Assembly: GCA_028876065.1 (NCBI GenBank)
Contig: JAGWTI010000020.1
Span: 1 to 42,714 of the forward strand
Direction of reading: 5' to 3'
Length of the DNA stretch: 42,714 nt
DNA from: Nitrospirota bacterium
GTDB lineage: Bacteria > Nitrospirota > Nitrospiria > Nitrospirales > Nitrospiraceae
Under the pieces are notes generated by a model, which worked only from the letters and a program-made list of their open reading frames with translations, did not search any database and was not told where the DNA came from. Shown one piece after another: positions 1 through 42,714 of this stretch. A program made the position numbers and the translations under genes. Each line of letters begins with the position of its first letter. The stretch's first letter is position 1.

Positions 1-1206
<1,206 letters not shown>

Positions 1207-1302
1207 ACGCCACTCCCTTGGTTATGTCGTCTCAGAACTTACGTTCGGCACTCTTCCACCGCAGCAACTGAGGCGGCGGCCACGAGCAAGCTTGGCTTGG
1301 TA

Positions 1303-1378
1303 TGGAGCCCACGACGCGGATTGAACGCGTGACCTCGTCCTTACCAAGGACGTGCTCTGCCAACTGAGCTACGTGGGC
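1303..1378 (-). tRNA. tRNA-Thr(GGU)
   Basis: A 76-nt cloverleaf read on the minus strand. The 7-bp acceptor stem GCCCACG/CGTGGGC, the anticodon loop TTGGTAA with anticodon GGT, the T-loop TTCAATC and an encoded CCA (1303-1305) are visible. It lies about 100 bases upstream of tuf in the tufB-type tRNA operon. Confidence 0.97.
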
Positions 1379-1435
1379 ACCCTCTCATTCACCCAGCAGA
1401 TCCACCGGCAACCGGCCTCGACGATCCCGTCATCA

Positions 1436-1510
1436 TGGAGCGGGCGACGGGATTTGAACCCGCGACAGCCAGCTTGGAAGGCTGGAACTCTACCACTGAG
1501 CTACGCCCGC
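1436..1510 (-). tRNA. tRNA-Gly(UCC)
   Basis: A 75-nt cloverleaf on the minus strand with acceptor stem GCGGGCG/CGCCCGC, anticodon stem CCAGC/GCTGG and loop CTTCCAA (anticodon TCC). The T-loop is TTCAAAT and CCA is encoded at 1436-1438. It is the middle tRNA of the tuf operon. Confidence 0.97.
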
Positions 1511-1585
1511 ATCAGACTACACCCGACTACGGTTTTTATCCGGCTCGCCTAAATTCAAAGCTCGCCGGCTCAAGCAAGCTTGGTG

Positions 1586-1670
1586 TGGTGGGCAGGCAAG
1601 GATTCGAACCTTGGAAGCCGATGGCAACAGATTTACAGTCTGCCCCCTTTGTCCACTTGGGTACCTGCCC
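1586..1670 (-). tRNA. tRNA-Tyr(GUA)
   Basis: An 85-nt class II tRNA on the minus strand. The acceptor stem is GGGCAGG/CCTGCCC, the anticodon loop is CTGTAAA (anticodon GTA), there is a long variable arm, and CCA is encoded at 1586-1588. It is the first tRNA of the operon, about 140 bases after the promoter. Confidence 0.97.
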
Positions 1671-1742
1671 GGCCGGAGCCATTAATCTTCGCGTAAAATT
1701 GAAGCAATTCGCGCCAAAAACAAAAGCAAACCATCCCATAGG

Positions 1743-1781
1743 CAGTCCTCCCGTCTATCACACGATGGAACCGGGTGACTG
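1743..1781 (-). other. Leader hairpin upstream of tRNA-Tyr
   Basis: In the transcribed leader, CAGTC-A-CCCG pairs with CGGG-AG-GACTG across an 18-nt loop, giving nine pairs with a small internal loop. It could be a processing signal or attenuator; no function is demonstrated. Confidence 0.4.
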
Positions 1782-1817
1782 TCTCAGGATGGAGATATGT
1801 GGCTCAGGAAACGCCCG

Positions 1818-1846
1818 ATTGTAGAAGCAAAACCGCGGATTGTCAA
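1818..1846 (-). promoter_or_regulatory. Promoter of the tRNA-tuf operon
   Basis: On the minus strand a perfect -35 TTGACA (1841-1846) is followed after 17 bases by -10 TACAAT (1818-1823), predicting a start near 1811. It lies just past the stop codon of the preceding gene and is the strongest sigma70-type match I found here, as expected for a tRNA/EF-Tu operon. Confidence 0.88.
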
Positions 1847-1865
1847 GAGCAAGTTTGAGGGTTTT

Positions 1866-2762
1866 TCATGGCCGACAAGACACCGCCTCTTTGGGAAGCG
1901 AACGGCGCTGCTCCATGACGGAACTGGCACGCTGGGCCTCCCGGCTGGAGACCCCAAACAGCACTTCGAGCAGGACCTGCACTTCGCCTGGTGTCAGACG
2001 GTGCGAGGGCGCCAGATAGCGTTTCTGCGTGACCCGTCGTTCCGCCGGGTCTTCCGGCTCATAGTACCCAATCAGGTCTCCATTTCGATCCGCTTTTTTA
2101 AGCCGAGCCAGCCAACGTTCCGTCGCATAGGCAGACTTTCCCTTGGCCGCCCCACCCGTTTCCAATTGGCTCCAGATAGCCCACCCGACAAAGACAGCCC
2201 AAGACTCGTTCAGCGCTTCCCAGGCTTCCCGCTCGCTCAAAAAGCGGACCTCCGTCGCGCCTTTCCGTTGCACAACCGGCGTAATCGTGACCACCTGATA
2301 GCGGCATCGCTGCTGCTCTTCCGCATAGGCGCGCAGCCCGGCAATCTCCGGGCCAAGGTCTGCCGCGCTGGGCTGCGAACCGATGTAGTCCATGTAGGCA
2401 TGAAAAAATTCATGGAACAGCGTGCCCACCTCACGGTGCGTCATTTTGGCGAGCGGCTTTAACGTTCCACCCGCTCCGTTGAACGACAGGGCCAGACTCA
2501 GCAACATCCGATGTTCCTGGGGGTGGTACTCGGCCGCAAACGTATGCAGGTCTTCAAATTCCAGCGTGAGGAAGTCTTGAGGAATGACCCGCAAGAACTT
2601 CGTCGGAAGCCCCACCGCATCGGCTTGGGCAAGCATGTCCGCCCAGGGGCTCTTGGGGGAAGCGATGCCTGCTCCTGATTCCACGGCGCTGACAGGCGCC
2701 ACGCCGGCGCACAACCAGACGCTCATCGATGCGAGCAGCAGCCACAAGCCCCAGCGCGACAC
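1866..2762 (-). CDS. Secreted HExxH putative metallopeptidase
   Basis: A 298-residue protein with an N-terminal signal peptide (hydrophobic residues about 5-20, likely cleavage near VSA). The motif LFHEFFHAY holds a HExxH zinc-site signature (H117, E118, H121), so a zinc metallopeptidase-like fold is plausible; a later Glu in EREAWEALNESWAVF could be the third ligand. The C-terminal part is charged and has no recognised domain. It starts three bases after the helicase stop, so it is the last gene of that operon. The fold is inferred from one motif, and the specificity is unknown. Confidence 0.7.
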   Translation of the reverse strand: MSRWGLWLLLASMSVWLCAGVAPVSAVESGAGIASPKSPWADMLAQADAVGLPTKFLRVIPQDFLTLEFEDLHTFAAEYHPQEHRMLLSLALSFNGAGGTLKPLAKMTHREVGTLFHEFFHAYMDYIGSQPSAADLGPEIAGLRAYAEEQQRCRYQVVTITPVVQRKGATEVRFLSEREAWEALNESWAVFVGWAIWSQLETGGAAKGKSAYATERWLARLKKADRNGDLIGYYEPEDPAERRVTQKRYLAPSHRLTPGEVQVLLEVLFGVSSREAQRASSVMEQRRSLPKEAVSCRP

Positions 2763-2765
2763 AGG

Positions 2766-4799
2766 TCAATCCCACTCGCGAAAACGCTCGTCATACGCCT
2801 CGCTCTCTTCCACCAACGCCCAAGTGTCGAGCAATGAGGACGGGACATCGTCCAGGAACCGTGAGGGTTTGGAGAGGATCGACCCGGTGGATTTATCGAA
2901 CACGTTGATGGGATAGGTCAAAAACAGGTGTTGTTTTGCGCGGGTGACCGCGACATAAAAAAGCCGCCGCTCCTCTTCCAATTCCTCTTCGGTCGCAAAG
3001 GAATAGGCGGAGGGGAACCGCCCATCCACGACCCAGAGCACAAAGACGCATTGCCACTCCAGTCCCTTGGCCGAGTGAATCGTGGAAAGGACCAACCGCT
3101 CGTCATCCCTCCCGCCCGCTTCCACATCCGCCACGCTCGAGTCCGGCGGTTCCAACGCCAGATCGGCCAAGAACTCGTCCAACTTGGGGTAGCGCTCGGC
3201 CATGGAATAGAGATGCTCTAAATCCCGCATCCGTTTGGGATAATCGTCATACTGCTCCTTGAGAATCGGGAGGTAATAGCCGTAAAGGACATTCACCTGC
3301 TCGGCCGGCGTCAGGGATCCCTCGCTGCCGGCTTCATCCAACGCTCGAGCCAGCTCTTTTAAGGCCCGCCCGGACCGCCCGCCGACTTCCTTGAGAACAT
3401 CGCCCGGCCTGAGGTCCGGCTGGTCGGTTCGGATGAACGAGGCGATCAAGTCCTGGGCTTTCTTCGGCCCTACTCCTTCCACCAGCAACAGAACACGGTT
3501 CCAGCTGACGGCATCCAGCGGGTTCTCGATCACGCGCAGGTGGGCCAGCAAATCCTTGACGTGGGCCGTCTCGATGAACTTGAACCCGCCTCGCTTGATA
3601 AACGGCAGATCACGACGGGAGAGTTCGATTTCCAGATCGAACGAATGGAAACTGGACCGGAACAGCACGGCGATCTCATCCAACGGAACGCCTTCTTCGC
3701 GCAACTCCAGAATTTTTTGGGCGACAAAACGGGATTGGGCATTCTCCCCGACCGCCTGCACCAGAGCCGGCAATGGGCCATCGAGTTTCCGCGTGAACAG
3801 GTGCTTGCTGTATTTCTCGGCGGCCCCCTGGATGATTTCGTTGGCCAGGTTCAGGATCGGCTGGGTGCTCCGGTAGTTTTCCTCCAGCTTGTAAATCGTC
3901 GCGCCGGGGAACAATTGCGGAAACTCCATGATGTTCCGAAACGTCGCCCCACGAAACGCATAGATGGATTGCGAGTCATCGCCGACGACCATTACATTAT
4001 TGTGCGTGGCCGCCAACTTCCTGACCACGTCCGCTTGCAACCGGTTCGTATCCTGATACTCATCCACCAGAATGTAGCGAAAAAGAGACGAGATCGCCTG
4101 GCGTGTGGCCTCATGCTCGCTTAAAAGCAACCGCAGCTTGACCAAAAGATCATCGTAGTCCATCAACTGTCGTTGCCGCTTGGCAGCCTCGTAGGCTTTT
4201 TGGAGCTTGGCGAGCGCATCCAGATGTTCCGAGAAGTGTGCAAACTCCGACAACACCACGTCGTCGAGCCCCTGCAGCGTATTCTCGCACTTGCTGAAGA
4301 TCTCGGCGATCGTCGCCTTGCGTGGGAACCGCTTGTCTTTTTCGTTCATCCCCATTTGGGCACGCAGCAAGTTGATCAAATCCTCCGCGTCGCCGCGATC
4401 CAAAATCGTAAAACCCGGCTCAAGCCCGATCGGACGACCGTATCGGCGCAGCAACAGATTGGCGACCGAGTGGAAAGTGCCTCCCTGAACACGTTCACTC
4501 CGCGCCCCGATCAGCACCCCGGCCCGCTGCAACATCTCCTGGGCCGATTTACGCGTAAAGGTCAACAACAAAATCGCCGCCGGATCCACCCCCTTGTCGA
4601 TGAGGTACGCCACGCGATAGACCAGCGCCCTGGTCTTCCCGCTGCCGGCCCCGGCGATCACCAACGAAGGGCCATCGCCAGCGGTGACGGCCGCCAACTG
4701 TTGCGGATTTAAAGCCGCCGCATAATCCAGCGACAGCTTTGCCGGGTGCGCCTCTTCTTCCGACCGCTTCAACACATACGGTTTGATCTCTCGTTCCAT
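2766..4799 (-). CDS. UvrD/Rep/PcrA-family superfamily 1 DNA helicase
   Basis: A 677-residue 3'-5' DNA helicase. Superfamily 1 motifs occur in order: Q motif LNPQQLAAV (about 31-39), Walker A AGAGSGKT (49-56), motif II DEYQD (246-250), motif III GDDSQSIYAFRGA (273-285), motif IV ENYRST, motif V TIHSAKGLEW and motif VI VAVTRAK. It is somewhat shorter than typical UvrD or PcrA (about 720), so the exact subfamily is left open. The start follows an AAAGG site and lies 17 bases after the preceding lipoprotein gene. A role in repair or replication restart is family knowledge; pairing with two envelope genes in one operon is unusual. Confidence 0.95.
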   Translation of the reverse strand: MEREIKPYVLKRSEEEAHPAKLSLDYAAALNPQQLAAVTAGDGPSLVIAGAGSGKTRALVYRVAYLIDKGVDPAAILLLTFTRKSAQEMLQRAGVLIGARSERVQGGTFHSVANLLLRRYGRPIGLEPGFTILDRGDAEDLINLLRAQMGMNEKDKRFPRKATIAEIFSKCENTLQGLDDVVLSEFAHFSEHLDALAKLQKAYEAAKRQRQLMDYDDLLVKLRLLLSEHEATRQAISSLFRYILVDEYQDTNRLQADVVRKLAATHNNVMVVGDDSQSIYAFRGATFRNIMEFPQLFPGATIYKLEENYRSTQPILNLANEIIQGAAEKYSKHLFTRKLDGPLPALVQAVGENAQSRFVAQKILELREEGVPLDEIAVLFRSSFHSFDLEIELSRRDLPFIKRGGFKFIETAHVKDLLAHLRVIENPLDAVSWNRVLLLVEGVGPKKAQDLIASFIRTDQPDLRPGDVLKEVGGRSGRALKELARALDEAGSEGSLTPAEQVNVLYGYYLPILKEQYDDYPKRMRDLEHLYSMAERYPKLDEFLADLALEPPDSSVADVEAGGRDDERLVLSTIHSAKGLEWQCVFVLWVVDGRFPSAYSFATEEELEEERRLFYVAVTRAKQHLFLTYPINVFDKSTGSILSKPSRFLDDVPSSLLDTWALVEESEAYDERFREWD

Positions 4800-4816
4800 G
4801 ACGCCTTTCTTTTGTG

Positions 4817-5710
4817 CTACTTTTCTTCTTCCAGTTTCCGATGAGCCTCAGCCGCCGCCTTCACATGGCCGACCGCCTCCAGATAGCGTGGCTTCGGCGT
4901 GATCTTTTCGGCGGCGCGGTAGGCTTGCTCCGCTTTGTCAAACTCGTTCATGATCTCGTGCGCAAGCCCTAGATCATACCAGGCTGCGTTGTTCATCGGA
5001 TCGCGCGCCACGACCCCTTCCCACTGGGCGATGGCATCCTCGGGACGGTTGGCCTTGAGGTAGTCAATGCCTTGCTCCACATCGGAGTCGCCGAACAACC
5101 AGCCGCCGGTCTCGAAGGGCCGTTCGACTTTGACCGGATGAGGCTGTAAACTGGCCGCCAGCTTGGCCACGGCATTTTGGGCCAGCTTCGCCATCAGGTC
5201 CGACCGCTCCCTTTCATCTTTCCTGAACGCCCGCCTCATGCCTCTTCCCTCTTCAGGAGTGCCTCCCAGAACTTGTTTGGCCATCAGAATCTCGCCGGTC
5301 TCCGTCTTCACGACCCGGTAGGACAACACCAGCTTCCCTTGGCCGAGATGCGGCATGACTTTCCCCAACACCAACGCATCCACCCCTAATACTTTACCAG
5401 CCTTGGCCGCCATCTTTTCGTCCACGACGCCGGTCATGCCAAGCACTTGCTCCTTTTCCAGCGCTTCAAGTTTCTCGCGCTCGACAACTTTGAAATACTG
5501 CCCCTCGACCAGTTTGGCGGTCAGAAGCTCGGCGATTCTCCGACCTGACTCCCCCGGCCCGTCGAATGTCGTGACGGCCAGCGAATGGATGCCCTTGGCC
5601 TTCAGATTGACGGCAGCGGGCGCTTGCAGGGTGAAATTCAACTGTTGCGTCGCACAGGCTGAGAGGCTGACAACAAGGCCGAGGAGCACCGGCAGTGGCA
5701 TCCTGCTCAT
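4817..5710 (-). CDS. Lipoprotein with CsgG-like domain and TPR repeats
   Basis: A 297-residue predicted lipoprotein; the signal peptide ends in lipobox LSAC (Cys19). Residues about 40-190 resemble CsgG/FlgO-type secretin-associated lipoproteins (pattern SLAVTTFDGPGESGRRIAELL, then VVEREKLEALEKEQ and GVDALVLGKV). Residues about 205-290 form tetratricopeptide repeats (EDAIAQWEGVVARDPMNNAA, then a NEFDKAEQAYRAAEKITP unit). It is the first gene of the operon with the helicase and the HExxH protein. A role in outer-membrane assembly is likely but the substrate is unknown. Confidence 0.8.
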   Translation of the reverse strand: MSRMPLPVLLGLVVSLSACATQQLNFTLQAPAAVNLKAKGIHSLAVTTFDGPGESGRRIAELLTAKLVEGQYFKVVEREKLEALEKEQVLGMTGVVDEKMAAKAGKVLGVDALVLGKVMPHLGQGKLVLSYRVVKTETGEILMAKQVLGGTPEEGRGMRRAFRKDERERSDLMAKLAQNAVAKLAASLQPHPVKVERPFETGGWLFGDSDVEQGIDYLKANRPEDAIAQWEGVVARDPMNNAAWYDLGLAHEIMNEFDKAEQAYRAAEKITPKPRYLEAVGHVKAAAEAHRKLEEEK

Positions 5711-5751
5711 CGCATGGCTTCCTTCTCAGTAGTCGTCCTGGATGCGGCAGA

Positions 5752-5780
5752 GAAATACCACATGACCCAACCGGTTGCAA
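5752..5780 (-). promoter_or_regulatory. Candidate promoter of the lipoprotein-helicase operon
   Basis: On the minus strand TTGCAA (5775-5780) lies 17 bases before TATTTC (5752-5757), which is preceded by TGG as an extended -10. The leader would be about 35 nt. It is divergent from the promoter at 5808. Confidence 0.45.
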
Positions 5781-5807
5781 TGACCACCCTCCCCCCCATA
5801 CAGCATC

Positions 5808-5836
5808 TTGGAGTCTGGGACGGACTTGTATATAAT
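5808..5836 (+). promoter_or_regulatory. Promoter of the 292-aa protein / glgP operon
   Basis: A perfect -10 TATAAT (5831-5836) lies 17 bases after TTGGAG (5808-5813). The predicted start is near 5843, about 20 bases before the ATG, with an AGGAG ribosome site between. Confidence 0.7.
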
Positions 5837-5863
5837 GGGCCGCCAAGATAAGAGGAGAACCGC

Positions 5864-6742
5864 ATGAGCGCGTCGAAAGATTCCTATGCCGACTTGTTGC
5901 AGGAACTGGCTGCCATGATGGTCGCGGTCGCTGGTGAATCCGTGACCATGGTGAAGCGGAGCGCCCCCGATGCGGCACTGAAGCTCAAATCCAAACAGGA
6001 ATGGGACATCTACCTCGAGTTCCTCAAAGTCTTGTTCAACCTGACCGATCGGTTGTCCGTTCTTCATCTCCCGATCCAGGAACAGCCTCTCTTCATGGAC
6101 CGCCTCGAAGACCACGTCGCCCAACACCTGAAATCGATTCTGGCTCCGGCCCTCGGCCCAGACAGTGATGATATGGAAGTCACGGTGACCATCGGCAAGG
6201 CCGTTGCCGACAGCCGGCAGCGGTACGAACGATTTCGCTTCCTGGTCACGGATGACAGTCCGGCCAGGGCCGACTATCTGAAGGTGGTCGGAGAGCGGAT
6301 CGCCGAGGTACTTGGGGCGACGGGAAACGGCCTGGTGACGTCTGCCGCCACCCTCTGCATCAGTTCCGCCATTCCTGCCATACAGGCCTTGTTCAATGGA
6401 GTTCTTTCGGCAAAGCCAGCGGGCCAGACGGCTACCTCTGAAACCACACAGGCCGCGCCGACTCCCCGCGCACAGCCGGCGCAGCAGGAGGGAAGGCCCA
6501 CGCCCGACTCGACCGGCTCCGCCCACGAAATCAAGCTCGTCAGCGTCATGTCCACGGTCTCGGGCGAAGAAGTGGAAACCCGCTGGGGTCTTCATCCCCG
6601 GTTTCGGCAGGACCTGAGCCAAGATGAAAGCAAAGAATTAACCAAGCTCATGAACCGGGTGACCCAAATTCTCGGGGAACGCTATGCCACAGTCGCCTTC
6701 TCATCCGACTGGGCCTCATGGAACCAGATCGGTCACGCGTAA
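5864..6742 (+). CDS. Conserved-looking protein of unknown function, first gene of glgP operon
   Basis: I do not recognise this 292-residue protein. The start at 5864 follows AGAGGAG. There is no signal peptide. Residues 1-165 are mostly predicted helix with a hydrophobic stretch near 155-175 (TSAATLCISSAIPAIQALF). A Pro/Ala/Thr/Gln-rich linker follows (about 180-215), then a C-terminal domain of roughly 75 residues (EIKLVSVMSTVSGEEVETRW onward). It has its own promoter and ends 21 bases before glgP, so co-transcription is likely. The codon use looks like that of its neighbours. Confidence 0.8.
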   Translation: MSASKDSYADLLQELAAMMVAVAGESVTMVKRSAPDAALKLKSKQEWDIYLEFLKVLFNLTDRLSVLHLPIQEQPLFMDRLEDHVAQHLKSILAPALGPDSDDMEVTVTIGKAVADSRQRYERFRFLVTDDSPARADYLKVVGERIAEVLGATGNGLVTSAATLCISSAIPAIQALFNGVLSAKPAGQTATSETTQAAPTPRAQPAQQEGRPTPDSTGSAHEIKLVSVMSTVSGEEVETRWGLHPRFRQDLSQDESKELTKLMNRVTQILGERYATVAFSSDWASWNQIGHA

Positions 6743-6763
6743 CCCCATGCAAAGGATATACTT

Positions 6764-8935
6764 GTGAGTGATCAACCGTCGCCGTATCCAGCCCCTCACC
6801 ATGAAGGCAGCCAGGTGCCCCGTGCCCTGGGCCGATTGGGAGAACTCGCCAACAACCTCTGGTGGAGTTGGAAGCCCGAGGCTCGCCGGCTGTTTGAAAC
6901 CATTGATCCGACCCTCTGGCGTCTCACGCACCATAATCCGGTCAAGCTGCTGTACGAGCTTAAGCCGGAGCGACTGGTCACCCTGGCCGACGATCCGGTC
7001 TTCGTCCGCCAATACTCCGCCGTGTTGAAAGCCTTCGACCAGTACATGGCTTCCCAAGGAACGTGGGTGGCCACCCAGCATCCGACTCTGGCCGGATCCA
7101 TAATCGCCTACTTCTCGGCCGAGTTTGGTCTGCACAATTCGCTCCCCATCTACAGCGGCGGCTTGGGCGTCCTGGCCGGAGACCATTGCAAAGAAGCCAG
7201 CGACCTGGGGTTGCCTCTCGCCGGGCTCGGCTTCATGTATCCGCAAGGCTATTTCCACCAGCGCATCACCCCCGATGGCTGGCAAGAGGCCGAATACCTT
7301 CCCTTCAATCCGCAAGAGTCCCCGATCCGTCAAGCCCATACCCCCCAGGGCGAGCCCTGCCGGATCCAAGTCACACTCGGCACCAGCATCGTGTCCGCCA
7401 TCGTGTGGCAAGTGCGGGTCGGACGCATTGCTTTGTATTTAATCGACACGGACGTGCCCGAGAACGAACCGCGGGATCGTGAACTCTCAGCCAGGCTCTA
7501 CGGCGGAGACCAGGACATGAGGCTGCGCCAGGAAATCCTGCTGGGGATCGGTGGGGTCAGGGTTTTCCGGGCCTTGGGCCTCTCTCCTTCCGCCTGGCAT
7601 GTCAACGAAGGGCATTCGGCATTTCTGACGCTCGAGCGGTTGCGCGAGTATGTCCAAGCCGGACACTCTCACGCCGAAGCCACCGAACTCGTTCGGCACA
7701 GCACGGTCTTCACCACCCATACCCCGGTCCCGGCCGGTCACGATGTGTTTCCCTATTATATGGTGGAACATTATTTCAACGGCTATTGGGACCAGTTGGG
7801 CTTGACGCGCGATGCCTTTCTCCAATTGGGAGCCCATCCGGAGAAACCGCACGAGGGGTTCAATATGACCGTGCTGGCCATACGGATGGCCCAGCACCTC
7901 AATGGGGTCAGCCGCGAACATGGCCGGGTCTCGCGGGCCATGTGGCGACCAATTTGGCCCGGGCTTCCCGACGAGCGCATTCCGATCCGGAGCGTGACAA
8001 ACGGCATCCATGTTCCAACCTGGGTGGCCCCAGAACTCAACCATCTCTACAGCAAGCACTTAGGGCCGGACTGGGCCGAGCGCTGCGACGATCCGGCGGT
8101 CTGGCACCGCGTCACCGATATTCCGGATCATGAACTGTGGGCGGTGCGCCAAACCCTGAAACGCAAACTCATGAGCTTCATCAGGGAACGGGCACGGGGG
8201 GGATGGGTCCACGGTCGGATGGCCGCCAATCAAGTGCTGGCCAGTGGCACCTTGCTCGATCCGGAAGCGCTGACGATCGGCTTCGCCCGCCGCTTTGCCA
8301 CCTATAAGCGGGCCACCCTGGTGTTCAGCGCCCTGGAACGACTCAAGCACCTACTCCAGGACCGTTGGCGCCCGGTGCAGATCGTCTTTGCAGGCAAAGC
8401 GCACCCGGCCGATGAGCCGGGCCGCCAGTTCATCCATGAGGTCTATGGATTCTGTCGCGACCATGGGCTGGGCGGCCACATCGCGTTCATCGAGGACTAC
8501 AACATGCATATGGCCAAGTTCCTGGTCCAAGGGGTGGATGTCTGGCTCAATACCCCCAGGCCCCCGATGGAGGCCAGCGGCACGAGCGGCCAAAAAGCCG
8601 CGTTGAACGGGGTTCCGCATCTGAGTGTCTTGGATGGCTGGTGGCACGAAGCCTATGACGGCGCAAATGGTTGGGCGATTCCCTTGGCCCCCGACCTGAC
8701 CGACTCCCGCGCGCTCGATGCGCACGACGCCGAACATCTGTACCGCATTCTGGAAGCGGACGTGATCCCGCTCTATTACCAGCGGGACCGAGACGACATC
8801 CCGCGTGGCTGGATCGAGCTCGTCAAGGATGCCATCAGAACCGTCGCGCCGAGATTTTCCGCCCGCCGGATGGTCAAGGAATACACGGACCTGCTGTATG
8901 GTCCCGCCTCGTCGCCCCCGCCCTCAGCCTGGTGA
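6764..8935 (+). CDS. glgP: Alpha-glucan (glycogen) phosphorylase
   Basis: Releases glucose-1-phosphate from glycogen or maltodextrin ends in the cytoplasm. The 723-residue protein belongs to the shorter alpha-glucan phosphorylase branch: an N-terminal DUF3417-type region (LGELANNLWWSWKPEARRLF) precedes the glycosyltransferase-35 core. The PLP-lysine motif EASGTSGQKAALNG is visible, with Lys611 the expected Schiff-base residue, along with AEFGLHNSLPIYSGGLG and FARRFATYKRA. The start is GTG with AAGGA seven bases upstream. The TGA stop overlaps the next ATG by one base, so translation of the two is probably coupled. Confidence 0.96.
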   Translation: MSDQPSPYPAPHHEGSQVPRALGRLGELANNLWWSWKPEARRLFETIDPTLWRLTHHNPVKLLYELKPERLVTLADDPVFVRQYSAVLKAFDQYMASQGTWVATQHPTLAGSIIAYFSAEFGLHNSLPIYSGGLGVLAGDHCKEASDLGLPLAGLGFMYPQGYFHQRITPDGWQEAEYLPFNPQESPIRQAHTPQGEPCRIQVTLGTSIVSAIVWQVRVGRIALYLIDTDVPENEPRDRELSARLYGGDQDMRLRQEILLGIGGVRVFRALGLSPSAWHVNEGHSAFLTLERLREYVQAGHSHAEATELVRHSTVFTTHTPVPAGHDVFPYYMVEHYFNGYWDQLGLTRDAFLQLGAHPEKPHEGFNMTVLAIRMAQHLNGVSREHGRVSRAMWRPIWPGLPDERIPIRSVTNGIHVPTWVAPELNHLYSKHLGPDWAERCDDPAVWHRVTDIPDHELWAVRQTLKRKLMSFIRERARGGWVHGRMAANQVLASGTLLDPEALTIGFARRFATYKRATLVFSALERLKHLLQDRWRPVQIVFAGKAHPADEPGRQFIHEVYGFCRDHGLGGHIAFIEDYNMHMAKFLVQGVDVWLNTPRPPMEASGTSGQKAALNGVPHLSVLDGWWHEAYDGANGWAIPLAPDLTDSRALDAHDAEHLYRILEADVIPLYYQRDRDDIPRGWIELVKDAIRTVAPRFSARRMVKEYTDLLYGPASSPPPSAW

Positions 8936-10377
8936 TGACGGCTCGGGACTGTCAGCGACTGAGGCAGTCACGGCTGGTGGCGGCGGCTCTACTCCTGTGG
9001 ATCGGCCTCGCCCAACTTGCTGTCGCCGGTCAGGCGTCGGGGAATTCGTCATCAGGCAGCCCCGGGCAGGGTCCCGTTCCGATTCCCATCGAACGAGAGA
9101 TTCTTGCCGCCGCCAAGGGCGGCCATCATGATCGCGCCATCCGCTTGTTTGAGACCCTGCCCGCTGGCCAAACGCCGTCCAACCGCCTGCTGGAAGCCGC
9201 ATTCCAAAGTTATCTGCGCCTCGGCCAGGCAGAACGAGCCTTGACCATCTATACACGACTGGTCCCGGCTGGCCGGCCGGATCCTCCCGTCTCTCTCCGT
9301 GACCTGGCTCGATCGTTCATCTCCGGCCATGCGCGAGATCCCCAAGAGTACGTTCGGATCGCCGCCTATACCGCCATGGCCGAGGTGGGAGATGCAACGA
9401 TGCTCCCGCTGCTTGAAGACGGTCTTCTGGATTCCTCCCTGCTCGTCCGAGCCAGAGCCGTCGAAGGGTTGGGCCGAGTCGGTGAGCGGGCCAAACGCGC
9501 CGGCAAACCCATGCCGACCACGGCGCTGAAGCGCGCCCTTCAAGACCCGGCCCCACCCGTCCGCATCGCCGCGCTGACAGCGTTGGGAGACATCGGCGAT
9601 CCAACGGATCACGCGACGCTGGACACCATGACGCAACTCGCCAGGGCCGGAGAAGGGCCCATCCACGTGTTCGCACTGGCGGCGCTGCTGAAGCTGGGAC
9701 ATGCCCAGGCCCTTGAAGAGATCATCAACGCCGCGACGCTTCCGGAGCCGGACGTGCGCATGGCGGCGATCGGGGTATTGGGGCGGTTGAAGCGGCCCGC
9801 GACCCTTTCGTTACTCGCCCAGTCCGTCTACGACCCGGAAGAGTCCGTGCGAGCCTTCGCCGCCGGAGCCTTGGGAGAGTTCGGCGACCCATCGGCCATC
9901 GGGGCGCTCACCCATGCGATGGGCGACGATAGCCCTCGTGTCCGGAGCATCGCCGCCGTCAGCGTGGGGCGGCTCGGACTGGCCCACGCGAAGCCGCTCT
10001 TGCGACAGGCTGCGCGGGACCCGGTCGAGCTCGTCCGGGCCGGGGCAGTGGAAGGGTTGTTACGACTGGGAGAGGCCGACGCCGTGTTGCTCGCCGCCGA
10101 ACTGGCCAAGCATGACTCTCCGTCGGCGAGAAGCGCCGCCGCGCAGGCGTTGGGGTTGGCTGGAAATCGTCGGGCATTACCGGTCTTGGAACAGTTGCTC
10201 GCAGACCAACAGCCCCAGCCCCGCCTCGCGGCAGCCCGCGCGCTCGGCAAGGTGGGCGACCGGGCCGGACTCCCGCCTCTGAAGAAAGCGCTGGCGGACA
10301 ACGATCCGGCCATCCGCATCACCGCGGCCGGCAGCGTGTTAACGGTCCTCGCACAACAATCTCGGGAGAAGGGCTAA
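8935..10377 (+). CDS. Secreted HEAT-repeat protein
   Basis: A 480-residue protein. I chose the ATG overlapping the glgP stop (TGATG) because a signal peptide follows directly (RLVAAALLLWIGLAQLAVAG). After a Ser/Gly-rich spacer and a TPR-like helical pair, the rest is a series of HEAT/PBS-lyase-type repeats with the recurring pattern VRxxAxxALGxxGDxxxxxxL, from about residue 135 to the end. HEAT arrays bind proteins, so a periplasmic scaffold is likely; no catalytic motif is seen. An upstream in-frame extension exists but overlaps glgP. Confidence 0.82.
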   Translation: MTARDCQRLRQSRLVAAALLLWIGLAQLAVAGQASGNSSSGSPGQGPVPIPIEREILAAAKGGHHDRAIRLFETLPAGQTPSNRLLEAAFQSYLRLGQAERALTIYTRLVPAGRPDPPVSLRDLARSFISGHARDPQEYVRIAAYTAMAEVGDATMLPLLEDGLLDSSLLVRARAVEGLGRVGERAKRAGKPMPTTALKRALQDPAPPVRIAALTALGDIGDPTDHATLDTMTQLARAGEGPIHVFALAALLKLGHAQALEEIINAATLPEPDVRMAAIGVLGRLKRPATLSLLAQSVYDPEESVRAFAAGALGEFGDPSAIGALTHAMGDDSPRVRSIAAVSVGRLGLAHAKPLLRQAARDPVELVRAGAVEGLLRLGEADAVLLAAELAKHDSPSARSAAAQALGLAGNRRALPVLEQLLADQQPQPRLAAARALGKVGDRAGLPPLKKALADNDPAIRITAAGSVLTVLAQQSREKG

Positions 10378-10397
10378 GTCAAACCAAGGAGAGATCT

Positions 10398-10829
10398 ATG
10401 TTCAAGCTCTTGGGATGGGTCGTTCTGCTCGGGGCCGCGTTTGGGGCCGGCTTCTACGTGGGACAGCATCCGATCGGCGAATTGAAGAAGACCGTGGCCG
10501 ACCTGACTCGCACGATCACGGACACCACCTTGGGACTTGAGCGGTCCGTACGGCTACGTCAGGGCCTGATGGATGCAAAATCAGAAGTGATTCAGGCCAA
10601 GTCCGAATTGCTGGACAAAAACTTCGGCAACGCCACGGCCGCTTTGAACAAGGCGGCCGAACACCTGGAGAAAGCGGCCGAGGCGGAACACGACGCCGGC
10701 AAGACTCAGAAGGTCAAGCCATTGGCAGCCAAAATCGAAGAAGCGAAACGGGAGGTGGCGGCGGGAAAAACTTTGGCTCGGTCAAAGCTGGATGAGATGC
10801 AGAAGGAACTCGATACGTTGCTTCAGTAG
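10398..10829 (+). CDS. Small membrane-anchored coiled-coil protein
   Basis: A 143-residue protein with one N-terminal membrane segment (LLGWVVLLGAAFGAGFYVG). The rest is an Ala/Lys/Glu-rich helix with heptad character, probably a coiled coil. An AAGGAGAG ribosome site precedes the ATG. It lies 20 bases after the HEAT gene and is the last gene of this operon, converging on the minus-strand HEAT gene 14 bases away. No function is assignable. Confidence 0.78.
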   Translation: MFKLLGWVVLLGAAFGAGFYVGQHPIGELKKTVADLTRTITDTTLGLERSVRLRQGLMDAKSEVIQAKSELLDKNFGNATAALNKAAEHLEKAAEAEHDAGKTQKVKPLAAKIEEAKREVAAGKTLARSKLDEMQKELDTLLQ

Positions 10830-10843
10830 AACGCACCCACGAT

Positions 10844-11677
10844 TCAGGCCGTTGCAGTTTTCTTTTTCCAGGCGGCCAGAATCCGTTCCACGCGCATCTT
10901 GACCACCATGTCGGGGTCCTTGAGCAAGGGCTTGATGGCCTCCCTGCCTCGTTCGTCGCCGATCTTCTCGATCGCCGCCGCAGCGGTCAGGCGCGTGAAC
11001 CAATCCTTATCCTGCAGCATTTCGATCAAGGGGTCCAGCGCCTGGGTCGACTTGATCCGCCCCAGCGCAATGACCGCCTGTTTGCGGATACTTTCATCCT
11101 TGTCCTTCAGCGCAGCCACGAGCCGCTCGATGGCTGGCTCGCCCAACGAGACGAGGGCATCCGTGGCGTCCAAGCCGAACTCATCGCTTCGGAGCTGATT
11201 GACGAGGGGCTCCAACACCCGCTCGTCTTTGATCAGGCCGAGCGCCCGAATGACGGACTTTCTGATATCCCAGTCCCGCAACTGCTTGAGCAGAGGTTCA
11301 ACGGCCGGTGATCCGACCTGACCGAGGGCGTCAATCGCGGCCTCGCGCACCTGCCAATCCCCATCGCGAAGAGCCCGCACAAGGGGGGCCACGCACCGTT
11401 CGTCGCCCATTTCTCCGAGCGTGATAACCGCCTCACGCCGCACCACCAAGTCTGGATCGTTGAGCAGGTCGATCTGTATCTCGATCTCATCCTTGACCTT
11501 CTCTTCGTCCAGGAGCACTTCTTCGCCGGGCTTCGCGTCCGTCGGCTCGACCGTCGCATCCCCTGCCTGCGCATCGGTCAACGACACCGTCTCCGCAACG
11601 TGATCGGCAAACTCGTCGCTCGGCTCCGGCGTCTCCGCCTGCACGAGATCCGCGCTGTTCTTTTCGTCGTTACTCAT
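10844..11677 (-). CDS. Cytosolic HEAT-repeat protein
   Basis: 277 residues. I chose the ATG at 11677 because GGAGAG sits six bases upstream; an in-frame GTG at 11704 is the alternative. The first 90 residues are acidic and unstructured-looking. The remainder is about six HEAT/PBS-lyase-like repeats of about 31 residues (VVRREAVITLGEMGDERCVA, then matching units with VREAAIDALGQVG and IRKQAVIALGRIK). No signal peptide. Such proteins act as scaffolds or in phycocyanobilin-lyase-like folds; only the former seems likely here. It is the third gene of a minus-strand run behind rlpA. Confidence 0.82.
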   Translation of the reverse strand: MSNDEKNSADLVQAETPEPSDEFADHVAETVSLTDAQAGDATVEPTDAKPGEEVLLDEEKVKDEIEIQIDLLNDPDLVVRREAVITLGEMGDERCVAPLVRALRDGDWQVREAAIDALGQVGSPAVEPLLKQLRDWDIRKSVIRALGLIKDERVLEPLVNQLRSDEFGLDATDALVSLGEPAIERLVAALKDKDESIRKQAVIALGRIKSTQALDPLIEMLQDKDWFTRLTAAAAIEKIGDERGREAIKPLLKDPDMVVKMRVERILAAWKKKTATA

Positions 11678-11728
11678 CCTGCTCTCTCCGTCAGCACCCG
11701 CCACGCATGGAGTGCATACCTTCTTGCG

Positions 11729-11956
11729 TTACGCCGTGGCGGCCGGCTCGGCTTTGGCCCCAGCCTCGGCTTTCTTGCCCATCGCATGACGCTTGCGAGT
11801 CGCGAGACTCCGTCGCTTGCGCTGTACTCGCTTGAGGCGTTTATGCAAGGCGCGGAGTGCCGCGTTGCCTTCCGGGTTATCTGTGGCCGCCTTCCGTTCA
11901 CGGACTTTGGCCTTGAGCCGCGTCTCATCCTGCGCTAAAGGTGTCTTCTTGGCCAT
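11729..11956 (-). CDS. Small, very basic protein
   Basis: A 75-residue protein starting MAKKTPLAQDE, behind GGAGGA about 10 bases upstream. About a third of the residues are Lys or Arg (for example LHKRLKRVQRKRRSLATRKR), and the tail is Ala/Glu-rich. This composition suggests nucleic-acid or ribosome binding, but I recognise no family. The upstream frame extension is not expected to be translated. It lies between rlpA and the HEAT gene. Confidence 0.65.
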   Translation of the reverse strand: MAKKTPLAQDETRLKAKVRERKAATDNPEGNAALRALHKRLKRVQRKRRSLATRKRHAMGKKAEAGAKAEPAATA

Positions 11957-12100
11957 GCGAATCGAATCCTCCGTCCTCTGATCGTGATCCTGTTCTGGCT
12001 TGCCTCGGCGCGTTGCAGTGTAGTGGAGAGCCCTCGTTGCTGTCAACCGAGGACAGGCCCAGCGATGGCGGCCCCATTGCACGTGCAGCAGGTGAGTGGT

Positions 12101-12694
12101 TCAGGTGTGGCGTTCTTCGGGGGTCAAATTCACCGCTCGCCGCTCACGGCGCCCAAGCACCAAGTCGCCCGGATAGAGCGGAACGCTCCGCGTCTTCCTG
12201 ACATCGCGTTCATCTCCAGGCTGGTTCTGCCCAATGCGATGCCCCAAGATGGCCGGTCTCTCCCGTTCCTCCGGCGACACAGAAAAGCTATGCGCTCCGA
12301 CAACCTCCAGAGATACGGCCGACAAACCACCTTCCATCATCCCCAACTTACGAGCCGCCGCGTAGGAAAGGTCGATGATCCGTCCATTGACGTAGGGCCC
12401 TCGGTCGTTGATCCGCACCCGGACTTGTTTTCCGTTTTCCACATTTGTCACACGAACGACCGTGCCAAGCGGCAACGTCCGGTGCGCCCCGCTCAGGGAT
12501 TCCATATCATAAATCTCTCCGCTGGCCGTCATCCACCCGTGGAAGTCTTCTCCATACCAGGAAGCAATGCCCCGCTCTTTCATCCCGACATCCAAGTCGG
12601 CCTGACCTTTAGGAAGGCAGGTGCAGGCTGACAGGAGGGCGGTGGCCATACAGACCAGGATCCACTTACTATAAGCCTCGGAACTTGGACTCAC
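12101..12694 (-). CDS. rlpA: RlpA-family septal ring lipoprotein (putative lytic transglycosylase)
   Basis: A 197-residue lipoprotein of the double-psi beta-barrel family. I chose the GTG at 12694 because a strong GGGAGGA sits four bases upstream and a signal peptide with lipobox LSAC (Cys24) follows. Family motifs: GIASWYGEDFHGWMTASGE, LPLGTVVRVTN, VRINDRGPY and IIDLSYAAARKLGM. Homologues cleave denuded glycan strands at the division septum; the conserved Asp and His expected for activity appear in these motifs. There is no SPOR domain; the C-terminus is a short basic tail. It has a good promoter about 140 bases upstream. Confidence 0.9.
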   Translation of the reverse strand: MSPSSEAYSKWILVCMATALLSACTCLPKGQADLDVGMKERGIASWYGEDFHGWMTASGEIYDMESLSGAHRTLPLGTVVRVTNVENGKQVRVRINDRGPYVNGRIIDLSYAAARKLGMMEGGLSAVSLEVVGAHSFSVSPEERERPAILGHRIGQNQPGDERDVRKTRSVPLYPGDLVLGRRERRAVNLTPEERHT

Positions 12695-12836
12695 AAGGTC
12701 CTCCCTTTCGCGATAAACCTTTACCACGCTGTCTTAACAGCCTCCCGATGGCATTCAAAAAGCCTCGATCGAACCATCGGGATGCTTGGGATACGCTTTG
12801 GAGATTAGCTTCGTTGAGGATCTATGAAGTGGCGGG

Positions 12837-12865
12837 ACTATAACAAAGGGCCGTCGGCAAGTCAA
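12837..12865 (-). promoter_or_regulatory. Promoter of rlpA
   Basis: On the minus strand TTGACT (12860-12865) is 17 bases before TATAGT (12837-12842). An inverted repeat CAAGTC/GACTTG (12858-12876, 7-nt gap) covers the -35 and could be an operator or the tail of a glgB terminator. Confidence 0.68.
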
Positions 12866-12909
12866 GCCAAGACTTGAGTGAATGAAATATTGCAAAGCTT
12901 TTCAATATC

Positions 12910-15114
12910 TTACGATTGCCTTATGAACAGAAAACCGAGTGGCGGAAGGGTGAGAGAAAGGGAATAGGGGAAGCCGTGAAAGGGGATTGCCTCTGCTTGT
13001 ATGCCGCCCCCATTACCCTGGTTGCTCCCCCCATAGATGGCCGCATCGCTATTCAGGAGCTCTCGGTACCAACCAGGCGTCGGCACCCCTATCCGATAGC
13101 CATGGCGTGGGACCGGCGTTAAGTTACCGACACAGAGGATGCAATCGGCCTGATCCCTGGACCAGCGAAGAAACGAAATCACGGACTGTTCTGCGTCGCT
13201 AAAGTCAACCCATTGGAATCCAGCCCAATCGAAATCTACCTGGTGTAGGGCTGGCTCGGACACATACAACTGGTTGAGGTCTCGGACGTACCGTTGAAGT
13301 CCAGCGTGAGGGGCATATTGAAGCAGATGCCAGGAGAGGCTCATATCATGGTTCCACTCGGCCCACTGGCCAAACTCCCCCCCCATGAACAGCATTTTCT
13401 TCCCCGGATGCCCATACATATATCCATAGAAAGCACGCAGGTTGGCAAACTTCTGCCAACCATCCCCGGGCATTTTGGCCAGCAATGCCCCCTTCCCATA
13501 CACCACTTCGTCATGGGACAAGACAAGAACGAAATTCTCGCTGAAGGCATAGACCAACCCAAACGTCAGCTTCTCCTGGTGATATTTGCGATGCACCGGG
13601 TCCAGGCTGAAATAGTCCAACATGTCGTGCATCCAACCCATGTTCCACTTCAGACCAAAGCCCAACCCTCCGACGTATGTCGGGCGTGAAACCCCGGGCC
13701 AAGCCGTCGACTCTTCTGCAATGGTCAGAACGCCGGGATGTTCCCGATGCACTACCTCGTTGAACTCTTTCAAAAATTCAACGGCTTCCAGATTTTCGTG
13801 ACCTCCAAATCGGTTGGGAATCCACTCTCCCGGCTGACGGGCATAATCCAGATAGAGCATGGACGCGACGGCATCCATGCGCAGCCCGTCGATATGGTAA
13901 CGGTCCAACCAGAACAAGGCGCTGTTCAAAAGGAAGTTTCGCACCTCCACGCGGCCGAAATTAAAGATCCGGCTGCGCCATTCCGGATGGTACCCTGATC
14001 TGGGGTCCTCATGATCGTACAGGTGAGTCCCATCGAACCAGGCCAACCCATGGGGATCATCGGGGAAATGGGCAGGCACCCAGTCCATCAGGACCCCAAT
14101 GCCTGACCGGTGACAGCTGTCCACGAAAGCCATGAAATTCTGAAGCGACCCGTAACGGCTGGTTGGCGCAAAGTATCCGGTCGTCTGGTAGCCCCATGAC
14201 CCGTCGAACGGGTGCTCGGTCACCGGCATCAATTCCACATGGGTATAGCCCATATCTTTCACATAAGGAATGAGTTTGGCCGCCAGTTCATGATAGGTCA
14301 GCCAACGGTTCGCCTCTTCGGGCACCCGCATCCACGATCCCAGGTGCACCTCATAGACGGATAAGGGTTCGGACAGAGGATTTCGCTCGGTACGAGCAGC
14401 CATCCACTCGCCATCGCCCCAGACATAGCCCTCCACCCTCCCGACAATGGAAGCCGTTTTAGGACGCAGTTCTGCCGCAAAGGCATAGGGATCGGCCTTT
14501 AAAAACGGAGCCGGATGTGCACGTGAACGAATCTCATACTTGTAGGCAGCTCCCTCCGCCAACTCCGGAATGAAGAGCTCCCAAATCCCTGTCTGCCCGC
14601 GGCTGCGCATCGCATGTCGACGCCCATCCCATCCGTTAAAGTCTCCGACCACGCTGACCCGTTCGGCATTGGGCGCCCAGACGGCAAAACGGACGCCGGC
14701 CACGCCATCAATTGCCGCGAGGTGCGCCCCCATCACCTCATAGGCCCGGTAATGTCGGCCTTCAGCCAGCAAATGCAAATCGAAGTCGGTGAGCAAGGCG
14801 GGAAAGGCATAGGGATCGTGTCGCTCGCTCACGGCGCCCCAGCGCTCCGCCACCCGCAGCTTGTACCGGCATACACCGGCACTGCGCGGAACCTCCACCT
14901 CGAAGAGGCCGGCCTCGTGAACGGGCGCCATGGGAAGAGGTCGGCTCTCCTGCCCTTCCAGCACAAGTTCGACGGACAAGGCTTCCGGCAAAAAGGCACG
15001 AATGACCGTGACGGATGTTCCGTTGCGCGAGATGGGGTGCGGCCCCAAGATCACAAAGGGATTCCAATGTTCCGATCTGACAAGCCGCTCGATATGTTCG
15101 CGATGATCGTCCAT
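12910..15114 (-). CDS. glgB: 1,4-alpha-glucan branching enzyme
   Basis: Introduces alpha-1,6 branches into glycogen. At 734 residues it has the usual full-length architecture: an N-terminal domain, a CBM48 module ([20 protein letters not shown]), a GH13 barrel and a C-terminal beta domain. Catalytic regions visible: [19 protein letters not shown] with nucleophile Asp414, LTIAEES with acid/base near Glu467, and [10 protein letters not shown] with the transition-state Asp. It is monocistronic. No Shine-Dalgarno precedes the ATG, and a promoter sits just upstream, suggesting a leaderless message. Confidence 0.97.
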
Positions 15115-15122
15115 GATGATTT

Positions 15123-15151
15123 ACTCTAGCGTATCCCGCCCGCCGAGGCAA
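15123..15151 (-). promoter_or_regulatory. Candidate glgB promoter giving a leaderless transcript
   Basis: On the minus strand TTGCCT (15146-15151) is 17 bases before TAGAGT (15123-15128). The predicted start is at 15114-15117, at or within three bases of the ATG. Confidence 0.5.
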
Positions 15152-15245
15152 CGAAGGACTGTGCCTTGACACCATCTCACGGCTTCCATACTATCCGTTT
15201 AAGGCCCACGGAACAGGCCAGCATACCCTACGAGGCACGATACCG

Positions 15246-16310
15246 TTGAGTGGATCTACAGATTTGGTCAAGGTTCTGATCGCCCTCGGCCTGTTCGCCG
15301 TGGTCCTGACTATTGGCCTAACGGCCCGCACCCTATTGCTCCGCGCTCTGGCCCGTTGGGCGCGCGCAACCGGAACAAGAGCCGATGCCATTGTTGCGCA
15401 GAATCTGCGATGGCCGTCCATTGCCTGGTGTGTCCTGATCGCCCTGTATATCGCGTTGGATCAGGCGCACCTGCCGCCGCGCCCCTCGGCCCTCGCCCTC
15501 AAGATCATCTATGGATTGCTGGTCCTTTCCGTCACTGCCGCCGTGGCGAACATATCGGAGACGGCCCTCAAACACGCGTTGCGCGAGCGTCAACTCCCCA
15601 TCCCGGCTACCGGCCTCTCCTTCACCGTCTTCAAGGTCGCAATCTGGATCATGGGCCTGCTGGTGCTGCTCGGAAGCCTGGGAGTCTCCGTGACTCCGAT
15701 TCTGACGGCACTGGGTGTGGGCGGATTGGCCGTCGCGCTGGCGCTCCAGGAAACCCTGTCCAACTTCTTCGCCGGCATCCATTTGCTGCTGTCGCGGCCG
15801 ATCCGAGTCGGCGACTTCGTCAAACTGGAGACCGGACAGGAAGGATACATCGCGGACATCGGATGGCGCTCCACCAAGCTGCAGACATTGCAGAACAACG
15901 TGGTGGTCGTTCCGAACAGCAAGATGGCCCAGTCCATTCTCACGAACTTTTCGATGCCGGAGCCGCGACTCACCCTGACCATCCCGATCAGGGTCGGTTA
16001 CGGAACGGACCCGGATCTGGTCGAACGAGTGTTGCTGGAGGAGATCCGCGCCGCGACCGGCCACGTGACCGGCCTATTGGCCGACCCGCCTCCGGCCGTC
16101 CGGTTCCTGCCCGGCTTCGGAGAATCCTCGCTGAACTTCACCCTGACATGCCACGTCGAGGAATTTGAAGACCAACCGATCGTGCAGCATCATCTGCACA
16201 CACGCATCCTGAAACGGTTCCGCCAGGAAGGCATCGACATTCCCTTCCCGCAACGGACCTTGCACCTCAAGACCGACACCGCCTTGAGGCCTCCTGAACC
16301 CGCCGAGTGA
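15246..16310 (+). CDS. MscS-family mechanosensitive ion channel
   Basis: A 354-residue inner-membrane channel that would open under hypo-osmotic stress. Four hydrophobic segments lie within residues 5-145. The pore-lining helix and following beta domain are clear (LTALGVGGLAVALALQETL, NFFAGIHLLLSRPIRVGDFV, then IGWRSTKLQTLQNNVVVVPN). The start is TTG, with only a weak GAGG 10 bases upstream, so the exact start is less certain than the identity. It is a single gene, convergent with the YajG-like lipoprotein. Confidence 0.92.
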   Translation: MSGSTDLVKVLIALGLFAVVLTIGLTARTLLLRALARWARATGTRADAIVAQNLRWPSIAWCVLIALYIALDQAHLPPRPSALALKIIYGLLVLSVTAAVANISETALKHALRERQLPIPATGLSFTVFKVAIWIMGLLVLLGSLGVSVTPILTALGVGGLAVALALQETLSNFFAGIHLLLSRPIRVGDFVKLETGQEGYIADIGWRSTKLQTLQNNVVVVPNSKMAQSILTNFSMPEPRLTLTIPIRVGYGTDPDLVERVLLEEIRAATGHVTGLLADPPPAVRFLPGFGESSLNFTLTCHVEEFEDQPIVQHHLHTRILKRFRQEGIDIPFPQRTLHLKTDTALRPPEPAE

Positions 16311-16563
16311 TGGACGAAGACCACCACCATGAACGCGAACTGGCGCCAAGGCGATTCGTATCGGTTCGCCCTTGGTAGCGACCTGCGCGATGGAATCGGT
16401 CATGGCGTCTATCGGCCATGTCGTTCGAATCCACTTGTGGCAATCGTGCCAGCGCCGGCCCTTGCCGTCCTCTCCAGCGTTCCGGGCTGACTCCAACTGT
16501 TTGGTGGCGACGCTGGCTAGTACGATGCTGGAAGATTACGGGAAAGAGAGGGAAGGATCTGCG

Positions 16564-16600
16564 CGATCGGCTATGACGGATCCTCCGTCATAGCCGATCG
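16564..16600. terminator. Perfect 17-bp hairpin between convergent genes
   Basis: A 17-base arm starting CGATCGGCTATG is repeated exactly in inverted orientation after a 3-base loop (16581-16583). It sits 22 bases past the stop of the minus-strand lipoprotein gene and 250 past the MscS gene. There is no T-tract on either side, so it is either a U-less terminator or an mRNA-end protector. The preceding 250 bases (16311-16563) hold no gene I can support. Confidence 0.6.
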
Positions 16601-16621
16601 ACCGTCGATGAGTGTCCGGAA

Positions 16622-17215
16622 TTACTTCAACCGCAGTTGACCGTTCTCGACCTTGGTGACCTCGGAAAATTTGTCCAGGCTTGAGGTCAGGACCTCGCCC
16701 AGCAGTTCCTGCACGTCATCGGGGCTGAACCAGAACACGCGCTGGGTGCCGTCCCCGGTGATCGTCATGCGCACCAAGCTGCCATCTGCGTTGTTACGTC
16801 CCTGCACCATCACCTTGGTGTGGACGGTGATCTCGGTGTTGAATACCTTGCTCTCGGCGTCCCCCTGGAAGCTCGCGATCGATCCGGAGAAGGTGACGCT
16901 CGGGTTGCTGCCGCCGACATTCCACCCGCGACGCTTGAGATACTCGTTCATGACCTTTTCAAAGACATCCTCTGGCTTGCCGCCCGGCACCACAAAGGTC
17001 GTTTCGCCGCCCCACAAATGATGGCGCACGCCCACCCGGCTCTTGTCCGGGCGAGAGTCCTCGAAATCGCCCACGCTGACCGTCAGACTGTCCGCCTTCT
17101 TGACGGTCCCCGGCATGGCCTGCACATTCAACGTCACGGTTTCCTTCGTGGCGCAACCCCCCATGGCCACGAGCCCCATCACGCAACCCATCAGCACAAC
17201 ATTGCGACCTATCAC
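16622..17215 (-). CDS. YajG-like outer-membrane lipoprotein
   Basis: A 197-residue lipoprotein; the signal peptide ends at lipobox MGGC (Cys21). The layout (lipobox, then LTVSVGDFEDSRPDKSRVG, a GG-rich central part and a C-terminal helix EVLTSSLDKFSEV) resembles the YajG family of uncharacterised lipoproteins. The start is GTG with AGGAGGT six bases upstream. It is the last gene of a three-gene envelope operon, 60 bases after the Pal-like gene. Confidence 0.78.
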   Translation of the reverse strand: MIGRNVVLMGCVMGLVAMGGCATKETVTLNVQAMPGTVKKADSLTVSVGDFEDSRPDKSRVGVRHHLWGGETTFVVPGGKPEDVFEKVMNEYLKRRGWNVGGSNPSVTFSGSIASFQGDAESKVFNTEITVHTKVMVQGRNNADGSLVRMTITGDGTQRVFWFSPDDVQELLGEVLTSSLDKFSEVTKVENGQLRLK

Positions 17216-17275
17216 GTCAGACCTCCTCTAGTAACAGCCTACCAGGTACCGGCCTGCGGGAGCGCCGGCATCCCG

Positions 17276-17968
17276 TCATTGGGCTGAGAAATGCGCGCGA
17301 CGATTTTTCTGCCAACAATCTTGGGTATGTTCGGCGCAAAACGGCTTCTCTTTCCCATAACTCGTCACTTGTATCTGCGATGCGGACACGCCGAGATCCG
17401 CCAGATACTTCTTGGCCGCCTGAGCTCGTCGCTCTCCCAGCACCAGATTATAGGCGGACGTCCCACGTTCGTCGCAATGGCCAGCAATCACCAGCTTCCA
17501 GCCGTTTTCCGCCTTGAGCAGACGGGCATTGGCATCCAAGACCGGACTGGCGTCCATGCGAATGGAAAACTTGTCGTAATCAAAAAACACATCGCCCAAC
17601 TCCGCCAACTTGGAACCCGCGGCAGGGGCTGCAGGGGCGACAGCGGCTGGTTGCTCCACGGCCTTTTCGGTCGGAGGTTCTGCCGGTGTGGGAGCCGCAG
17701 CCACCTCGGCAGCCTTCACCTCTTCGGCAGCCTTAGCCGTTTCGGCGGCCTCTCGGGGCGCTTCGGCAACCGGCTGCTCCGTCACACGGACTTCTTCCTT
17801 TGGTGCCGGCATCGTCGGGGCTTCGGCTTGCACGGCTGGCTTTTGGCCCGGCACCATGGCTTGATCCTGCGTCCCCACTTGCACGCTCTTGCTGCATCCG
17901 GCCATCGCCACCGCGGCGCTCAATCCCAAGACCAGCAGGCTGATCCCATCATATGATCGTCTTGTCAT
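17276..17968 (-). CDS. Pal/OmpA-like peptidoglycan-associated lipoprotein (copy 1)
   Basis: 230 residues. The ATG at 17968 has AAGGAG seven bases upstream. A signal peptide ends at lipobox MAGC (Cys25). A Pro/Ala/Glu-rich linker of about 80 residues precedes a C-terminal OmpA-type peptidoglycan-binding domain: FFDYDKFSIR, LVIAGHCDERGTSAYNLVLG and RRAQAAKKYL, with the diaminopimelate-contact Asp and Arg in place. Two extra Cys occur near the end (KPFC and DCWQ), shared with the second copy at 24687. It anchors the outer membrane to the cell wall. Confidence 0.92.
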   Translation of the reverse strand: MTRRSYDGISLLVLGLSAAVAMAGCSKSVQVGTQDQAMVPGQKPAVQAEAPTMPAPKEEVRVTEQPVAEAPREAAETAKAAEEVKAAEVAAAPTPAEPPTEKAVEQPAAVAPAAPAAGSKLAELGDVFFDYDKFSIRMDASPVLDANARLLKAENGWKLVIAGHCDERGTSAYNLVLGERRAQAAKKYLADLGVSASQIQVTSYGKEKPFCAEHTQDCWQKNRRAHFSAQ

Positions 17969-17984
17969 CGATCCACTCCTTACC

Positions 17985-18335
17985 TTATCGGGCGTGAATG
18001 GAACGAGCCACCAGCCCATCTTCTTGTTTGACATAGGTCAGATCCACCGACTCGCCCGCCTTGAGCGTGCTCAGATCAACCGGCTGCTTGCCGCGCAGGA
18101 TCTTCGTGTCGCTCTCCACCGTGGCCCCGACGATCAGCTCGTCCTTGCCCCCCTTCATCGCCTTGACCACGATGGTGTGAGGGCTGTCCTGCACATTGAC
18201 GGCCACGACTTCCCCCCGAACGGTCCGGGCTGCCGCCTTCGATTCTGCACCGACCGACGGCGCGGCAGCCCACAGCACCGCCAGCCCCACCGCCAACCCC
18301 ACGCTCCAATGTGAACGCGTCACCGCATGTGTCAT
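17985..18335 (-). CDS. Small secreted beta-rich protein (DUF5666-like)
   Basis: A 116-residue protein with a signal peptide (VGLAVGLAVLWAAAPSVGA). The mature part has alternating hydrophobic residues (GEVVAVNVQDSPHTIVVKAM, then ILRGKQPVDLSTLKAGESVDL) typical of a small OB-like beta barrel, as in DUF5666 proteins. It heads the operon with the Pal-like gene 16 bases downstream. Function unknown. Confidence 0.72.
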   Translation of the reverse strand: MTHAVTRSHWSVGLAVGLAVLWAAAPSVGAESKAAARTVRGEVVAVNVQDSPHTIVVKAMKGGKDELIVGATVESDTKILRGKQPVDLSTLKAGESVDLTYVKQEDGLVARSIHAR

Positions 18336-18384
18336 GGTTCACCCCTTCGGTCTAGTCGATATTCAAACCCTACTGACGTGTCAC

Positions 18385-18413
18385 TATATATAGCAGTTTT
18401 TCTGTTTCGGCAA
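18385..18413 (-). promoter_or_regulatory. Candidate promoter of the Pal operon
   Basis: On the minus strand TTGCCG (18408-18413) is 17 bases before TATATA (18385-18390), giving a leader of about 43 nt before the ATG at 18335. Confidence 0.5.
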
Positions 18414-18419
18414 CAGAAA
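18399..18419. promoter_or_regulatory. Inverted repeat over the -35 region
   Basis: TTTCTGTT and AACAGAAA are exact 8-base inverted arms around a 5-base centre. The repeat spans the -35 of the minus-strand promoter and could be a repressor site. No regulator is identified. Confidence 0.45.
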
Positions 18420-18474
18420 CATGCGGAATAGGGCCGCCCGATAGGAAAATGCGGCGACAGGCATCCGACGACTC

Positions 18475-18503
18475 TTGACTGCCTGCCAGTGAGTGGCTAA
18501 TAT
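18475..18503 (+). promoter_or_regulatory. Promoter of the Gld-type ABC operon
   Basis: TTGACT (18475-18480), a 17-base spacer, then TAATAT (18498-18503). The start is predicted near 18510, giving a leader of about 110 nt before the ATPase ATG, which lacks an obvious Shine-Dalgarno. Confidence 0.58.
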
Positions 18504-18619
18504 CCGCTGGGGCGCATCGGACGGTTCGGGTCTTACGCCCGGCGCGGCCGGAGTTGATCGCCCACATAGCACCCAAGAGCGCCTGAGCATCACCCGTCAG
18601 CATACTTCCTTCACCGCAC

Positions 18620-19603
18620 ATGATCAACGTACAGAACATCACCAAGCGCTACGGCGACCTCACCGCCATCGAGCGCGTGACTTTTTCGGTGAACAAAGGG
18701 GAGGTACTGGCCTTTCTCGGACCGAACGGGGCCGGCAAGACGACGACCATGCGCATCCTCACCTGCTACATGCCGGCCACCGAAGGTACGGCGCGCGTAG
18801 CCGGGTACGACTGTTTCGATCAGCCGCTCGAAGTGAAGCGTCGCATCGGCTACTTACCCGAAACCCCGCCGGTCTATCAGGAATTGACCGTCGCCGAATA
18901 CCTGACCTTCACGGGACGACTCAAAGGCATGGGCCGAACGGATCTCCGCAGCGCGATGGATCGCACCATCGAGCGCCTATCCTTGGGCGATGTGCGGCAC
19001 CGCCTGATCGCCAACCTGTCCCGCGGGTACAAGCAACGGGTGGGCTTGGCCCAGGCCCTGCTGCACGACCCGCCGGTCTTGATCCTCGACGAACCGACCG
19101 TCGGGCTGGACCCAAAGCAAATCATCGAAATTCGGGAATTGATCAAGAGCCTGGCCGGATCGCACACGGTGATTCTCAGCACGCACATCCTGCCGGAAGC
19201 CACCGCCGTCTGCCAACGGGTCGTCATCATCAGCGGAGGGCGGATCGCGGCGGTGGATACGCCGGAGCGGCTCTCGGCGCGGCTGCGCCAGTCGGAAAAA
19301 ATCAGCGTCACCGTCAAAACGCCCCCGCCGGATTTGGCCGCTCGCTTCCGTTCGCTTCCCGGCGTGTTGAGCGTCTTCGAACCGACGGACTCGGGCGCGT
19401 TCTTGTTGGAGTGCGAGCTGGGCCGCGACCTGCGGGACGACATCGCCCGCCTGATCGTGACTCAAGGCTGGGGACTGCTGGAACTGAAAGCCGTGTCCAT
19501 GACCCTGGAAGATGTCTTTCTGCGCCTTACGCAGCACGAGGAAGGCATGCCGGAGTCGGGCGCCCTGGGCCCCATGGCAGGAGCGGAGGTCGTGCGCCCA
19601 TGA
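18620..19603 (+). CDS. ABC transporter ATP-binding protein, GldA type
   Basis: A 327-residue cytoplasmic ATPase subunit. Walker A GPNGAGKT (34-41), Q-loop near LPETPP, signature LSRGYKQRVGLAQ (133-145), Walker B VLILDEP (153-159) and switch His in ILSTHIL are all present. The C-terminal 90 residues form the extension seen in CcmA/GldA/DrrA ATPases. It overlaps the permease by four bases (ATGA). With the permease and GldG-like protein it forms a transporter whose cargo is unknown. Confidence 0.95.
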   Translation: MINVQNITKRYGDLTAIERVTFSVNKGEVLAFLGPNGAGKTTTMRILTCYMPATEGTARVAGYDCFDQPLEVKRRIGYLPETPPVYQELTVAEYLTFTGRLKGMGRTDLRSAMDRTIERLSLGDVRHRLIANLSRGYKQRVGLAQALLHDPPVLILDEPTVGLDPKQIIEIRELIKSLAGSHTVILSTHILPEATAVCQRVVIISGGRIAAVDTPERLSARLRQSEKISVTVKTPPPDLAARFRSLPGVLSVFEPTDSGAFLLECELGRDLRDDIARLIVTQGWGLLELKAVSMTLEDVFLRLTQHEEGMPESGALGPMAGAEVVRP

Positions 19604-20370
19604 CGCCGGTCGGAACCATCGTGGCCAAGGAGCTGCGGTCCTACTTCGTGTCCCCGATCGTGTACGTGGTCGGCGCCGTGTTCTTGCTGATCTTCGGAGT
19701 CCTGTCCTACCTGGCGGTCGTCAATGCGGGGGCTCAAGCGGTGCGGCTGATGCAGATTCAGGGAGCCGCGGCACAGCTGAATCTCAACGACCTGGTGTTC
19801 AGACCGACTTTTTACAGCATCGCCATCATTCTCCTGCTCATCCTCCCGCTTTTGACCATGAGGCTGTTCGCCGAGGAGCGCAAGTTGCGCACCTTCGAAT
19901 TGCTGATGACCTCTCCCATCGGAATCAACGAGATGATCGTCGGGAAATTCCTCGGCGCCTATACGATCTTCCTGGGCCTGCTGGGCCTGAGCGGGATCGT
20001 TCCGGTGATCCTGTCTCTCTACAGCAGCTTCGATTGGAACCCGGTCCTGACCGGATACCTCGGCTTGGCGCTGCTCGGCGCCTTGCTCCTGGCCACCGGC
20101 GTCCTCGCCTCCGCGCTGACCGAGAACCAGATCGTCGCCGCCTTTCTGAGCTTCGGCCTGCTGATTCTGGTCTGGCTCTTGGGTGGAGTCGGATCGGTCC
20201 TGGGCGACAACCCACTGGGCAATATCCTGTCCTACCTCTCCTTCATCGAGCATTACGACCGGTTCGTCCGCGGGCTGGTGGACACAAAAGATCTCGTCTA
20301 CTACTCCAGCGGCATGGTGCTGATGTTATTCCTGGCCCATCGTGTGGTGGACGCGCAGCGATGGAAGTAA
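19600..20370 (+). CDS. ABC transporter permease, GldF type
   Basis: A 256-residue inner-membrane permease. I chose the ATG overlapping the ATPase stop because the preceding part of the frame overlaps the ATPase gene. Six predicted membrane helices are seen, beginning with FVSPIVYVVGAVFLLIFGVL. Between them lies RLFAEERKLRTFELLMTSPI, a conserved feature of ABC-2/GldF permeases. It is co-transcribed with the ATPase and the downstream GldG-like gene. Confidence 0.93.
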   Translation: MTPVGTIVAKELRSYFVSPIVYVVGAVFLLIFGVLSYLAVVNAGAQAVRLMQIQGAAAQLNLNDLVFRPTFYSIAIILLLILPLLTMRLFAEERKLRTFELLMTSPIGINEMIVGKFLGAYTIFLGLLGLSGIVPVILSLYSSFDWNPVLTGYLGLALLGALLLATGVLASALTENQIVAAFLSFGLLILVWLLGGVGSVLGDNPLGNILSYLSFIEHYDRFVRGLVDTKDLVYYSSGMVLMLFLAHRVVDAQRWK

Positions 20371-20446
20371 GCACGATCGGCGCGGCAATTGGCCCGCCCC
20401 CCCTGCCGCCAGCCGTGGGCAATGGACTGGAGCAAACAAGGACACC

Positions 20447-21970
20447 ATGAACAGAATGACGTCATCGTTCGGTGTGATGGGAGCCGGGTTGGCGGCCGGT
20501 GGATTCATCGCCTATACCTTGGCCCCCGACACGCTCTGGCTCGTGACCCTCTGCGAAGGGCTGGCCCTGATCTGCTTGACGGTCTTCTTCGTCGCGCGGT
20601 TCGAAGCGCTCAAGGCCTTCTCCGCCCGCCGCTCCACGCGCCTGGGTGCCAACAGCATCCTCATGGTGCTGCTCTTCGCGGCCATCCTGGTCATCGTCAA
20701 TTTTCTCGCCGCTCGCCATAGCCTGCGGTGGGATTTGTCCGAGACCCAACATTTCACGCTGGCGCCTCAAACGCACCGGGTCCTGCGCGGGCTCACGCGC
20801 GAGGTCAAGGTCACCGTGTTTGCGCAGGAGCGGAGCCCCTCATTCAACACCTATCGGGACTTGCTGGACAGTTACAGGCAAGACAGCGACAAGCTGAAAG
20901 TTGAATTCGTGGACCCGGAGCGACGCCCCGGCGTCGCCCGGCAATACGGGGTCACGCGGTTGGACACGGCGGTGGTCGAGAGCGGCCCGCAGAGCACGAG
21001 AGTGACCGCGCCCTCCGAAGCCGAACTGACCGGAGCCCTGATCCGCGTGGCCAAGGACGCCAAGAAACGCATCTTGTTCCTGGAAGGCCACGGTGAGCGC
21101 GGGATTGCCGATCAGGAGCGAAACGGCATGGCCCTCGCCAAAGAGGCCTTGACCAAACAGGGCTACGACGTCAGCACCGTCTCCCTGCTCCAGACGTCGG
21201 CCGTGGCAGAGGGCACTTCGGTGCTCGTGCTGGCCGGTCCCCAGCGACCCGTGACCAAAGAAGAAAAGGAGCGCATCGCGCAGTACGTCGCCGGAGGGGG
21301 CCACCTGTTGATCCTGCTCGATCCGGAGAGCCAAGCCGATCTCGACGATCTCCTCCGACAGTGGGGCGTGGAAGCGGGGGCCGGCATCCTGGTGGACATG
21401 CAGGATCGGTTGGCGCAGGGCGACCTGGCGTCCTTAATGGTCCGCACCTTCACCGAACATGAAATCACGCAGGATTTCAATTTCGCCGTCCTGTTCCCCG
21501 TCTCGCGGCACCTCGTCTTCCATGAAGAGGCGGGCAAGGACTGGGACTTTGTCCCTCTGGCGCGCACCTCGGCCAGAAGCTGGGCCGTCAAGAATCTCAA
21601 AGGCGGCGTCCTGACGCTGAACGAAAAAGAAGATATCCCAGGCCCCTTGCCGCTGGCGGCGGCCATGACCCCCAAGAAGCCGCAGGAAGAAGGCAAACCC
21701 CGCGCCGCCATCGTCATCGTGGGCAATTCTTCTTTCGCCAGCAATACGTACATCAACTTTCCGGGGAACACCGATTTTCTTCTCCATGCCCTAGGCTGGC
21801 TGGCCGAGGAGCGGGAACTGATCTCGATCGCCCCGAAAGAACCGGCCTTCCGTCCCTTCATCCCCAACCCGACGCAGGAACGCCTGCTGCTCTATGTCCA
21901 AGTGTTCTTTCTGCCCGCCGCGACTTTTCTTTGGGGCATGACCATCTGGAGAAAACGACGCCGGCTGTAG
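20447..21970 (+). CDS. GldG-like ABC transporter auxiliary protein
   Basis: 507 residues. The ATG at 20447 follows AAGGA. Three N-terminal membrane helices are followed by a large periplasmic region typical of GldG/ABC_transp_aux proteins (TRVLRGL-like region, DPERRPG, ILFLEGHGERGI, LVLAGPQRPVTKEEKERI, LLILLDPES). One C-terminal helix ends in an Arg/Lys-rich tail. It lies 76 bases after the permease. The family accompanies gliding-motility and other GldAF transporters; motility in this organism cannot be claimed from this. Confidence 0.9.
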   Translation: MNRMTSSFGVMGAGLAAGGFIAYTLAPDTLWLVTLCEGLALICLTVFFVARFEALKAFSARRSTRLGANSILMVLLFAAILVIVNFLAARHSLRWDLSETQHFTLAPQTHRVLRGLTREVKVTVFAQERSPSFNTYRDLLDSYRQDSDKLKVEFVDPERRPGVARQYGVTRLDTAVVESGPQSTRVTAPSEAELTGALIRVAKDAKKRILFLEGHGERGIADQERNGMALAKEALTKQGYDVSTVSLLQTSAVAEGTSVLVLAGPQRPVTKEEKERIAQYVAGGGHLLILLDPESQADLDDLLRQWGVEAGAGILVDMQDRLAQGDLASLMVRTFTEHEITQDFNFAVLFPVSRHLVFHEEAGKDWDFVPLARTSARSWAVKNLKGGVLTLNEKEDIPGPLPLAAAMTPKKPQEEGKPRAAIVIVGNSSFASNTYINFPGNTDFLLHALGWLAEERELISIAPKEPAFRPFIPNPTQERLLLYVQVFFLPAATFLWGMTIWRKRRRL

Positions 21971-22129
21971 CGGATCACGAGCCGCTCCGGCATGTGAGAC
22001 AAAAGGTCCGACAACGCCCGTCAACAAGGGCACGGCAAGCGAATAGCCGATGGCTCTATTGGTCGTACTTGAGGTTATGCGTGATGCGGAAACGAGGCGA
22101 GAGGCCTTGTTCATCGTCCGGCTAATGCC

Positions 22130-23554
22130 ATGAAACACCTGTGGTTGACCATAGCGATGGCGGTCGTCTTGGCCGGGCTGGGAGCCTATGTCTACTTCGT
22201 CGAACTCCCGTCGGAACGAAGCCGGACCGCTGCCGACACACAGGACAAGACGCTGCTGCCCTTCGAAGAACAGGACATTACCGGGCTCACCGTGCGGACC
22301 GACGTCGGCGAAGTGGTTCTGACCCCGGATGAGACAGGCACCTGGAAAATCACCGCGCCCATCGCCACCGATGCTGATTCCCGCGAGGTCTCGGCGCTCC
22401 TGCGGGCCTTGATCTTGGGGAAAATCTCCCGCGTCGTGGAAGAAAAGACGACGGCCCTGGGCCCCTTTGGCCTGGAGAAGCCCGCAACGGTCTTGACCGT
22501 CACCGCCGGTTCACGCACGGAAACCCTGTCGATCGGCGACAGCGGACCGATCTCCTCCACGCTGTATGCCATGCGGGCTTCGGACCGGAAGGTCGTACTG
22601 ACCAGCCTCGCGCCCAAGGACGTGCTGAACAAGACGCTGCTGACGCTCCGCAAGAAGGAAGTGCTGCGCGTGGCGCAAGACGCCGTGGATCGCCTGCGCC
22701 TCGCCTATCCGGCGAGCGAGATGGTCTTGTATCGGGTCGGCCACGCCGACGTACCCGGCGCAGCTTCCGGCAAGGATAAGAAGTCTTGGAAACTACGATA
22801 CCCGCTCGACGCCGATGCCGATCAAGCCGAGGTCAACGGCCTCCTGATGAAGCTGGAAAATCTGAAGGCGTTGGGCTTCGTCGATCCCGGACCTCACCAT
22901 GCTGCCGTGCTGCAGAAACTGCCGAAGCCCGACGTGAAAATCACGGTGCACGCGGGTGGAGCCGACCAGACCGTCAAACTGTACCAACTGGACCAGGCCA
23001 CCGGCGAGGCGTACGCCGTCACCACCCCGGACGCGCCGTTGTACCGGATCAGCCCTCTGGCCATCAAAGATTTCACCAAGGAGCTGTTTGCACTCCAAGA
23101 TAAGCGACTGCTGGGCGTGCCTATGGATGACCTTGCGATGCTGGCCGTGAAAACCAGGGACCAACAGTATACGTTGATCAATCAGAACGGCGACTGGGTA
23201 CTCGAAGATCAGCCGGCGGAGAAGCTGGATCAGGAGGTGGCGGATTTGTTCGTCAGCCGTGTCGTCAATCTACCGGCCGAGATTCGTGTCATCAAGCAGG
23301 CGGGCCCCCTGGCCCCCTACGGCCTGGCGGCGCCGACCGCCGAATTTACCGCCACCGCCAAGGATGGGAAAGACCGGGGCCGACTGGTGCTCGGCGCCAG
23401 GTCCGGCGGCCTCGTCTATGCCATGGGACACCAAGGGCTTCCCGGAATCTTCCAGGCCCGCGCCGACATACTCACGCAAATACCGGCCAAGGCGGATTTA
23501 AAGGCCAAGACCCGGCAAGTCAGCGGCGTGACCGCTGCCCCAGGCAAGAAGTAA
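22130..23554 (+). CDS. DUF4340 protein, partner of Gld-type transporter
   Basis: A 474-residue protein with one N-terminal membrane anchor (residues about 6-25) and a periplasmic region of repeated DUF4340-like units. The units carry the pattern W-x-I/L-xx-P-I-x-x-x-A-D and PFGLEKPAT / PYGLAAPTA. DUF4340 genes regularly follow GldG-like genes, which fits here. The 159-base gap after the GldG-like gene holds no gene or clear promoter. The operon ends at the large hairpin at 23618. Confidence 0.86.
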   Translation: MKHLWLTIAMAVVLAGLGAYVYFVELPSERSRTAADTQDKTLLPFEEQDITGLTVRTDVGEVVLTPDETGTWKITAPIATDADSREVSALLRALILGKISRVVEEKTTALGPFGLEKPATVLTVTAGSRTETLSIGDSGPISSTLYAMRASDRKVVLTSLAPKDVLNKTLLTLRKKEVLRVAQDAVDRLRLAYPASEMVLYRVGHADVPGAASGKDKKSWKLRYPLDADADQAEVNGLLMKLENLKALGFVDPGPHHAAVLQKLPKPDVKITVHAGGADQTVKLYQLDQATGEAYAVTTPDAPLYRISPLAIKDFTKELFALQDKRLLGVPMDDLAMLAVKTRDQQYTLINQNGDWVLEDQPAEKLDQEVADLFVSRVVNLPAEIRVIKQAGPLAPYGLAAPTAEFTATAKDGKDRGRLVLGARSGGLVYAMGHQGLPGIFQARADILTQIPAKADLKAKTRQVSGVTAAPGKK

Positions 23555-23617
23555 CGAGTCTGCCGCGTCGGCTAGACTTTCCCCCGCCCATTCGGTATCG
23601 TAGCGTTCGATGCATCC

Positions 23618-23690
23618 GGGATATTCAAAAAGGTCTTTCGGCGAGGCCGACGCAAGCGAGAACCACGCCGAAGGTTTTTTTCAACATCCT
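23618..23690 (+). terminator. Large hairpin terminator with A- and T-tracts
   Basis: Arms of about 25 bases (23618-23643 and 23666-23690) are imperfect inverted repeats. The inner part CTTTCGGCG/CGCCGAAGG is nine pairs with one G-U, then an A-tract faces a T7 tract at 23675-23681. It is a good intrinsic terminator for the ABC operon and could work in both directions. The outer flanks (GGATATTC and TCAACATCC sides) also pair, which a plain terminator does not need. Confidence 0.8.
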
Positions 23691-23696
23691 GCTCAC

Positions 23697-23773
23697 GCCC
23701 CCGTAGCTCAGTCGGATAGAGCAAGCGTTTCCTAAACGCTGGGTCGCACGTTCAATTCGTGTCGGGGGCACCA
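23697..23773 (+). tRNA. tRNA-Arg(CCU)
   Basis: A 77-nt cloverleaf with acceptor GCCCCCG/CGGGGGC, anticodon stem AGCGT/ACGCT, loop TTCCTAA (anticodon CCT), T-loop TTCAATT and encoded CCA (23771-23773). It starts seven bases after the hairpin element. Confidence 0.96.
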
Positions 23774-24097
23774 TACCGCACTTCGTGTGAGCCGCCGGCT
23801 ATTTAACGTCTTATTGCTATTGTTGTCGGCGGAGAATACCTTCAGCGTTTCTTGGAGTAATGCCCGATCCGTTTCCCGCGCGCCGAGAGAAACCTTAGCG
23901 GTTGTCGCCGACGGAGCACTGTAACGTTTCTTGGGTCCGAGGTTGATTTCGGTTGCGCTTGCTAAGCCGCGCGCGCTCGAATCCTCACTTGCCCTTGACC
24001 AATCTTCCCCACACCTCTTACACTATGCTCCTTGCTGGGGCTGAAACCGGAAGAAGACGACAGAGCCAACCTCGGAGTATGATCGCCTAACCACCCC
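23774..24097. other. Gene-free stretch with a degenerate direct repeat
   Basis: I see no supported gene here. Two diverged copies of a block running from GTTGTCG through CGTTTCTTGG occur at about 23822-23856 and 23901-23935. The right end carries the promoter at 23995. Confidence 0.4.
23995..24024 (+). promoter_or_regulatory. Promoter of the response-regulator gene
   Basis: TTGACC (23995-24000), an 18-base spacer, then TACACT (24019-24024). The leader would be about 65 nt. Confidence 0.55.
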
Positions 24098-24493
24098 ATG
24101 GCAGCATCGACGACGCTCCAGACCGCCACCATTTTAGTCGTGGACGACGAGCCGGCGATCCAGCAACTGAGCTGCCGGATACTCAAGATGCACGGCTATA
24201 CGGTCTTGGATCCGCGCCACGCCGTCCACGCCATTCAACTGTGCAAACAATACCAGCAACCGATCCATCTCCTCCTCACCGACGTCCTGATGCCATACTT
24301 GCACGGATACGATCTGGCCGTGCAGGCGAGAGCTTTGCGTCCCGAAATGCGTGTACTCTTTATGTCCGGCTACGAGGACAGCCATTTGCTGGGTCGTGTG
24401 GCCCCCGGCGATTCGATCACCCTGCTGCAAAAACCGTTTTCAGCCGATGACCTGCTCATGAAAGTCCGCGAGGTCCTGTCTCGCCCGCAATAA
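24098..24493 (+). CDS. Single-domain response regulator (CheY-like receiver)
   Basis: 131 residues consisting only of a receiver domain. The acidic pair Asp16-Asp17, phospho-acceptor Asp62 (LLLTDVLMP), Ser90 (LFMSGYED) and Lys112 (LQKPF) are all present, so it should accept phosphate. The FMSGYED-type sequence is closest to receivers attached to hybrid kinases. There is no output domain, and no kinase gene adjoins. The ribosome site is weak, but this start keeps the full domain. Confidence 0.92.
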   Translation: MAASTTLQTATILVVDDEPAIQQLSCRILKMHGYTVLDPRHAVHAIQLCKQYQQPIHLLLTDVLMPYLHGYDLAVQARALRPEMRVLFMSGYEDSHLLGRVAPGDSITLLQKPFSADDLLMKVREVLSRPQ

Positions 24494-24622
24494 CGTACCC
24501 AACCGGTCTTCGTTCCACCGCCGTCGGTCGTTCTCATCCCGCTCCTGTGTGCTTCTACCCGGCAACGGCGGGCCGGTCCGGAACCGGCATGACGTCAATC
24601 GAAGCGTCGGTCCCCAAATGCA

Positions 24623-24660
24623 CGGGGCCGGAGCCCTGTTCACCCAGGACTCCGGCCCCG
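24623..24660. terminator. GC-rich hairpin between convergent genes
   Basis: An 11-bp stem beginning CGGGGCCGGAG continues past one mismatch with CCTG/CAGG and a 6-base loop. It lies between the convergent response-regulator and Pal-like genes. No T-tract follows on either strand. The rest of 24494-24686 holds nothing I can support. Confidence 0.6.
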
Positions 24661-24686
24661 CCCGCGATCACACTTGACCGAATGCG

Positions 24687-25325
24687 TTACCGGATCGAAA
24701 AATGCGCGCGTCGGTTCTGTTGCCAGCATTCTTCGTTCTGCTCGGTGCAAAACGGTTTTTCCTTTCCATAGCTGGCCACGTGGATTTGGGAAGCCGGCAG
24801 CCCAAGATCCTCCAGGTACTGCTTGACGGACTCGGCACGTCGCTCGCCCAAGACGAGATTGTAATCCTGGCTGCCCCGTTCATCGCAATGCCCCGTGATC
24901 ATGAGTTTCCAGTTCTGTTCAGCCCTGAGCAATCTGGCATTGGCCTCAAGCTTGGCCAGTCCATCCTTCCGGATTCCGCTCCGATTGTAGTCAAAGTATA
25001 TGTCCGCCAGCATGGCCTCCACCGCGGCCAGCCTCGCCGACCGAGCCGAAGACTCGATCATCGCATCAGAAGAAGCGGCAGGTGGCGCCATGGACAGATC
25101 CGTAACACGGACTTCCTGCCCAGCATCCTGGTTCGCGCCCGACGTCCCGGTGCCGGAGCCGGACATCGAAGAATCGGACATTCCGGAGCCAGCCATCACG
25201 GAGCCAGCCATGAACGCTTGGTCCTGCACCGACGTGGTCACTTGTTTGCCGCTGCACCCAGCCACCATGGCCAACATGGCGGAACAGGCAATCACCGCCA
25301 TGTTGCGATCATATGCTCGTACCAT
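24687..25325 (-). CDS. Pal/OmpA-like peptidoglycan-associated lipoprotein (copy 2)
   Basis: 212 residues from the ATG at 25325, which has GGAGGGAGAG upstream. Lipobox VAGC (Cys24). The linker is a Met/Ser/Gly-rich low-complexity run (AGSVMAGSGMSDSSMSGSG). The C-terminal OmpA domain closely matches copy 1: IYFDYNRSGIR, LMITGHCDERGSQDYNLVLG, and a shared SYGKEKPFC-x6-CWQ-x-NRRAHFS tail. It is probably a paralogue with a different linker. It has its own transcription unit. Confidence 0.9.
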   Translation of the reverse strand: MVRAYDRNMAVIACSAMLAMVAGCSGKQVTTSVQDQAFMAGSVMAGSGMSDSSMSGSGTGTSGANQDAGQEVRVTDLSMAPPAASSDAMIESSARSARLAAVEAMLADIYFDYNRSGIRKDGLAKLEANARLLRAEQNWKLMITGHCDERGSQDYNLVLGERRAESVKQYLEDLGLPASQIHVASYGKEKPFCTEQNEECWQQNRRAHFSIR

Positions 25326-25907
25326 GATCTCTCCCTCCTTGGAGTCAACACGGGACTCGACACGAACGATAGCACCCCCAGGTATCCTTTCGTACTGAGT
25401 GCACCGCAAATGGTTGTACCGTAGCGTGACCAAAGCCCGTCCATTCACGCTAACTGAACAGTAACGACATCGGCTGGCCTGCTGGAAAACTAAAGACCAG
25501 AATGTGCCTGCCAACCACCATATTGAGTAAAATCGGGATGTTCTGTCCTGTGGTGCAATGGGCTCAAGGAGTCAGACACGAGACGGAACGGGGCGCGGCA
25601 CCCGATGAACAGTCGTTGTGGGGGGATCGACCGTGGCCCTATCTCATACTCATAATAATGCATGAATGCGACATTGAGTGATTGCTTTCTCACCGATCCT
25701 GTGGTAGGGTGACGCACGTTCCACTGCCGAGGGCCAAGCGTGGAGACGCGTCAACAAGGCCCGACACTGATGTTGTTTTGCTCGGGAATCTGATCGGAAG
25801 CCAGCCCTAAGGCGTTTCTCCTCTTGGATCGTCGGCCGCTTCTTCCTTTCTTACGTTCCACCTCTCGTCCAAGACAATATCCATAATCTGAGGAGTTTTA
25901 CGAAGCG
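25326..25907. other. Gene-free stretch between Pal-like and DEAD-box genes
   Basis: About 580 bases with no supported gene. A weak minus-strand promoter-like pair for the Pal gene (TTGCGG, 17 bases, GATACC) is visible. A short AT-rich block lies near 25640-25690. The right end is the untranslated region of the helicase gene. Confidence 0.35.
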
Positions 25908-27263
25908 ATGGCATCGACCTTTGCTGATTTCCACCTGTCCGCTTTTCTCACCGAGCGCCTGACCAGTCAGGGGCTCACCACCCCCACTCCCATCCAGCAG
26001 GCTGCCATCCGGCCCGCCATCGAGGGACGGGATGTGCTGGCCCAAGCCAAAACCGGAAGCGGAAAGACCTTGGCGTTTTTGATTCCACTGATCGAAAAAG
26101 CCGTGCGCCCGAGCCCGGCGACGGCGACGGACCCGGCTCATGCAGCCGGCCCACGCCGGCAGCCGACCGGCCACCCCCAGATCCCCAACGCACTCATCCT
26201 GGCGCCGACGCGAGAGCTCGCGCTCCAGATCGAGACGGAGTTCCGGAAGTATGCGCCGCGTGCGCTGACCTCTCTCTCCGTGTACGGCGGCATTCCGCTG
26301 GTGCGGCATTATCGGGCGTTGCAACGTCCGCCCATCGTGATCGTCGGCACGCCGGGCCGCCTGCTGGACCTGCTCCGAACCAAGCACCTGAACCTGAGCC
26401 ACGTGCAATATTTGGTGATGGACGAAGCCGACCAGATGCTGGATCGCGGGTTCCTGCGGGATATCCGTCAAATCCTGGAATTCCTGCCGAAGCAGCGCCA
26501 GACGCTGCTGTTTTCAGCGACCTTCTCCCCCGAGATTCAAGCGCTGGCCGAAACGATGATGCGCAACCCCGTCCAGGCCAAGGTGGACATGGGCGTGAGT
26601 TCACCGGTGAAGATTTCCCATGGCTACTACGTCGTACCGGGCGAAGAGATGCGGGTCCGCCTGGTGCACACGCTGCTGGGCGGCCTGCCGGCCGGCGGAC
26701 GTGCCATGGTCTTCTGCGAACAGAAGTACAAAGTGCGCAAGCTCGCGGCCCGGCTCGGCGGCGAGTCGGCCTCGGTCGGAGCGATCACCGGCAACCACTC
26801 GCAGGCCCAGCGTGAACGGACCCTCTCGGCCTTCCGGGCCGGCCGCATCAGGTCCCTCGTCGCAACCGACGTGGCCGCACGCGGGTTGGATATCCCGGAC
26901 GTGGCCAGCGTCATCCACTACGAGCTGCCCTCGACCCCGAACTCCTACGTCCATCGTGCCGGACGAACCGGACGCGCGGAGAAGGAAGGCGAAACGGTTT
27001 TGATTCTTACCGCCCAGGAAGAGCGCGAGTACCTGTACATGGTGCGCCGACTCCGAATCGAGACGCGCCGACTGCAAGCTCCGGAACTGATGCCTCTGCC
27101 CGCGCCGGCGGCCCAGGAACCAGAGGAGGAGGTGCGTCGGCATCAACCCAGGCGACCGGCCCAGTATGCCGACCCGTCGCGACGGCGGCACGACGTGCGC
27201 TCTTGGGGAACTCAAGGCCCTCCGACACACCAACAGACACCGAAGCCTCGGCCATCCCGTTGA
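25908..27263 (+). CDS. DEAD-box ATP-dependent RNA helicase
   Basis: A 451-residue RNA helicase of the RhlE/DeaD group. Motifs in order: Q motif (PTPIQ near 26-30), motif I AKTGSGKT (47-54), Ia PTRELALQ, Ib GTPGRLLD, II DEAD, III SATF, V ATDVAARGLDIP and VI HRAGRTGR. The C-terminus is a Pro/Arg-rich tail (RRHQPRRPAQY) likely to bind RNA. The ATG follows GAGGAG at somewhat long spacing. It would remodel ribosomal or mRNA structures in the cytoplasm; the long 5' region might hold cold-shock-type control, which I cannot show. Confidence 0.95.
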   Translation: MASTFADFHLSAFLTERLTSQGLTTPTPIQQAAIRPAIEGRDVLAQAKTGSGKTLAFLIPLIEKAVRPSPATATDPAHAAGPRRQPTGHPQIPNALILAPTRELALQIETEFRKYAPRALTSLSVYGGIPLVRHYRALQRPPIVIVGTPGRLLDLLRTKHLNLSHVQYLVMDEADQMLDRGFLRDIRQILEFLPKQRQTLLFSATFSPEIQALAETMMRNPVQAKVDMGVSSPVKISHGYYVVPGEEMRVRLVHTLLGGLPAGGRAMVFCEQKYKVRKLAARLGGESASVGAITGNHSQAQRERTLSAFRAGRIRSLVATDVAARGLDIPDVASVIHYELPSTPNSYVHRAGRTGRAEKEGETVLILTAQEEREYLYMVRRLRIETRRLQAPELMPLPAPAAQEPEEEVRRHQPRRPAQYADPSRRRHDVRSWGTQGPPTHQQTPKPRPSR

Positions 27264-27289
27264 ACGTCCGGGTGAAAGGAAAACCTTGT

Positions 27290-27853
27290 ATGGCACGCGC
27301 AATGCTTGGGTCCTGGAGCGTCGTAACGGTCCTCTTCGGCCTCGCAGCCTGGGCGACGCCTGCACTGGCCGAGCCGGGCTTGGCGGTGGCGGATGGAATG
27401 AAAGTCACGATCGAATATACGCTCACGTTGGCCGACAAATCCGTGGCGGATTCCAACGTGGGCCAGGCGCCCTTTGCCTATACCCAGGGTGCCCACGAGA
27501 TCGTGCCGGGACTTGAAAAATCGATGGCCGGGTTAAAAGCCGGCGACAAAAAGCGCATCGACGTCCCGGCGGCGCAGGGGTATGGAACCTACGACGCCAA
27601 GGCGAAACTTTCCGTGGACAAGACAAAAGTGCCCGCCGGCATCAAGGCGGGCCAGTTGCTCCGCTCGGCGGACGGCCGTCCGGTGACGGTAGAGAAGGTG
27701 GAAGAAAAGACCGTGGTGCTCGACCTCAACCACCCGCTCGCCGGAAAAGATTTGGTCTTTGACGTGAAGGTGCTGAACGTCGAGAAGCAGGAGCCGAAAC
27801 CGGACGGAAAATCAGCCGACAAACCGGCCGAAAAGCCGGCCCCCAAGAAATAA
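27290..27853 (+). CDS. Periplasmic FKBP-type peptidyl-prolyl isomerase (SlyD-like)
   Basis: 187 residues from the ATG at 27290 (AAGGA upstream). The signal peptide ends at about ALA27. The FKBP core with SlyD-type features follows: VTIEYTLTLADKSVADS, PFAYTQGAHEIVPGLEKSM, an inserted flap (KAKLSVDKTKVPAGIKAG) and LDLNHPLAGKDLVFDVKVL. The tail is Lys/Pro-rich. It lies 26 bases after the helicase gene, so co-transcription is likely. It would catalyse proline isomerisation during folding of exported proteins. Confidence 0.92.
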   Translation: MARAMLGSWSVVTVLFGLAAWATPALAEPGLAVADGMKVTIEYTLTLADKSVADSNVGQAPFAYTQGAHEIVPGLEKSMAGLKAGDKKRIDVPAAQGYGTYDAKAKLSVDKTKVPAGIKAGQLLRSADGRPVTVEKVEEKTVVLDLNHPLAGKDLVFDVKVLNVEKQEPKPDGKSADKPAEKPAPKK

Positions 27854-27880
27854 CCGCAGCCGGCCATTCTGTCACCGCGT

Positions 27881-28390
27881 TCAGGGGACTTTGGTCAGGA
27901 CGCGAATCAGCTCTTCGAATTGCGGGTAGGCTCGGAGCAACGGCTCCCGGCCTCCCGCTTCAAAGTCCGCAAAGTCAAATCCGGGGGCCATCGTCGTCCC
28001 CAAAAGAGCCCACCGCCCTCCGGGACGCAATCTCGATCCTTGCCACAGACCGCGCGGCGCCACATACTGGACGCGCATGCCGCGCTGGAGGTCCGGCCCC
28101 AGGGTCACCACTGTTCCGGTCCCATCCGGACATAGCTGCAGCAATTCCACCGGATCGCCTAAATAAAAGTGATAGATCTCATCGCTCTTGAGTCGATGTA
28201 ATACCGAGCAGGTATCGGGTGTCAGCAGGTAATAGATGCCCGTTCCGAATGACCGGGCCCCTGCGTAGCGGCCCGGCAGCGCATCGGCCGCAATAGACTC
28301 CGCGGACCGGTAGGCTTCCGCATAGTAGCCCCCCTCCACGGGCAGGGGTTTGAGGTGTAAGAGCGACTTCAGGGCCTTCACGGACAGCAT
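27881..28390 (-). CDS. Cupin-fold protein, DUF985 family
   Basis: 169 residues. I chose the ATG at 28390 because AGGGAGG lies five bases upstream; a GTG at 28408 is the alternative. Family marks: LPVEGGYYAEAYRS, YYLLTPDTCSVLHRLKSDEI, HFYLGDPVELLQL and LGTTMAPGFDFADFE. This is a beta-barrel protein without a known reaction in this branch. It is convergent with the FKBP gene. A TTGACT (28471-28476) with a poor -10 lies upstream. Confidence 0.88.
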   Translation of the reverse strand: MLSVKALKSLLHLKPLPVEGGYYAEAYRSAESIAADALPGRYAGARSFGTGIYYLLTPDTCSVLHRLKSDEIYHFYLGDPVELLQLCPDGTGTVVTLGPDLQRGMRVQYVAPRGLWQGSRLRPGGRWALLGTTMAPGFDFADFEAGGREPLLRAYPQFEELIRVLTKVP

Positions 28391-28587
28391 GACCACCTCC
28401 CTGCTCACGACCGCTCTCTCTTTCCGACACGCTCGCTTCCGATGCTAGCAGTAGAGAACCGGCCCGGCAAAGTCAACAGGCCGGCCCGCACGATCGTGCC
28501 GACTGGCACACCTCACACGGACATTCTGCAAAGCAGGCGCGCAGACCGACGGTGGGTGCAGTCTTCGACGGACGCTCTTCATTCTTC

Positions 28588-28616
28588 TTGACTCCGTTCC
28601 GGGCATTTTGTACCCT
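28588..28616 (+). promoter_or_regulatory. Candidate promoter of the DUF4124 gene
   Basis: TTGACT (28588-28593), a 17-base spacer, then TACCCT (28611-28616); the -10 is a weak match. Confidence 0.42.
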
Positions 28617-28642
28617 TTGGGAAATTTTGAGGAAGGGGATTC

Positions 28643-29485
28643 ATGCCCGACTCTCCTCAGACAGCCGTTCCGATAGCCCGTCTCGTCTTTCTCTATTCCG
28701 TCTGCTTGTCCGTCTCATTGGGTCTGGCAGTCCCTGCGCGCTCCGGAGAAGTCATCTATCGCTACGTGGATGACCAGGGAGTCGCCACCTTCTCCAGCCA
28801 GCGGGATACGATTCCGCTCAAGTACCAGGATCACGTGCAAGCCCTCGACGCCGTCACGTTCCAGCCGGTACCGGAAGCCGGCTTCCCGCCCGCTCCGGCA
28901 CCGGTGGAAGAATTTCAAACCCCGCCCGGCTTATCCAGCCTCGCCAAGCCGGCATCCCCCTCCGGAGAAGCCGGTCAAACAGCCGCTCCGGTTGCACCCG
29001 CTTCAGCCCAGGCTGAACGGTCCGGTCCCTCTTGGCTGGATCAGTTTGCCGGCACAACTTTTCCCCTCCCCTCGCCACTCCAGCTCGGTGTCGGGCTGAC
29101 CACCCTGGTCCTGATCATGTTCGTGGTGATGGTCTCGCGGATGACCCAGGGCCTTGTCCTGAGAATGTTGCTCCGGAGCTTCATCGTGTTGTTGCTCGGG
29201 GGAGCCGCCTATCTCCTATACTTTTCCGGCATGAACGAGCGCATGGCAGAAACCACCGGGCAGCCACGACAGCGGACGGCCACGGGAAAAGAGATCCTTG
29301 GCGACATGAAAGGCACGGCCGATCAGATGAAGTCGGCTCTGGACAAAGCGGCCGCCCCGGTGACCGGCGTGATCGAAAAGACCAAGGCGGCGACCGTGGG
29401 AGAGGCCAACCAAGCGGTCAACGCCGCCAACCAGTCCAATCAGCAACTGGACAAGCGCTTGCGCGAGATCGATGCCGCCCAGTAA
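28643..29485 (+). CDS. DUF4124-domain membrane protein
   Basis: 280 residues; AAGGGG precedes the ATG. The signal peptide ends near residue 34. A DUF4124 domain follows directly (VIYRYVDDQGVATFSSQ), then a Pro/Ala-rich linker to about residue 130. Two membrane helices (LGVGLTTLVLIMFVVMVS and the SFIVLLLGGAAYLLYFS stretch) precede a C-terminal helical Ala/Gln/Lys-rich region. DUF4124 is a small extracytoplasmic beta domain of unknown role. The gene looks monocistronic. Confidence 0.82.
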   Translation: MPDSPQTAVPIARLVFLYSVCLSVSLGLAVPARSGEVIYRYVDDQGVATFSSQRDTIPLKYQDHVQALDAVTFQPVPEAGFPPAPAPVEEFQTPPGLSSLAKPASPSGEAGQTAAPVAPASAQAERSGPSWLDQFAGTTFPLPSPLQLGVGLTTLVLIMFVVMVSRMTQGLVLRMLLRSFIVLLLGGAAYLLYFSGMNERMAETTGQPRQRTATGKEILGDMKGTADQMKSALDKAAAPVTGVIEKTKAATVGEANQAVNAANQSNQQLDKRLREIDAAQ

Positions 29486-29565
29486 GTACCCCTTGCAGGA
29501 ACCGTCCGGACCATGGTTAACTGGCTCCACGCGGTGTGGACTATATTTGTGCACCGTGATTTTCA

Positions 29566-29594
29566 TTGACTTACGAATGCACTTTCGATAACTT
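29566..29594 (+). promoter_or_regulatory. Candidate promoter of the RAM-domain gene
   Basis: TTGACT (29566-29571), a 17-base spacer, then TAACTT (29589-29594). The -35 is good, the -10 weak. A TATATT at 29542-29547 is a competing -10 without a matching -35. Confidence 0.38.
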
Positions 29595-29665
29595 CCTCCG
29601 CCGATACAAAGAAACTTCCCCACGACCACCCGCGCGCAGCGCGGAGCAAGGACCGGAATACCACG

Positions 29666-29908
29666 ATGTCTGAACGAGCCTATGTACTGATCAACGCCAT
29701 GCCGGGGCAGACCGCCAACGTGATTTTGGCCTTGTCCACAATCAAAGAGATTAAAACGATCGACACCTGTTGGGGCAAACCGGACATTTTCACCGTGGTC
29801 GAGGTGTCCGACCAAGACGCCTTGTCCACACTGGTGCTGGCAAAGATCCACGCGATCGAAGGCGTGGCACAAACCGACACGCATCTGGTCTATCGGCTGA
29901 AAAAATAG
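29666..29908 (+). CDS. Stand-alone Lrp/AsnC ligand-binding (RAM) domain protein
   Basis: 80 residues forming only the dimeric alpha-beta barrel RAM domain of Lrp/AsnC regulators (AYVLINAMPGQTANVILALS, CWGKPDIFTVVEVSD, IHAIEGVAQTDTHLVY). There is no helix-turn-helix, so it should not bind DNA directly. Such proteins bind amino acids or act as partners of full-length Lrp regulators. The lipoprotein gene starts 23 bases downstream, probably in one transcript. Confidence 0.88.
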   Translation: MSERAYVLINAMPGQTANVILALSTIKEIKTIDTCWGKPDIFTVVEVSDQDALSTLVLAKIHAIEGVAQTDTHLVYRLKK

Positions 29909-29931
29909 CCGCCTGCCGGGAGGTTCTCGCC

Positions 29932-30399
29932 ATGCTCACCCCCCGCCATCGAGTCCCTCGTGCCTCGCGACTCCTGTTCGTCGTCCTCTGCGCCATCGCC
30001 GCTGGCTGCGCCTCTTTCGATCCGCCGCAGTCCGCCGACCTCGCGCAGGCCACCCTTCCTGTGCCCGAGGCAAAAGTCCGCGCCGCGGTCGTTCAGGTGC
30101 TGGAGGAGGGAGGCTATCGAGTCCGCCAGGGTGAAGACGGAGGGGACTTGACGACCGAGTATCGTCAGGAAACCGACAGTCCCTCGGACTGGATGCTCCG
30201 CGTACGGTTCGGCACAGGCCGCAGCCGCGTCGAGGTCAGGCTCACGCCGGAAGGCGCAACCGCTACGCGCCTGGCCATCCACGTGACCTATGAAGGCAAG
30301 GACGGGCTGTTCGAATCCTGGACGACCTATCCCACGCCCCTGCCCCAGAGCGCGGAGCATCAACTGCGGCTGGTCAAGAGCGCCTTGGGCCTGCTCTAG
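29932..30399 (+). CDS. Small lipoprotein of unknown function
   Basis: 155 residues from the ATG at 29932, with GGGAGG eight bases upstream. Lipobox AAGC (Cys26). The mature part (PEAKVRAAVVQVLEEGGYRV, DWMLRVRFGTGRSRVEVRLT) looks like a small alpha/beta domain similar to NlpC/BamC-like lipoproteins, but no family is certain. Its TAG stop overlaps the stop of the convergent response-regulator gene in the sequence CTAG. Confidence 0.75.
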   Translation: MLTPRHRVPRASRLLFVVLCAIAAGCASFDPPQSADLAQATLPVPEAKVRAAVVQVLEEGGYRVRQGEDGGDLTTEYRQETDSPSDWMLRVRFGTGRSRVEVRLTPEGATATRLAIHVTYEGKDGLFESWTTYPTPLPQSAEHQLRLVKSALGLL

Positions 30400-31793
30400 T
30401 CCCCGCTTCCCTCGCCCAGATCGAGCCCGAACCGTTCGGCCATACGATAGAGGGTGCGCCGGTCGATGCCCAGGATCTTGGCAGCTTGCACCTTATTTCC
30501 CCTGGTCTCCTGCAGCACGCGTTGGAGATACTGCTTTTCCATCTCTTCCAACGTTAGCCATGCCCCGGATTCGCCGGGCGCATGGCCGCCCGTCCCGGCA
30601 GTTGAGCCGCTATGCGCCTGACGAATGGCTTCCGGCAGGTCGCTGGGGAGCACCAATGGGCCGCGGCTCAGCGACACAACCCGTTCGATTACGTTCTCGA
30701 GTTCTCGCACATTGCCCGGCCAGGCATACTGTTGCAGGCAGGCCATCGTTTCCGGCAAAAATCCGCGGATGGGATGCGGTTGACCGCCGGCGCATTGTTG
30801 GAGAAAATGGTGCGCCAGCATGGGGATGTCTTCGCGGCGCTGGCGCAACGGCGGGAGCGGAATGCGCACCACATTCAGCCGGTAGAAGAGATCTTCGCGG
30901 AACCGGCCTTCTTTCACCAGCGTCGCCAAGTCCTGATTCGTCGCGCCGACGAGGCGGCAATCCAGCCGCACCACCGCGGTGCCGCCGACCCGCCGCACTT
31001 CCTGCTCCTGCAACACCCGCAGCAGCTTCACCTGCAAAGCCGGGCTGATGTCGCCGATCTCATCCAAGAACAGCGTGCCCCCGTTGGCCATCTCGAACAG
31101 CCCCGGCTTGGCGCCGACGGCGCCGGTGAAGGCCCCTCGCTCATGGCCGAACAATTCGGACTCGAGCAGGCTTTCCGGCAAGGCTGCGCAGTTGACCGGC
31201 ACGAATGGTCCATCCCGGCGCGCGCTGTTGGAGTGGATCGCGCGGGCGACTAATTCCTTGCCGGTGCCGCTTTCCCCCTCGATCAACACGGTGCTCTTGC
31301 CGGCCGCGACCTTGGCGACCAGCTTGTAGACTTCCAACATCGGCGGACTGCTGCCGACGAGAGGGGATCGACTGTCGCGGTCCCGCAGCTCTTCGCGAAA
31401 CTTCGCGTTCTCGCGGATGAGCCGGCGATGGTCCAGGCTTCTCCGCACGACCAGCTTGACGTCCTCCCGTCGGAAGGGCTTGGCCAGATAATCGTAGGCA
31501 CCTTGCTTCATCGCCTCGATCGCCCCCTCCATGGACCCGAAGGCCGTGAGCAACACGATCGGCGTATCCGGGCTGGAAGCTTGGAAGGCCTGCAGCACTT
31601 CGAACCCGCTGACATCCCCCATCCGGATGTCCGTGAGGACGAGGTCGAACTGGCGTTGCCGGCCCCGCTCGATCGCCTCCTTCCCGTCGGCGACGGCCTC
31701 GACGTCGTAGCCCTCTTTCTTGAGGGCCTCGACGAGCAACTCCCGCGCCGCCGCATCATCTTCCGCAACCAGTATCCTGGCCTCACCCGACAC
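30396..31793 (-). CDS. Sigma54-dependent response regulator (NtrC/AtoC type)
   Basis: 465 residues. Receiver domain 5-120 with phospho-acceptor Asp55, Thr83 and Lys105. AAA+ sigma54-activation domain about 145-380 with Walker A GESGTGKE (173-180), GAFTGA (220-225), Walker B LFLDEIGD (241-248) and the Arg-finger region. C-terminal Fis-type helix-turn-helix (KVQAAKILGIDRRTLYRMAE). The start is GTG with AAGGAG six bases upstream. It overlaps the kinase gene by 11 bases. It should activate sigma54 promoters; I found no convincing -24/-12 site in this window. Confidence 0.96.
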   Translation of the reverse strand: MSGEARILVAEDDAAARELLVEALKKEGYDVEAVADGKEAIERGRQRQFDLVLTDIRMGDVSGFEVLQAFQASSPDTPIVLLTAFGSMEGAIEAMKQGAYDYLAKPFRREDVKLVVRRSLDHRRLIRENAKFREELRDRDSRSPLVGSSPPMLEVYKLVAKVAAGKSTVLIEGESGTGKELVARAIHSNSARRDGPFVPVNCAALPESLLESELFGHERGAFTGAVGAKPGLFEMANGGTLFLDEIGDISPALQVKLLRVLQEQEVRRVGGTAVVRLDCRLVGATNQDLATLVKEGRFREDLFYRLNVVRIPLPPLRQRREDIPMLAHHFLQQCAGGQPHPIRGFLPETMACLQQYAWPGNVRELENVIERVVSLSRGPLVLPSDLPEAIRQAHSGSTAGTGGHAPGESGAWLTLEEMEKQYLQRVLQETRGNKVQAAKILGIDRRTLYRMAERFGLDLGEGSGD

Positions 31794-32958
31794 GTCGCGC
31801 TCCTTCCGCCGTCACCGAACCCATTGTCGCACCATGCTCGGAGATGCACGCGGGAAGCGCAATCACGACGGTGGTGCCCTTGCCGACCTGGCTCTCGATC
31901 GACAAGGCCCCATGATGGGCCTGGATGATCTGTCGGCTCAGAAAAAGCCCCAAGCCGCTCCCATCCCCGATCGCTTTGGTCGTAAAAAACGGTTCGAAGG
32001 CCCGGCTGACATGTTCCTCCGGCATACCGCATCCGGTGTCAGACACGGTGACCGTCGCCATGGCCGAGGCCGACGGCTCGCCCGTCCGACGTCTCGCCTC
32101 CTGCTCTTCGATCGTCAACGGCCGCTGCCCCACCGCGACGATCACCCGGCCGCCCGGACTCGTGGCCGCCAACGCGTTGGCCATCAGGTTCACCAGCACT
32201 TGCTGGAGTTGCTCCACGTCGCCCCACAGCAACGGATCGCCTTGCCAGGGTTCGGCCTGCAACGCCACGCCCTTGGCGGCGAAGGAGGGGGCCATCAGCG
32301 CCACGACGGGCGACACCAGACGGTCCACCGGCAGCGGCACGAGCTGGGGCTTGCGCTGTCTGGTGGAGGAGAGCAGCTCTTCGATAATCCGTACGACCCG
32401 GTTGATTTGGGCGTCGACGATCTCCACCCGTTTGCGCATCTCCGGCGTGATGGCCGGGTCCTCCCCCAGCGCTTGCACATGCCAGGCGATGGAATGGAGC
32501 GGCGTACCCACCTCGTGAGCCACGGACGCCACCAATTGTCCCACGGCGGCGAGCCGCTCGGCTCGATTGAGCGCGTCCTTGATCTCGGCCAGCTGGGCAT
32601 TGGCTTGCAAGAGCTCCGCCCGCGCCGCTTCCTCACGAGCCTTCCGCTCCTCCCTCGTCATCGCCAGATAGGCCACGCCGATCAACACCCCCGCCACCAT
32701 GGAGCGGTTGATGAGCGCGGACACGAACCGGCCCGGCTTCGTCGGCCTGAGCAGCCCGATGTAGGTCGCCAGGATGCAGAGGACGACCGTGAGGTACATG
32801 AGCCGCCGGCTGCGCGCCGCCGCGATCAGCAAGATCGGGAGCACAAACCCATAGGCGATCACGACGTTGGCCGGCGCCACCCATTCGGCGCTCACGATGG
32901 CCACGAACAGGGCCAAGGACACGCCCAGGACGACGGGAGATTTGCCGGCGATCGTCAT
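31783..32958 (-). CDS. Membrane sensor histidine kinase
   Basis: 391 residues. Four hydrophobic segments lie in residues 8-100 with very short loops, so there is no sizeable periplasmic sensor domain. A coiled-coil linker (about 103-135) leads to the phosphoacceptor motif SVAHEVGTPLHSI (His148). The ATPase domain has N box NLMANALAAT, G1 DTGCGMPEEH, F box FEPFFTTK and G2 GDGSGLGLFL. The ATG overlaps the malQ stop (ATGA), and the end overlaps the regulator start, so malQ, kinase and regulator are almost certainly one operon. The signal is probably sensed in or at the membrane. Confidence 0.95.
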   Translation of the reverse strand: MTIAGKSPVVLGVSLALFVAIVSAEWVAPANVVIAYGFVLPILLIAAARSRRLMYLTVVLCILATYIGLLRPTKPGRFVSALINRSMVAGVLIGVAYLAMTREERKAREEAARAELLQANAQLAEIKDALNRAERLAAVGQLVASVAHEVGTPLHSIAWHVQALGEDPAITPEMRKRVEIVDAQINRVVRIIEELLSSTRQRKPQLVPLPVDRLVSPVVALMAPSFAAKGVALQAEPWQGDPLLWGDVEQLQQVLVNLMANALAATSPGGRVIVAVGQRPLTIEEQEARRRTGEPSASAMATVTVSDTGCGMPEEHVSRAFEPFFTTKAIGDGSGLGLFLSRQIIQAHHGALSIESQVGKGTTVVIALPACISEHGATMGSVTAEGARRVG

Positions 32959-35198
32959 CCTGCCCCCCCTGCCCGGCCGGCCCTCTTGAATTCGGCGGCC
33001 AGCCGCACCAAGGCCGGGGCACCCCACCAGGTTTCGAGCGGCAACTGCATCTTCCGCGACCAGTTGGGATAGCTGTCCAGCGTGCCGGGCATGTTCGTCT
33101 GCGACAGTTCGCCGATCACGTCGTCCAACGCAGCCAAGACCACCCAGCAGGGCGTGCGCGCCAAGAACAAATGAATCGCCCGAGCCAGATCGCCCGTCAT
33201 GGCCGGAAGCGCCTCGGCCTCTCCCTGGATCGGCCACAGCCCCTCCTTCTGCAAGGCCTCGTACAGACGTCGGCAATCACGCGCCCGCTCCTCTCGCGCG
33301 GCTTTCAAGGCGTCGTCGTCGGGCAGAAGTCCCAACCTCCGCCTCGTGTCCAAATCCTTCCCGCCCCAGAACCCGGCGAGGGTGGGCAAATCATGGGTCG
33401 TCACGACCGCCACCGCCTGACTCGGATAGCGGCCCGGCTCGTTGCAACGCCCATCGGGCTGCCGTTCGAAATAGAGGACGCGATAGGACAAGACCCCGGC
33501 TGCCGACAGGCTGGCCCGCACCTCGTCCGGCACGGTCCCCAGATCCTCCCCGATGATCATCGTCCGGTGCCGGACGCTCTCGAGCGCCAAAATCCCCAAC
33601 AGATCCTCGAACGGGTACGTGACATACGTGCCGGCTGAAGAGGGCAGCCCCTGGGGAATCCAGAAGAGGCGGAAGAGGCCCATGACATGGTCCAGTCTGA
33701 GCGCACCGCCATAGGTCAAGTTGCGGCGCAACAACTCAATGAAGAAGCGGTACCGGCTCGCCTTCAGCCGGTGAGGGTCCATCGGGGGAAACCCCCAGTT
33801 CTGCCCCTCCAAGGCGAAAGCATCGGGCGGACAACCGCTGTCCACCGTCAACGCCAAAACGTCTTGAAACACCCAGGCGTCGCTGCCGGAACGGCTGCTG
33901 CCGAGCGCCAAATCATGGTAGAGCCCCAGCGGCATGCCCAGCGCACGGGCCCGCTGCGCAACGACCAGGAGTTGCTCGCTGGCAATCCACTGCAGATACT
34001 GGTGAAACCGCACCCGCGAGGCCTGAGCCCGACGAAAGGCTTCGACCTCCGGCGATGCCGGGTTGCGATAGGGCTCCGGCCAATCCTTCCACTCCCAGAT
34101 ATCAGGGTATCGGCGCTGCAACTCTTCGGAGAGGGCTTGGAACAAGGCAAAGCGTTCGAGCCGTTCGCCGCCCTGTCGCGCATAATCCAGAAAGGCCTGT
34201 CCCCGTTGGGTGGCCGACGACTCGCCCTGGCCGCGCAAGTGCCGGGCTTGAAAGGTCTGGAAGAGGGCCTCCAGAGCCGTCAACTTGGCGGCATAGATCC
34301 GGTCGTACTCCACCAATTCGCTTGCCCGGAACGAAGCCAGGGAGGCCTGAAACTCCGGATCGTTGAGCAGCCGTTGCGCCGGCTCCGAGTCGGCCAACTC
34401 CGGGACCTGTTCGACCGCCACATACAAGACGTTGAGAAACAGTCGGCTGTCCGGCGAATAAGGACTGATGTGATAGGGCCTGGCGTTCTTCAACGCATGC
34501 AACGGATTGAGGCCGACCACTCCCGCGCCGAGATCCGTGGCGGCCCGCTCGACGATGTCGGCCAGATCCCCAAAATCCCCGACGCCCCAATTTCGGGACG
34601 AACGGAGCGCATACAGCTGCAGGCTCAGGCCCCAGGTCCGCGCCCCCTCTTGCAGCCGCGGCGGAACATAGCACCGGGATGGGGCCATAATAAGCCGGAG
34701 AGTCCCCCGCACTTCGCCGGCTGCGGTTGCGGCGTGAGCCACCAGATCATAGTACCCGCAGTCCAACCCCGTCGGAACCGGCACCGCGTAACGGGCATAG
34801 CGCCGGCCATCGAGCATCGTACTCGCAGCCGGAACTAATCCAGGCCCTGCCTCTCCTTTGTGCTGGAGACGGCCGGACTCATCCAGAATCTCCCATTCGA
34901 TACACAGCTCATGCTCCGCGGCCTCTTCCACCGCAAGGGAGAAGGACCAGGCCCCCAGCGGCTGATCGATCCGGCGCACCAATACCGGCTCGCACGGCTG
35001 TCGCCACGTCGCCTCATCCCAGGCCAGCACCGCAGCCCGGAGAGTCTCCGGCTGCTCCGTCGCATACCCCATGGCCGCCAGTACGGCCCGCTTGGTCTGC
35101 TCGGAGGTTGCATGTCGGCGGCCCCAATTGTCGTAATACTCCGACGCAATCCCGCATCGGGCGGCCAATTCCGCCAGCCAGTCCTGTTCTTCCTGCAT
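32955..35198 (-). CDS. malQ: 4-alpha-glucanotransferase (amylomaltase)
   Basis: Transfers alpha-1,4-glucan segments between maltodextrins. About 747 residues from the ATG at 35198. The GH77 core starts near residue 180 (WGLSLQLYALRSSRNWGVGD). Catalytic residues are seen in LRLDHVMGLFR (nucleophile Asp503), IIGEDLGTVP (acid/base Glu) and TTHDLPTLAGFW (third Asp). The N-terminal 180 residues are the extra beta domains of E. coli-type MalQ. There is no Shine-Dalgarno; an in-frame GTG at 35204 coincides with the predicted transcript start and may be the real start. It is the first gene of the operon with the two-component pair. Confidence 0.95.
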   Translation of the reverse strand: MQEEQDWLAELAARCGIASEYYDNWGRRHATSEQTKRAVLAAMGYATEQPETLRAAVLAWDEATWRQPCEPVLVRRIDQPLGAWSFSLAVEEAAEHELCIEWEILDESGRLQHKGEAGPGLVPAASTMLDGRRYARYAVPVPTGLDCGYYDLVAHAATAAGEVRGTLRLIMAPSRCYVPPRLQEGARTWGLSLQLYALRSSRNWGVGDFGDLADIVERAATDLGAGVVGLNPLHALKNARPYHISPYSPDSRLFLNVLYVAVEQVPELADSEPAQRLLNDPEFQASLASFRASELVEYDRIYAAKLTALEALFQTFQARHLRGQGESSATQRGQAFLDYARQGGERLERFALFQALSEELQRRYPDIWEWKDWPEPYRNPASPEVEAFRRAQASRVRFHQYLQWIASEQLLVVAQRARALGMPLGLYHDLALGSSRSGSDAWVFQDVLALTVDSGCPPDAFALEGQNWGFPPMDPHRLKASRYRFFIELLRRNLTYGGALRLDHVMGLFRLFWIPQGLPSSAGTYVTYPFEDLLGILALESVRHRTMIIGEDLGTVPDEVRASLSAAGVLSYRVLYFERQPDGRCNEPGRYPSQAVAVVTTHDLPTLAGFWGGKDLDTRRRLGLLPDDDALKAAREERARDCRRLYEALQKEGLWPIQGEAEALPAMTGDLARAIHLFLARTPCWVVLAALDDVIGELSQTNMPGTLDSYPNWSRKMQLPLETWWGAPALVRLAAEFKRAGRAGGAG

Positions 35199-35211
35199 GT
35201 TCACAAGCTGG

Positions 35212-35240
35212 AGTCTAGGAACATGCGGAAGGCAAGTCAA
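35212..35240 (-). promoter_or_regulatory. Promoter of the malQ-kinase-regulator operon
   Basis: On the minus strand TTGACT (35235-35240) is 17 bases before TAGACT (35212-35217). The predicted start is 35204-35205, on or next to the in-frame GTG of malQ, implying a leaderless or near-leaderless message. Confidence 0.62.
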
Positions 35241-35292
35241 GGCGGTCTCGCATCGTTGCGTCTCTCTCGTAGCGCCGGCTGCGCCGATCTTG

Positions 35293-35298
35293 TACAAT
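35293..35298 (+). promoter_or_regulatory. -10 element just upstream of the 117-aa gene
   Basis: TACAAT ends seven bases before the ATG at 35306, which would place +1 at 35305. No good -35 and no Shine-Dalgarno are seen. Confidence 0.4.
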
Positions 35299-35305
35299 TT
35301 TCCCC

Positions 35306-35659
35306 ATGCTTGAAATCGCCCTGGTGCTCCTCGCGTTGCTCACCGTCGGTCTCCTCGGATTGGCGACCACGCTCCTGACCCCTCAACTCATGACGGCGGC
35401 GGGGCTCTGGACGTTGCTCCTCGGCCTCGTCACCGGCATTCCGACCGGCTTCTGGTACCACGTGACCCTGTATCGCCTCCTGTCGAAACGAATCGTCCTA
35501 CCGGCCCGATGGTGGTGGTCCCCCGCTGACCTGCATCCCCAACTCGGACAAGAGGAATTGGCCAAGATCAAGCCCTGGTTCGTTCTCGGAGGAGTCGGTT
35601 TTCTCCTTTCCCTGGCCGGCGGCCTGGCGGCCATGGCCGGACTGTTGCTCAACCAATGA
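35306..35659 (+). CDS. Small inner-membrane protein of unknown function
   Basis: 117 residues with three predicted helices (LEIALVLLALLTVGLLGLAT, LMTAAGLWTLLLGLVTGIPT, and WFVLGGVGFLLSLAGGLAAM near the end). Between them is a Trp-rich loop (ARWWWSPADLHPQLG). Its TGA stop overlaps the ATG of the next gene (ATGA), so the two are coupled. I do not recognise a family. Confidence 0.75.
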   Translation: MLEIALVLLALLTVGLLGLATTLLTPQLMTAAGLWTLLLGLVTGIPTGFWYHVTLYRLLSKRIVLPARWWWSPADLHPQLGQEELAKIKPWFVLGGVGFLLSLAGGLAAMAGLLLNQ

Positions 35660-36282
35660 CGACCACCGTTTTCCGAGCGGTCGGCAGCGATCAGACGCTG
35701 TACCGGCCCGCGACCACCGCGCAATTGGCACAGTACGCGGCCCAAGCGCCACGGGACTTCGGCTCCTGCTCCAAAGTCTGGGAGGAGCTCACCGTCTTCG
35801 CCTATGCGAACCTCCCCCGCTACGGCGTCAAGGCCGGCACCGCCAACCCGCAGGAGATCGGGGAAGTGATCGAGCGGGAAATCCATCGCGGCCGGAGCAA
35901 GGAGTCGATCGGCTTGGCTCAGAACCGAGCGTTGAAGATCTTCAGTATGCGAGAGGAAGACGCTGGAACGGTGGCCGTCGTGTTTCCAGGCTCTGCAGCG
36001 GCTGGATTGGCTGAACGCCAGAGACGAACGTCGAATGGTAGAGATGGAAACAAGCCGTTCGGGAGGATGAGGGGAGAAGCGCGAATCAAAACCGGCGGTT
36101 CTCCAACATCACCGCGCGACGCGCTTGACACCTGCCTGCGTCACATGATTCCCGCTTGGCGTTGGAGCCAACGGACATATGCGACGATCTGCGCGACATC
36201 GTCCGGCGTCACGCCCTCGATCCTGGGCATGTCGCCGAATTGCCAGTGGTGGGCACGGACTCCACTCGCCGCGGCCCGTTGA
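35656..36282 (+). CDS. Unknown protein, probably frameshifted C-terminus
   Basis: The open frame codes 208 residues, but only about the first 95-105 look like a real protein (for example LYRPATTAQLAQYAAQAPRD and GEVIEREIHRGRSKESIGLA). After that the frame becomes low-quality and runs 142 bases into the opposite-strand cytochrome gene. In the +1 frame, open from 35936, a protein-like tail (FQALQRLDWLNARDERRMVE) ends at 36070, clear of the cytochrome gene. A single-base frameshift near 35940-36000 (real or sequencing error) would explain this. Function unknown. Confidence 0.55.
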   Translation: MTTTVFRAVGSDQTLYRPATTAQLAQYAAQAPRDFGSCSKVWEELTVFAYANLPRYGVKAGTANPQEIGEVIEREIHRGRSKESIGLAQNRALKIFSMREEDAGTVAVVFPGSAAAGLAERQRRTSNGRDGNKPFGRMRGEARIKTGGSPTSPRDALDTCLRHMIPAWRWSQRTYATICATSSGVTPSILGMSPNCQWWARTPLAAAR

Positions 36283-36545
36283 AAGGCCGCATCGCCGTGG
36301 TGGTTGGGCTCGTAGATTTTATGGACCAATGGGGGGCCTTGATTGGTCCCTACACCACGCTCCCCGTGGCAGCGGGCGCAATTGGCCTTGAACTTGGCTT
36401 CGCCCTTGCTGAATTCCGCCGGCACCGCAGGAACATCCTGTTTCGCCCAGACCATCTGGACAGCCGCCACCAACAGCATCGTCATCGCCCCGGTGATGAG
36501 ACGAGCGCACCGTACACCGCCGATCCAACCGATCATCGTCATCAC
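36141..36545 (-). CDS. Small periplasmic cytochrome c
   Basis: 134 residues. The signal peptide includes the ITGAMTMLLVAAVQMVWA stretch. One heme-binding motif CARCH (Cys56, Cys59, His60) and a likely axial Met106 in FGDMPRIEG make a class I monoheme cytochrome c. The C-terminal helix is DVAQIVAYVRWLQRQ. Its ATG overlaps the stop of the 59-residue gene (ATGA). It is an electron carrier; the partner is not visible here. Confidence 0.93.
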   Translation of the reverse strand: MMTMIGWIGGVRCARLITGAMTMLLVAAVQMVWAKQDVPAVPAEFSKGEAKFKANCARCHGERGVGTNQGPPLVHKIYEPNHHGDAAFQRAAASGVRAHHWQFGDMPRIEGVTPDDVAQIVAYVRWLQRQAGIM

Positions 36546-36721
36546 CCCTTCGCTTTTCCTTCTGGTTGACGCGGTTGGCCGGCCTCGGGGGCTTTCCCGA
36601 ATTCTTCGCGCAGCATCCGCTTGACTTGGCCGGCGGTGAAATATCGATACAGCCTGGCGGAGACCGGCACGAGGACGATCAACCCGATCGTCAGATACAT
36701 GAAAAATTCTTCGGGTGACAT
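36542..36721 (-). CDS. 59-residue single-helix membrane protein
   Basis: From the ATG at 36721 (GGAG upstream). One membrane helix (FFMYLTIGLIVLVPVSARLY) is followed by a basic cytoplasmic tail (AGQVKRMLREEFGKA). It lies ten bases after queC and overlaps the cytochrome gene by four bases, so it may work with the cytochrome. Confidence 0.72.
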   Translation of the reverse strand: MSPEEFFMYLTIGLIVLVPVSARLYRYFTAGQVKRMLREEFGKAPEAGQPRQPEGKAKG

Positions 36722-36731
36722 GGGACTCCGT

Positions 36732-37421
36732 TTAGCGCGTCGCGCAGGCGTACGCGACCGGATCAACCAGCCCCGCCGCCTTGAACCCCTCCAACCGAAT
36801 ACGGCAACTATCGCACCGGCCACAGGCCACGCCATCCGGTGCCGGGTCGTAGCAACTATGGGTCAGATGCAGCGGCGCTCCCAGCGCGACACCCTGGCGA
36901 ATGATCTCGGCTTTCGTCATCCGGAGCAACGGCGCCCGGATCCCAATCCCGGCGCCACCCACCCCAGCCTTGGTCCCCAAACGGGCCACCCGTTCGAAGG
37001 CCTGGAGGTATTCCGGACGACAATCCGGATACCCGGAGTAGTCTACCACGTTGGCGCCGAAATAGATCCACGCCGCGCCCAGCGTCTCGGCATAAGCCAG
37101 CGCCAGCGACAAGAAAATCGTGTTGCGGGCGGGCACATACGTCACCGGGATGCCCTCCGCCCGATCGGCAGCAGATCGATCCTTGGGGACGGCCTGCTCG
37201 CCGGTCAGCGCCGAGCCCCCGATGGGTCGGAGGTCCAGTTCCAGCACCAGGTGGCTGGCGGCTCCCAGTGCCAGACCGACCCGCCGGGCCCGTTCGACTT
37301 CGATCCGGTGCCGCTGCCCATAGGCGATCGTCAGCAGATACAGGTCGCAGCCGTCCCGTTTGGCCACCGCCGCAGTGACCGTGGAATCGAGCCCTCCGCT
37401 GGCGAGCACGACGGCGTTCAT
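36732..37421 (-). CDS. queC: 7-cyano-7-deazaguanine synthase
   Basis: 229 residues. QueC converts 7-carboxy-7-deazaguanine to preQ0 with ATP and ammonia in queuosine synthesis. The PP-loop SGGLDS (8-13) and the C-terminal zinc-site cysteines (SCYDP, then CGRCDSC) are present, as are YVPARNTIFLSLALAYAE and FGANVVDYSGYPDCRPEY. There is no Shine-Dalgarno; the intergenic region upstream is entirely the palindromic repeat at 37426. It is the first gene of the operon with the 59-residue protein and the cytochrome. Confidence 0.96.
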   Translation of the reverse strand: MNAVVLASGGLDSTVTAAVAKRDGCDLYLLTIAYGQRHRIEVERARRVGLALGAASHLVLELDLRPIGGSALTGEQAVPKDRSAADRAEGIPVTYVPARNTIFLSLALAYAETLGAAWIYFGANVVDYSGYPDCRPEYLQAFERVARLGTKAGVGGAGIGIRAPLLRMTKAEIIRQGVALGAPLHLTHSCYDPAPDGVACGRCDSCRIRLEGFKAAGLVDPVAYACATR

Positions 37422-37425
37422 ACAG

Positions 37426-37514
37426 CAACGATAAATGATGAATGCAGAATGATGAATGGGGACTTCGGCCGGACCATCCTCAATTCATCGTTCATCGTTC
37501 TGCATTCTGCGTTG
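37426..37514. repeat. Imperfect palindrome built of GATGAA/GAATGCA-type short repeats
   Basis: Two 32-base arms (37426-37457 and 37483-37514) match in inverted orientation at about 23 of 32 positions around a 25-base centre. Each arm consists of short units such as AATGATGAAT and GAATGCAGAA. The element fills the whole gap between the DksA-type gene and queC. Confidence 0.7.
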
Positions 37515-37518
37515 AAAC

Positions 37519-38082
37519 TCAGTCCCGCTCCTCTCCCTTTTCGATCTTCTCGATCAATTCCTGTTGGGATTGGCACTCGACGCACAGCTTGGCGAACGGC
37601 ACGGCGGCCAGTCGCTTCTCGCTGATGTCCACTCCGCATTCCGCGCAGATCCCATACGTGCCCTCGTCCAGTCTGGTGAGGGCTTCGTCGATCAACTGCC
37701 GCTTCCGGTTCCGCATTTCCATCAGCGAGATGCCGAGTTCCCGCTCCAGGTCCATCAACGCCTGGTCGCCGACATCCATCGCCGATTCCAACCGACGCTG
37801 CTGATCTTCCGTCAACGATTGCCCCAGCGAGGCGCCGATCTCGTTCATGATCTCCTGCCGCTTCTCCATCAACATACGATGCAGCGCATTCCGGCGCCCG
37901 TCGAATTTCGACTTCAGTTTCGGCGTTTCCTTGACCGTCACGTTTGCCTGCCTCTCGTTATGCAGAGACACGGCGCCGTGGCCCTTGCCCTGATGCTTCG
38001 CCGCAGGCCGCTTCGCGGCCGGCTTGGCGGCCTTCGTTTCTTTGCTCACGGGCTTTTTTTTGACTTTTCCCTTCGTGGACAT
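37519..38082 (-). CDS. DksA/TraR-family C4 zinc-finger protein with basic N-terminal extension
   Basis: 187 residues. The C-terminal half is a DksA/TraR fold: coiled-coil helices (EDQQRRLESAMDVGDQALMD) then a C4 zinc finger CAEC...CVEC (Cys146, 149, 167, 170). The first 55 residues are a Lys/Ala/Pro-rich tail absent from E. coli DksA. The coiled-coil tip lacks the two-Asp DxxDxA motif of DksA as far as I can tell, so it may not potentiate ppGpp in the same way. A GGGAGGGA site and a good promoter lie upstream. Confidence 0.9.
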   Translation of the reverse strand: MSTKGKVKKKPVSKETKAAKPAAKRPAAKHQGKGHGAVSLHNERQANVTVKETPKLKSKFDGRRNALHRMLMEKRQEIMNEIGASLGQSLTEDQQRRLESAMDVGDQALMDLERELGISLMEMRNRKRQLIDEALTRLDEGTYGICAECGVDISEKRLAAVPFAKLCVECQSQQELIEKIEKGEERD

Positions 38083-38130
38083 CGTCGGCGCTTCCCTCCC
38101 TTGGGATCTCGGCCCGAAAAAAGCGGCGTA

Positions 38131-38159
38131 TTCTTAGCATGGCACCGGCGGTTTGACAA
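38131..38159 (-). promoter_or_regulatory. Promoter of the DksA/TraR-type gene
   Basis: On the minus strand TTGTCA (38154-38159) is 17 bases before TAAGAA (38131-38136), which is preceded by TGC as an extended -10. The leader is about 43 nt. Confidence 0.52.
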
Positions 38160-38234
38160 GCCCGCCGGCCAACGCCGCAGGCTCGGCCTCGAACCAGAGC
38201 CGCACGACAGGCGGCGACAACCGAAGCGCAGCCG

Positions 38235-38750
38235 CTAGGGATAGGAGATCATAGCATGCAGAGGACAGCCGTTCAGCTTCTCCCTGCCCTTCAGATCGGT
38301 CAACTCCACCAGAACCACCATGCCCGCGATGTCTCCGCCGAGCTGGCGGATCAAGTGAATCGTGGCGGCGGCCGTTCCGCCGGTCGCAAGCAGATCGTCC
38401 ACCACGAGCACGCGTTCGCCCATGGCGATCGCGTCGCGATGAATCGCCAGGGAGTTGGACCCGTATTCCAGGTTGTATTTGACTTCGTAGGTGTCCGCCG
38501 GCAGCTTCCCCGGTTTGCGCACCGGCACGAACCCCGCACCGATCTGGTAGGCCAACGGGCTCCCGAGGATAAAGCCGCGGGATTCGATCCCGACGATTTT
38601 CGAGATGCCCTGATCGCGATACCGGGCCACCAGCTCATCCTGCACCGCCCGGAACGCCTGGGCATCCTTCAGCAGCGTCGTAATGTCATAAAAAAGAATG
38701 CCGGGTTTGGGAAAGTCCGGCACTTCACGAATCAGTTTCTTGTAGTCCAT
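38235..38750 (-). CDS. apt: Adenine phosphoribosyltransferase
   Basis: 171 residues from the ATG at 38750 (AAGGGG eight bases upstream). Converts adenine and PRPP to AMP in purine salvage. The PRPP-binding motif VLVVDDLLATGGT (114-126), the N-terminal FPKPGILFYDIT and the ESRGFILGSPLA segment are typical. The length matches the family. It follows acyP by 33 bases, probably in the same transcript. Confidence 0.97.
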   Translation of the reverse strand: MDYKKLIREVPDFPKPGILFYDITTLLKDAQAFRAVQDELVARYRDQGISKIVGIESRGFILGSPLAYQIGAGFVPVRKPGKLPADTYEVKYNLEYGSNSLAIHRDAIAMGERVLVVDDLLATGGTAAATIHLIRQLGGDIAGMVVLVELTDLKGREKLNGCPLHAMISYP

Positions 38751-38783
38751 GAGCTCATCCCCTTTTGCTAAGACCATCGTCGC

Positions 38784-39071
38784 TCAGTACCAGACCTGGA
38801 ATCCCCTGTGCCGGCCGGTGGGCGCCGTCCATTCAACATGGAGATTCTCCACGCGCGCCAAGCGGGGCCCGGCTCGGAGCCTCTCGATGAACGCATCCAC
38901 CATTGATCGTTCGCCCTCGACGTCCACTTCGACCCGGCCGTCCTCGCAATTCCGGACCCCGCCGGCGAGTGCCAGCTGGCCGGCTTCCCTTTCGGCAAAA
39001 GCCCGATAGCCGACGCCCTGCACCCGCCCGCTGACGAGAATCACGGCACGGACTGGGTGGGTGGAAGACAT
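38784..39071 (-). CDS. acyP: Acylphosphatase
   Basis: 95 residues from the ATG at 39071. It hydrolyses acyl phosphates. The signature GRVQGVGYRAF holds catalytic Arg23, and GGVRNCEDGRVEV holds Asn41. A longer upstream frame has no protein-like character. No Shine-Dalgarno is evident. It lies directly before apt. Confidence 0.93.
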   Translation of the reverse strand: MSSTHPVRAVILVSGRVQGVGYRAFAEREAGQLALAGGVRNCEDGRVEVDVEGERSMVDAFIERLRAGPRLARVENLHVEWTAPTGRHRGFQVWY

Positions 39072-39241
39072 GGGGACACGAGGGTCTGGGTGAAAATCGT
39101 GCGGGCGGCGAGTGTGTGCTGCGCGAAGAAGAACAAACACGCTCCGGACACTTGAGGTGGTATTCAAGCGCCCCCATAACTCAAAGGGCGCTCGACCTCG
39201 CAAGCCAAAGAATTTGAGCCTACTTGAGGCAACGTAACTAT

Positions 39242-39268
39242 CCGCCCGCACATGATCGAAGCGGGCGG
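39242..39268 (-). terminator. Hairpin terminator after tRNA-Pro
   Basis: CCGCCCGC and GCGGGCGG form a perfect 8-bp stem around an 11-base loop, 18 bases past the tRNA 3' end. The following minus-strand bases (ATAGTTACGTT) are only modestly T-rich. A smaller hairpin (CAACC/GGTTG, 39271-39283) sits between it and the tRNA. Confidence 0.65.
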
Positions 39269-39286
39269 TTCAACCGAAGGTTGGTA

Positions 39287-39363
<77 letters not shown>

Positions 39364-39387
39364 ATCCCAATTCCCATTTCGCTCACA

Positions 39388-40491
39388 TCAGGCTGGCGAC
39401 ACCCAGGTCATCCCATGGGCTTCGGCCACGGCTTGGCACGTCACTCGCCCCTTGGCCACATTGATCCCGCGTGCAAAACCAGGATCCGCGCGCATGGCCG
39501 ACTCGAGTCCCGCCGAGGCCAGGCGAACTATAAAGGGAAGCGTCGCATTGGTCAAGGCCAAAGTCGAGGTCCGCGGCACGATGCCCGGCATGTTCGGCAC
39601 GCAGTAGTGTAACACGCCCTCCTCGCAATACACGGGATCGGAATGGCTGGTCGGGCGGGTCGTTTCCACGCACCCGCCTTGATCGACGGCGACATCCACG
39701 ATGACGGAGCCGGGACGCATGCGGGACACCACCGAGCGCGACACCAGCTTGGGCGCTTTGGCCCCCCGGACCATCACGGCGCCGACGACCAAGTCCGCCT
39801 CTTCCACCGCCGGATCGATCCAGGATTGCTGGGAGGCCAGCGTGACGATCCGCCCCTGGTACAGCGCATCCAGCTCCCGCAGCCGCTCCAGATCCTGGTT
39901 GATCACGGTGACCTGCGCCCCCATCCCCACGGCGATCCTGGTGGCGGCGCTCCCGACCACGCCGGCTCCCAGCACCACCACCTTCGCGGATGCCACGCCG
40001 GGCACACCGCCCAGCAACACGCCGGACCCGCCTTGCAGCCGCTCCAAATAGCCGGCGCCGACCTGCACGGCCAACCGGCCGGCGATCTCGCTCATGGGCT
40101 TGAGCATCGGCAGGCTCCCGTCCGGCGCCTCGGTCGTTTCATAGGCGATAGCCGTGACCTGCGCGTCCAACAAAGCTTTTGTCAACTCCGCCGAGGCGGC
40201 CAAATGCAGATAGGTAAAGAGGAGCTGCCCGGGACGGAACAGGGCATATTCGGGCGGCAAGGGCTCCTTCACTTTCACGATCAGCTCCGCCTCGTTGAAA
40301 AGCTGTTCCTTGGAGCCGGCCAGGCGGCCGCCCGCCTGGCGATACTGCTCATCGGAGAAGCCGCTCTCTTTCCCGGCCGCCGGCTCGACCCACACCATAT
40401 GGCCGGCGACGCACAGGGTCCTGACGCCTTCCGGAGTCAGGCTCACTCGAAACTCATGGTCTTTGATTTCCCGCGGCACACCGATGATCAT
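39388..40491 (-). CDS. ald: Alanine dehydrogenase
   Basis: 367 residues from the ATG at 40491, behind GGGAGGAG. Catalyses NAD-dependent interconversion of alanine and pyruvate plus ammonia. Residues equivalent to the active site of the Mycobacterium enzyme are present: Arg15 (HEFRVSL), Lys75 (VKVKEPLP), His96 (TYLHLA) and an Asp in [11 protein letters not shown]. The NAD-binding glycine motif is [17 protein letters not shown]. It has its own TATAAT -10, and tRNA-Pro follows. Confidence 0.96.
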
Positions 40492-40536
40492 GGCGCTCCT
40501 CCCAAGCCTCCCAACCGACGGTCCGACAGCAAAGGC

Positions 40537-40542
40537 ATTATA
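40537..40542 (-). promoter_or_regulatory. -10 element of the ald promoter
   Basis: A perfect TATAAT on the minus strand; +1 would be near 40530, giving a 40-nt leader with a strong ribosome site. No good -35 is seen at 16-18 bases. Confidence 0.55.
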
Positions 40543-40590
40543 CTCCGTGTCCGGACCACTTCTCACGCGGTCTTCTCTGTGCCTCCGGGC

Positions 40591-40620
40591 TGGACAGGCT
40601 AGGAGCAGCTATAGTATGAT
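40591..40620 (+). promoter_or_regulatory. Promoter of the small metal-protein cluster
   Basis: TGGACA (40591-40596), an 18-base spacer, then TATGAT (40615-40620). Each hexamer matches five of six consensus positions. It is divergent from ald. Confidence 0.58.
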
Positions 40621-40647
40621 CCGCCCGTTTTCTCGGAGGATGCACAC

Positions 40648-41064
40648 GTGGCGGATGGGCAGACGGGCTTTTCGGCAGGACGATGCGACGCCTGCGGGTC
40701 CCAGCAAGGCCCCTTGCAGAAACTGTCCCTGGGCAAAGACTTTTTTGGCCGCGCCTACGACCGCCTCTCTCCGTCCTCCGATCAAAGTCCGAAGTGGTAC
40801 TGCGATTCCTGTTCGATGCACAAAAACCTTCAACGAGACTTCCGCGATATCCGCGCCGAGTTCGACAAGCTGAGCCAGGGACAGCCTTCGGAGCTCGCCG
40901 GCGCGGAGCTCTTTCAGCGCGCGCAGTTGCGCCTGAGAGAGATCGCCGCCATTTTATCCGGACAGGCGGCGGGGTCGCGTTTGCTCGATCCCGCGGATGT
41001 CACCGCCTTGGTCGAACGCGTGCAGGCCCGTGCGGGCGCGTCGCCTGCGAGCGGGCTACGGTAG
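40648..41064 (+). CDS. Small protein with two CxxC motifs (zinc-ribbon-like)
   Basis: 138 residues; GTG start with GGAGGA eight bases upstream. Cys13-x2-Cys16 and Cys52-x2-Cys55 suggest a single structural zinc site. The C-terminal half is helical (EFDKLSQGQPSELAGAELFQ, then AQLRLREIAAIL). I do not recognise a family. It is the first of four closely spaced genes. Confidence 0.72.
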   Translation: MADGQTGFSAGRCDACGSQQGPLQKLSLGKDFFGRAYDRLSPSSDQSPKWYCDSCSMHKNLQRDFRDIRAEFDKLSQGQPSELAGAELFQRAQLRLREIAAILSGQAAGSRLLDPADVTALVERVQARAGASPASGLR

Positions 41065-41076
41065 CCGCGCCGCCCT

Positions 41077-41427
41077 GTGCCACCGTTCAAACACCATATT
41101 TTCGTCTGCATCAACCAACGCCCCAAAGGCGACCCCCGCGGCTGCTGCGCGGACAGCGGATCGGAGAAACTGCACGCCTTCTTCAAGAAGGAAGTGGACC
41201 GCCTCGGCCTGAAGGGCACCGTCCGGGCGAACAAAGCCGGCTGCCTGGACCATTGTGAATATGGCCCCAGCGTCGTGATCTATCCGGAAGGCGTCTGGTA
41301 CTGGGTCGGATCGGAAGCCGATGTGACCGAGATCATGGAACGTCATGTAGGCAAAGGCGAGATCGTGGAGCGCCTGTTGATGCCGGGCCACCCCGCGCCG
41401 AAAAAATTAAGCCCTCCGAAATCGTAG
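41077..41427 (+). CDS. Thioredoxin-like [2Fe-2S] ferredoxin
   Basis: 116 residues; GTG start with no clear ribosome site, 12 bases after the previous gene. The order Cys11, Cys23 or Cys24, Cys56, Cys60 (FVCINQRP, RGCCADSG, AGCLDHCEYGP) matches the thioredoxin-fold [2Fe-2S] ferredoxin family (C-x11/12-C and C-x3-C), with GPSVVIYPEGVWYWVGSEAD following. A cytoplasmic electron carrier whose partner is not known. Confidence 0.9.
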   Translation: MPPFKHHIFVCINQRPKGDPRGCCADSGSEKLHAFFKKEVDRLGLKGTVRANKAGCLDHCEYGPSVVIYPEGVWYWVGSEADVTEIMERHVGKGEIVERLLMPGHPAPKKLSPPKS

Positions 41428-41454
41428 TGCGATTCGTTCCGGATGGAGGTCGGC

Positions 41455-41865
41455 ATGGCGGAGGAAAAATGGAAGGCCAACATGGAGAAAGTCGCCTTCA
41501 TGAAGCAGTTTCCTGGCCTGGCCTGGTCCTGGGAGCAGATGCAGGGGAAAACCATCGAAGCCGTCTCGCTCCTGCCTTCGAAGCCAGGGGCGGCGACGCT
41601 GGTCTGCACCGACGGCTCCTTCGTGGTGGCGCCGCCCCTCGACCCGCAGCCTCACGAACTCGGCGAGAGCCTGCGCGCCGCGCGTCCCGCGCTGGAATCC
41701 AAACATCCGGACGCCTATCGGGAATACGATCGGCTGGTCAAGAAGGACCGGGACGCGTTGAAGGCAGCCAGGCTGGAAAAAATCGTCGGCGCCATTCAGA
41801 ACAACCTGGAACAAATTCCAGAACTCAAAGACCGGTTACGCAAGCTCGTCAACGAATGGAAATGA
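41455..41865 (+). CDS. Small protein of unknown function in the ferredoxin cluster
   Basis: 136 residues from the ATG at 41455, which has GGAGG six bases upstream; an in-frame ATG at 41443 is less likely. An N-terminal alpha/beta part (TIEAVSLLPSKPGAATLVCT, DGSFVVAPPL) is followed by long charged helices (REYDRLVKKDRDALKAARLE). It carries only a single Cys and no cofactor motif. Its position between two iron-sulfur proteins is the only clue to function. Confidence 0.74.
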   Translation: MAEEKWKANMEKVAFMKQFPGLAWSWEQMQGKTIEAVSLLPSKPGAATLVCTDGSFVVAPPLDPQPHELGESLRAARPALESKHPDAYREYDRLVKKDRDALKAARLEKIVGAIQNNLEQIPELKDRLRKLVNEWK

Positions 41866-41878
41866 GGATCGCCCGGCC

Positions 41879-42157
41879 ATGAACATGCTGGAGCTGTTCT
41901 CCAAAGCCCTGTTTGAAGGAGTCTCTCCCATGATGGTCATCCGCGATCACCTTGTCCGCCATCCCGACCGTTGTACGCACCAAGCCATCTGCATGCCGGT
42001 CTGCCCGACCGGCGCCTGGCTTTCCACCCCGCCGTTCAAATTCGACTCGTCCCGCTGTCTGGAAGGCTGCCGCCTTTGCCTGGACGCCTGCCCCTCGCAG
42101 GCCATCTACGCGGTCTTCCGCAAAGGCGAGAAGATCCTGATTCCGCAGAAGAAGTAA
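41879..42157 (+). CDS. Ferredoxin with seven-cysteine double-cluster pattern
   Basis: 92 residues, ATG 13 bases after the previous gene. Cys32, Cys38 and Cys42 (followed by Pro) and Cys60, Cys64, Cys67, Cys71 (followed by Pro) form the two halves of a bacterial dicluster ferredoxin. In the first half the second Cys position (residue 35) is Gln, and in the second half the first spacing is x3 instead of x2. The protein could therefore hold a [3Fe-4S] plus a [4Fe-4S] cluster, or one cluster only. Confidence 0.85.
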   Translation: MNMLELFSKALFEGVSPMMVIRDHLVRHPDRCTHQAICMPVCPTGAWLSTPPFKFDSSRCLEGCRLCLDACPSQAIYAVFRKGEKILIPQKK

Positions 42158-42177
42158 GGCTGGACCGGTCGGCGAAC

Positions 42178-42198
42178 GGCGCACGGATTCAGTGCGCC
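42178..42198. terminator. Hairpin after the ferredoxin gene
   Basis: A perfect 7-bp stem GGCGCAC/GTGCGCC with a 7-base loop, 20 bases past the ferredoxin stop. No T-tract follows. The remaining bases up to 42375 hold no gene I can support and probably mark the junction between core chromosome and the restriction gene. Confidence 0.45.
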
Positions 42199-42375
42199 AT
42201 GACGCGTTATCACCTGACAGCCCATTGATGTCACATCATTGGCCGCACGCCTTATCGGACCACAAGAACGGCGTCGCGGCGCTCTCACGGCTACTGACAG
42301 ACAAATTGCGCCATGGCGCTGCCTTCACCGTGCATCCGCTCCATCCGAGCCTTTGAGAGAATGATATAGGATCGC

Positions 42376-42714
42376 TCAAACAGCCAGGTCTAGAGGCAGG
42401 TCTGCTATATCCTTAAGCCGCTTCCCATCCACCATAATGCTCAACATTTCTTTCGCATCTTCCAGACCAAGCTCATTCACGGTCTCAGCCAGTTCCAGAA
42501 GAGCAAAATGGTAAACACAATCTATATTCCCCGTTCCGAGAGCGATTGATCCGATTCTGCTCGGCAACGGCTCCCCTGTTATCACGACTATATGGGGTGA
42601 ATGCCCCTTACGGTTGTTCATTAAGTTCAGAGCTTCTGATCGGGAGTTTTGTGCACGGTCGCTTCGAATGGTCCACTTACAAGAAATGCTGGCATGAAGT
42701 ATCGGCAAACCCCC
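42376..42714 (-). CDS. NgoMIV-type type II restriction endonuclease, C-terminal part
   Basis: The last 113 codons (112 residues) of a gene that runs off the right edge; the frame is still open at 42714. The sequence LHASISCKWTIRSDRAQNSR plus the following SEALN aligns with the NgoMIV active-site region. SCK gives the catalytic Ser and Lys, a Glu lies 14 residues after the Lys as in NgoMIV, and RSDR is the CCGG-recognition tetrad. It continues with PHIVVITGEPLPSRIGSIAL and GTGNIDCVYHFAL. The predicted target is GCCGGC or a related CCGG site. The region is visibly richer in A and T than the rest, which fits horizontal acquisition. A matching cytosine methyltransferase is expected outside the window. 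Confidence 0.85.
   Translation of the reverse strand, partial: GGLPILHASISCKWTIRSDRAQNSRSEALNLMNNRKGHSPHIVVITGEPLPSRIGSIALGTGNIDCVYHFALLELAETVNELGLEDAKEMLSIMVDGKRLKDIADLPLDLAV

Follow-up and report, generated by a model that had tools for sequence, protein, structure and literature searches.

Within the class examined, a ferredoxin gene, referred to in the following as gene D, occurs only in the nitrite-oxidizing lineage, and its product consistently lacks one cysteine ligand throughout the family. Gene D lies in a cluster of four small genes, A to D, in a stretch of 42,714 nucleotides (the window) that makes up one whole contig of a 3.4-Mb genome. The core of the cluster is B and D, set on an older C–B pair, and not a chain of four genes. 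We propose a module of B with a 7Fe-type D that was acquired once in the nitrite-oxidizing clade, a reading in which we place close to, but short of, even confidence.

The gene cluster and the products of A, B and C

The four reading frames of the preliminary description were recovered on the forward strand, with gaps of 12 bases between A and B, 27 between B and C and 13 between C and D, matching the 12–27 bases given there. An alternative in-frame ATG for gene C at 41443 would reduce the B–C gap to 15 bases. The single promoter said to precede the genes was also located: a sigma-70-like sequence, TGGACA-18-TATGAT, lies just upstream of gene A on the forward strand (40591-40620) and was assigned by consensus match only, at 10 of 12 positions. 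A motif search returned two such sites in 2 kb, against 0.6 expected, and the second points toward a divergent alanine dehydrogenase gene outside the operon (ald, 39388-40488, reverse strand; TIGR00518, 508 bits). An ald match was present in 41 of the 41 loci described below, not in all of them divergent or close. On the other side, an NgoMIV-type restriction endonuclease gene (42376-42714, reverse strand; Pfam NgoMIV_restric, E 1.1e-60) is truncated by the end of the contig, with only its C-terminal coding part present.

Gene A (40648-41064, forward strand) encodes a zinc-ribbon-like protein of 138 residues with four cysteines (CxxC...CxxC). Both CxxC pairs were retained in 88/88 distinct homologues, in agreement with its earlier description as a CxxC protein; the match to Zn_ribbon_8 was weak (E 0.12) and fell under the cut-off. 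Gene B (41077-41427, forward strand; 116 residues) had been described as a thioredoxin-like [2Fe-2S] ferredoxin, and residues 4–103 do align with the solved Aquifex [2Fe-2S] ferredoxin 1F37 (E 2.7e-23), a homology that gene B has in common with the thioredoxin-fold [2Fe-2S] ferredoxins of Aquifex, Clostridium and Azotobacter. It matched the fdxn_Clost profile at E 1.7e-24 (86 bits, cut-off 150), and its scores under the equivalog cut-offs (86.3 against 150 bits for NF041612 and 78.6 against 195 bits for NF041613) place it outside both named subfamilies, those of Clostridium and Azotobacter. The cysteine pattern C-x12-C ... C-x3-C was found in all 121 distinct B sequences. RGSC replaced RGCC in 44 of the 121 (for example at L042, L044-L048, L051-L052, L063 and L065), indicating that the first of the two adjacent cysteines is not required as a ligand. 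A paralogue of B with 46% identity is encoded elsewhere in the same genome (G000:C39:15490-15795), and most relatives have a similar copy at 38–47%.

Gene C (41455-41865, forward strand) encodes a conserved protein of 136 residues, and, as before, no confident known family was found for it. The match to Pfam Med26 was weak, scoring 20.9 bits against a gathering threshold of 20.6 over about 39 residues of the last helices only, and 28 of 56 members of the gene C family matched Med26 at E<=0.01. The structural model had a pLDDT of 93.7; Foldseek returned no PDB match at E<=0.001, and further structure comparison gave no Z above 3.6. On this model, the comparisons decide neither for a known fold nor for a new one, and the predicted structure is possibly a new small fold. 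The C-terminal helix is highly conserved, and the family is class-wide.

A ferredoxin with seven cysteines

Gene D (41879-42157, forward strand) encodes a protein of 92 residues that matches Fer4_7 (Pfam, E 2.6e-10), as expected from its earlier assignment as a dicluster-type ferredoxin. Its cysteines form the motifs C32-x5-C38-x3-C42-P and C60-x3-C64-x2-C67-x3-C71-P, and exactly seven cysteines, at positions 32, 38, 42, 60, 64, 67 and 71, were present in 105/105 distinct D sequences drawn from 144 loci; distinct sequences were counted because some loci represent one genome under two identifiers. All 105 thus have the sequence pattern of the 7Fe class, in which one of two Fer4 motifs is without a Cys ligand. 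From the usual ferredoxin fold, we take the two ligand sets to be C32/C38/C71 and C42/C60/C64/C67. An AlphaFold2 model of D made with 14 homologues reached a pLDDT of 48, too low for use. An alignment of 14 diverse D sequences had a mean column identity of 86%, and conservation extends over the full length of the protein, the 31 residues ahead of the first cysteine included, a pattern that one would expect if D had a fixed partner.

The preliminary description held that Gln35 replaces one cluster ligand. Position 35 is Gln in 64, Asn in 35, Lys in 4 and Ser in 2 of the 105 distinct sequences and Cys in none, which upholds the missing cysteine and rules out the sequencing error that the description had allowed for at this position. 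Gln itself varies across the homologues and is therefore not a conserved ligand, whereas the adjacent position 34 is His in 104 of 105 sequences and Asn in one (L154). Should the first site have a fourth ligand, His34 would be a better candidate for it than Gln35. If His34 completed a Cys3-His [4Fe-4S] cluster at the first site, D would be a modified 2[4Fe-4S] ferredoxin instead of a 7Fe protein; this alternative touches the cofactor only and is compatible with any of the functional readings discussed below. We regard it as possible, though on the unlikely side: His34 is kept next to a position that varies freely, but the single Asn at 34 and the many other non-ligand residues of D that are equally invariant weaken the argument.

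By analogy with the seven-Cys 7Fe ferredoxins, a [3Fe-4S]/[4Fe-4S] carrier would be the simplest reading of D, in line with one of the two options given earlier; the other, a single-cluster protein, is unlikely. The C-x5-C-x3-CP spacing of D recurs in NxrB of the same order (CRGYKKCVEQCP), and the matching site in NarH is one that we take to bind [3Fe-4S]; unlike these iron-sulfur subunits, D is a free-standing protein of 92 residues without the remainder of the subunit. The ferredoxin III type of Desulfovibrio africanus is, like D, a small, soluble protein with two cluster sites, one of them with three cysteines. Ferredoxin III also has seven cysteines, with Asp where the first motif would have its second Cys. 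The corresponding slot of D, whose cluster content is predicted only, holds Gln, Asn, Lys or Ser beside a conserved His; D further differs in its second motif, C-x3-C-x2-C, and in its conserved N-terminal stretch of 31 residues. The match of D to the FdxA/Azotobacter FdI type was weak (NF045490, E 2.7e-5; 1ff2, E 9.4e-5), and at 24.3 bits against a cut-off of 135 for NF045490 it is not an FdxA equivalog. It also lacks the long C-terminal extension of these proteins, and their first-motif spacing differs from that of D.

In PMC13111528, ferredoxin III is described as a 7Fe protein whose [3Fe-4S] cluster is reactive, an example of the behavior of such a site, and 7Fe signatures are reported to be commoner in aerobes (PMC7039249); a 7Fe-type cluster set in D would suit an aerobe. 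The rTCA ferredoxins of Aquifex and Hydrogenobacter resemble D in being small and in belonging to aerobic or microaerophilic rTCA autotrophs, but they are described as having one CX2CX2CXnCP cluster (PMC10052474), compared to the two sites of D.

Conservation of the genes and distribution of D

Among 61 relatives, D was detected in 49, and the loci of 41 of these 49 (the window and 40 other stretches) were compared; as they were picked for having D, the counts describe loci with D and do not speak for those without it. In 41/41 loci, gene B preceded D and shared its strand. By tblastn, the gene content was ABCD in 26, BCD in 10, ABD in 4 and BD in 1 locus; when a start codon was also demanded, the last two numbers became 3 and 2, with ABCD still in 26 and BCD in 10. 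The expectation that the genes are kept together was thus borne out for B and D throughout and for all four in 26/41 loci, but tblastn gave no gene A in 11 and no gene C in 5 of the 41. Median gaps over the 41 loci were 14 bases for A–B, 34.5 for B–C and 1 for C–D, with 4-base overlaps at C–D and, where C is missing, at B–D. Conservation is highest in D: leaving out the two outgroup loci, the lowest identity to the window was 74% for D, followed by B (60%), A (50%) and C (44%). In many loci, synteny reaches beyond the four genes. The suggestion that partner oxidoreductases might be found with the genes elsewhere led to none, as no such gene was seen within the operon in any examined locus.

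In both outgroup loci (L197 and L198), C and B are adjacent, and A and D are not there. In four genomes of one Nitrospirales family, f4, none of A, C and D lies near B, and in one f4 genome (L202) C sits elsewhere. Of the four-gene electron-transfer chain envisaged in the preliminary description, the conserved module remains; the set itself is not fixed, and the B–C pair, which occurs without A and D in 2/2 outgroup loci, is older than D. D is a later arrival, and the simplest history is the addition of D to an old C–B pair in the clade formed by families f1, f2 and f3.

At E<=1e-15, D was detected in 155 of 196 class genomes, all belonging to f1, f2 or f3: 155/159 genomes of these three families, to which nitrite oxidoreductase (NXR) is ascribed in the literature, 0/3 of f4, the sister family without NXR, and 0/34 of other orders. 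In the set of 61 relatives, D was likewise found in 0/4 genomes of f4. The four f1–f3 genomes that are without D (G013, G438, G040 and G043) are all without a B orthologue at E<=1e-35 as well, suggesting that the entire locus was lost or failed to assemble. B was present at E<=1e-35 in 181/196 class genomes, and C at E<=1e-8 in 170/196, f4 and other orders included. In a sample of the phylum, 354/395 genomes had some match to D at E<=0.001; outside f1–f3, the matches listed for D had E values of 6.6e-8 or weaker and lay mostly within larger frames. A contig scan for D gave at least 171 relatives, and all but two of the best 80 carry a Nitrospira-type name. The two others, L090 (labeled Acidobacteria) and L117 (labeled Nitrosospira), encode the ferredoxin of the Nitrospirales, with identities of 91% and 85%, and are probably mislabeled or misbinned. 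Plasmids gave no match.

The NxrB of the window's genome (G000:C2) is 96% identical to that of Ca. Nitrospira defluvii. From this close NxrB, and from a genome of the same genus named Nitrospira sp., the organism is most likely a nitrite oxidizer of the order Nitrospirales. As the NXR marker we used NxrB at E<=1e-100; TIGR03479 had been considered and was rejected as too unspecific, matching 61/61 relatives. NxrB was found in 21/37 genomes of f1, 5/8 of f2, 10/12 of f3 and 0/4 of f4. NXR is reported in Nitrospiraceae, UBA8639 and NS-4 and as absent from UBA2166 and the other orders of the class, and it is described as hard to assemble and bin (PMC12342949). The low match rates in f1–f3 are thus probably due to NXR contigs that are often broken or missing, and the absence of NxrB from f4 leads us to infer that f4 corresponds to UBA2166. 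At the level of single genomes, the agreement between D and NxrB is loose: among the 61 relatives, 33 had both, 16 D alone, 3 NxrB alone and 9 neither.

The best reading of this distribution is that D was acquired once, presumably in the ancestor of the nitrite-oxidizing Nitrospirales. Since a trait gained once represents one clade and one event, it establishes an association with nitrite oxidation and not a proof of function, and D may simply be a lineage marker. A set of 140 genes, many without known function, has been proposed as diagnostic of nitrite-oxidizing Nitrospirales (PMC12342949), and by the criteria stated in that source and the counts given here, D should be one of them. Our full-text literature searches returned no title or abstract describing the operon; D may well stand in published supplementary tables.

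Possible roles of D and its partners

In the proposed mechanism, the operon would encode a small cytoplasmic electron-transfer module, in which B would work as a thioredoxin-fold [2Fe-2S] ferredoxin together with D. The 7Fe-type D would carry an ordinary [4Fe-4S] cluster at Cys42, 60, 64 and 67, as judged from its motifs, and at its three-Cys site (Cys32, 38 and 71) either [3Fe-4S] or a [4Fe-4S] whose fourth ligand is not Cys and may be His34. The addition of D to the older C–B pair would have occurred a single time, in the ancestor of the nitrite oxidizers. The cluster types, the low potential, the direction of electron flow and the partner are all suppositions of the model. A nitrite-oxidizer-specific carrier of low-potential electrons, acting with B, is the best supported explanation, since it accounts for the constancy of the seven cysteines, the conservation of D, the fixed order and strand, the overlaps and the restriction of D to the NXR families while B is widespread. 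Against it, the operon includes no oxidoreductase gene, and another small dicluster ferredoxin was found in 12/12 Nitrospirales genomes checked and could do the general work. A more specific version, in which D and B would be the missing ferredoxin link that takes nitrite electrons to low potential, D being an oxygen-tolerant, nearly invariant 7Fe protein with a His-flanked three-Cys site that was acquired together with nitrite oxidation, is speculative and in our estimate doubtful.

D might instead be a dedicated CO2-fixation ferredoxin, reduced by a reverse-running 2M complex I and oxidized by the pyruvate- and 2-oxoglutarate:ferredoxin oxidoreductases of the rTCA cycle. In favor of this, Nitrospirales are reported to fix CO2 through the cycle (PMC12342949), with the identity of the ferredoxin at this step in Nitrospira left open in PMC6606698 and its reduction treated as a hypothesis in PMC3578206; small, low-potential, oxygen-stable ferredoxins are described in this role in Aquifex (PMC10052474), and in the NXR families D is almost always present and strongly conserved. 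Set against these points, f4 has 2M NuoM in 4/4 genomes but D in 0/4, the NXR-less UBA2166 is reported to keep the rTCA cycle (PMC12342949), and the other small dicluster ferredoxin is present in f4 too, to which 3 of the 12 genomes checked belong. D is therefore not present wherever the lineage has the cycle (0/4 in f4, taken as UBA2166), and the occurrence of 2M complex I and, as reported, the rTCA cycle without D weakens the idea of a dedicated rTCA ferredoxin to the point where we consider it unlikely. Presence and absence give no support to D as a partner restricted to 2M complex I, with 2M NuoM found in 59/61 relatives, including the 4/4 D-less genomes of f4. D as the sole small ferredoxin was rejected, as short frames with Fer4_7 matches of about 201 bases occurred in 12/12 Nitrospirales genomes checked. 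Single-cluster Fer4_13 matches above the cut-off occurred only in longer frames of 298–345 residues. The second dicluster ferredoxin, a long-loop protein of about 115 residues, is encoded at L202:1619-2017, L203:5777-6124 and L204:4859-5242, with corresponding matches in the 12/12 genomes checked, the NXR-less family included, and it would be a better candidate than D for a general rTCA ferredoxin.

The main rival besides the rTCA reading is a role in iron-sulfur maturation or repair, in which B, C and D would give electrons or clusters for the assembly of Fe-S enzymes, perhaps the NXR system. Beyond the nitrite oxidizers, C or B lies near putative Fe-S or sulfur-handling genes: at L202 (f4), C stands behind what we take to be Rrf2/IscR-, Nfu- and Mrp-like genes, and in the outgroup loci L197 and L198, C–B lies between a presumed rhodanese-like gene and presumed MtaB/MiaB-like genes. 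The loci are few, though, and the neighbor labels putative; B in f4 stands without A, C and D nearby, and the strict seven-Cys, two-site pattern of D suits electron transfer better than cluster donation, so that we judge this role to be quite unlikely. Least probable of all is a housekeeping cluster without a common function, with D as a clade-specific spare ferredoxin. That A and C can be absent beside B–D, and that synteny extends to the wider region in many loci, would agree with such a cluster; the gene order, the 4-base overlaps and the exceptional conservation of D would not.

Nitrite electrons are reported to enter at about +0.43 V (PMC9040806), and how nitrite oxidizers lift electrons to the potential of CO2 fixation is an open question: in PMC6606698 and PMC3578206, a complex I variant is proposed, and the accounts given there name no ferredoxin carrier demonstrated to work. 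The near-invariant D, found in the nitrite-oxidizing clade and absent from its relatives, offers a concrete and testable candidate carrier, and a good candidate for an uncharacterized electron carrier of the nitrite-oxidizing lifestyle.
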